A stretch of 48,107 nucleotides of DNA. Origin: Chthoniobacteraceae bacterium (GTDB lineage Bacteria > Verrucomicrobiota > Verrucomicrobiia > Chthoniobacterales > Chthoniobacteraceae). A program made the translations under genes and the position numbers. Each line of letters begins with the position of its first letter. Positions within the stretch are counted from its first letter, which is position 1. Location of the stretch: positions 1 through 48,107 of the forward strand of contig JAQGOL010000016.1 of NCBI GenBank assembly GCA_028293625.1. The letters run 5' to 3'. The notes under the pieces were generated by a model that saw nothing but the letters and a program-made list of their open reading frames with translations, was not told the origin of the DNA and made no database searches. Below, in pieces: positions 1 to 48,107 of this stretch.

Positions 1-295
1 CTGGTGCGCTTGGTTCTGCATTTTCTGGCGTCGGGAGATTGAGAAGATGGATGAAGTTCGCGTTGAGCTGCGAGTAGTCCACCAGCGTCCCGGCGTCGAG
101 AAGTGAGCGGTCTTGGAAGTCTGGTCCAGGAGAGAGGATGATTGGAGTGGGCAAGGCGAATGCGCTTCGAAGCCCTGGCTCTGGAAAAGCGTTTGACTCG
201 CTGTCTTCCGGCTGGATGTCGAAAAGACGTTCATTTCTCGGGGGCTCTCCTATATGCAGAACATATAGTCGGCAGCAGCTGTATTTTTCGGCAGT
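1..295 (-). CDS. partial ORF off the left edge, unknown function, no start codon visible
   Basis: Reading the minus strand from 295 down to the window edge gives about 98 uninterrupted codons with a normal protein-like composition, including the stretches FDIQPEDSESNAF, PTPIILSPGPDFQDR and DYSQLNANFIHLLNLPTPE. An in-frame stop lies at 296-298. There is no ATG after that stop, only rare TTG and GTG codons, so this is either the body of a gene whose 5' end was lost or a fragment. I recognise no family. It lies downstream of the integron integrase on the same strand, behind hairpins and short repeats that could mark a rearrangement. It could also be a chance open frame. Confidence 0.3.
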
Positions 296-383
296 TTACA
301 GGCATGGGAGCTTAAATAGGCAGCGGCTGCATTTTGTGGGTAAAGGCAGCAGCTTGGTTTTTTTACAGCTGCTGTGTTTTGCG
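271..383. repeat. degenerate 'ggcagcrgctg' short repeats
   Basis: Copies of a GGCAGC(A/G)GCT core followed by a T-rich tail start at 271, 319 and 345. A related copy (ACAGCTGCTGTGTTTTGCG) starts at 365. Spacing is irregular (48, 26 and 20 bp), so this is not a clean tandem repeat. The block sits between the start-less left-edge ORF and the 3' side of the integrase. Function is unknown. Confidence 0.45.
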
Positions 384-407
384 GTGCTTGTTTAAATTTT
401 TACAGGG

Positions 408-449
408 GGCTGGGTGGGAGAGCCAGCCGTAAAACGAAATCGTTTTCGG
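408..449. other. two adjacent stem-loops downstream of intI
   Basis: GGCTGG (408-413) pairs with CCAGCC (423-428). Next to it, AAAACGA (431-437) pairs with TCGTTTT (440-446) around a two-base loop, extended by CCG/CGG with one bulged base. On the minus strand these lie 3' of the integrase stop codon and could stop or protect its transcript, but there is no clear U-run, so a terminator call is weak. Confidence 0.4.
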
Positions 450-511
450 GACGGGCTTTCCCCTGGCCGGAGGAAACGGTGTGCCGGGCTTGAGCTGCGC
501 GGTGCCGGCCG

Positions 512-532
512 GGATTGCGCTGCACGCAATCC
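512..532. other. perfect 8-bp inverted repeat, 5-base loop
   Basis: GGATTGCG (512-519) and CGCAATCC (525-532) are perfect reverse complements around CTGCA. The hairpin starts 30 bases beyond the integrase stop codon, so it could be an end-of-transcript structure for intI. It has no trailing T-run on either strand. It is too short and too perfect to look like a normal attC site. Confidence 0.4.
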
Positions 533-561
533 AGCCGCGTGATGCGGACTGTCGCCCTCGT

Positions 562-1632
562 TCAAGAGGTGTCGGCGGGACTGCGGATGCTCATGCCCGG
601 TCGGTTTAGGACGTGAGTGTAGATCATCGTAGTGGAGACATCCTGATGGCCAAGCAGTTCCTGCACGGAGCGGATGTCGTAGCCGTTTTCCAGCAAATGC
701 GTGGCAAAACAATGGCGAAGGGTATGCGGGGTCGCCGGCTTATGAATGCCCGCTTTTCTGACTACCACTTTGATGGCCCGCTGGAGAAGAGTCTCGTGGA
801 GATGATGCCGGCGCACAATGCCCGAACGGGGATCGACCGAAAGGCCTGGAGCAGGAAAAACCCAGAACCAGTCCCAGGTGACGGCGGCATTGGGATACTT
901 GCGGCCAAGCGCATACGGCATTTCCACGCCGGGGGAATGATTGTGGCGATCCCTCTCAAAGAGCCGGCGGCTCTCAGAGAGCTGGGTTTTGAGGCAATCG
1001 ATGGCCGAGTCAGGCAGGAGAGTAATGCGATCCTTGGCGCCTTTGCCGTCGCGCACGCAAATCTGGCGGTAGCCAAAATCGATGTCTTTGATCCGAAGCC
1101 GCAGGCATTCCATAAGCCGCAAGCCGGCGCCGTAAAGAAGGAGCTCTATCAGGCGCCACGGAGGTAGGAGGGCGTCGATTAAAGCGCTGGCTTCCGGGCG
1201 GGTAAGCACAACGGGCAGGTGCCGGGCCGATTTTGCCCGGGCAAAATCTCCGAAATAGCCCGGGTCGACCTGGAGGACTTGTTTATAGAGAAAAACCAAC
1301 GCGTTAAGCGCCTGGTTTTGGGTGGCCGGAGCCACCTCCAGATCGACGGCCAGATGGGTGAGATAAGCGCGAATTTCCGATTCGCCCAGTTCAAGCGGAT
1401 GCCGGATGCCATGGAAGCGGATAAATCGGCGCACCCACCCGGCGTAAGTTTCCTCTGTGCGCAGGCTGTAGTGTTTGTAGCGGCAGACATCGCGCAGCTG
1501 GTCAAGGAGACGGCGCGGTTGCAAAGCATCCGCTTCGGGAGGCAAAAGAGCGTCGCCGGTTTTCGGTGGCGAGGTGGCAGGGGGCGGATCATCGTCGCGA
1601 TTACTGCTCTCATTTCCCTGACTCTCCCTCAT
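562..1632 (-). CDS. intI: integron integrase (tyrosine recombinase, IntI family)
   Basis: Site-specific tyrosine recombinase that would insert and excise gene cassettes between attI and attC sites. The 356 residues include an N-terminal extension of about 40 residues, a SAM-like core-binding domain (about 41-135) and the catalytic domain. The catalytic set is complete: R172 ([10 protein letters not shown]), H303 and R306 ([14 protein letters not shown]), H329 (ELLGHQDV) and nucleophile Y338 (TMIYTHVL). What separates it from XerC/D is the IntI-specific insert around residues 240-285: [21 protein letters not shown] and RRHH. The end, RSPADTS, also fits IntI. The start is the ATG at 1632; no good ribosome site precedes it, and a start further inside is possible. 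A LexA-like box lies 12 bases upstream, which suggests SOS control. No attC cassettes were recognised on either side. The family call is strong, and the gene looks intact. Confidence 0.93.
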
Positions 1633-1643
1633 GGAGTAATATA

Positions 1644-1657
1644 TGTTCGAATGAACA
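1644..1657. promoter_or_regulatory. LexA (SOS) box, verrucomicrobial type, at intI
   Basis: The sequence TGTTC-GAAT-GAACA is a perfect dyad with arms TGTTC and GAACA around four bases. From memory this is exactly the motif reported for LexA of Verrucomicrobia. It lies 12 bases before the integrase start codon, where a repressor would block transcription or initiation. LexA control of integron integrases is established in other phyla. No lexA gene is present in this window, so the call rests on motif match and position. Confidence 0.7.
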
Positions 1658-1727
1658 GGTGGTCAAATCCGGTGAGAACGAGGCGCCGGAGAAGCTTTCT
1701 CGCCCGTGCATTTGGCGTATTGCACAA

Positions 1728-1744
1728 GCAAATGGGTCATTTGC
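1728..1744. other. 7-bp inverted repeat in the expected attI region
   Basis: GCAAATG (1728-1734) and CATTTGC (1738-1744) are perfect inverted repeats separated by three bases, in the 110-base spacer between the LexA-like box and the 21-bp repeat array. Integrase-binding sites of attI lie in this position in known integrons. I did not find a canonical GTTRRRY core triplet here, so this is only a candidate attI accessory site. Confidence 0.25.
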
Positions 1745-1766
1745 CTGGGTAAACATCGGCTTTAGT

Positions 1767-2060
1767 CAGAGCACCTGAACCAATGGCCACGCGTCCACTC
1801 GGACCGGCCACGCGTCTGTTGGCATGGGCCGCGCGCCGGATCGCACAAGCCACGTGTCTGCTGGCACTTGCCGCGCGCCGGATTGGACTGGCCACGTGTC
1901 TGTTGGCCTTAGCCGCGCGCCGGACCGGACCGGCCACGTGTCTGTTGGCATCGGCCATGCGTCGGATCAGACCAGACATGTGGCTGCTGACATCAGACGC
2001 GTGTCGGATCAGATCAGACGCGTGGCTTGTCGCATTGGCCGCGTGCCGGTTGGAACAGGT
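1767..2060. repeat. array of 14 degenerate 21-bp repeats
   Basis: From 1788 to 2060 the sequence falls into thirteen consecutive 21-base units, each beginning CAC, CGC or CAT, with a further degenerate unit at 1767. Two unit types alternate in the middle, one like CACGTGTCTGTTGGCATCGGC and one like CGCGCGCCGGATTGGACTGGC (21 bases; pattern given here only to show the phase), giving a 42-bp higher-order period. Because 21 is a multiple of three, several frames are open: plus-strand frames give a heptapeptide pattern with AARRIG/ATCLLA, and the minus strand gives RHVAxxI/RRAAxAN. Coding cannot be excluded, but no frame is clearly preferred. The array lies between intI and the SprT-like gene, where attI and cassettes would be expected. 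From 2061 to 2294 I see nothing further. Confidence 0.75.
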
Positions 2061-2294
2061 ATTGCGGCTTCGGGAAATCAACATCGTTACCTGATCAGAA
2101 GGCATTTTCGCCACGACACCATGCATCGAGCTGACTTCATCCGAATCACCGCCACGGCCGCGCGGAGTGGCGGGCGCTAACAACAATATCAGGGGGCGGG
2201 GGAGGGGCTTCCGAATTTGCGCCCGGCTATCACGCAGCGGTTGTCAACGCAGTGGTTACGGCCTTAGTGTGGCAGCGTTCACAAAGCACGCGTT

Positions 2295-2744
2295 ATGGCT
2301 GTTAAAAAGCGTAAATGCTCCAGTCCGAGCCTGCCGATGCAACGGCAGTTCGTTTTCAAAGAAAAGGGACGTTTTTTTGATCTGCGCTTCCTTTTCAACA
2401 AGCTCAATGCCCGGTATTTTAATAACTGCTTGGAAAACTATTCCATTGTCTGGGGAAAAAAGCGCCGGCTCCGCCCCCGCAACGAGATTGTTTTCGGGTC
2501 GATCCAGGAGGAAGACAGGCTGATCCGGATTCATCCGTTGCTTGACCGCGCGTTTGTGCCGGTCTGGTTTCTTGAATATGTGATTTACCACGAGATGTGT
2601 CACGCCGTTGTGCCCGATGAGTTCGATGCGCAAGGCCGGCGCATTGTGCATCACGAGAGGTTTTATGCGGAGGAACGGAAGTTCCACCGGTTCCGGCGCG
2701 CCAAGGCGTGGGAGGCGGACAATCTCGCGCGGTTTCTAAGATAA
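2295..2744 (+). CDS. SprT-like zinc metalloprotease domain protein
   Basis: A 149-residue protein with a SprT-like core. The zinc-binding motif HEMCH spans residues 99-103 (IYHEMCHAVVP), and a second histidine pair follows at 119-120 in HHERFYAEERKF, the usual place of the third ligand. SprT-like proteins are related to eukaryotic Spartan, which degrades DNA-protein crosslinks; bacterial members are mostly uncharacterised. There is no signal peptide or membrane segment, so it is probably cytoplasmic. The basic N-terminus (KKRK) could bind nucleic acid. No strong ribosome site precedes the ATG. It is convergent with the Dop/PafA-type gene, with 12 bases between stop codons, so the two probably share a termination region rather than a promoter. 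The family is fairly sure; substrate is unknown. Confidence 0.8.
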   Translation: MAVKKRKCSSPSLPMQRQFVFKEKGRFFDLRFLFNKLNARYFNNCLENYSIVWGKKRRLRPRNEIVFGSIQEEDRLIRIHPLLDRAFVPVWFLEYVIYHEMCHAVVPDEFDAQGRRIVHHERFYAEERKFHRFRRAKAWEADNLARFLR

Positions 2745-2756
2745 AGCGCGCCTGGC

Positions 2757-4160
2757 TCACCCCTTGTTCACCAGGGCGTCCACTTCGGCTTCATAAGTCT
2801 CGAAAGGATCAGGCATGGAGAGGGAATCCTCCATCTGGATGGCGATGGAATCCCAGTTGATGACGTAAGGGATTTCGCGCCCCTGGAAATGTTTGACGGC
2901 GCGGCCGCGTCCGAAAGCGCGCGTGTTTTTGGGCGGCGTGGAGAGTGTTTCCCGGCAGCGGACACTTGCGTTAAAATCGGCAATCACCTTCGCGGGCTTA
3001 AGCGCGAAAAAGAGTCCCTTGGCCGGGTTGATATTGTGGTATTCGAGATCAAGGCTCTGAAGCCACGGGTCGTGCCAGTCGAGTCCTTCGGCTTCGCGAA
3101 AGGTGTCAAGCAGCCACTTTTTTGAAATCCAATCGACCCCGCCGATCAGCCGTTCAGGAGCGGCGCGCAGGGTTTCAAGGGTGAACGCCCAGGTTTCGAG
3201 GATCCAATCGCTTTCCCCGTCGCGGCCCGCGAGATGTTGCTGGGCGTGGGCGAGGAATTGTTCCTGGATGTCGAGCGCGTCGCGAGTGCGTCCATCCTCG
3301 AGCAGCACGACGCCGTGTCCGGTTCCCTCGTGGGAGATTTGCCGGGTTGCGAGGACGGCATCGCGCAAGATCACGTCCTCAGGGAGGGCGCCTTCTTCGA
3401 GCAGCGACAAAAGAAGGGCCGTGGTGCCGATTTTGAGCGCCGTGGCAAAAGGACTGACATTGGAATCGCCCACGAGCAGATGAAGTCGCCAATATTTGAG
3501 GGGATCAGCCAGCGGCTCGTCACGGGCATTGATGATCGCGCGGTTGAATTGAACCCATGGATAATGGTCGTTGACGATGTGGTCGGCGCGTTGCGAGAGC
3601 TGGAAATCAATTTTTTGCCGCGTCCGCGATGGCTCAAAATCGAGCGCGACCGGATTGGCCTGGCCGACGCGACCAGCGCCCGTGAAAATCTGGCGCGTGG
3701 CCAAAAAGGCCAGCAAGGTGCGAAGCACGGGGCCTTGAAACTGCGATTGGCGCCGCATGAGGAAATTCTCATGGCAACCGAAAGTGGCGCCGGTGTGATG
3801 ATCGATATTGTTTTTTACAAATGCGACTTCATCGACGATTCCGAGGTCCTGAAGCATCGCCTGGAGCAGGGTATCGCCGGCAAGATCGTAAGCGACAATG
3901 TCGTGCAGGGAGAGGCACTCCGGGGAAGAGTATTCCAAGTGGCCCATGTCCATGTAAAGGCGGCCGCCGTTCAGCAAAAAACCGCCGTTGCCGGGCGGTT
4001 CCTCGTAGTCGCGATAATGCCGGTCGATTGCGCCGAGCCTGGCTTTGTGAAACGCGTGGTTTTTGATCCGGGCCGGCCACGGATCGAGCCCGGTGCCGGG
4101 TCCGCGATCTCCCATATTCAGACAGCCGTATTCGGTTTCAATGCCGACAACCCTGTTCAC
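2757..4160 (-). CDS. Pup-ligase / depupylase family enzyme (Dop/PafA-like)
   Basis: Carboxylate-amine ligase-fold enzyme related to PafA (attaches Pup or UBact to lysines) and Dop (deamidates Pup and removes it). The 467 residues carry the family motifs: GIETEYG at 6-12 (Mg/ATP-binding glutamates), NGGRLYMD with the catalytic-type Asp71, GHLEYSSPEC, KNNIDHHTGATFGCHENF, QLSQRADHI, INARDEPLAD, HLLVGDSN and KIGTTALLL. The longer region before NGGRLY, the GAGRVG motif and the INWDSI C-terminus resemble Dop more than PafA, while FGCHENF is PafA-like; I cannot decide between them. Translation begins with GTG at 4160. No pup, UBact, proteasome subunit or ARC/Mpa ATPase gene is seen nearby. It lies 134 bases downstream of the zinc-ribbon gene on the same strand and could be cotranscribed with it. 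Confidence 0.88.
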   Translation of the reverse strand: MNRVVGIETEYGCLNMGDRGPGTGLDPWPARIKNHAFHKARLGAIDRHYRDYEEPPGNGGFLLNGGRLYMDMGHLEYSSPECLSLHDIVAYDLAGDTLLQAMLQDLGIVDEVAFVKNNIDHHTGATFGCHENFLMRRQSQFQGPVLRTLLAFLATRQIFTGAGRVGQANPVALDFEPSRTRQKIDFQLSQRADHIVNDHYPWVQFNRAIINARDEPLADPLKYWRLHLLVGDSNVSPFATALKIGTTALLLSLLEEGALPEDVILRDAVLATRQISHEGTGHGVVLLEDGRTRDALDIQEQFLAHAQQHLAGRDGESDWILETWAFTLETLRAAPERLIGGVDWISKKWLLDTFREAEGLDWHDPWLQSLDLEYHNINPAKGLFFALKPAKVIADFNASVRCRETLSTPPKNTRAFGRGRAVKHFQGREIPYVINWDSIAIQMEDSLSMPDPFETYEAEVDALVNKG

Positions 4161-4294
4161 GCAATTAGAATGGTTAAAGATTTCACGACAGCGCCCGACC
4201 GTGCCACCGGATGCCTGCGCCGCCGGGCATCGCCTTTATCAACGCGGCCTGCGGCAACCTACCGCATCTGCGCGATCAGCCAAAAGGTTTCTGA

Positions 4295-4999
4295 TCAGTT
4301 CACCCAGTAAAGAATCCGGCCGCACTGCTCGCAATGGGCGACTTCGCGCGCGGCCCTGACTTTGGCCGAGGTGGAAGCCGTCAGGCGCATGTGGCAGCCG
4401 GTACAGACTTCGTGATCCAATCCCACGACCGCATTGTCGCTCTTGCTATTAAAAAGCCGGTTGTAGGTGTCGAGAAGATCTTCCTCCACATGGCCGGCAA
4501 GCCGCGTGCGATCGGTTTCGAGCTCTTTCAGCTGTTCCTGAATGGCGACGATCTTTTCCTCCAGATACTGGACGTTGCGCGCGAACTGGGCTTTGACCTC
4601 GGCGGCGCCCTTTTCGGCTTCCGCAACGACGCGTTTTTGCTGATCGGCGGCTTCCATCAATTCAAGCTCGCGATCTTCAAGGGCGGAAACGTCGGCCTCG
4701 TAACGTTTGATCTCGTTGGTGATTGCTTGGAATTCCTCGTTCTTACGGGTCTGGAATTTCTGAAGGTTGTACTTGGCGATGGTGTCGCGCTTGGTGGCGG
4801 CTTCGATTTCGAGTCCTTTACGTTCGACCTCAATCGACTTGCCCTTGAGTTTTTCGGCCTCGTATTGCTGGGTGCTTTTGGCGAGTTTTTCCTCCATCGC
4901 CTTCCGTTCGCCTGGCAGGAGCTTTAACTCCGTCTTGAGCGCCCGAATCTTGCGGTCACGATCCTGAAGAATGAGGAGCTGTTCGATCTCTTTGAGCAT
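4295..4999 (-). CDS. coiled-coil protein with C4-type zinc ribbon (zf-RING_7 family)
   Basis: A 234-residue protein. About 165 residues of charged, Lys/Glu-rich heptad sequence predict a long coiled-coil hairpin. A C-terminal zinc ribbon follows, with two cysteine pairs: CTGCHMRL, then 23 residues on, CEQCGRILYW. Proteins of this build are widespread in bacteria and in the PVC group, and are proposed to act in nucleic-acid or protein interactions; the role here is unknown. There is no signal peptide. The ATG at 4999 begins MLKEIEQLLILQDRD, typical of the family. It is divergent from the rplA operon, with 243 bases between start codons, and lies upstream of the Dop/PafA-like gene on the same strand. 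Confidence 0.85.
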   Translation of the reverse strand: MLKEIEQLLILQDRDRKIRALKTELKLLPGERKAMEEKLAKSTQQYEAEKLKGKSIEVERKGLEIEAATKRDTIAKYNLQKFQTRKNEEFQAITNEIKRYEADVSALEDRELELMEAADQQKRVVAEAEKGAAEVKAQFARNVQYLEEKIVAIQEQLKELETDRTRLAGHVEEDLLDTYNRLFNSKSDNAVVGLDHEVCTGCHMRLTASTSAKVRAAREVAHCEQCGRILYWVN

Positions 5000-5148
5000 G
5001 GCGTGAAGTGTGGTCGGAGAGGTTACACCCCGTCAATGGCCGCCATGAGAACGTGAGCGGGGTGGCGGAAGATAAGGCGGGGGGCGGCGACTCAAATGGG
5101 TTCCTGGCGGGCTTGCAAGAGCAAGTTGAAATCGGTGGAAGAAAATTG

Positions 5149-5176
5149 TTGCAATTGGAGTGATCAGGGGCATTCT
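5149..5176 (+). promoter_or_regulatory. possible sigma-70-type promoter for the rplA operon
   Basis: TTGCAA at 5149-5154 resembles a -35 box. It is followed after 16 bases by CATTCT at 5171-5176, a weak -10 match. It lies between the divergent zinc-ribbon gene and rplA, and upstream of the L1 leader motif, where a promoter is needed. The -10 matches consensus at only three positions. Confidence 0.3.
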
Positions 5177-5203
5177 TGCCGCCCTTTTTCAACCCTGAAA
5201 ACC

Positions 5204-5234
5204 GCAGGAGAGGTTATTACCTCGATCGCACTGC
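5204..5234 (+). promoter_or_regulatory. L1-binding leader motif before rplA
   Basis: GCAG (5204-5207) can pair with CTGC (5231-5234), and GAGG (5210-5213) with CCTC (5220-5223). The two stems are separated by an asymmetric internal loop, GA on one side and GATCGCA on the other. This stem/asymmetric-loop/stem layout is that of the ribosomal protein L1 autoregulatory site, usually found before rplK or in the rplK-rplA gap. It ends eight bases before the rplA ATG, so bound L1 would block translation of its own message. The assignment is by structure, not by alignment. Confidence 0.5.
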
Positions 5235-5242
5235 CCCACATC

Positions 5243-5944
5243 ATGCAAACAAAACGTAGCAAACGGTATCGTTCGGCCGCCGAAAAGGTCAACACTGGCA
5301 AAAGCTATCCTCTTTCCGAGGCAATTACGCTGCTTAAATCGCTGCCAGCCACCAAGTTCGACCAGACGGTCACCCTCTCTTTCCGGCTCGGAGTTGATCC
5401 CCGCCAATCCGACCAGATGGTTCGCGGCACCTGCCCGCTGCCACATGGCTCAGGAAAAACCGTCCGTGTGCTCGTATTTGCCGAAGGCGATGCCGCAACG
5501 GCCGCGCGTGCCGCCGGTGCCGAGTTTGTCGGATACCGTGATTTGATTGAGAAGTGCACCCAAGGCTTCCAGGATTTCGATGTCGCGGTCGCCACCCCGG
5601 CCTGCATGGCGGAAGTTCGTAAACTGGGTAAAGTGCTCGGACCTCGTGGTTTGATGCCGAACCCGAAGACCGGCACCGTGACCGAAGACACCGCGAGAGC
5701 GGTGCGGGAAGTCAAGGCGGGCCGTGTGGAATTCAAGCTTGATAAGAACGGCAACGTTGCGGTTCCAGTCGGCAAGATTTCGTTTGAAGGTCAGGCGCTT
5801 GTCGACAACGGCAGCGCGGTGATTGAAGCCGTCGTCAAGGCGCGCCCATCCACTGCCAAAGGCGCTTTTGTTGAAAACATCACCCTTGCCGCGACGATGA
5901 GTCCCGGGCTGCGCGTTGACGCCGCCTCGTTCCTCAAGTCCTAA
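5243..5944 (+). CDS. rplA: 50S ribosomal protein L1
   Basis: L1 builds the mobile L1 stalk of the large subunit that handles exit-site tRNA, and represses its own operon by binding mRNA. From the ATG at 5243 the protein is 233 residues, the usual length. It starts MQTKRSKRYRSAAEK, and carries the family signature LGPRGLMPNPKTGTV and the C-terminal PSTAKGAFVENITLAATMSPG. The reading frame is open further upstream (to 5096), but that extension is unlike L1 and crosses the leader motif, so I reject it. rplJ follows after 17 bases. rplK, normally directly upstream, is absent here. Confidence 0.97.
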   Translation: MQTKRSKRYRSAAEKVNTGKSYPLSEAITLLKSLPATKFDQTVTLSFRLGVDPRQSDQMVRGTCPLPHGSGKTVRVLVFAEGDAATAARAAGAEFVGYRDLIEKCTQGFQDFDVAVATPACMAEVRKLGKVLGPRGLMPNPKTGTVTEDTARAVREVKAGRVEFKLDKNGNVAVPVGKISFEGQALVDNGSAVIEAVVKARPSTAKGAFVENITLAATMSPGLRVDAASFLKS

Positions 5945-5961
5945 ACCGGAGCCCATTTAAA

Positions 5962-6534
5962 ATGCATCCCGAGAAAGCTAACATTGTAGAAGACCTCCAG
6001 CAGAAGCTGAACGCATCGCCGTTCCTTTTCGTCGCTGATTACACCGGGTTGACCGTCGATAAGTTCGGCGAGTTGCGCAACCGTCTTTCCGGCGTCGGCG
6101 CCCGCTGCCACGTCGTCAAGAACACCTTTTTGAAGCGCGCGGCCAAGGACGCCGGTTATCCTGAGCTGGGCGAATTGCACGGCCAGACCGCGATTGTTTT
6201 TGGTGAGAAGGATGTCGCTTCGGCGGCAAAGATCCTCAAGACCTTTGCGGCGGAGTTCAAGAAGCCTGTGCTTCGCACCGGCGTGGTCGATCGTCTGATC
6301 GTTTCAAGCGAGCAGATCAACGCCATTGCCGATCTTCCTTCCCGCGAAGTGCTTCTGGCGAGCCTACTTGGAACCCTGCTGGCTCCCGCAAGCGCCCTGG
6401 TGCGCGTGCTCAACGAACCCGCTTCCTCGCTCGCCCGCGTGCTCAAGGCAAAAGCCGATCAGGCAGGTGCTGAAGAAGCGCCGGCTGAAACAGCCGCCGC
6501 AGCGGATGAGGCTTCCGAGCCTGCCGCCGCTTAA
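5962..6534 (+). CDS. rplJ: 50S ribosomal protein L10
   Basis: L10 anchors the L7/L12 dimers to the GTPase-associated centre of the 50S subunit. The 190 residues begin MHPEKANIVEDLQQKL and contain the conserved FVADYTGLTVDKFGELR and VVKNTFLKRAA segments of the N-terminal RNA-binding domain. The C-terminal helix that binds L7/L12 is extended by an Ala/Glu-rich tail of about 25 residues. It is 17 bases from rplA, too close for a separate L10 leader of the usual size, so autoregulation must act elsewhere, for example in the rplJ-rplL gap. Confidence 0.96.
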   Translation: MHPEKANIVEDLQQKLNASPFLFVADYTGLTVDKFGELRNRLSGVGARCHVVKNTFLKRAAKDAGYPELGELHGQTAIVFGEKDVASAAKILKTFAAEFKKPVLRTGVVDRLIVSSEQINAIADLPSREVLLASLLGTLLAPASALVRVLNEPASSLARVLKAKADQAGAEEAPAETAAAADEASEPAAA

Positions 6535-6545
6535 TAACCCCTTTT

Positions 6546-6667
6546 CGCCGGTGTCTGCCGGCGGATTCCCGATAGGCGTCACTATTGATGCCGTCGATTT
6601 AAAACACCAACAAATGGTTCCTCGTCGGCCGGATGGCTCTCCGGCTTAATTTTCCCGAAGCTTCGGG
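6546..6667 (+). promoter_or_regulatory. three hairpins in the rplJ-rplL spacer (attenuator candidate)
   Basis: The 162-base spacer holds three perfect inverted repeats: CGCCGG/CCGGCG (6546-6551/6558-6563), GCCGGA/TCCGGC (6628-6633/6640-6645) followed by TTAATTTT, and CCCGAAG/CTTCGGG (6654-6660/6661-6667). The second with its T-rich tail resembles a weak intrinsic terminator. L7/L12 is needed in four to six copies per ribosome, so a processing site or fresh initiation here would make sense. Function is inferred only from position. Confidence 0.45.
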
Positions 6668-6696
6668 TAGCGACGATACCGAAAAATCAGAGTTAT

Positions 6697-7074
6697 ATGG
6701 CAGATACAAACGCACTTATCGAACAGCTCAGCGGTCTTACCGTTTTGGAAGTTTCCGCACTGGTCAAAGCACTTGAAGAGAAGTGGGGCGTCAGCGCCGC
6801 TGCTCCCGTGGCAGCTGCAGCCGGCCCAGCCGCTGGTCCCGCCGCCGTGGTGGAAGAGAAGACCGCTTTTGACGTGGTTCTTTTGGACATGGGTTCCAAC
6901 AAGATTGCCGTCATCAAAGAAGTGCGCGCTTGCGTAGCGGGCCTCGGTCTTGCCGAAGCCAAAGCACTCGTAGAAGGCGCGCCAAAGACCCTCAAAGAGG
7001 GCGTGACCAAGGAAGAAGCCGCCGAGATCAAGAAAAAGATCGAAGCAGCCGGCGCCAAAGTCGAGATCAAGTAG
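6697..7074 (+). CDS. rplL: 50S ribosomal protein L7/L12
   Basis: L7/L12 is the multicopy stalk protein that recruits and stimulates translational GTPases. The 125-residue sequence has the N-terminal dimerisation segment ([25 protein letters not shown]), an Ala/Pro/Gly hinge (about 32-50) and the globular C-terminal domain with [37 protein letters not shown] and the ending AGAKVEIK. One variation stands out: most homologues have 'GANKI' or 'GDKKI' where this has 'GSNKI'. It lies between rplJ and rpoB with spacers of 162 and 318 bases, both carrying hairpins. Confidence 0.97.
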
Positions 7075-7093
7075 TTCGATCAAACCGTTTCGA

Positions 7094-7125
7094 GCGTCCC
7101 GGCGAGGAATTTCCTTGCCGGACGC
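7094..7125 (+). promoter_or_regulatory. long hairpin after rplL
   Basis: GCGTCCCGGCGAGGAA (7094-7109) pairs with TTCCTTGCCGGACGC (7111-7125), a 15-bp stem with one bulged C and one G-U pair. It lies 20 bases after the rplL stop with no T-run. In other bacteria a partial terminator and an RNase site separate the highly expressed ribosomal genes from rpoBC; this hairpin is well placed for that role. Confidence 0.5.
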
Positions 7126-7222
7126 CGATTCGTGTTTGAAGTTAAAAGTCCCCCCCAATTCCGTGAGGTCCACCCTCCGGCGAGATTTTTGTTTATCGCG
7201 CCCACTATCGGACTGACATTTT

Positions 7223-7287
7223 AACGCAGGGACGCAGAAACGCAGAGGAGTTTTAAACCCTCTGCGTTTCCGCGCCTCTGCGTCTGT
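7223..7287. repeat. palindromic 'acgcagaggcgcagag'-type intergenic repeat
   Basis: The left arm AACGCAGGGACGCAGAAA.. (7223-7248) and right arm CCTCTGCGTTTCCGCG.. (7259-7285) are imperfect reverse complements over about 26 bases around a short AT-rich loop (AGTTTTAAAC). Each arm itself contains the motif ACGCAG/CTGCGT two to three times. Such palindromes recur between genes in many bacteria and look like small non-autonomous mobile or REP-like elements. Here one sits inside the rplL-rpoB spacer, so it is transcribed with the operon. Confidence 0.55.
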
Positions 7288-7392
7288 TTTCCCCGCGATC
7301 AGTAAGTCAAGTTTTTTTTCCGGCTCATCCCGTTCGCTGCGACGCGGGTTGAGTCATGAGCGAACCCCGCGCAGCATCGAGCACATACCGTC

Positions 7393-11187
<3,795 letters not shown>

Positions 11188-11210
11188 CTCCCAAAACCAG
11201 CTAACTACCT

Positions 11211-15326
<4,116 letters not shown>

Positions 15327-15351
15327 GCGCCTCGATTAAGTAAAACTCAAC

Positions 15352-15395
15352 AACGCCCGGCAGACATGCGTGTCTGCCGGGCGTTTTGTTTTTTT
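15352..15395 (+). terminator. intrinsic terminator of the rpoBC operon
   Basis: A perfect 15-bp stem, AACGCCCGGCAGACA (15352-15366) with TGTCTGCCGGGCGTT (15371-15385), closes on a TGCG loop and runs into TTGTTTTTTT. It sits between rpoC and the convergent DUF4139 gene. The T-run is on the plus strand, so it serves rpoC chiefly. Confidence 0.93.
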
Positions 15396-15401
15396 GGGCG
15401 G

Positions 15402-16826
15402 CTACCAAGTATATTTGACCGTGTAGGTCACTGTGGCTTCTTCGCCGGGTTTTACTGGGACTTTAAATTCGAGGGTTTGGGCATCCTTTTTCTCGAACTC
15501 CTGGCTCTTGGCGGTGATTGCCCAGTTTGGCCACCGGTAAAGATGCTCAACGACACGGATCTCCACCGGCTCTTTCTTGCGATTGCGTAATTTGATTTCG
15601 AAACTCTCCGTGGCGCGATGGTTATCCTCGTCGGCCGCGAAGTGGGTGCGGCGGTGTTCTCCCACAAGATCGAAGCTGTCGCCGACATAAAGGCGCACTG
15701 TTTCATCCTTTGGAGTATGACCAATTTCAGCTTCCCCGATGAACTCGAGTTGGCCACCGGTGTCCTGTTGGTAAAAACGAATCCGGCCTTTGGGTAGTGG
15801 AATGCCAAGATGATTGGCCTCGCTGTTCTTAAACTCGCGGAAAGTGGCAACTTTCTTTTTTGACGACGTGCCGTAATCGGGAACGTTCTGCTGGGCTGAC
15901 TCCACGGGTCCTTCGATATCCGCGCCATCGTAAACGTAAAAACGGTCGGCCTTGATACCGGCGGCGCGGCTGAACTCCACCTGCTTGGTCTCCTTGTCAT
16001 GAAGCGTCGTAGGCTGGGCAAGAGTGTAAAGGTGATATTCGTCGAAGGTTTTTTCGCTGACCTGCGGCTCGGGCGCGGCGGCGAACGCCTCCGCACGCCC
16101 CAGGGGTAAGCTTTTAGGCTGAATCTTGCCCACATCGCCCGCCATCAGCTTCACCTTTGCGTTTGTAAAGGTGGCGCCGCTTTCATTTTTCATGGTGATC
16201 CAGCCCGTTAAATCGAGCGCTCCGCCATTTTCCGGGGACACCACATTATAACTGGCTTCCCAACTGAAGCCGCTGCTCACATAGGCAAGCTCGGCGTTGA
16301 ACCTGGCTGCGGCAGGCGACTCAATCTTCCATGTGAGCGCCGGCTTAAGCTGCGAATCGTTGCCGAGCGAAGGGAAGCGCGGTTCGCCGGGCAGCGTGAA
16401 TTGCAGCTGGCCGTCTACTTCAATGATAGGCGCTATATTTTCCCCGCCGGGAACGTAACCGCTTCGAATGACCTTTCCCATGATGATACGGTCGGCCTTT
16501 TGCGGTTCCGGTTTGGCGAACGTAAGGGTTTGTCCCTCGAAAAGGGAGAGGAGCAGCACTTCGGAGACGGGATCGTTCCGGTAATTCTGTTCGAGAACAC
16601 GCAGGGCATTCTTTCCGGCCGGGTCGCGGAGAATCACGGAATCGGGCTCAACCAAAGCGGTCACACCGGCAAATCTCGCGTCATTCGTTCCGGCTTTGAG
16701 ATCAAGCGGCACGGTATCGCGCACGACCGCGAAGTTTTGGTTGTAAATAGTGAGAGCCGGGTCGGCGTTGCAAACTGTTATCGCAAGCACAAACACGCAG
16801 GTGCATAAAATCCGGGTAGGTTTCAT
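15402..16826 (-). CDS. secreted DUF4139 domain protein
   Basis: About 474 residues from the ATG at 16826, which begins a signal peptide (MKPTRILCTCVFVLAITVCNA); an ATG three codons earlier is possible. The mature part starts DPALTIYNQNFAVVRDTVPLDL, typical of DUF4139 proteins, and continues with predicted beta-rich segments (AELAYVSSGFSWEASYNVV, LDLTGWITMKNESGATF) to a C-terminal beta domain ending VTYTVKYTW. These proteins are exported and widespread in Gram-negative and PVC bacteria; their role is unknown. The gene stands alone between the rpoC terminator (convergent) and the adenosyltransferase (divergent). Confidence 0.8.
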   Translation of the reverse strand: MKPTRILCTCVFVLAITVCNADPALTIYNQNFAVVRDTVPLDLKAGTNDARFAGVTALVEPDSVILRDPAGKNALRVLEQNYRNDPVSEVLLLSLFEGQTLTFAKPEPQKADRIIMGKVIRSGYVPGGENIAPIIEVDGQLQFTLPGEPRFPSLGNDSQLKPALTWKIESPAAARFNAELAYVSSGFSWEASYNVVSPENGGALDLTGWITMKNESGATFTNAKVKLMAGDVGKIQPKSLPLGRAEAFAAAPEPQVSEKTFDEYHLYTLAQPTTLHDKETKQVEFSRAAGIKADRFYVYDGADIEGPVESAQQNVPDYGTSSKKKVATFREFKNSEANHLGIPLPKGRIRFYQQDTGGQLEFIGEAEIGHTPKDETVRLYVGDSFDLVGEHRRTHFAADEDNHRATESFEIKLRNRKKEPVEIRVVEHLYRWPNWAITAKSQEFEKKDAQTLEFKVPVKPGEEATVTYTVKYTW

Positions 16827-16974
16827 CAACGGCATTATCCAACGCTGTTAACCCACAGATCCACTGATTTGATTTTGAAGCGGATGATTTGAAGGCAGAG
16901 TGCCGCGCGGGAAGATCGTGAAATCGGGTGCAAAGGCGCTTTCCGCCTTTTGTTGGGCCCGCTACAACGCGGCC

Positions 16975-17517
16975 ATGTCCATTGCCACAAAGACCGGAGA
17001 TAACGGCAGCACCGCGCTCATGTATGGTCGGCGGGTTTCAAAGACCGATCCGCGCATCGTCGCCAATGGCGCTTGCGACGAACTGAATGCCGCGCTCGGC
17101 ATGGTGCGCGCTTTTTGCGAGGAGAGCTTTGTGACCGCACCGCTCTTTGAAGTGCAAAAAGAGCTGGTGACCCTGATGGGCGAGTTGGCGGTCGATACGG
17201 CGGATCGGGAACGCTACACGGCGGGTGGATATGAGTTTATCACGGCGGCAATGGTCGACCGCCTGACGGGTTACATTGATGACCTTGAAAAAAATCACCG
17301 GATCAGTTTCAAACATTGGGCCACGCCCGGGGCGACCCGGGAAAGCGCTCTGCTCGATGTGGCCCGCACCGTTTGCCGGCGGGCGGAACGGGCAGTGGTG
17401 GAGCTTGGGGAAAAAGGGTATCCGGTGAATGCGGAGAGTGTCAGATACCTGAACCGACTTTCGGATCTCTGCTGGCTTTATGCGCGGTTTGTTGAGACGA
17501 AAGCGGGCGTGGCGTAA
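16975..17517 (+). CDS. PduO-type cob(I)alamin adenosyltransferase
   Basis: Transfers the adenosyl group of ATP to cob(I)alamin to make coenzyme B12. The 180 residues form the expected four- to five-helix bundle with the family motifs SIATKTGDNGSTALMYG (ATP-binding N-terminus), DELNAALGMVR, ATPGATRESALLDVARTVCRRAERAVV (active-site helix with conserved Arg and Glu) and YLNRLSDLCWLYAR. The frame is open upstream to 16900, but MSIATKTGD at 16975 is the family start. No other B12 gene is in the window, which suggests salvage or use by a distant mutase. It is monocistronic here. Confidence 0.93.
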   Translation: MSIATKTGDNGSTALMYGRRVSKTDPRIVANGACDELNAALGMVRAFCEESFVTAPLFEVQKELVTLMGELAVDTADRERYTAGGYEFITAAMVDRLTGYIDDLEKNHRISFKHWATPGATRESALLDVARTVCRRAERAVVELGEKGYPVNAESVRYLNRLSDLCWLYARFVETKAGVA

Positions 17518-17593
17518 AAAAGGAGCGATTAAGGTTGTGGGGCGGGAGGAAGACACTTGCGCGAATCGGGACTTCGCGCACCATAGGCGTTGA

Positions 17594-19651
17594 ATGAAAT
17601 TCCCCCCGTTTTTTGCCCTGTTGCTGGCGCTTTTAACCGGAAGCATTTCGGCCCTGGCAATTTCCGCACCGACCATTCTCGATGCCTCGGTGAGTTTGAA
17701 TGACGGGGCGGGAAAGCTCTTTTTAAACGCCACGGTGAAGCCCAACGAAGGCTTAACGAAGGTCAAGTTTAGTTATGGCCAGGAGGGGAGTTCGAAATAC
17801 GAAGCGACTACCGAAGAAAAAATCGTCACTGGCGATTCGGATCCGGACGGAGTTGGGAGCAAGGTTTCCACACAGATAACCGGCTTGATCGGCGGGAAAA
17901 AATACCGGTTTAAAGTGATCGCGACCAATGCGGCCGGGGCTGTTTCCAGCACGGAGTTTAATTTCACCGACGCAATCCATGCTTATCAGCCGGCGATTAC
18001 CGCGGAGGCCGCCAGGGTGACGAGCGGTACGGAGGCAATAGTCGGTGCGACGCTTACGGGAAACGGCAGTGAGAATTACACGGTCGATTTTGTTTATGGC
18101 CTCTCGGAGGCAGCTTTGGATCAGATCGTATCCGGTGGAGCGGTCGAGAAAGACGCCGTTGGACAAAAAATCGTGGTCACACTCGGTAATATGGAAACGA
18201 CCGGGAAGCCGCCGCTCACTCGTGAAACCACTTACTTTTACCGGATCGTCCTGAAGCTGAACGGCGTGCCCGCCGATACCCTGCCACATGCGGGGCAGGT
18301 TCCCGGCAATGCGACGGCGTTTACATTTAAGACGACCAACCATGCGCCTGTTACCAAGGACATTACGCTTGTCCTGCTTAACCTCAGTCCAGTGGTGGTT
18401 GATGTCCTTAAGAATAACAAAACGGATCAGGATGGCGATACCATCCGGCTGGCTGCAATCGCGCTCGCTCCTTCCCACGGCACGGCAGTCGTTCGCGGCA
18501 AGACGATCCTTTATACGCCGGGAGCGGATTTTATCGGCACCGATTTGTTTAGCTATTCTGTCGAGGACGGCCGGGAAGGGGTATCTGTTGGAAACGTCAT
18601 TGTCCGCAGTGCCCGGGCGGCGGTGAAAGGGCGGCAATCCGCGTTCATCACGGATTCATCAGGCAAAAATGTGGGAATGGTCCGGCTGCAAGTGGGCGTG
18701 AATGGAGCCTTTAGCGGTAAAGTGGAGATCAAAGGGAAGAGCTATCAGGTCGTCGGGGAGTTTGATGCCGAAGGGCGGTTCCACGGCAGGGCCGAAGGAG
18801 AGGACGGCACTCTTGAGATCAGTTTCGGTGTGGCGGTCGCGGGCGACGGATCAACTTTGACCGGGTCGTTCGGCGGCGGCCAATGGAGTGCTTCCTCATC
18901 GCTGACTCCTATCAGCGCGGAGAAGCAGGTGGAGCTTGCGGGCCGATATACCTTGGAATTGCCGGCAGGCTCCGTTGCGACGCCCATCACGACAGAAGTC
19001 GGCGTGGACGTTACTGACACCCCTGCCACGACCACCGCGGCGGCGGGTTGGGCGGTAATCAAACTCAACGAGTCGGGCGAGGCCCGGATCAAAGGAAAAA
19101 CCAGCGATGGTGAGTCGTTTTCCACGCGCGCCGTCCTTGGTGGGACCAGCGAGGCGCCGACCTTGAACTTCTACGCGGTCCGGGATCGGGACGAACTTTC
19201 AAGTGTTCTAATGCTGGGAGAAACCGTCACGGGGAGTGTTGTCGTATCCGGCCATGGAGATGACCAGACGATTGCGGTGGACGGCGCGCCGTATCATCCG
19301 CCGCAGGACCGTGGCCGGGTGCTTGAGACGGCGGAGAACGAAGGCAAATTAGGCACCATCACTATCACCGGGCCGGATGGCGGCCCTGTGACCCACGCGC
19401 TGCGGTTCAGCAAAGAGAACAAGATTGAAGTGCTCGATGCAAACGGGGATGGACTCAGCCTGAAAGTCGATAAGGATTCGCTGAAGTTCATCGGCAAAAT
19501 CCGGCCCAGCGATTTCAGTGATGATCGTGAAAAGATCAGCGGTGTATTTATTCAAAGCAAAGGAACCGGACGCGGCCAGGCGCATGGGGACGATGGAGTC
19601 CGCCGGGTGGAAATCATGTTGACGCCGACGCGGGCCAGCACGACGCCGTAG
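17594..19651 (+). CDS. large exported protein with FN3-like and cadherin/Ig-like domains
   Basis: A 685-residue protein with a signal peptide (MKFPPFFALLLALLTGSISALA, cleavage near 22-24). Then come two FN3-like beta domains (about 25-110 and 115-215; GLIGGKKYRFKVIATNAAGA is typical). A cadherin/Ig-like repeat follows at about 220-320 (VVVDVLKNNKTDQDGDTI, ILYTPGADFIGTDLFSY). The C-terminal half (about 330-685) is Gly-rich beta sequence with no family I recognise; its pattern GSFGGGQWSASSS resembles domains of PVC exported proteins. No membrane anchor or sorting signal is seen at the end. It probably acts in the periplasm or on the cell surface. No operon partner is evident. Confidence 0.75.
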   Translation: MKFPPFFALLLALLTGSISALAISAPTILDASVSLNDGAGKLFLNATVKPNEGLTKVKFSYGQEGSSKYEATTEEKIVTGDSDPDGVGSKVSTQITGLIGGKKYRFKVIATNAAGAVSSTEFNFTDAIHAYQPAITAEAARVTSGTEAIVGATLTGNGSENYTVDFVYGLSEAALDQIVSGGAVEKDAVGQKIVVTLGNMETTGKPPLTRETTYFYRIVLKLNGVPADTLPHAGQVPGNATAFTFKTTNHAPVTKDITLVLLNLSPVVVDVLKNNKTDQDGDTIRLAAIALAPSHGTAVVRGKTILYTPGADFIGTDLFSYSVEDGREGVSVGNVIVRSARAAVKGRQSAFITDSSGKNVGMVRLQVGVNGAFSGKVEIKGKSYQVVGEFDAEGRFHGRAEGEDGTLEISFGVAVAGDGSTLTGSFGGGQWSASSSLTPISAEKQVELAGRYTLELPAGSVATPITTEVGVDVTDTPATTTAAAGWAVIKLNESGEARIKGKTSDGESFSTRAVLGGTSEAPTLNFYAVRDRDELSSVLMLGETVTGSVVVSGHGDDQTIAVDGAPYHPPQDRGRVLETAENEGKLGTITITGPDGGPVTHALRFSKENKIEVLDANGDGLSLKVDKDSLKFIGKIRPSDFSDDREKISGVFIQSKGTGRGQAHGDDGVRRVEIMLTPTRASTTP

Positions 19652-19762
19652 ATGCACCAACGCCCTTGAAATTTTTCTTATTAAATTGGCAAATTGCCCC
19701 TTGCATCGGGTTTAAACCTGAGGCAAGCTTCGCGCCCTTTTCCAAAAAGCACGCCCATACTT

Positions 19763-20488
19763 ATGTCCACTGAATTGATGACGGAACTTCTCGAAGCTGG
19801 GGTCCACTTTGGCCACCAAACCAAACGCTGGAACCCGAAGATGAAGCCTTTCATTTTCGAGAAGCGCAACGCCATCTACATCATCGATCTGGGAGCCACT
19901 GTGCGCCAGCTCGACGGTGCGACCAAGTTTTTAGGCGATGTCGCGGCTCGGAACGGAAAGATTCTCTTTGTCGGCTGCAAAAAACAAGCGCAGGAAGCTG
20001 TGAAGGAAGCCGCCCAGGCTTGCGGACAGTTTTACGTCAACCAGCGCTGGCTGGGTGGCACGCTCACCAATTTGCAGACCATCCGCAAAAGCATCGCACG
20101 CCTTAAATACATCGAAGAGATCGAGAAAAACCCGATCTTCAGCAAGATGGGCAAAAAGGAACTCGCCGCGATGGGTCGTGAGGGCGAAAAGCTCAAGCGT
20201 AACCTAGAAGGCATCCGCAGCATGGAGAAGCTTCCTGACGTGATGGTTGTCATCGATACCACCCGCGAAGCGATCGCCGTTGCTGAAGCCAAGCGCCTCA
20301 AAATCCCTATCGTCGCCATTGTCGACACCAACGCCAACCCGGAGCTGATCGATTACCCGATCGCAGGAAACGACGACGCCATCCGCGCGATCCGTATCAT
20401 CCTGCAGAAGGTGGTCGATGCGATCGTCACCGGCAGCGGCACCGTGGCTCGCAAAGAGCAGCCGTCCCTGACTGGCGTCAGCGAATAA
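19763..20488 (+). CDS. rpsB: 30S ribosomal protein S2
   Basis: S2 joins late in 30S assembly and helps bind S1. The protein is 241 residues from the ATG at 19763, starting [27 protein letters not shown], a textbook S2 N-terminus. Other markers are [18 protein letters not shown], the coiled-coil insert, [20 protein letters not shown] and [20 protein letters not shown]. The open frame extends upstream to 19694 but that part is not S2-like. tsf follows after a hairpin, the usual rpsB-tsf pairing. Confidence 0.98.
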
Positions 20489-20513
20489 CGCCCTAATCAG
20501 TCTCAAAACCTTT

Positions 20514-20552
20514 ACAGAGACGAGGGCATGCCGCTCTCGTCTCTGTTTTTTT
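20514..20552 (+). terminator. intrinsic terminator or attenuator between rpsB and tsf
   Basis: ACAGAGACGAG (20514-20524) pairs with CTCGTCTCTGT (20535-20545), followed by a run of seven T. It is 23 bases before the tsf ATG. In enterobacteria a partial terminator at the same place lowers tsf relative to rpsB; a similar role is likely here. Confidence 0.85.
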
Positions 20553-20574
20553 CAAACCTAAGCTAAATAATTCC

Positions 20575-21426
20575 ATGAGCACCACTGTTGTCATCGATGC
20601 CCAACTCGTCAAAACGCTCCGCGAAAAGACCAATGCAGGCCTGATGGAGTGCAAACGCGCCCTGGCCGAAACCAATGGCGATATTGAAGCGGCCATTGAC
20701 GTCCTTCGCAAAAAAGGCGGCGCCAATGCCATCAAGAAGGGTGATCGCGAAGCCAAAGACGGTGTCATTGCCCAAGCCATTTTGTCCGGTGCCAAGGTTG
20801 GCGTTTTGGTTGAGATCAACTGCGAAACCGATTTCGTGGCGAAGAACGACGGATTCAAAGCATTCTGCGATGAAGTAGCCCGCAAGATTGCCGAACAGCC
20901 TGATGCGGATCTCGAAGCGGATCGCGTTGCCATCGTGCAGAAGATCGGCGAGAACGTCCGCATCCGCCGTCATCAGCGCACCGAAGTCAAAGATAACGGC
21001 TTGGTAGCTGCTTACATCCACACCGGCGGAAAAGTCGGCGTTCTGGTGGAAGTGGGCGCGGATAAGGATGGCACGGCGCAGAACGACGATTTCAAGCAGC
21101 TCGTTCGCGACATCACTCTGCAGATCGCGGCTGCTTACCCGATCAGCGTCGATCGTTCGGCTGTGCCGGCGGCGCTCGTGGAGCGTGAGCGTGAAGTTTA
21201 CCGCGGCCAGGTGCCTCCGGGCAAACCGGCGAACATCGTTGAGAAAATCATCGATGGTAAAATGGATAAATTCTACAGCCAATCGTGCCTTCTGGATCAG
21301 GCGTTCATCAAGAACCCCGATCTGACCGTCCGCCAATTGCTTGAAGAAAAGAGCAAGGCGCTCGGCGAGAACCTCTCGATCCGCAGCTTCACCCGCTACA
21401 TGGTGGGCCAAGAGATTTCAGCGTAA
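20575..21426 (+). CDS. tsf: translation elongation factor Ts
   Basis: EF-Ts recycles EF-Tu by exchanging GDP for GTP. The 283 residues contain the N-terminal UBA-like domain with LVKTLREKTNAGLMECKRALAE, the TDF motif that contacts EF-Tu (ETDFVAKNDGF), and the C-terminal core with the second family signature (GGKVGVLVEVGADKD). The C-terminus LSIRSFTRYMVGQEISA fits. It starts ATG AGC ACC with no clear Shine-Dalgarno. The pyrH gene that often follows is replaced by pyrD here. Confidence 0.97.
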   Translation: MSTTVVIDAQLVKTLREKTNAGLMECKRALAETNGDIEAAIDVLRKKGGANAIKKGDREAKDGVIAQAILSGAKVGVLVEINCETDFVAKNDGFKAFCDEVARKIAEQPDADLEADRVAIVQKIGENVRIRRHQRTEVKDNGLVAAYIHTGGKVGVLVEVGADKDGTAQNDDFKQLVRDITLQIAAAYPISVDRSAVPAALVEREREVYRGQVPPGKPANIVEKIIDGKMDKFYSQSCLLDQAFIKNPDLTVRQLLEEKSKALGENLSIRSFTRYMVGQEISA

Positions 21427-21448
21427 GAATTAGCTCATAGCAGTTTTT

Positions 21449-21490
21449 AAAAGCCGGAGGCAGAAATGCTTCCGGCTTTTTGTTTTCCAA
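21449..21490 (+). terminator. intrinsic terminator after tsf
   Basis: AAAAGCCGGAGGCA (21449-21462) pairs with TGCTTCCGGCTTTT (21467-21480) with a single G-U wobble, closed by a GAAA tetraloop, and runs into TTTTTTGTTTT. It is a strong Rho-independent terminator 22 bases after the tsf stop. Confidence 0.92.
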
Positions 21491-21651
21491 CCAGGCGCCG
21501 GGGTTCCAAAACATCGGCGCACGTGGGTTGAGTTGCCATTCAGGCGCTTTGGCCTGTGCAAACGGAAAGGCAGTGCGATTACGATTCAGAAAAAGAGAAA
21601 TCAGTCTGCGCTTCCGAAACAGAAGGCAGCCTGCAACCTTGTACGCTGAAT

Positions 21652-22665
21652 ATGCCTGCCTCGTTTTATAAGCAATTCCTTCGGCCGCTCCTTTTTTCCG
21701 TCGACGCCGAACACGTGCATCACCTGGCAATGGGGGCACTGGCCGCGGGTGGTCCGCTTCTTCATAAACTTAAACCGGCGCACGATCGCCGCCTCGAACG
21801 GACCGTTTTCGGAGTCCGTTTTCCCAACCCGGTCGGGTTGGCCGCCGGATTTGATAAAAACGCGGTCGCCCTTCCAGCCTGGGAAATGCTCGGATTCGGT
21901 TTCGCCGAGGTAGGCACGATCACTGGCCGCGCGCAACCTGGCAATCCGAAGCCGCGCATTTTCCGGGTCCCTGAAATTGGAGGACTGATCAACCGGCTCG
22001 GATTTAACAACGATGGGGCCGACGCCGTGGCCGTGCGATTGCGCCGCCTGCAGAACGCTGGCCGCTGGCCGCATATCCCCGTCGGGATCAATCTGGGAAA
22101 ATCGAAAGTGACGCCCATTGAAGAAGCGACCAGTGATTATCTGCTTTCATTTGAACGGCTGCATCACTTTGGCGATTACTTTGTTCTTAACATCAGTTCG
22201 CCCAATACCCCCAACCTTCGCAGTCTCCAGGATAGTGCCGCACTCGATGAACTCCTCGGCACCATCCAGCGGCGCAACACGGATCGGCGTCCGCTTCTGA
22301 TCAAAATCGCGCCCGACCTCGAGTGGGAGCCGATTGAGGAAATCATTGCCCTCGCCAAGGAGCATAAGCTGGCCGGTATCATTGCCACCAACACCACCGT
22401 CGATCATTCCCAGGTGCCGGTGTCGCGGCGTCAGCAAGGCGGTCTTAGCGGGCGTCCGTTAAGGGAGCGTTCAACGCAGATTGTCCGCTTTATTGCCGAG
22501 CGGACTTCCCTGCCAGTTATTGCAGTCGGCGGCGTTTTCAGTGCCGACGACGCGCTTGAGAAATTCGATGCCGGCGCCTTGTTGATCCAGCTTTACACAG
22601 GATTTATTTACCAGGGGCCACGGCTTATCCGCGAAATTTGCCAGGCGTTGCTGATGCGCCAGTAG
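21652..22665 (+). CDS. pyrD: dihydroorotate dehydrogenase (quinone), class 2
   Basis: Oxidises dihydroorotate to orotate in pyrimidine synthesis, passing electrons to the quinone pool at the inner membrane. From the ATG at 21652 it is 337 residues: an N-terminal membrane-associating helix region (FYKQFLRPLLFSVDAEHVHHLA), then the FMN barrel with NPVGLAAGFDKNA, EVGTITGRAQPGNPKPR, GFNNDGADAV, NISSPNTPNLRSLQD (catalytic Ser of class 2), IIATNTTVDHSQ and VIAVGGVFSADDALEK. The N-terminal helix and catalytic Ser mark class 2. The frame is open 32 codons further upstream, but those residues are Cys/Glu-rich and unlike PyrD. Quinone use agrees with mqnC in the same window. Confidence 0.96.
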   Translation: MPASFYKQFLRPLLFSVDAEHVHHLAMGALAAGGPLLHKLKPAHDRRLERTVFGVRFPNPVGLAAGFDKNAVALPAWEMLGFGFAEVGTITGRAQPGNPKPRIFRVPEIGGLINRLGFNNDGADAVAVRLRRLQNAGRWPHIPVGINLGKSKVTPIEEATSDYLLSFERLHHFGDYFVLNISSPNTPNLRSLQDSAALDELLGTIQRRNTDRRPLLIKIAPDLEWEPIEEIIALAKEHKLAGIIATNTTVDHSQVPVSRRQQGGLSGRPLRERSTQIVRFIAERTSLPVIAVGGVFSADDALEKFDAGALLIQLYTGFIYQGPRLIREICQALLMRQ

Positions 22666-23021
22666 CTTTGTTTGCCATGTAAAAATAGAAAATGGGCCGA
22701 ATCCTTTTCGGGCCTATGGATTCGGTAAAAAACCGATTGTACGTGCTCTCCGCGGCTCATTTTGCGCCGGTCGCCGAAGTTCCAATACCTGAGCACATTG
22801 AGGCAAACCGAGTGTTTTTGCGTTTACCCATCGGGTCGAATTCATTATCACTCCCGCCCTGTATGTTTGGGGCCGCTGATCTTCTGCTGATCACGGTTTC
22901 CCCCGGACTTGCCGATCTTGAAGAACCTTCTTTGCGTTATTGATCCACTAAACGCAATGCACCGATTTGTTAGCCATAGTGTTCTCCTACACCCTTTTAA
23001 GTTGTCGGTTATCCCTGAATT
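22666..23021. other. intergenic region with one inverted repeat
   Basis: In these 356 bases I see CCGAATCC (22697-22704) and GGATTCGG (22718-22725), a perfect 8-bp hairpin after pyrD without a T-run, and otherwise AT-richer sequence leading to the giant gene. An 83-codon plus frame (22692-22943) has no family resemblance and its ATG adjoins the hairpin; I do not call it. A promoter for the giant gene should lie in the last 150 bases, but I cannot pick a convincing one. Confidence 0.4.
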
Positions 23022-26000
23022 ATGAGTGCTCGTTTTCCTGTTATTAAAAACTCTCCCAAGCGTGATTTTCGGGAACTGAGCCGGCCCGGCATTGAGCCGC
23101 TTGAGATGAGGATTGCACCGGCGGCGCTCGCCCACAATATCGATCTCTCAAGCCTTGATGGCACCAACGGTGGTTTTAAACTCAGTGGCGGAGCCGCTGA
23201 CGATCATGTGGGCGCTTCAGTCAGCAATGCGGGTGACGTAAACGGAGACGGGCTCGATGATGTGATTATCGGAAGTGCCGGTGCTGATGAAGGTTATGTG
23301 GTTTTTGGGAGTCGCACCGGATTCCCGGCCGATCTCGATCTCTCCGCCCTTGATGGCACTAACGGCGGCTTTAAACTTCAAGGCGGCTCCGCGTCCCGTG
23401 CCTCCACGATTGAGGTTAGCGCAGCAGGCGATTTTAATGGGGACGGTTATGCCGATCTGATCATTGGGATCAAAAATGAATCTCCCAACGAGCGCCTTAA
23501 CGCAGGGGAAAGTTACCTTGTTTTCGGAAAGAGTTCCGGTTTTGGAACTGTCGATCTCCTGAGCTTGGATGGAACCAATGGCGGTTTTCGAATCTATGGC
23601 GCAAATTCAGGAGATCGCTCCGGCGCGTCGGTCAGCGCCGCCGGCGATTTTAACGGCGACGGGTTCGATGATTTGGTAATTGGCGCCTATCGAGCTTCCA
23701 ATTATTCAAATATTTCCTCGGGCGAGAGTTACCTCTTATTTGGAAAACCAAGCGGGTTCGCCACGGTCGATCTGGCTGCTCTTAATGGCTCCAATGGAGG
23801 TTTTAAGCTCCGGGGCGGCGCAGCTTATGATTCCTCTGGCTTCTCGGTCAGTGGGATCGGCGATTTTAATGGCGATGGCCTGGCTGACATAGTCATCGGC
23901 GCCAGGGAAGCCGATCCCTCCGCTCATACCGATGCAGGGCAAAGCTACGTGGTATTCGGAAAAAAGACGGGGTTCGGGACTGTGGAACTTGCTTCCCTGG
24001 ATGGCAGTAATGGCGGCTTTGCGCTGGATGGCGCCAACAACTCAGACCATCTAGGGCATTCGGTAAGCGGCGCCGGCGATGTCAATGGCGATGGGTTTGA
24101 CGACTTGATCGTCGGGGCTCCAGCCGCGACCTCCATCTATGAAGGAGCGGCTCAGGCGGGAGTAAGTTATGTCGTCTTTGGCAAAGCTTCGGGATTTGCC
24201 TCCGTAAAGCTTTCATCGCTCGACGGCACGAATGGCGGATTTATCATTAGTGGAGGCCAGGAATATACTCAATCCGGTTTCTCGGTCAGCGGCGCGGGCG
24301 ATATCGACGGAGATGGGTTTGATGACTTGATTATTGGCGCTCCCATGGTTGCATCCGGCAGTGACTATCCCGGTGGGCAAAGCTTTTTGCTCTTTGGGAA
24401 ATCGAATGGATTCAGCACGGTGGAACTTGCTTTGCTCGACGGGAGCAATGGCGGCTTTAAACTCAACGGCGGCGCTTATGGCGATCACGCGGGGCATTCT
24501 GTCAGCGGGGCCGGCGACTTCAACGGAGACGGTTTGGACGATATCATTATCGGCGCCAATGACGCTGTCGCCAATGATCACTCCGGCGCGGGTAAAAGTT
24601 ATATTCTCTTTGGATTTCAGGATTCGCCTCCAAATGTCACTTATCCTGACTTAACTATTACGCAGTTTACGGATAACAAAACCTCGGCTGCTGTACGCGA
24701 TATCCTTGCTTACGATATCGATTTTTTTAATGCCGGGACCGAAGACGCAAGCGGCGTAACACTCATTCAAACCCTTCCTCAGGGAACCTATTTTAATCCC
24801 AGCGAGAATAGCGGTTGGGTTCAGAGCGAGGATAGTCTGATCTATCATGTCGATTCGCTGGGCGCGGGAACCGGAGGGCACGCCGCGCTTCTGCTCCATG
24901 TCTACAATACGGCGGAGGCCGGTATCGATGAATTGGTCAGCAAGGTTTCCATTGTCGATGATGGCTCCCACGGCACAAGCCCGTCACTGAATAATACCGC
25001 CACGGACACTGATACGCTGAATGCAGCGCCCGACTTGCAATTGAGCGTTACAAAGAGCGGCAAGACTCAGCCGGGCAATACGCTTAGTTACTCGCTGGGC
25101 TACCTAAACGTCGGCGATCAGGATGCGACCAATGTTTTCATCACGGAAAAAGTTCCCGTGGGTACCACCTTCGATCCGAGCGCCAGTACCGTTGGATGGG
25201 TTGAGACGGCTCGCGGCTCCGGGATCTATCAGTTCGCCCTTGGGACGGTCTATGCCGGTGCGGGAATTCCTTCCTTCATTATCTTTGAAGAGGGTCCAAG
25301 TGGTCCCCCTTCCGTTGTTTTTGCTGTTAATGTCAACAATCCTGCACAGGCGGGCATTGAGCAGTTTACCAACGAGGCGGCCATCGACGATGATCACGCC
25401 AATGGTCCTGATCCGGATCTTACTAATAACAGCATATCGGATATTTCCACGCTCGACGCCGCGCCGGATCTGGCGATTACTTTACATAGCGATGGAGTAG
25501 GCACGGCACATCCTGGCGATACTCTTATCTATACGATTGGTTATGCCAATCATGGAAACCAGATAGCCACTGGAGTCACCATCGTTGAGACTCTTCCGGC
25601 AGGCACCCGGTTTGTTGCTTCCGAAAATCCGGGCTGGACGCTCAATGGAAGCACGCTCACTTACAATCTCGGGTCGGTTGCTCCCCAGTCGATTACCACC
25701 CTTTTCGAAAATTTTGACAATAATGCCGTCAATACCCTTCCAGCGGGCTGGAACACATCTGCCAGCGGCAGTGAGGTCTGGACAACTGTAACGCCAACTT
25801 CCGCTTCCTCGCCCAACTCAGCTTTCGCTCCCAATACAAGCGAGGCCTCAGATCTCAGTCTTGTCTCTCCAACCATCCATTTATCGGGCGAATCCGGACA
25901 GCAGCTCAGTTTCAAAAACCGATTCAATATCGAAAATAGTTTTGATGGCGCGGTATTGGAAATCTCCATCGATGGCGGAGCTTTCAACGATATCCTCGAT

Positions 26001-29000
26001 GCAGGCGGCAGTTTCGCCGCCGGCGGCTATACCGATACGGTTAGCTCCGAATTCGACAACAGCATTGGCGGACGGCAGGCGTGGAGCGGGAATAGCGGAG
26101 GATTTATTAATTCGGTTGTTAATCTGCCGGCGGCTTCCCTGGGACATGACGTGCAGTTCCGTTGGCGGATTGCATCAGACAGCAGCATTTCCTACGAGGG
26201 GTGGAATATTGATGATGTGGCGTTTACTAAACCCGCGCCGGCTTCCACGCTTGCTCTTACTCTGCATGTAGATAGCCCTGCCGGGCCGGGACTTACCCGG
26301 ATTATTAGTAAAGCGACGATCTCAGATGACGGCACCAACGGTTTGGATCCAACGGCCGATAACTCCAAAACCGACACCGACGTTGTCAGCGCAATCGCCG
26401 ATCTGAGCGTTTCAATCAGCGATGGCGGGGTGACTCCCGTTCCAGGCGGCAATTTAGCGTACACGCTTAACTACGCCAATACTGGCGACCGCAGTGTCAC
26501 GGGAGTTAAGTTGAAGCAGACGCTCCCTGCCGGAACAACTTTTGATCCCACCGCGAGCACCTCGGGATGGACTCAGGTTTTCGGTGGCACTTACGAGTAT
26601 GATCTCGGCACGCTCAATGGCGGAGGAACAAGCGGTTCGGTTGCTTTTGTTGTCCATGTGACCAGCCCTGCCGCGGCGGGACTGGAGACTTTATCCACCA
26701 CGGTTAGTATCGACTCCAGCCAGGAGGATCCCGCAAATGGCCCCGATGGTTTTCCGTCGGATAATATCGCATCCAAAACCACGGCGCTCAATGCAGCGCC
26801 CGATCTCCGCCTGCTTGCCACCGATAATGGCAATCCCGGGATCAATCCCGGTGAAACCGTAGTCTACGCGCTCAAATACTCCAATGCCGGCAACCAGCAT
26901 ACGGCAGGGGTCGTGATTTCTGAGGCTGTGCCGGCGGGAACCAGTTTTAATCCCTCGGCAAGCACGCCTGGGTGGACGACCGGAGACGGTATTCATTACA
27001 CTTTCCCGGTTGGGACTCTGAACGCGGGCGACAACGGCAGCGTCAACTTCGCGCTGACGGCAAATAATCCTTACACGAATGGCAATTCAATTAGCGATAC
27101 TGCAGCCATTGATGACAACCATGCCAGCGGTTTGGATGCGAATCCGGCTGATAATAGCTCGACAGACACAACTCCGATCCTTCTTGGCGGCGATCTAAGT
27201 ATTACTAAAACCGATGGTGCATTGACGGCTGTGCCGGGCGCCTTGGTGACCTATACAATCACGGTCGGCAATAGCAGCGCAGGTGCGCAAACTGCTTTTA
27301 ACACCAAAGTAACTGATGCTTTTCCTGCTTCCTTGGCTGGTGTAACCTACACCGCAAGCGGCGCGGGTGGAGCGACAGGTTTTACAACCAGCGGTGGCGG
27401 CAACATCAACGACATTGTAGCCCTGCCGGTCGGGAGTACAATTACTTATATCGTCAAAGGGACTCTTCTTTCCAGTGCAACCGGGACCCTGGTCAACACA
27501 GCCACCGTCACCCCTGATCCTTCGTTTACCGATAATAATCCGCTCAATAACAGCGCCACTGATACCGATACCCTGACTCCGCAGGCAGACCTTCAGATCA
27601 CCAAAACGGATGGCAAAACTTCCGCTGTGCCGGGCACGGCGAATACTTACACAATCGTGGTAAGTAATAGCGGTCCAAGCGACGTGACCGGCGCAAGAGT
27701 TGTGGATACGTTTACCACAAGTTTTTTGACTGGGGTTACCTATACAACTTCAGCGACGGGCGGCGCGAACGGTTTTTCAAGCGGGGCTGGAAACATTGAT
27801 CAGTTCGTGAATTTGCCAAGCGGCAGTTCCATCACCTACACGGTCAACGGCATCATCGCTCCGAATGCCGTGGGCACTCTCAATAACACGGCTTCTGTGA
27901 CGGCGCCAAATGGAGTGTCAGACGCAACACCTTCCAATAACAACGCGACCGATATCGATACGCTGACGCCGCAGGCGGATCTCCAGATCACCAAGACAGA
28001 CGGAAAGACCTCAGCGGTTCCCGGCACGGCGAATACTTACACGATTGTGGTGAGCAACAGCGGCCCAAGCGACGTGAGCGGCGCGACGATTGCCGATACA
28101 TTCCCAGGCATCTTTGGCGGCGTAACTTACACGGTGACGCAAACCGGCGGAGCAAGCGGCTTTTCCAATGGGAGCGGTAATCTGAACCAGACGGTGAACC
28201 TGCCATCCGGAAGCACCATTACTTACACCGTCCTCGGGACGATCAGTGCAGGGGCGGCCGGCACGCTGAGCAACACGGCAACGATCACGGCGCCGGCTGG
28301 CGTGACAGATGGGAATTTGGTGAATAACAGTGCAACCGATAATGATGCATTGGGATCGCAGGCAGATCTCCAGATCACCAAGACAGACGGAAAGACCTCA
28401 GCGGTGCCCGGCACGGCGAATACTTACACGATTGTGGTGAGCAACAGCGGCCCAAGCGACGTGAGCGGCGCGACGATTGCCGATACATTCCCAGGCATTT
28501 TTGGTGGCGTGACTTACACGGCGACGCAAACCGGCGGAGCAAGCGGCTTTTCCAATGGCAGCGGTAATCTGAACCAGACGGTGAACCTGCCGTCCGGAAG
28601 CACGATTACTTACACGGTGCTCGGGACAATCAATGCAGGGGCGAGTGGCACGCTAAGCAACACGGCAACGATCACGGCGCCGGCCGGCGTGACAGACGCA
28701 ACACCTTCCAATAACAACGCGACCGATATCGATACGCTGACGCCGCAGGCGGATCTCCAGATCACCAAGACAGACGGGAAGACTTCAGCGGTGCCCGGCA
28801 CGGCCAATACTTACACGATTGTGGTGAGCAACAGCGGCCCAAGCGACGTGAGCGGCGCGACGATTGCCGATACATTCCCAGGCATTTTTGGTGGTGTGAC
28901 TTACACGGCGACGCAAACCGGCGGAGCAAGCGGCTTTTCCAATGGCAGCGGTAATCTGAACCAGACGGTGAACCTGCCATCCGGAAGCACGATTACTTAC

Positions 29001-32000
29001 ACAGTGCTCGGGACGATCAATGCAGGGGCGGCCGGCACGCTGAGCAACACAGCAACGATCACGGCTCCGGCTGGCGTGACAGATTCGACACCTGGCAACA
29101 ACAGCGCGGTGGATACCGACACGCTGACGCCCCAGGCAGATCTTCAGATCACCAAGACCGACGGAAAGACTTCAGCGGTTCCCGGCACGGCGAATACTTA
29201 CACGATTGTGGTGAGCAACAGCGGCCCAAGCGACGTGAGCGGCGCAACGATTGCCGATACATTCCCAGGCATTTTTGGTGGTGTGACTTACACGGCGACG
29301 CAAACCGGCGGAGCAAGCGGCTTTTCCAATGGAAGCGGTAATCTGAACCAGACGGTGAACCTGCCCTCTGGCAGCACCATTACTTACACAGTGCTCGGGA
29401 CAATCAGTGCAGGGGCGAGTGGCACGCTAAGCAACACGGCAACGATCACGGCGCCGGCTGGCGTGACAGATTCGACACCTGGCAACAACAGCGCGGTGGA
29501 TACCGACCCGCTGACGCCCCAGGCAGATCTTCAGATCACAAAGACAGACGGAAAAACGTCAGCGGTGCCCGGTACGGCGAATACTTACACGATTGTGGTG
29601 ACCAACAGCGGCCCAAGCGACGTGAGCGGCGCGACGATTGCCGATACATTCCCTGGCATCTTTGGTGGTGTAACTTACACGGCGACGCAAACCGGCGGAG
29701 CAAGCGGCTTTTCCAATGGCAGCGGTAATCTGAACCAGACGGTGAACCTGCCATCCGGAAGCACGATTACTTACACAGTGCTTGGGACAATCAGTGCAGC
29801 GGCCAGTGGCACGCTAAGCAACACGGCAACCATCACCGCGCCGGCTGGGGTGACAGATGGGAATTTGGTGAATAACAGTGCAACCGATAATGATGCATTG
29901 GGATCGCAGGCAGATCTCCAGATCACCAAGACAGACGGGAAGACTTCAGCGGTGCCCGGCACGGCTAATACTTACACGATTGTGGTAAGCAACAGCGGCC
30001 CAAGCGACGTGAGCGGCGCGACGATTGCCGATACATTCCCAGGCATTTTTGGTGGCGTGACTTACACGGCGACGCAAACCGGCGGAGCAAGCGGCTTTGC
30101 CAATGGCAGCGGTAATCTGAACCAGACGGTGAACTTGCCCTCTGGCAGCACCATTACTTACACCGTCCTCGGGACGATCAATACAGGGGCGGCCGGCACG
30201 CTAAGCAACACGGCAACCATCACGGCTCCGGCTGGGGTGACTGACGGCACTCTTACCAATAACACGGCAACAGATACCGATACGCTTACTCCGCAGGCAG
30301 ATCTCCAGATCACAAAGACAGACGGAAAAACATCAGCGGTGCCCGGCACGGCGAATACTTACACGATCGTGGTAAGCAACAGCGGCCCAAGCGACGTGAG
30401 CGGCGCAACGATTGCCGATACATTCCCAGGCATCTTTGGTGGTGTGACTTACACGGCGACGCAAACCGGCGGAGCAAGCGGCTTTTCCAATGGAAGCGGT
30501 AATCTGAACCAGACGGTGAATATGCCATCCGGAAGCACGATCACTTACACGGTGCTCGGGACGATCAGTGCAGCGGCGACCGGCACGCTGAGCAACACGG
30601 CAACGATCACCGCGCCGGCCGGCGTCACTGACAGCACTCTTACCAATAACACGGCAACAGATACCGATACGCTTACTCCGCAGGCCGACCTTCAGATCAC
30701 CAAGACCGACAATAAAACGTCGGCGATTCCCGGCACGGCGAACAGCTATACCATCACCGTGACCAATGCGGGGCCAAGCGATGTCATTGGCGCGACAATC
30801 ACCGATAGCTTCCCCGGAATCTTCACTGGTGTGAATTACACGGCGGCACAGACGGGTGGCGCAACTGGGTTTGCAAATGGCAATGGCGATCTGAACCAGA
30901 CGGTTAATATGCCGTCCGGCAGCACGATTACTTATACGGTATTGGGCAATATCAATGCGGCCGCGACCGGTTCTCTTACCAACACGGCGGCGGTGGAGTT
31001 GCCGGCAGGGGTTGCCGATCTCAATACCACAAATAACAGTGCGACGGACGTCGATGTGCTGACCCCGCACGTCGATTTGCAGGTGACTAAGAGTGATAAC
31101 AAGACAACGGCGGTGCCTGGAACTCCGAATAGTTACACGATAGTTGTGACAAACGCCGGGCCGAGCAACGTCTCGGGTGTGACGATCGAGGAGTATTTTC
31201 GCGGGATCCCTGTGCCGGTCTTTGGGGGAACAAATTACACAGCCACCGCCACGGGCGGCGCCTCCGGATTCGCGGATGGAAGCGGCGATATTTTTCAGGC
31301 CGTGAACATGCCCGCTGGCAGCACGATTACTTACGTGCTGACCGGCATTATCAATTCCGCTGCCACGGGGACATTGGTCAATACCGCGACAGTGACGGCG
31401 CCCGCCGGAGTGGTGGATGATAATTCAGCCAATAACAGCGCCTCCGACAGCGACATACTCACTCCGCAAACCGACCTGGCGATTACCCAGTCGGACTCGC
31501 CCGACCCGATTTTCCCCGGCACGACGCTGACTTACATTATCCACGTCAGTAATAGCGGCCCAAGTGACGCCAATGGAGCGACGATTGCCGATACTCTGCC
31601 ACAAGGACTCTCTTCGGTGCATTGGAGTGCGGTCTATGGTGGCGGTGCGGCCGGTAATGATAGCGGCGAGGGAAACATCTCGGAATCGGTCAACGTGCCG
31701 ATCGGCGGCACGATCGTCTATACGGTGACCGGAACCGTTGATTTGGCAGCCGCGGGCACAACGCTCTCAAATACGGTTTCAATCAATGCTGCAAGCGAGA
31801 CGCAGCTCGGCAATAATACGGCATCTTCGCAGACTTATGTCTACGGAGATGACCTGAAGCTGACCAAGTCCGACAATGCGACGACGGTTACGCCGGGCAG
31901 CACGCTGACTTACAAGCTCGATTATAACAACGTAGGCTATTCGACCGCGCTCGGCGTCGTGGTCACTGAGCGGGTGCCGGCCGGCACCGTCTTTAACCCG

Positions 32001-33653
32001 GGCGCAAGTTCGGCCGGGTGGACCGAAACCGCGTCGGGCTCCGGGATATTTACATTGAATGTTGGGAAACTCGAAAAAGGGGAGGGAGGCAGCGCCAATT
32101 TCGCGGTCGATGTCAACGGAGTAGCTGTGGCGGGACTTGAAACCATCGTCAACACGGCGAGCATTGCCGATGACGGTACATTTGGTCCGGACCTTAACCC
32201 GGGTGATAATTCGGTCACTGACAGCGACGTGCTGGAAGCCGCACCCGACTTGCTGGTTGTCAAGACAAGCGACGCGCTGATTGCGAAGCGTGGCGGTGTG
32301 CTCACGTATACTTTAAGTTACTCCAACATCGGCAACCAGGATGCGACGGGCGCGTTTCTCACAGAACATCTCCCCTTAAACTCCACTTTGGATGTCGCCG
32401 GCAGCGATTCGCGTTGGACGTTGCAGGCCGACGGCAGTTACCGGCTCGACCTCGGAAATTTGGCTGGCGGGGCAGCCGCGGGCGCCGTCTCATTTGCAGC
32501 CAAGGTATTGAAGGTGGTTCCAGGCGGAGTCATGTCGATTTCCAACGTGGGCCGGATCGCCGATGATGGTGATAACGGGCTGGATCTCAACCCTGGTAAC
32601 AACAGCTCAAACGTGGTGACCAACCTCAATCAAGGTATTTATGCCGTGTCGACCGCGGCTGATCTGATTGGGATCTGCGCGAAACCGATCGTCCGTGTTT
32701 ATGATGCCGCGACAAACCTTGAGAGCTTTCATTTCAAGGCATACTCCTCCCATCGCGATGGAGTCCGCCTTGCCGTTGGCGATATCAATGGGGATGGAAT
32801 TGATGACATTGTTACCTCATCAAGCTTTGGCTCGGGCCAGGTAAGAGTGTTCAATGGCCTCGATGGGAAACGGCTCGCAATTGGCGACAATCGCGGATCG
32901 GCTTTGCAGCTTAATCCATTTGATGGAAAGAAAGAAAAGGGCGCTTACGTTGCATCCGGTGACGTGAATGGAGACGGGCGCGATGATATCATAGTCGGTT
33001 CGGGAGCAAATGGCGGCAGTATCAAAGTATACAGCGGCAAGTCAGGCGCGCTTCTCAGCAGCTATCTGGCTTTCAATCAATCCTTCAAAGGCGGCGTCTC
33101 CGTGGCTGTCGGAGATGTCAATGGAGACGGCATTGAAGACATTGTTGCCTCACAAGCCACCGCTGGTGGGACCGTCACGGTGTATAAAGGAGTCCAGGGC
33201 GAGTTGCCCGCGGACCTCGAATCGTTGACCAGCTTCCAGATCGGCGGCGCTTCCTATCGGGGCGGTGTGACTGCCGCGGCCGCTGACCTGGATGGCGATG
33301 GGAAAGCTGAGCTGATTGTCGGCCGCATGTCCGGAGCGCCATCCGCGGTGGAAATTTACAGTGGCGCCGATTCGCATCTCATTAACTCGATCCTTCCGTT
33401 CGGTCCGGAATTTAAAACCGGCGTGCGTGTGGCAGCCGTCGATGTGAACTTTGATGGGATTGCCGATATTGTCGTGGGTGGCGGTGGCAAGAGCGCCAGT
33501 CAGGTGCGGATTTTTGACGGAAAATCGATTGTCAATGCGAGCGCGACGGCAACCGAGCTTAACCGCTTTACCGCATTCAGCCGGTTCCCGAATATTGCTT
33601 TGGTGGTGGCGGGATCCTCTCCGGCGCCATCGGTTCCAAGTGTGCGAGGATAA
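23022..33653 (+). CDS. giant FG-GAP / DUF11 repeat surface protein
   Basis: A 3,543-residue protein, almost certainly exported. The N-terminus has no classical signal peptide but carries PGIEPLEMRIAPAALA at about 22-38, a tag-like motif of giant proteins in this phylum. About 40-540: roughly seven FG-GAP/integrin-alpha-like repeats (DFNGDGFDDLVIGA, calcium-binding DxNGDGxDD). About 540-3200: DUF11/CARDB-like beta domains, interrupted near 893-1070 by a MAM/jelly-roll-like domain (FENFDNNAVNTLPAGWN ... YEGWNIDDVAF). About 1518-2680: nine 129-residue DUF11 units, the middle ones nearly identical. About 3240-3530: a second FG-GAP block (AVGDVNGDGIEDIVAS). No PEP-CTERM or LPXTG ending is visible; it ends PAPSVPSVRG. 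It may act in adhesion or as a cell-surface layer or fibre. It stands alone with its own upstream region. Confidence 0.9.
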   Translation: MSARFPVIKNSPKRDFRELSRPGIEPLEMRIAPAALAHNIDLSSLDGTNGGFKLSGGAADDHVGASVSNAGDVNGDGLDDVIIGSAGADEGYVVFGSRTGFPADLDLSALDGTNGGFKLQGGSASRASTIEVSAAGDFNGDGYADLIIGIKNESPNERLNAGESYLVFGKSSGFGTVDLLSLDGTNGGFRIYGANSGDRSGASVSAAGDFNGDGFDDLVIGAYRASNYSNISSGESYLLFGKPSGFATVDLAALNGSNGGFKLRGGAAYDSSGFSVSGIGDFNGDGLADIVIGAREADPSAHTDAGQSYVVFGKKTGFGTVELASLDGSNGGFALDGANNSDHLGHSVSGAGDVNGDGFDDLIVGAPAATSIYEGAAQAGVSYVVFGKASGFASVKLSSLDGTNGGFIISGGQEYTQSGFSVSGAGDIDGDGFDDLIIGAPMVASGSDYPGGQSFLLFGKSNGFSTVELALLDGSNGGFKLNGGAYGDHAGHSVSGAGDFNGDGLDDIIIGANDAVANDHSGAGKSYILFGFQDSPPNVTYPDLTITQFTDNKTSAAVRDILAYDIDFFNAGTEDASGVTLIQTLPQGTYFNPSENSGWVQSEDSLIYHVDSLGAGTGGHAALLLHVYNTAEAGIDELVSKVSIVDDGSHGTSPSLNNTATDTDTLNAAPDLQLSVTKSGKTQPGNTLSYSLGYLNVGDQDATNVFITEKVPVGTTFDPSASTVGWVETARGSGIYQFALGTVYAGAGIPSFIIFEEGPSGPPSVVFAVNVNNPAQAGIEQFTNEAAIDDDHANGPDPDLTNNSISDISTLDAAPDLAITLHSDGVGTAHPGDTLIYTIGYANHGNQIATGVTIVETLPAGTRFVASENPGWTLNGSTLTYNLGSVAPQSITTLFENFDNNAVNTLPAGWNTSASGSEVWTTVTPTSASSPNSAFAPNTSEASDLSLVSPTIHLSGESGQQLSFKNRFNIENSFDGAVLEISIDGGAFNDILDAGGSFAAGGYTDTVSSEFDNSIGGRQAWSGNSGGFINSVVNLPAASLGHDVQFRWRIASDSSISYEGWNIDDVAFTKPAPASTLALTLHVDSPAGPGLTRIISKATISDDGTNGLDPTADNSKTDTDVVSAIADLSVSISDGGVTPVPGGNLAYTLNYANTGDRSVTGVKLKQTLPAGTTFDPTASTSGWTQVFGGTYEYDLGTLNGGGTSGSVAFVVHVTSPAAAGLETLSTTVSIDSSQEDPANGPDGFPSDNIASKTTALNAAPDLRLLATDNGNPGINPGETVVYALKYSNAGNQHTAGVVISEAVPAGTSFNPSASTPGWTTGDGIHYTFPVGTLNAGDNGSVNFALTANNPYTNGNSISDTAAIDDNHASGLDANPADNSSTDTTPILLGGDLSITKTDGALTAVPGALVTYTITVGNSSAGAQTAFNTKVTDAFPASLAGVTYTASGAGGATGFTTSGGGNINDIVALPVGSTITYIVKGTLLSSATGTLVNTATVTPDPSFTDNNPLNNSATDTDTLTPQADLQITKTDGKTSAVPGTANTYTIVVSNSGPSDVTGARVVDTFTTSFLTGVTYTTSATGGANGFSSGAGNIDQFVNLPSGSSITYTVNGIIAPNAVGTLNNTASVTAPNGVSDATPSNNNATDIDTLTPQADLQITKTDGKTSAVPGTANTYTIVVSNSGPSDVSGATIADTFPGIFGGVTYTVTQTGGASGFSNGSGNLNQTVNLPSGSTITYTVLGTISAGAAGTLSNTATITAPAGVTDGNLVNNSATDNDALGSQADLQITKTDGKTSAVPGTANTYTIVVSNSGPSDVSGATIADTFPGIFGGVTYTATQTGGASGFSNGSGNLNQTVNLPSGSTITYTVLGTINAGASGTLSNTATITAPAGVTDATPSNNNATDIDTLTPQADLQITKTDGKTSAVPGTANTYTIVVSNSGPSDVSGATIADTFPGIFGGVTYTATQTGGASGFSNGSGNLNQTVNLPSGSTITYTVLGTINAGAAGTLSNTATITAPAGVTDSTPGNNSAVDTDTLTPQADLQITKTDGKTSAVPGTANTYTIVVSNSGPSDVSGATIADTFPGIFGGVTYTATQTGGASGFSNGSGNLNQTVNLPSGSTITYTVLGTISAGASGTLSNTATITAPAGVTDSTPGNNSAVDTDPLTPQADLQITKTDGKTSAVPGTANTYTIVVTNSGPSDVSGATIADTFPGIFGGVTYTATQTGGASGFSNGSGNLNQTVNLPSGSTITYTVLGTISAAASGTLSNTATITAPAGVTDGNLVNNSATDNDALGSQADLQITKTDGKTSAVPGTANTYTIVVSNSGPSDVSGATIADTFPGIFGGVTYTATQTGGASGFANGSGNLNQTVNLPSGSTITYTVLGTINTGAAGTLSNTATITAPAGVTDGTLTNNTATDTDTLTPQADLQITKTDGKTSAVPGTANTYTIVVSNSGPSDVSGATIADTFPGIFGGVTYTATQTGGASGFSNGSGNLNQTVNMPSGSTITYTVLGTISAAATGTLSNTATITAPAGVTDSTLTNNTATDTDTLTPQADLQITKTDNKTSAIPGTANSYTITVTNAGPSDVIGATITDSFPGIFTGVNYTAAQTGGATGFANGNGDLNQTVNMPSGSTITYTVLGNINAAATGSLTNTAAVELPAGVADLNTTNNSATDVDVLTPHVDLQVTKSDNKTTAVPGTPNSYTIVVTNAGPSNVSGVTIEEYFRGIPVPVFGGTNYTATATGGASGFADGSGDIFQAVNMPAGSTITYVLTGIINSAATGTLVNTATVTAPAGVVDDNSANNSASDSDILTPQTDLAITQSDSPDPIFPGTTLTYIIHVSNSGPSDANGATIADTLPQGLSSVHWSAVYGGGAAGNDSGEGNISESVNVPIGGTIVYTVTGTVDLAAAGTTLSNTVSINAASETQLGNNTASSQTYVYGDDLKLTKSDNATTVTPGSTLTYKLDYNNVGYSTALGVVVTERVPAGTVFNPGASSAGWTETASGSGIFTLNVGKLEKGEGGSANFAVDVNGVAVAGLETIVNTASIADDGTFGPDLNPGDNSVTDSDVLEAAPDLLVVKTSDALIAKRGGVLTYTLSYSNIGNQDATGAFLTEHLPLNSTLDVAGSDSRWTLQADGSYRLDLGNLAGGAAAGAVSFAAKVLKVVPGGVMSISNVGRIADDGDNGLDLNPGNNSSNVVTNLNQGIYAVSTAADLIGICAKPIVRVYDAATNLESFHFKAYSSHRDGVRLAVGDINGDGIDDIVTSSSFGSGQVRVFNGLDGKRLAIGDNRGSALQLNPFDGKKEKGAYVASGDVNGDGRDDIIVGSGANGGSIKVYSGKSGALLSSYLAFNQSFKGGVSVAVGDVNGDGIEDIVASQATAGGTVTVYKGVQGELPADLESLTSFQIGGASYRGGVTAAAADLDGDGKAELIVGRMSGAPSAVEIYSGADSHLINSILPFGPEFKTGVRVAAVDVNFDGIADIVVGGGGKSASQVRIFDGKSIVNASATATELNRFTAFSRFPNIALVVAGSSPAPSVPSVRG
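27575..30680 (+). repeat. tandem 387-bp repeats within the giant gene
   Basis: Eight consecutive 387-bp (129-codon) units encode DUF11 domains starting PQADLQITKTDGKTSAVPG. Units 2-8 differ by only scattered bases. A ninth, diverged unit follows at about 30679, and a tenth at about 31066. The short linker ending each unit comes in four versions in the order A-B-A-C-C-B-D-D (ATPSNNNATDID; GNLVNNSATDND; STPGNNSAVDTD; TLTNNTATDTD). The reuse of identical linkers in non-adjacent units points to multi-unit duplication or gene conversion. Confidence 0.95.
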
Positions 33654-33743
33654 AAACAGGCGCCGACCTATGGGGAAATGCTGCCTGGCACGCCGCGATA
33701 TGGTCGCCCTTTACCTCCACGCGTTTTCCCCTTTAATAGAGCC

Positions 33744-34829
33744 ATGGTAGCTTTTGAAGAATCCATTGCCGATCGCGTCCTGTCCGGGGAACGAATTTCG
33801 CGTGAGGACGCGCGTGCGCTATACCGGTTGCCGCTCAATGAGCTTGGAGCGCTGGCGGATCATCGGCGTAATCTGTTGCGGCAGGATGCTTTTGGCGGGC
33901 GCGGCAACGAGATTGTGACCTATATTGTTGATAGGAACATCAATTATACGAATGTCTGCAATGTATACTGCAAGTTCTGCGCGTTTTACCGCACCGAACG
34001 CGATGCTGATCATTACGTGCTCAGCCATGAACAGCTCGACGAGAAGCTTGATGAGCTAACGGCCATCGGCGGGATCCAGATCTTGCTGCAGGGCGGGCAT
34101 CATCCAAAACTGGGTATCGAATTCTATCTCGGGATGCTCAGCCATGTGCGGGAAAAATATCCGCATATCAACATCCATGGATTCAGCCCGCCGGAGTTTA
34201 ATCATTTCGCCGAGGTGTTCGGGATGCCATTGAGGGAAGTCATTTTAAAGTTCAAGGAGGCAGGGCTCGGCTCAATTCCAGGCGGCGGCGGCGAGATTCT
34301 TGTCGATAGCGTGCGCAACCGGATCGCGCCGCTCAAGTGCAACAGCGATCAATGGCTCAAGGTGATGGAGATCGCGCATGAGCTTGGACTAAGTTCAAGC
34401 TCGACCATGATGTTTGGCCATGTCGAAACCGTCGATGACCGGATTGCCCATCTCCAACGGCTGCGCGATCAGCAGGACGCCAGTGGCGGCTTCAGCGCGT
34501 TTATCTGTTGGACGTTCCAGCCCGAGCATACCAAGTTGCGCGCCGAACCGGTGGGCAGCGCCGAGTATCTGCGGATGCAGGCGTTGAGCCGAATTTTTTT
34601 GGATAACATCCCTAATATCCAGAGTTCGTGGGTGACCCAGGGACCGCGAATCGGGCAGGTGGCTCTTAAATACGGCGCCAATGACTTCGGAAGCGTGATG
34701 ATGGAGGAAAATGTCGTGAGCAGCGCCGGCACCAGTTTTCGATTAGCCAAGGCGGACATTGAACAGCTTATTGTGTCGGCGGGCTATGAGCCGCGACGGC
34801 GCAATAATTGGTACAAGCTCGTCGATTAA
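33744..34829 (+). CDS. mqnC: cyclic dehypoxanthine futalosine synthase
   Basis: Radical SAM enzyme of the futalosine pathway to menaquinone; cyclises dehypoxanthine futalosine. It is 361 residues from the ATG at 33744. The radical SAM cluster motif CNVYCKFCAF places the three cysteines at 72, 76 and 79. Family marks around it are TYIVDRNINYTNVC, IGGIQILLQGGHHPKLGIE, IHGFSPPEFNHFA, GSIPGGGGEILVDSVRN and MMFGHVETVDDRIAHL. MqnC is favoured over the paralogue MqnE by the GGHHP and GGGGEIL segments and length. The frame opens earlier (33678), but the extension is not conserved-looking. No other mqn gene lies in the window. Confidence 0.93.
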   Translation: MVAFEESIADRVLSGERISREDARALYRLPLNELGALADHRRNLLRQDAFGGRGNEIVTYIVDRNINYTNVCNVYCKFCAFYRTERDADHYVLSHEQLDEKLDELTAIGGIQILLQGGHHPKLGIEFYLGMLSHVREKYPHINIHGFSPPEFNHFAEVFGMPLREVILKFKEAGLGSIPGGGGEILVDSVRNRIAPLKCNSDQWLKVMEIAHELGLSSSSTMMFGHVETVDDRIAHLQRLRDQQDASGGFSAFICWTFQPEHTKLRAEPVGSAEYLRMQALSRIFLDNIPNIQSSWVTQGPRIGQVALKYGANDFGSVMMEENVVSSAGTSFRLAKADIEQLIVSAGYEPRRRNNWYKLVD

Positions 34830-34937
34830 AAGGATGCCGGTAGCTCCAAATCGGTCGACCTCGTGCAAAACAGGCCGCGAGCGTTCCGAGTTCTTTTTTT
34901 CTTGGGCGATGCTTGAAGGCGCCTCTAGTGTCGCCGC

Positions 34938-36233
34938 GTGATTGACCGCTACACGTTACCCGAGATGGCCGCCATTTGGACGGACCAGCGCAAATATGAA
35001 ATCTGGCTTGAGATCGAGACCCTCGCTTGTGAAGCGCAGGCAGAGATCGGCGTGATTCCAAAAGAGGATGCCGAGACGATCCGTGCCAAAGGCCGGTTTG
35101 AGATCGGCGAGATCATGGAGATTGAGAAGCGGACGAATCACGACGTCATCGCTTTTCTTGAAAATGTGGCCAGTTATGTCGGGCCGGCCTGCCGCTGGAT
35201 GCATCATGGAATGACTTCCTCCGATGTGCTCGATACAACGCTCGCCGTGCAGATGGCGCAGGCCTCGGATATCCTGCTCAAAGACCTGGCTGAATTGCGC
35301 GAGGTGATTGGACGCCGGGCCCGCGAGTTTAAAACAACCCCGATGATCGGCCGCAGCCATGCGATCCACGCTGAACCGATCACCTTTGGGCTGAAGCTGG
35401 CGCTCATGTACGATGAGTTTGGCCGTGCGCTTCAGCGGCTCCAGGAAGTGCAGCCGCGTATTCGCGTTGGTAAATTAAGCGGTGCCGTGGGAACCCATGC
35501 GCATCTCGATCCGCGGGTCGAGGAGAGTGTCTGCAAACGGCTCGGATTGGAAGCGGCAGCCCTCAGCACACAGATTATTCAACGCGACAGGCATGCCGAG
35601 TTTCACACGACGCTTGCCATCATTGCCTCCTCCATTGATCGCTGGGCCACCGAGTTCCGGCATCTGCAACGAACCGAAGTGCTTGAAGTGGAGGAGTACT
35701 TCTCCGCCGGCCAGAAGGGGAGTTCAGCAATGCCTCACAAGCGCAACCCGATCACGGGCGAAAAACTGAGCGGACTGGCCCGGCTCGTGCGCGGCAATGC
35801 CATGGCTGCCTTGGAAAATGTCGCCCTTTGGCACGAACGCGATATCAGCCATTCCTCGGTTGAGCGGGTGATCATGCCTGACTCGACGATTCTGGTGAAT
35901 TACATGTTGGTGCTCCTCCGCAAGCTGGTCGATCGGCTGCTGGTTTATCCCGAAAACATGGAGCGCAACCTGCGGATCACCAAAGGACTCTATTTCAGCC
36001 AGACAATCCTTCTTAAGCTCACGGAGCGGGGGATGGAACGCAAAAACGCGTATGAAGCGGTGCAGCGGGCGGCGATGAAAACGTGGCGCGATGAGGCGAC
36101 CCTTCAGGAAAATCTGGAGGCTGAAGCGGAAATCTCGGCGCTGATTTCACGGGAGGAAATCGACAAGCTTTGCTCGCTCGACATCCATTTCAGCCACCTC
36201 GACGAGACGTTTAAAAAGCTCGGCCTGGAGTAA
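34938..36233 (+). CDS. purB: adenylosuccinate lyase
   Basis: Cleaves SAICAR and adenylosuccinate in purine synthesis. 431 residues with the fumarase/aspartase superfamily fold. Signatures: TNHDVIAFLENVA, HHGMTSSDVLDTTLA (conserved His/Thr/Ser), GRSHAIHAEPITFGLKLA (catalytic His), and the superfamily signature GSSAMPHKRNPITGEKLSG (flexible catalytic loop). The start is a GTG at 34938 giving MIDRYTLPEMAAIW, which matches the bacterial PurB N-terminus. It lies 108 bases after mqnC, and may be cotranscribed with it. A 10-bp hairpin follows the stop. Confidence 0.97.
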   Translation: MIDRYTLPEMAAIWTDQRKYEIWLEIETLACEAQAEIGVIPKEDAETIRAKGRFEIGEIMEIEKRTNHDVIAFLENVASYVGPACRWMHHGMTSSDVLDTTLAVQMAQASDILLKDLAELREVIGRRAREFKTTPMIGRSHAIHAEPITFGLKLALMYDEFGRALQRLQEVQPRIRVGKLSGAVGTHAHLDPRVEESVCKRLGLEAAALSTQIIQRDRHAEFHTTLAIIASSIDRWATEFRHLQRTEVLEVEEYFSAGQKGSSAMPHKRNPITGEKLSGLARLVRGNAMAALENVALWHERDISHSSVERVIMPDSTILVNYMLVLLRKLVDRLLVYPENMERNLRITKGLYFSQTILLKLTERGMERKNAYEAVQRAAMKTWRDEATLQENLEAEAEISALISREEIDKLCSLDIHFSHLDETFKKLGLE

Positions 36234-36247
36234 ATCCGCGTTTGCTG

Positions 36248-36275
36248 GCCAAAACCGCTCTTTGCCGGTTTTGGC
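36248..36275. other. 10-bp perfect stem-loop after purB
   Basis: GCCAAAACCG (36248-36257) and CGGTTTTGGC (36266-36275) pair perfectly around an eight-base loop, 14 bases after the purB stop. No T-run follows on the plus strand, so it may be a transcript 3' stabiliser or a Rho-assisted terminator. The rest of the 311-base gap to 36544 shows open but unconvincing frames and no recognisable element. Confidence 0.5.
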
Positions 36276-36544
36276 TTCAAAAAGATTCGTTCCCGGCGCG
36301 CTGCCTTCACGGGCACCGCCGGTGTGGCTGCGCGAGACGCCGCCCGCCACGACTCGATCCGACGCGCTCAAGGAATGGTTTTTGAGGCAAAAACGGCGGG
36401 CCCGGCTCCGTTTTCAGTCATTCCGGCCGGCTGGGAAGTGGCTTGGGGAGAGGATTTGCGGGAGATTCTCTATTCCAAACGAGCTTCTCCTTTCAACTCT
36501 GGTCCGCCTCGGTATTGTGCCTCACTTGGCTCGGACTTGAATTT

Positions 36545-37879
36545 ATGATTCGGAAATTTGCTCTTCTGCTCGTTGTTGCGTCGCTCCCTTTTACGGGATG
36601 CGAAAAAATCAAAAAACTTCCCTTTCTTTCAAAAAAGAAGGCGGTCGAAGCGACGGCGCCCCCGGTTCCCTCCTTGGCGACCGGACCGATCGCGCCCCCT
36701 CCACCGGTTGTGGCTCCGCCGGTGCCAGCCAAAGCCGAACCGACTTCCACTGTGGCGGCGCCCGCCCCCAAGCCCGAGTTTAATACAAAGGCTTCAGTCA
36801 TCGCGCTTTGTTATCACCGGTTTGAAGATCGCCCAAAGGATTCGCTGGCGATCAAACCTTCGGAGTTTGAGCAACAGATGCAGGCGCTTGCCGACAATGG
36901 CTTTACGGTGATCCCGATGGCCGATTTTCTCGAGTGGCGCCGCGGGGAAAAGGAGATCCCGGCCAAAAGCTGCGTGGTATCCATTGATGACGGCTATCGC
37001 TCGGGCTATGAGGTCGCCTGGCCGATTCTTAAAAAGCATAAATATCCGTTTACGATGTTCATTTATACGAACTATGTGAAGGGCCAGCCAAAATCCGGCG
37101 GTCAATCGCTCTCGTGGAGTGAACTGGAAGAGATGCGCGATGCGGGGGTCGACATCCAAAGCCATACTGTCTCGCATATGGATTTGCGGGTTAAAAAAGG
37201 AAAAACGCCCGAGCAATACGAACAGTGGCTGCGCGATGAGATGGTTAATTCCAAGAAAATGATCGAGGAACGCCTCGGGATTTCTGTAAAATGCCTCGCG
37301 TATCCTTACGGCAACCACAATGCCGAGGTGCGCAAGATCGCCATCGAATCCGGTTATGAAGCCTGTTTCACGGTTTACGGGCAGCGGCTCACTTATCATA
37401 GCAACGCTGATCAGCTGGGCCGTTATGCGCTCGAATCGAGCAAACCTCAGGTTTTTGTCTCCGCCATCAAGATGATCGGTGGCGGCGGCGCAGGTTCCGA
37501 TGAAGGTGGCGCCGATATGTCGCAGATGGCGGCCGCATCCATGGTCACACAGCCGATGGAAGGCCAGACAATCACCGAATCGATGCCGACTTTGAAGGTA
37601 AACCTAGCCACGTTGGGCGAGGTCGATCCGGCCAGCATTGCCATCCGTCTCAGTGGCGTGGGGCCCGTGCCGGTGAAGTTTGATCCGGTGAGCAAAACCG
37701 TCGAGGCGAAGGTGACGCAGCCTTTAAAGGAGCCGCATTATACCGTGATCCTTTCCGCGATGGTCAAGGGCCGCAAGATTGAGACACGCTGGAGCTTCAA
37801 TTATGGTCCGGCCGGCGGCGGTGCCTCCACCAATACCGAAGCGCCACTCCCGCCACGCGCCACTCCCGCCAAGCATTAA
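36545..37879 (+). CDS. lipoprotein polysaccharide deacetylase (NodB domain)
   Basis: Predicted outer or inner membrane lipoprotein that removes acetyl groups from a polysaccharide. The 444 residues start with a lipoprotein signal (MIRKFALLLVVASLPFTGC, lipobox FTGC), followed by a Pro/Ala-rich linker. The NodB domain has ALCYHRFEDRPKD, VSIDDGYRSG (catalytic and metal Asp), SHTVSHMDL (HxxxH-type metal ligands) and AYPYGNHN. A C-terminal Ig-like domain (about 330-425; TESMPTLKVNLATLGEVDPASI) probably binds substrate or spaces the enzyme, and a Thr/Pro-rich tail ends TPAKH. The upstream open frame to 36443 lacks signal-like sequence, so 36545 is preferred. Substrate is unknown. Confidence 0.87.
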   Translation: MIRKFALLLVVASLPFTGCEKIKKLPFLSKKKAVEATAPPVPSLATGPIAPPPPVVAPPVPAKAEPTSTVAAPAPKPEFNTKASVIALCYHRFEDRPKDSLAIKPSEFEQQMQALADNGFTVIPMADFLEWRRGEKEIPAKSCVVSIDDGYRSGYEVAWPILKKHKYPFTMFIYTNYVKGQPKSGGQSLSWSELEEMRDAGVDIQSHTVSHMDLRVKKGKTPEQYEQWLRDEMVNSKKMIEERLGISVKCLAYPYGNHNAEVRKIAIESGYEACFTVYGQRLTYHSNADQLGRYALESSKPQVFVSAIKMIGGGGAGSDEGGADMSQMAAASMVTQPMEGQTITESMPTLKVNLATLGEVDPASIAIRLSGVGPVPVKFDPVSKTVEAKVTQPLKEPHYTVILSAMVKGRKIETRWSFNYGPAGGGASTNTEAPLPPRATPAKH

Positions 37880-37963
37880 ACGGCAAAGGCCGGTTGCCGC
37901 GATTACACAAAAGCTTACAGCTCGACGTGGCTGAAATTCGCGTTACTGTGCGCACCCGTTTTC

Positions 37964-39298
37964 ATGTTTTCACTGCTCTCCGATAAGCTTCAGGACATTT
38001 TCAAAGACCTCCGCGGTCATGGAAAGATCTCCGAGACGAATATCACCGACGCTCTGCGCGCGGTGCGGATGGCGTTGCTTGAGGCCGACGTCGATTTTAA
38101 TGTCGCCAAGGGTTTCATTGCGCGGGTCAAGGATAAGGCGCTCGGAGAGGAAGTCCTCAAGAGTGTCTCGCCGGGCCAGCAGATCGTTAAGATTTTTCAC
38201 GACGAACTGACCGCGCTCCTGGGCGGCAATGAGTCCCCGCTTAATCTTGAAAAACCGGCCCGTATCCTCATGGTCGGTCTCAACGGCGCGGGAAAAACGA
38301 CTTCCTCCGCCAAGCTTGCCAATTATTTAAAAAAGCAGGGCCGCGCGCCATTGTTGATCGCGTGCGACTTGCAGCGGCCCGCGGCGATTGAGCAGCTGGT
38401 TTCGCTTGGCCGCCAGATCGGCGTGCCGGTTTACGCGCCGCCTCCCGGGGAAACCGATCTGCTCAGAAGTGCGAAAGCCGCCCTGGAATGGATCAAGGAG
38501 CAGCCAGGCAACGTCTGTATTTTCGATACCGCCGGACGGCAGGAAATCGATGAGGCGCTCCTGCAGGAGATCAAGGAACTAAAAGAGTTTCTTGCGCCCC
38601 AGGAAGTACTGCTTGTAGCCGATGCCGCAACCGGTCAGCAGGCGGTCAGCGTCGCAACCCATTTTCATGAGGCGCTGAATGTCACGGGCCTTGTCCTGAC
38701 CAAACTCGATGGCGATGCCCGCGGCGGCGCGGCGCTTTCGATGCGCGAAGTCACCGGACGCCCGATCAAGTTCGCGGGTCTGGGGGAAAAGCTCGATCAG
38801 TTTGAACCTTTCCACCCGGATCGTCTTGCGGGACGGATCCTCGGGATGGGCGATATCGTGAGCCTGGTCGAAAAGGCGGCGGCGGCCATCGACGAGGAGG
38901 ACGCCCGGCGCATGGAGGAGAAGATGAGGACGGCCTCCTTTGACCTCAACGATTTCCTTGAGCAGTTTAAAATGATCCGGAAACTCGGACCATTGGAAAA
39001 TATCCTTGGCATGTTGCCAGGGATGTCTAATTTGAAAGGCTTTTCGGTTGACGAAAGCCAGTTGAAGCGGATCGAAGCCATCGTGCTTTCGATGACGCGC
39101 CAGGAGCGGACTACCCCGGACATTTTAAATGCCCGCCGCCGACAGCGCATCGCCCGCGGAAGTGGAGTAACCGTCACCGAAGTTAATGACCTTCTTCAGC
39201 GCTTCAGCCAGATGCGCAAGATGATGAAGGACATGGGCAAATTGAAAAAGATGATGTCGCGTCCCGGCGCTGGCAAACATTTCAAGATGCCGCGCTAG
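37964..39298 (+). CDS. ffh: signal recognition particle protein (SRP54)
   Basis: GTPase that with 4.5S RNA delivers nascent membrane and secreted proteins to FtsY and the translocon. 444 residues. The N domain spans about 1-95 (MFSLLSDKLQDIFKDLRGHG). The G domain has a P-loop at 105-113 (GLNGAGKTT), the DLQRPAAIEQL motif, DTAGRQ and TKLDGDARGG. The Met-rich M domain (about 300-444) ends KKMMSRPGAGKHFKMPR and includes the RNA-binding RRRQRIARGSG helix-turn. rpsP follows after 36 bases, the usual ffh-rpsP order. It is intact. Confidence 0.98.
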   Translation: MFSLLSDKLQDIFKDLRGHGKISETNITDALRAVRMALLEADVDFNVAKGFIARVKDKALGEEVLKSVSPGQQIVKIFHDELTALLGGNESPLNLEKPARILMVGLNGAGKTTSSAKLANYLKKQGRAPLLIACDLQRPAAIEQLVSLGRQIGVPVYAPPPGETDLLRSAKAALEWIKEQPGNVCIFDTAGRQEIDEALLQEIKELKEFLAPQEVLLVADAATGQQAVSVATHFHEALNVTGLVLTKLDGDARGGAALSMREVTGRPIKFAGLGEKLDQFEPFHPDRLAGRILGMGDIVSLVEKAAAAIDEEDARRMEEKMRTASFDLNDFLEQFKMIRKLGPLENILGMLPGMSNLKGFSVDESQLKRIEAIVLSMTRQERTTPDILNARRRQRIARGSGVTVTEVNDLLQRFSQMRKMMKDMGKLKKMMSRPGAGKHFKMPR

Positions 39299-39334
39299 AT
39301 TTAGAATCAACCCAATAACCGTTAGAATAAGAAC

Positions 39335-39595
39335 ATGTCCGTCAGTATCCGTCTCCGCCGCGAAGGCACCACCAACAGTCCGTATTACAAAGTCGTCGTA
39401 GCTGATCAGCGCAGCCCGCGTGACGGCAAGTTCATCGAGATCATCGGGAACTACGATCCGAAGAAACAGGGCGACAATGCGAAAATCGATATCTCCCGTG
39501 CCGAATACTGGATCAGCAAAGGCGCGCAGCCTAGCGACACCGTTCGCAGCCTGATCAAGCGCGTTCGCAAGAGCGAAGTCGCCGGTCCTCAGTAA
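39335..39595 (+). CDS. rpsP: 30S ribosomal protein S16
   Basis: S16 is an early 30S assembly protein. 86 residues, with the typical N-terminus MSVSIRLRREGTTNSPYYKVVVADQRSPRDGKFIE, then GNYDPKKQ and AEYWISKGAQPSDTV. It sits between ffh and the KH protein, matching the conserved ffh-rpsP-khpA block. The rimM-trmD-rplS genes that often follow are absent, and the accessory region begins soon after. Confidence 0.98.
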   Translation: MSVSIRLRREGTTNSPYYKVVVADQRSPRDGKFIEIIGNYDPKKQGDNAKIDISRAEYWISKGAQPSDTVRSLIKRVRKSEVAGPQ

Positions 39596-39626
39596 CCTGC
39601 AGTTTCCTTAAACGAGGAGCTCCTGT

Positions 39627-39890
39627 ATGCATCAAGCCGCCATGCAGGAGTTTCTCGATTATGTGCTGCGTCAGCTCATCGATTTCCCAGAGGAAATGGT
39701 GCTGACAAAGACCGAAGCCGATGAAAAGCGGGCGGTCTTTAAAGTGCGCCTGCGTCAGAGCGATGTGGGCAAGGTGATCGGCAAGCACGGCCACACCATA
39801 ATCGCGATCCGCAATCTGCTCGCCGCGGCGGCGGCGCGGCACGGCGAAAAAGCGATTCTCGACATCGTCGAAGAACACGCCACGTCCTAA
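39627..39890 (+). CDS. khpA: KH-domain RNA-binding protein (KhpA type)
   Basis: Small RNA-binding protein of the family found after rpsP in many bacteria, where KhpA pairs with KhpB in post-transcriptional control. The 87 residues comprise a single KH domain with the RNA-gripping GxxG loop seen as GKHG in VGKVIGKHGHTIIAIRNLL, preceded by VRLRQSDVG. GAGGAG lies 7-12 bases before the ATG at 39627; a second ATG five codons on (MQEFLDYVL) is the more usual family start and cannot be excluded. The next conserved gene of this block, rimM, is missing. Confidence 0.9.
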   Translation: MHQAAMQEFLDYVLRQLIDFPEEMVLTKTEADEKRAVFKVRLRQSDVGKVIGKHGHTIIAIRNLLAAAAARHGEKAILDIVEEHATS

Positions 39891-40084
39891 ATCCTGTTCC
39901 CGGGGTGTTGCGGCAGGCCCGCAATGGAAACGCTGATGCGGAAGGGAAGGGGCCTTCTCCGCGGCTCGACTGGCAATTGCAAAAGAGCAGGGGCGCGTAC
40001 CCTGAAAACCTGGCAGGGGCGCCGGGAATTGCCGCTATCAGGCTTCTGAAAGCGGTCTGCGGCTTTATCAGCCCCGGACTCATG
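39891..40084. other. non-coding start of the accessory region
   Basis: No gene is supported between the KH protein and the second 21-bp array. The stretch is GC-rich with open but unconvincing frames on both strands. It marks the point where the conserved ffh-rpsP-khpA block gives way to pseudogenes and laterally moved genes. Confidence 0.4.
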
Positions 40085-40210
40085 CATCTGGAATGAGGCT
40101 GCCTGCACAAACGATCTGGCTGTTTGCACGATTGATCAGTCCACTTGCACGGCGAATCCGGATCTTCGCACAACCAATCCGAATACGGGCGCGGCGGATA
40201 TTTCATGGCT
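40085..40210. repeat. second 21-bp degenerate repeat array
   Basis: Five consecutive 21-base units begin at 40106, 40127, 40148, 40169 and 40190, each opening CAC or CGC; the 21 bases from 40085 are a weaker sixth. Unit length, phase (CAC/CGC at the start) and the frequent GATC/AATCCGGAT centre match the array at 1767-2060, though individual bases have diverged. As there, the plus strand reads as a heptapeptide pattern (LARRIR, FAQPIRI, RARRIF) from an ATG at 40093 with a stop after about 42 codons. I regard it as a DNA repeat that happens to be open. Between 40211 and 40283 I see nothing else. Confidence 0.7.
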
Positions 40211-40283
40211 CCTTGTAAAGGGCCTGTGCGGCGACCCGAAAACAGGGGACGGCTGCCAAAAAGGAAGCGCAACCGCCGCAATC

Positions 40284-40771
40284 ATCGGCGTCCTGATTGC
40301 CGAGCCCACTAATTCCCCTATGCTAGTCACCGACGAAAGTGGCATGGGAAAGGAACTCGTAGCGCGCGTCATCCACGAGCGCCGCGACCGGCCGATGATG
40401 AAGGCCGTTTGTGCCGCGGTGCCCGAGGCGCTGTTTGAGATCGCATACTTCGCCCATGTGAAAGACGCATTCACCGACGAGCTCCGCGACAATGCCGGAC
40501 GTTTCGAGCTTGCCGATGGGACACGCTTTCCTCGATGAGATGGGCGAGATTCGGTTCGCCATGCAGGCGAGACTGTCACGCATTTTGCAGGGACGAGAAG
40601 TCGAGCGCATCGGCGACACGCGCTTTCACAATTTGAAAAGCGCGCATCCTCGCCGGCTGCACCCGCGAGAATCTGTATTATCGATTCACCGTCTTCCCGA
40701 TCGAGAATGTCGCACGGCAGCTCGCCGCGGAGCAGTGGCCTGGCAATCCAAGACGATCACGTTTACCGTGA
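40284..40771 (+). pseudogene. remnant of a sigma-54-dependent transcription activator (AAA+ domain)
   Basis: Three plus-strand frames together spell a bacterial enhancer-binding protein. The first has DESGMGKELVARVIHERR (degenerate Walker A, normally GESGTGKE), AVPEALFEIAYFAHVKDAFTD (GAFTGA loop region, altered) and GRFELADG. A shift near 40510 gives HAFLDEMGEIRFAMQARLSRILQ (Walker B FLDE) and EVERIGDTRF. Another shift near 40640 gives TRENLYYRFTVFPIENV, then jumps straight to LAAEQWPGNPR, so part of the C-terminal AAA+ region is deleted. With two frameshifts, a damaged P-loop and no DNA-binding domain it cannot be functional. Upstream receiver or sensor domains are not visible. Confidence 0.85.
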
Positions 40772-40826
40772 CGGGCACCGGATCTCACACGCACTGAGGC
40801 AAACCAAGCCGACAGGAGGTTTATAG

Positions 40827-41774
40827 ATGAAAATTTTTGTTGCTGGAGGAACAGGAGCGATCGGTCGCCCGCTGATCGCGGATTTGCTTGCCAAAGGACA
40901 CGCTGTAGTTGCTCTAACCCGCTCTCGAGAAAAAGCTCAACGCTTAATGGAGCAAGGCATAGAACCAGCAATCGCTGATGTATTTGACGCCAATGCTGTC
41001 AAAGCGGTTATCAGTCGTGCTCAGCCGGAAGTGGTGATTGAACAACTTACTGCCCTGCCCAGAGACTACACCCATGAGTCATTAAGTGCTGTCGCCGCCC
41101 TCAACACTCGCCTCCGTTTGGAAGGAGGTGCCAATGTGCTGGCAGCCGCGCAGGCGGTAAGTGTGCGGCGTTACCTGAGGCAGTCGATCGCATTCCGGGC
41201 GATGCCCGGTCCTGGATTGGCAGATGAAGAAACGCCTTTGGCATTTGATGCCTCGCCTGGGGTTGCAGAAGATGCCCACGTCCTTACTGAGCTGGAGCAG
41301 CGCTTGCTGGGAAATCCTCGCATGGATGGGATCGCCCTGCGTTATGGCTTCTTCTATGGGCCCGGCACCTGGTTCAATCCCGATGGCGATGTTGCCCGAC
41401 AGGTGCGACAGCAACAGTTCCCGATCATCGGCGATGGCGGAGGTGTCTGGTCGTGGTTACACATCGAGGACGCGGCGATGGCCACCGTCGCAGCAGCGGA
41501 GCAAGGCAATGCTGGGATTTATCTAATCGCGGACGATCAGCCTTTAGCGGTGCGCGAATGGCTCCCTGCGTTTGCTCAATGGCTGAATGCTCCATCACCG
41601 CCACAGATTTCGATTGAGGATGCTCTCAAAGCGAGTGATGCAGATGCGATTTACTACGGGACTCGGATGCGAGGCGTCTCGAATGCTAAAGCAAAACGGG
41701 AACTGGGTTTTCAGCCGCGACCGTTGGAATGGATCGTTGAGAAGCTACGTCACCCCGAGAACGTAAAACGCTGA
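40827..41774 (+). CDS. NAD(P)-dependent epimerase/reductase-like protein (atypical SDR)
   Basis: 315 residues with a Rossmann fold. The N-terminal nucleotide site is FVAGGTGAIGRPL (GGxGxxG), followed by VVALTRSREKAQRL, which suggests NADP preference from the Arg after the second strand. LRYGFFYGPGTWFNPDGD and GVWSWLHIEDAA are typical of extended/atypical SDRs related to NAD-dependent epimerases. The usual YxxxK catalytic pair is not obvious, so the reaction is uncertain. AGGAGG is eight bases before the ATG, stronger than in the housekeeping genes of this window. It is followed closely by the cupin gene and may share its message. It lies right after the sigma-54 pseudogene, in an accessory setting. 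Confidence 0.85.
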   Translation: MKIFVAGGTGAIGRPLIADLLAKGHAVVALTRSREKAQRLMEQGIEPAIADVFDANAVKAVISRAQPEVVIEQLTALPRDYTHESLSAVAALNTRLRLEGGANVLAAAQAVSVRRYLRQSIAFRAMPGPGLADEETPLAFDASPGVAEDAHVLTELEQRLLGNPRMDGIALRYGFFYGPGTWFNPDGDVARQVRQQQFPIIGDGGGVWSWLHIEDAAMATVAAAEQGNAGIYLIADDQPLAVREWLPAFAQWLNAPSPPQISIEDALKASDADAIYYGTRMRGVSNAKAKRELGFQPRPLEWIVEKLRHPENVKR

Positions 41775-41931
41775 ACCGGAAACTGAGGAGATTTCACCCA
41801 TGAAAACAACGAGTTATGGACCGATCGCCGTCACCGCGGCAGTCGGCCATGAGCGTCCGCAAATTTGTGTCGCTTCACGCGGAAGAATTCAGGGGTCTGC
41901 GATCGATAAACAAAACAGCAAATACGACCAT

Positions 41932-42354
41932 ATGAAAACCCGCCTGAAACTATCGCTAATTCCATTCACCGCCGTCGTTTTTGCGTGTGCGTTTTCCGGC
42001 GTAAATGCCACCGCCGCAGACGATTCCCCAGTGACAATAGTTGAAATCTTCAGGCGCGATCACCCGGAGCTGACCGACAAGGAAATCGTCGTCAAACGCA
42101 TTGAACTCAAGCCTGGCGGCACCGACGTACCGCACATGCATGCCGGGCTGATCACCGGTTACGTCGAGTCGGGCACTTTCGAGTTTCAACTGAAAGGTGA
42201 GCCTTTGAAGACGTTGAAAGCCGGCGACATATTCTTCGAGCCGCCGGGGAGCCATCATCTGGTCGCCCGCAATCCCGATGCATTGTCGAAGACCGTCCTC
42301 ATCGCCTTTGTGGTGAATCCCAAGGGGGCGCCGCTTTCCACGCCGCTCAAGTAG
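41932..42354 (+). CDS. exported cupin-domain protein
   Basis: 140 residues from the ATG at 41932, which starts a good signal peptide (MKTRLKLSLIPFTAVVFACAFSGVNATAADD). The mature protein is one cupin barrel: VVKRIELKPGGTDVPHMHAG carries metal-type histidines, followed by GYVESGTFEFQLKGEP, AGDIFFEPPGSHH and NPKGAPLS. The role is unknown; small periplasmic cupins often sit beside hydrolases and MBL-fold enzymes, as here. The frame is open back to an ATG at 41800 that has a better ribosome site (GAGGAG), but the 44 extra residues would bury the signal peptide, so the upstream part may belong to a lost gene. Confidence 0.75.
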   Translation: MKTRLKLSLIPFTAVVFACAFSGVNATAADDSPVTIVEIFRRDHPELTDKEIVVKRIELKPGGTDVPHMHAGLITGYVESGTFEFQLKGEPLKTLKAGDIFFEPPGSHHLVARNPDALSKTVLIAFVVNPKGAPLSTPLK

Positions 42355-42490
42355 CACGCTCATCCCGGTCGACAACCGGTTCGCCATTGGCGTTCCAGAT
42401 CGACGAATACGGGCACCTCACCAGTCACTGTCCGCCTGGTTGATGACGCAGGGGCTTTGGGTGTACCAATCCAGGTGCCAAAGGTTTGAG
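42355..42490. other. non-coding stretch after the cupin gene
   Basis: No supported gene, hairpin terminator or repeat is seen here. It leads into the transposase-like remnant and is probably degraded sequence. Confidence 0.4.
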
Positions 42491-42661
42491 TTATCTGGAG
42501 CTGCTCGCAGCCGCGGAGGGAATCCTTTCCGAAGCCCAGATTACTAGCACAGATCAGCAAGCTGACTCAACAGATGGCCGAAGCCTGCCTGCCTAAACGC
42601 CGCGGGCGTCACTGCCCTGAGAAAGTGCGGCAGCCATCCAAGGCTACCGAGGTTAACTAAA
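42491..42661 (+). pseudogene. possible C-terminal remnant of a DDE transposase
   Basis: A short plus-strand frame bounded by a stop at 42488 reads ESFPKPRLLAQISKLTQQ and then AEACLPKRRGRHCPEKVRQP before a stop at 42659. Lys/Arg-rich endings with a 'RR-x-RHCPxxVRQP' flavour resemble the C-termini of IS4-type transposases from memory. No catalytic region is present, so at most this is a scar of an old insertion. Confidence 0.35.
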
Positions 42662-42713
42662 ACCGACTTAGTCCAAGGGCCTGCTGGCATCGTCAGCTGA
42701 ATTCCTTGAAGGC

Positions 42714-42891
42714 TCAGTAAAAGCTCACGGTTTTTGCTGCCGATGAGCTGTGAGTCGGATCTTCGAGTTGGATCAGGAGTTTGTCTGGTCCCCGAGTAAG
42801 CCCGTTGATGCTGATCATCAATGTGACGTTCAGATGTCCGATGCCGGGCAAAATACCCAGAGCGGACGGACCATAGAAGAGTGCTTTTGCA
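42714..42891 (-). pseudogene. remnant of a DUF6130-like gene
   Basis: Minus-strand codons just downstream of the MBL-fold gene read KALFYGPSALGILPGIGHLN, then VTLMISINGLTRGPDKLLIQ and LEDPTHSSSAAKTVSFY with a stop at 42714. This resembles the C-terminal half of DUF6130 proteins (GPSAL...PGIGHLHV ... GLPPGPHKVLIELADPTH), but the conserved tryptophan-rich segment between the two parts is missing and no start codon or N-terminal half exists. It overlaps the frame that follows the MBL stop codon. It is probably a deleted gene of the same cluster. Confidence 0.5.
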
Positions 42892-43848
42892 TTATACGCC
42901 GGCGTAAACCAATGAGGTGAAGGTGGGACCATCAATGACCCACCTGCCCCATTCAGCATCGAAGCCCGCGGTAGGTTTTGCCGCTTGGACCTCCTTCAGC
43001 GATCGGCCCTGCTTCTTCAAGGCACCCACCTTTTCGCGGATGGTGACGAGCATCTCTCGGAAAGCGATGAGCTGCGCCTTGTTTCCGACCGGTCCATGAC
43101 CCGAGATGATGATCGTCTTGTCAGTTACTCTGGCCACATTCGCTTCAGCCGCGCGGATTGAGCCGTCAATGCTACCCCCAGTCGAGTAATCGATGAACGG
43201 ATAGACACCGTTCCAGAAAGTGTCAGCGACATGAATGATATCGACGTCTGTAAAGTGGACGGAAATGTCGGAATCAGTGTGCGCCGGGAGATAGTATTTG
43301 AGCACGAGGTCCGCGCCGTTTACTTCGAGCTTGAGTTCGTCCGCGAAGAGTTTCGTGGGAAGCGCTCCCGCAGGAGAGGCTGGGAAAGTGAAGTTCCATC
43401 CTTCAACCCGAGTATCCACCGAAAGGTGTCTGAGCGTGTTTTCGTGAGCGGTTATTTCGGCACCTTCGGAGTGGAGCCATTCGTTTCCATCCGTGTGGTC
43501 GAAGTGCCAATGCGAATCGATCAGATGCTTGATAGGATCAGCGCTAAGGCTGGCCAGAGCTTCTGTGATTCCTTTGCGAGTCGCCGTGATGCCAGCGTCC
43601 ACGAGCAGTTTGCCATCGCGACCAATGAGGACCGCGATGTTTCCGCCCGAACCTTCGAGGACGCTGACATTGCCGCGAAGCTTTGTGACTTTGATCTCGG
43701 CGGTGGCCGCGGCTTTGCGGATCTTGATAACGGGACTGATGTCGTCAGCGAGGAGCCGGCGGGGTGCGAGGCACATGGCGGCGGTGGCAATACTTGCAGT
43801 AGCCATGAAATGGCGTCTGGAGACGGCGGATAAATTATGCGTTATCAT
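42892..43848 (-). CDS. Tat-exported metallo-beta-lactamase-fold hydrolase
   Basis: 318 residues from the ATG at 43848. The N-terminus MITHNLSAVSRRHFMATASI is a twin-arginine signal (SRRHF, then a hydrophobic stretch to about residue 35). The MBL core follows: NIAVLIGRDGKLLVDAG, the zinc motif DSHWHFDHTDGNEWL (HxHxDH), a further metal His in ENTLRHLS region, HVADTFWNGVYPFID and IISGHGPVG. The fold serves many hydrolases; the substrate cannot be told, and antibiotic resistance should not be assumed. The frame runs further upstream to 43977, overlapping the hydrolase gene, but the Tat signal sets the start. It lies 31 bases downstream of the alpha/beta hydrolase gene, so the two are likely cotranscribed. 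Confidence 0.88.
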   Translation of the reverse strand: MITHNLSAVSRRHFMATASIATAAMCLAPRRLLADDISPVIKIRKAAATAEIKVTKLRGNVSVLEGSGGNIAVLIGRDGKLLVDAGITATRKGITEALASLSADPIKHLIDSHWHFDHTDGNEWLHSEGAEITAHENTLRHLSVDTRVEGWNFTFPASPAGALPTKLFADELKLEVNGADLVLKYYLPAHTDSDISVHFTDVDIIHVADTFWNGVYPFIDYSTGGSIDGSIRAAEANVARVTDKTIIISGHGPVGNKAQLIAFREMLVTIREKVGALKKQGRSLKEVQAAKPTAGFDAEWGRWVIDGPTFTSLVYAGV

Positions 43849-43879
43849 ATCGTGACAATATGGTTGTCGGGTTTTGTGG

Positions 43880-44701
43880 TTAGGATTTGATGAAGGCGAG
43901 CAGCTCCTCGTTGACCTCGTGCTTAAGTGTCGTACACATTCCGTGCGGAGCGCCCTTGATGACTTTGAGGATCGCACCCTTGATTATCTTGGAGGAGAGC
44001 ATCGCTGAAGCTCCGATGGGGACGATCTGGTCGTCGTCGCCGTGCAGGATCAAGGTCGGCACGTCGAATTTTTTCAGATCCTCAGTAAAGTCGGTTTCCG
44101 AAAATGCCTTGATGCAGAAGTATGAGGCGGGCAGACCAGCCATCATTCCTTGGTGCCAGAAAGACTCTCGCACGCCTTCTGAAATCTTGGCCCCAGTCCG
44201 GTTGTAGCCGTAGAAGGGCAGGCTCAGATCCTTCCAGAATTGTGCACGGTCGGTGATGACGCGACCACGAAACCTGTCGAATACTTCAATCGGCAATCCA
44301 CCGGGGTTGGCCGCCGTCTTCAACATCAGCGGCGGGACCGCACCGATAAGCACTGCTTTGGCGACGCTCTTCGTGCCGTATCGGCCGATATAGCGGGCCA
44401 CTTCTCCGCCACCCGTAGAGTGGCCAACGTGAATCGCGTCGTTCAGATCGAGCGCTTTGACCAGCTCCGCCAAGTCATCAGCATAGGTGTCGAGGTCGTT
44501 GCCCTGCCAGGTCTGGCTGGAGCGGCCGTGACCGCGGCGGTCGTGGGCGATACAGCGATAGCCATTGGAAGCGAGGAAAAACATCTGATCTTCAAAGGCG
44601 TCCGCGTTCAGAGGCCAGCCGTGGCTGAAGACGACGGGCTGGCCCGAGCCCCAGTCATTGAAGTAGATGTGCGTTCCGTCTTTGGTGGTGATGCTGTTCA
44701 T
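43880..44701 (-). CDS. alpha/beta hydrolase (arylesterase / non-haem chloroperoxidase type)
   Basis: 273 residues with the alpha/beta hydrolase fold and no signal peptide. It has the oxyanion-side motif [26 protein letters not shown], the nucleophile elbow [17 protein letters not shown], the acid in [13 protein letters not shown] and the catalytic His in [10 protein letters not shown]. Close relatives are annotated as arylesterases or cofactor-free haloperoxidases; the true substrate is unknown. It is the middle gene of a minus-strand run ndh - hydrolase - MBL, 146 bases after ndh. No Shine-Dalgarno is evident. Confidence 0.9.
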
Positions 44702-44847
44702 ATTTTTAGGTTCGTGAATTGTTTAGTGATGCGTCATTCGGGGAGGGTGGCTTACATGCCGAGGGCGGTCGGGCCACGATGTTCCAGCAAGCAGGGAAGC
44801 GGACTTTATCGATTGCAGTCTCCGCTGTGCGGAATCCGGGTCCATGG

Positions 44848-46167
44848 TCAGTCGAAAAGCGGTGAAGTGCCTCCGGCACTGAGAATGAGGCGCGAGCCGC
44901 GCTGGCGCGTGAGATAACTCCAAATCCACTGAGTTATCACCCGGATGCGGTTTTCGCGGGCGGCAAGAAACATGAGATGCACCATCGCCCAGACGATCCA
45001 GGCGAAGAACCCGGCGAGACGAAACCCGGCAATCTGAAGCACGGCGAAGTTGCGGCCAACGACGGCCAGTTGCCCCTTATCAAAGTAATGAAAGGGCGGC
45101 GGGACGAAGTCATTGGTGAGCCGGGCGTTGATCACCGAGGCCACATATTTGCCCTGCTGCAGCGCCACCTGCGCGACTCCGGGCAACGGCTGGCCGAGGT
45201 GATTAAAGGCCGCCGTATCGCCGATAACAAACACCTCCGGATGTCCCGGCACGCTACAATCCGGCCGCACGATCACACGCCCCGACTTGTCGGTTGGAAC
45301 TCCCAGCCACTTACCGGCAGGGGAAGGGGTGACCCCGGCGGTCCAGATCACCGTTCGGCTGGCGATCCGCTTGCCATTCACGATCGCACCCCTGGCATCC
45401 ACGCCTGTCACGGGAGAGTCAGTCTGAATTTCTACTCCGACCTCTTCAAGTCGCTTATGGGCCGCACGCGCAAGCTCTTCGTGGAAGGTTGGTAGTATTC
45501 GGGGACCGCTTTGGACCAGAATGATTCTCGCGCTCGCGGGTTGCACGCGCCGGAAATCGGAGGCCAGAGTGAAACGTCGAAGCTCGGCGATGGCACCCGC
45601 CAGTTCCACCCCGGTCGGTCCGGCACCAACAAGCACGAAGGTTAATAGGTCTTGGTGGGCCTTGGGATCGTCTTCAATCTCTGCGATCTCGAACGCGCGC
45701 AACACCCGATCCCGGATTGAGGTCGCATCATTCAGATTCTTAAGCCCGGGCGCGAACTGGGCAAACTCATCGTGTCCGAAGTAGTTGTGGGAGGCTCCGG
45801 TGGCGAGAATGAGGTAATCGTAATCGAGCGGTGCATCCCGGCGATCAAGGTAGTTGACGAGCACCTGGCGACTGGCCGCATCGACGCCGCTGACTTCTGC
45901 CAGGGCCACCGTCATGTTGCTTTGGTGGCCCACCAGTTGCCGGATCGGAATCGCGATTTCAGCGGGCGCGAGAATCGCCGTCGCCACCTGGTAAAGCAGG
46001 GGCTGGAACAGATGGTGATTCGACTTGTCAATCAATAGCACCCGAACCGGCGCCTTGCATAAAGCCCGCGCGGCCGCGAGTCCGCCAAATCCGCCGCCAA
46101 CAATTACGACGCGTGGAAGCTCTTTGTAAAGAGCTTGAGCTTGCTGGTCTTCGGCAATTTCATTCAT
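44848..46167 (-). CDS. ndh: type II NADH dehydrogenase (NDH-2)
   Basis: Single-subunit, non-proton-pumping NADH:quinone oxidoreductase on the inner membrane. From the ATG at 46167 it has 439 residues. The FAD site is VVIVGGGFGGLAAARAL, the NADH site FVLVGAGPTGVELAGAI. Other family marks are DYDYLILATGASHNYFGHDE, TVIWTAGVTPSPAGKWLG, GHPEVFVIGDTAAF and GVAQVALQQGKYVA. The C-terminus carries a hydrophobic membrane-binding helix (LAGFFAWIVWAMVHLMFL). I prefer 46167 over an in-frame ATG eight codons earlier because GGAGGGG lies six bases before it. The gene overlaps the upstream small gene by eight bases, so their translation is probably coupled. Confidence 0.93.
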   Translation of the reverse strand: MNEIAEDQQAQALYKELPRVVIVGGGFGGLAAARALCKAPVRVLLIDKSNHHLFQPLLYQVATAILAPAEIAIPIRQLVGHQSNMTVALAEVSGVDAASRQVLVNYLDRRDAPLDYDYLILATGASHNYFGHDEFAQFAPGLKNLNDATSIRDRVLRAFEIAEIEDDPKAHQDLLTFVLVGAGPTGVELAGAIAELRRFTLASDFRRVQPASARIILVQSGPRILPTFHEELARAAHKRLEEVGVEIQTDSPVTGVDARGAIVNGKRIASRTVIWTAGVTPSPAGKWLGVPTDKSGRVIVRPDCSVPGHPEVFVIGDTAAFNHLGQPLPGVAQVALQQGKYVASVINARLTNDFVPPPFHYFDKGQLAVVGRNFAVLQIAGFRLAGFFAWIVWAMVHLMFLAARENRIRVITQWIWSYLTRQRGSRLILSAGGTSPLFD

Positions 46168-46687
46168 AGATTTCCCCTCCATCCTCCGCATCCATTAGCA
46201 GTTTGTGCAGCTCGTGAAGCCGGCTAGCGGTCGGATTCCGTTTCAAATTCGACGACGCTCTTCTGAATCTCTGCGATCTAAATTCGGATCTGGAGGCCGT
46301 CGCAGGCGGCAATCGCTGAGGCAACTTCTGGGTGACGTGCTCCGTCGAGTCGGTTTTAAATCCTCGCAGCGCGTTGCGATATTCCGACTTGCCCTTTTCC
46401 GCGTCCAATTCGCTCTGCCGGTATCCAGGCGTCGGTTCAAATTCGTGTCCCATCTGATCGCGATAGCTCGCTTCGAGTTGAGGGAGCAAGGCTGCTGGCG
46501 CTCCCTTCATTATCCGAATAAACGCGGCCGACGCCTTCAGAAAGAGTTCGGCCACCTGCCACTCTTTGCGGGCTTCCAGAACTTCGCGTAAATGGGCCAG
46601 AAACACCCTTTTCAGGTGCAACTGCATCCATGCGTGATCTTGGTCAGTTCGACATGGATCTCGGGGACAGCGATTTTTCCACTCCAC
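46160..46687 (-). CDS. small helical protein of unknown function upstream of ndh
   Basis: Up to 175 residues, starting with GTG at 46687; an inner ATG at 46627 (MQLHLKRVFLAHLREVLEARKEW) is a likelier start, giving 155 residues. The sequence is charged and predicted helical (VAELFLKASAAFIRIM, ELDAEKGKSEYRNALRG), with a basic, Ser/Arg-rich middle and no signal peptide, membrane segment or motif I recognise. Its stop overlaps the ndh start (TATGAATGA), which is the best evidence that it is a real gene. A plus-strand shadow frame exists over the same bases but lacks such context. Function is unknown. Confidence 0.55.
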   Translation of the reverse strand: MEWKNRCPRDPCRTDQDHAWMQLHLKRVFLAHLREVLEARKEWQVAELFLKASAAFIRIMKGAPAALLPQLEASYRDQMGHEFEPTPGYRQSELDAEKGKSEYRNALRGFKTDSTEHVTQKLPQRLPPATASRSEFRSQRFRRASSNLKRNPTASRLHELHKLLMDAEDGGEIYE

Positions 46688-47299
46688 CGGAGCAGAACCC
46701 GGAGACCTCCTGCGCGGTTACCCTGGCTTGTTGCCTGTTGATCTCTTCGCTGCGCTGGACTGCCCAATGCAAGCGCGTTCGCATGGGTTGATAATCTTCA
46801 GCGAAACCGGCGTGCAGCCTCATGCGCCCCGTTTAGCCGAAGAGTCGCCGGGATCACAACCTAAGGCCAGGGGCGGGGGAACTACTACCGGACTGATTTC
46901 CCTCTGGAACTCGCGCAAAAGTGGGCGGTGGGAATCTGAAAAAAACTTCATTTCACCGTCTTAGTTTATTGCAGTTATTCCATTCATTTTTACCGCCCAG
47001 CTCCTTTTTGGCTTGTTTGTCATGCCGCAGCTAATGACCAACGCAGACAGTGCATTGTTCTTCCAGATAAGGGACGAGCATGTCAGAAGCCTCATAGTTC
47101 GGCATCACCTCTCCAACGTGCACCTGGCTTGCCAGGGAATGATTTATAGCTCGGCTATAGGTTTGGCTGTATGCGTGATTGTTGGCTACCGCGTCCGAAA
47201 GCCTGGAATCGCACTGGAAGCGTTGCTTTAAGCTTCGGCTTAGCGTTCTTGCGGACAGCGTGGGCCACTTTCCTGGCGCGGCATGCGTCCAACTTTTAA
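46688..47299. other. intergenic / degraded region without a supported gene
   Basis: This 610-base stretch has several frame fragments but none with convincing family features. A 72-codon plus frame (47013-47231; FFQIRDEHVRSLIVRHHLS) reads protein-like in places yet has no neighbours or ribosome site to support it. An AT-rich patch at about 46940-47010 could hold promoter elements, but I cannot choose any. No tRNA, repeat or terminator was found. Confidence 0.4.
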
Positions 47300-47905
47300 A
47301 TGACCGCAACAGCTGACCTTGTCGCAGCCCCCGACGCCCTGGGCGGCGAGAGTTACTCCAAACCGCCGTGTCGCCGATGCCCGGGCTGAGGGTCTGCTCG
47401 TCCCGCAGCTGTTTTCCACGCAAACTACGGAGACTTCTGCCGCCATGATTGCAGGTTCTATTGACGGTTTTCTCGCCGGCATTACATCGGGCTCGGTTCG
47501 GCTCTGTGTAGCTGCCATAGCCATTTTCCTTGGCTTCAGCGTTTGCGTGCTTCCTTTGCCGTGGTCCCACAATGCATTGCGATGCTTGCATTTACCTCGA
47601 TTTTTCGCTGGGAGAGATACGGCGGGTGGTTTTTCCTTGGTCTTAGCGCGCTTGTCGGCACTTTTGCATTCTTCCACGCCTTTGGCATGCAGCGCGCACC
47701 GGGCTTTAGCCTATTCGCGACTTTTACTTTCGCCGCCATTTACCTCGCTCCGGTCACTTTTTCCGATAAATCGTAGCTCTCCTCCGGCACATGGAGATGG
47801 TCTCTTGTCCTCTACAGTGTGGCCGCTATCATTTACTGGCTCGTGCCGTATACAATCACCTGGGGTTGCTCCGCTTTTCCGGACACAAGAAACGGGGTAA
47901 TTGTG
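47300..47905 (+). pseudogene. broken integral membrane protein gene
   Basis: Membrane-protein sequence is spread over two plus-strand frames. One gives IAGSIDGFLAGITSGSVRL and CVAAIAIFLGFSVCVLPLPW. After a shift near 47545 the other gives CIAMLAFTSIFRWERYGGWF, FLGLSALVGTFAFFHAFGM and FATFTFAAIYLAPVTFSDKS, then a stop TAG at 47774. The same frame goes straight on with WRWSLVLYSVAAIIYWLVPY and TITWGCSAFPDTRNG until the IS element. So there are at least one frameshift, one in-frame stop and a probable 3' truncation by insertion. About four to five membrane helices remain. I do not recognise the family. Confidence 0.6.
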
Positions 47906-47925
47906 TTAGTTAGTTGATTTGGTTT
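47902..47925. repeat. probable terminal inverted repeat of the IS3-family element
   Basis: Starting at 47902 the sequence reads TGTGTTAGTTAGTTGATT, beginning with TG as IS3-family ends do, and it overlaps the transposase stop codon at 47910-47912. The other end of the element is outside the window, so the repeat cannot be verified and the junction base is approximate. Confidence 0.45.
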
Positions 47926-48107
47926 TCGAAAGCAATCGGCGAGAGGTAGCCGATTGAACTATGGCTGCGTTGAGGATTGTAAAAGCACTCGATGAAGTCG
48001 AATATGGCGACCTTGGCTTCGGTGAGAGTCTTGAAGTGGGTGCGATCGACGCATTCGGTTTTGAGCGTGCTCCAGAAGGACTCGGCCATGGCGTTGTCAT
48101 AACAGTT
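47910..48107 (-). CDS. IS3-family transposase OrfB, C-terminal part (cut by window edge)
   Basis: The last 65 codons of a DDE (rve-type) transposase that moves an insertion sequence. It begins at the right edge with the hallmark NCYDNAMAESFWSTLKTE, in which the Glu of AES is the third catalytic residue of the DDE triad, and continues ECFYNPQRSHSSIGYLSPI to the stop at 47910. The match to IS3-family OrfB is unmistakable; the subgroup cannot be set from this piece. The element appears to have inserted into the membrane-protein pseudogene to its left. The rest of the transposase, OrfA and the other terminal repeat lie beyond the window. Confidence 0.95.
   Translation of the reverse strand, partial: NCYDNAMAESFWSTLKTECVDRTHFKTLTEAKVAIFDFIECFYNPQRSHSSIGYLSPIAFENQIN

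Follow-up and report, generated by a model that had tools for sequence, protein, structure and literature searches.

Integron integrase genes under LexA control have been described for chromosomal integrons (Vibrio intIA) and for class 1 integrons (intI1). In a survey of 1,103 intI promoters in which 15 motifs were searched, only E. coli-type boxes were found, and LexA control of integron integrases was concluded to be restricted to hosts with an E. coli-type LexA motif; in the sections of that survey drawn on here, the absence of other motifs is treated as needing explanation (Cambray et al., 2011; PMC3108266). As far as these sections go, the locus described here resembles Vibrio intIA and intI1 in having a LexA operator at the intI promoter beside the -10 hexamer and an integrase that is expected, here from sequence alone, to be damage-inducible (PMC3108266). 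It differs in its operator, TGTTC-N4-GAACA instead of CTGT-N8-ACAG, and in the apparent position of attI, 3′ of intI. A non-E. coli LexA box at intI is a new variant relative to this survey, as far as the sections used report it, because only E. coli-type boxes were found there; a literature search that took in a minority of the relevant subscription papers returned no statement of such a box. In Treponema integrons, transcription of intI runs toward attI, the same way as the cassettes, which is the arrangement presumed here, although Treponema belongs to an unrelated phylum and LexA is unmentioned in the part of that account used (PMC3607928). The LexA regulon of Verrucomicrobia, according to the excerpt consulted, includes a uracil-DNA-glycosylase-type repair system (PMC8565304).

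The window (the whole stretch of DNA that was analysed, 48,107 nucleotides, contig C29 of a Chthoniobacteraceae genome of 6.83 Mb in 43 contigs) carries intI at 562..1632 on the minus strand, with an ATG start and an intact reading frame of 356 aa. The initial annotation had called this ORF an integron integrase, and the profile search agreed, the product scoring 433.8 bits against TIGR02249 with a curated cut-off of 265. The alignment with the solved Vibrio IntI 2a3v (E 2e-89) spanned residues 43-353 and covered the catalytic patches, and the motifs GLRLMEC, GKG, HTLRH, LGH and IYTH, which we take to be the patches of catalytic residues, were present. Adjoining intI is a gene for an SprT-like protein (2295-2744; Pfam score 25.1 bits, slightly below the cut-off of 25.6), and 2757-4160 encodes a protein that seems to resemble the Pup ligase/deamidase family.

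The sequence TGTTCGAATGAACA at 1644-1657 is an exact TGTTC-N4-GAACA palindrome, read as TGTTCATTCGAACA on the minus strand in the direction of intI, and is the predicted LexA operator. The claim of a perfect box at the start of intI was thus borne out, and the palindrome is the sole exact match in the 48,107 bases, versus 0.06 expected from dinucleotide shuffles of the window (6 of 100 shuffles contained one). Scored with a matrix built from 13 lexA-promoter boxes, it reached 19.7 bits (maximum 22.8), and the runner-up site in the window 9.6. Its distance to the ATG at 1632 is 11 bases, where 12 had been given. It is one mismatch away from CTGT-N8-ACAG (CTGTTCATTCGAACAT) and hence does not count as an E. 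coli-type operator.

A consensus scan of 1500-2300 returned a sole sigma70-like promoter, TTGACC-17-TATATT on the minus strand (-35 hexamer at 1661..1666, -10 hexamer at 1638..1643), which matches the consensus at 10 of 12 positions; 0.3 such sites were expected in shuffles. The 17-base spacer is made up of the 14-base box and three further bases, with the box directly abutting the -10 hexamer. The box therefore lies between -35 and -10, the classic repressor position, and overlaps the core promoter, as an operator of the LexA regulon should. The -10 hexamer ends 5 bases ahead of the annotated ATG, which places the predicted +1 at or inside this codon and makes the start codon of intI uncertain; the message may be leaderless, or translation may begin at a codon further downstream.

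The host has a canonical LexA: one match was found in the genome (153.7 bits, cut-off 110.95, profile search), with LexA_DNA_bind and Peptidase_S24 domains. Its own lexA gene carries TGTTCACTAGAACA, the same palindrome, running into its ATG; the next gene is of the DNA polymerase IV type (partial in the stretch examined). The initial annotation had read the intI box as a host-type LexA motif and had named a genome without lexA, or native LexA sites of a different sequence, as grounds for giving up that reading; neither was found, and the genome combines a canonical LexA with a native motif identical to the intI site, as membership of intI in the regulon presupposes. Across the family, 15 genomes had an above-cutoff lexA, and in 12 of them an exact box was present at its start (one locus examined per genome, own genome included), with exact palindrome arms and varied centres, in five genera. 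The above-cutoff lexA genes of G413, G415 and G399 had no exact box at their start (one locus each). The Verrucomicrobia LexA motif TGTTC-N4-GAACA was reportedly published by Erill et al. in 2016, and the box at intI is identical to that motif; given this later date, the motif was probably not among the 15 searched in the intI promoter survey.

Two other types of lexA promoter were noted. In genera g199, g204 and g205, diverged LexA-like genes scoring below the cut-off (L199-L203, L205, L207-L211) had no canonical box; a CGTG...CACG palindrome was seen by eye before the start in L199, L200, L201, L203, L207, L209 and L211, and something related to it, also by eye, in the remaining four, which could possibly reflect a switch of LexA motif inside one family. 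In family f2 (L290-L302), 13 of the 16 lexA genes examined shared TGTTCATTTGAACT, a variant that differs from the box by one base, has a fixed centre and in most cases precedes the lexA start by about 50 bp.

The whole genome contains 12 exact TGTTC-N4-GAACA sites, compared with 5 for the reversed control pattern. The suggestion that intI shares its motif with repair genes of the same genome held for lexA, for an imuA-like/imuB-like pair and for a radical-SAM gene, and failed for recA. An exact box precedes the imuA-like gene, which is followed by the imuB-like gene (both scoring below the curated NCBIfam cut-offs), and another is found at the repair-type radical-SAM gene (TIGR03916, 574 bits). 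The recA gene of the same genome has no box, its best site having 3 mismatches, and was rejected as a boxed SOS gene. Five exact sites, inside dnaE (C11), on C6 (two), on C41 and on C43, were set aside as background, the reversed control having also yielded 5. One further exact box (C21, L009 1463-1476) precedes, by about 70 bp, a gyrB/parE-like ORF, which is possibly an SOS-controlled topoisomerase.

The distribution of the box at intI was examined across the phylum. Genes for intI were found in 108 of 387 genomes sampled from the phylum, in 70 of 213 genomes of the order and, at a laxer threshold, in 13 of 40 family genomes. From among the matches listed, 126 non-own loci were examined (29 from the phylum sample, 37 from the family and order, and 60 more); three with <75 bp upstream (L025, L059, L235) were dropped, and the remaining 123 were scanned over at least 81 and up to 400 bp upstream plus 60 bp downstream. 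An exact box was found at 0/123 of these upstream regions, among the matches listed, one having a site with 1 mismatch and 18 a site with 2, and a conserved intI box throughout the phylum was rejected on this count. The one-mismatch site, TGTTCATATGCACA in G460 (L239), overlaps a possible start codon at -133 from the IntI core; the lexA of G460 carries an exact box, and this intI is possibly a second boxed case, at a level near chance for the amount of DNA scanned. Exact scans of whole loci (30 loci, and 47 loci of which some had partial intI) returned the own site only. Genomes with a boxed lexA and an unboxed intI include G388 of the same genus and G402 and G405 of the same family. In a quick IntI tree of 72 hand-chosen rows, the window sequence belongs to a starred six-member clade with G388, G398, G402, G413 and G419, and the exact box is absent at the intI of all five neighbours.

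The initial annotation had left it between an SOS-integron link that was kept and one that was re-evolved. The first alternative finds no support, given the 0/123 count among the matches listed and the unboxed clade neighbours, and a local gain fits. Gain on the branch of this genome is the simplest reading because lexA-boxed relatives and clade neighbours have an unboxed intI; the link between SOS and intI looks locally gained, and the pattern suggests that the operator evolved separately from the E. coli-type one.

The same data bear on a different origin, in which an older E. coli-type box (CTGT-N8-ACAG) at a proteobacterial-type intI was re-tuned to suit the LexA of Verrucomicrobia. In favour of this, TGT-N8-ACA is common to both motifs, and the box is a single mismatch from the E. 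coli-type pattern. Named intI relatives (80 found, 3 too short, 77 tested, some of the records being contigs of the order set) had an exact verrucomicrobial box in 0/77 cases and an exact E. coli-type box in 8/77; L134 from Sulfuritalea is among the latter and also lies 1 mismatch from the verrucomicrobial box, as does L113 from Desulfococcaceae. Within the order, the intI of G490 (L084) is preceded, at about -130 from the IntI core, by CTGTAATTAATTACAG, a perfect palindrome of the E. coli type and the only exact one among the 123 upstream regions. When other operators were sought in 39 order loci, own locus included (GTTC-N4-GAAC, TTCA-N2-TGAA, TGTA-N6-TACA, CGTG-N4-8-CACG and TGT-N8-ACA), the matches besides the own site were G490 (TGTA-N6-TACA) and a looser TGT-N8-ACA at L094. 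At the intI genes of the five clade neighbours, however, the nearest approach to an E. coli-type box has at least 2 mismatches, and G490 belongs to a different IntI clade. A continuous chain leading from an E. coli-type box to this one is thus not seen, and re-tuning appears unlikely.

Two further intI copies are present in the genome, on contigs C19 and C33. The C19 copy is a pseudogene with deletions and frameshifts, and the C33 copy breaks off after about 200 bases, where the contig ends. The arrangement TTGACC-N3-box-TATATT is common to all three, with an identical -10 hexamer; the 10 bases of the box arms are invariant, and the N4 centre differs in C33. In the 29-bp promoter core, 25/29 columns are identical, compared with 264/400 in non-coding 1691-2090 (Fisher p 0.016), a weak test that sets three duplicate sequences against upstream DNA lying farther away. 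In the 24 bp next to the core (1667-1690), conservation is nearly as high (20/24 columns). As the three copies are duplicates and not independent, their agreement lends mild support only. Upstream of intI are 42-bp tandem repeats with a 21-bp sub-period, equal to two helical turns (1784..2049, no strand assigned), which are present in C19 and C33 as well. When DNA of the element was sought in the 213 order genomes, the non-own matches listed lay inside intI or no more than about 30 bp from its end, and none of those listed fell in the repeats or the promoter.

The copies also raise the question of whether the palindrome arose by chance in an ancestral intI promoter and was then copied with the element; LexA might bind such a site with no SOS control having been selected. 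The relatedness of the copies by duplication (76-85% identity), the 0/123 boxed intI upstream regions elsewhere in the phylum among the matches listed, the 5/12 exact genomic sites that look like background and the near-equal conservation of the 24 bp beside the core are all compatible with such an accident. Against it, an exact box at <=100 bp from one given gene has a chance of about 0.7-1.8 x 10^-4, or about 10^-4 per gene; this one sits inside the promoter spacer, and its arms are unchanged in three copies, whereas roughly one third of the columns at 1691-2090 vary. A box of the native motif in the spacer would be expected to repress even if born by chance. We consider a purely accidental palindrome quite improbable. 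Binding of the site by IntI itself, or by a different regulator that recognizes a similar palindrome, is very improbable indeed, since lexA start codons of five family genera and SOS-type genes of the own genome carry the same palindrome, while the attI-type repeats lie elsewhere (271-381) and nothing supports such a binder directly.

LexA control of intI is very likely, because the box lies in the promoter spacer, matches the native LexA motif, recurs at the other intI copies of the genome and is found at lexA in 12/15 family genomes. In the undamaged cell, LexA bound to the box between -35 and -10 would block RNA polymerase at intI; upon DNA damage, activated RecA would promote self-cleavage of LexA, and with LexA lost, intI would be transcribed and IntI would recombine cassettes. 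We infer LexA binding, repression, induction and recombination activity from the arrangement of these sequences. The operator would have arisen in the own lineage, very probably Chthoniobacterales, and passed into three intI copies by duplication, and would not be an heirloom of an ancestral verrucomicrobial integron. Taken as a whole, this proposal of a LexA operator, a damage-induced intI and gain in the lineage followed by duplication, with no ancestral verrucomicrobial inheritance, is one that we hold to be probable with considerable confidence.

An attI-like region with four 18-nt repeats of the GGCAGCAGCTG type lies 3′ of intI at 271..381 (minus strand). The homology of the window with C19 ends at TATATGTT (260-262, minus strand), presumed from this boundary to be the GTT triplet of attI recombination; beyond it C19 continues with AGGC (GTTAGGC) and the window with CTGC (GTTCTGC). 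By the same boundary, 1..259 (minus strand) may be the start of a first cassette cut by the contig end. In G387, of the same genus, GCAGCAGCCGC-type sequences were seen by eye at the matching place 3′ of three intI copies (L333, L334, L335); GTTAGGC is found at the 3′ junction in two of the three, the copy on C60 being without it, and the DNA after each copy differs. On C60 of G387 an attC-like site follows further on, and a second one was spotted by eye. The repeats and the GTT boundary of the window resemble this pattern, as a putative attI recognized by sequence, and together these features place attI probably 3′ of intI.

A strict scan for attC-like sites found none in the window, C19 or C33, and a 47-nt candidate at 26465 from a looser scan was not believed. 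A genome-wide attC half-site pattern gave 3 matches, compared with 14 for the reversed control, and the count itself is therefore no evidence for attC. Two of the three matches fall on C36, in an array-like region at the contig end (L329, G000, 15266-18416) where six small same-strand ORFs, a selection among overlapping ORFs, alternate with three attC-like sites; one ORF encodes an ankyrin protein. Control scans for attC-like sites gave 0 matches, both in shuffled windows (3) and in other loci (30 kb). We take the region on C36 to be a probable cassette array of this genome and a candidate partner of the intI of the window.

The stretch from the 3′ end of intI to attI yielded no minus-strand terminator-like site, and positions 1-1500 no sigma70-like promoter. 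With attI apparently located 3′ of intI and no such site intervening, read-through from the intI promoter into the cassettes under SOS conditions is possible. A stronger version, in which the LexA-repressed intI promoter would also be the main cassette promoter and damage would bring about recombinase and newest cassettes together from one SOS operon, follows from this position of attI and from cassettes that would be co-directional; two weak minus-strand terminator-like sites inside intI count against it, and we regard it as doubtful. Were it correct, genes captured recently would be expressed chiefly when DNA is damaged. Damage-dependent expression of cassettes via the intI promoter was not found described for any integron in the literature examined.

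Within one genus, the intI of this genome (G000) is boxed and that of G388 is unboxed, and the same operator is present at both lexA genes. A separate gain with an operator native to the host would show SOS control of gene capture to be favoured so strongly that it evolves anew.
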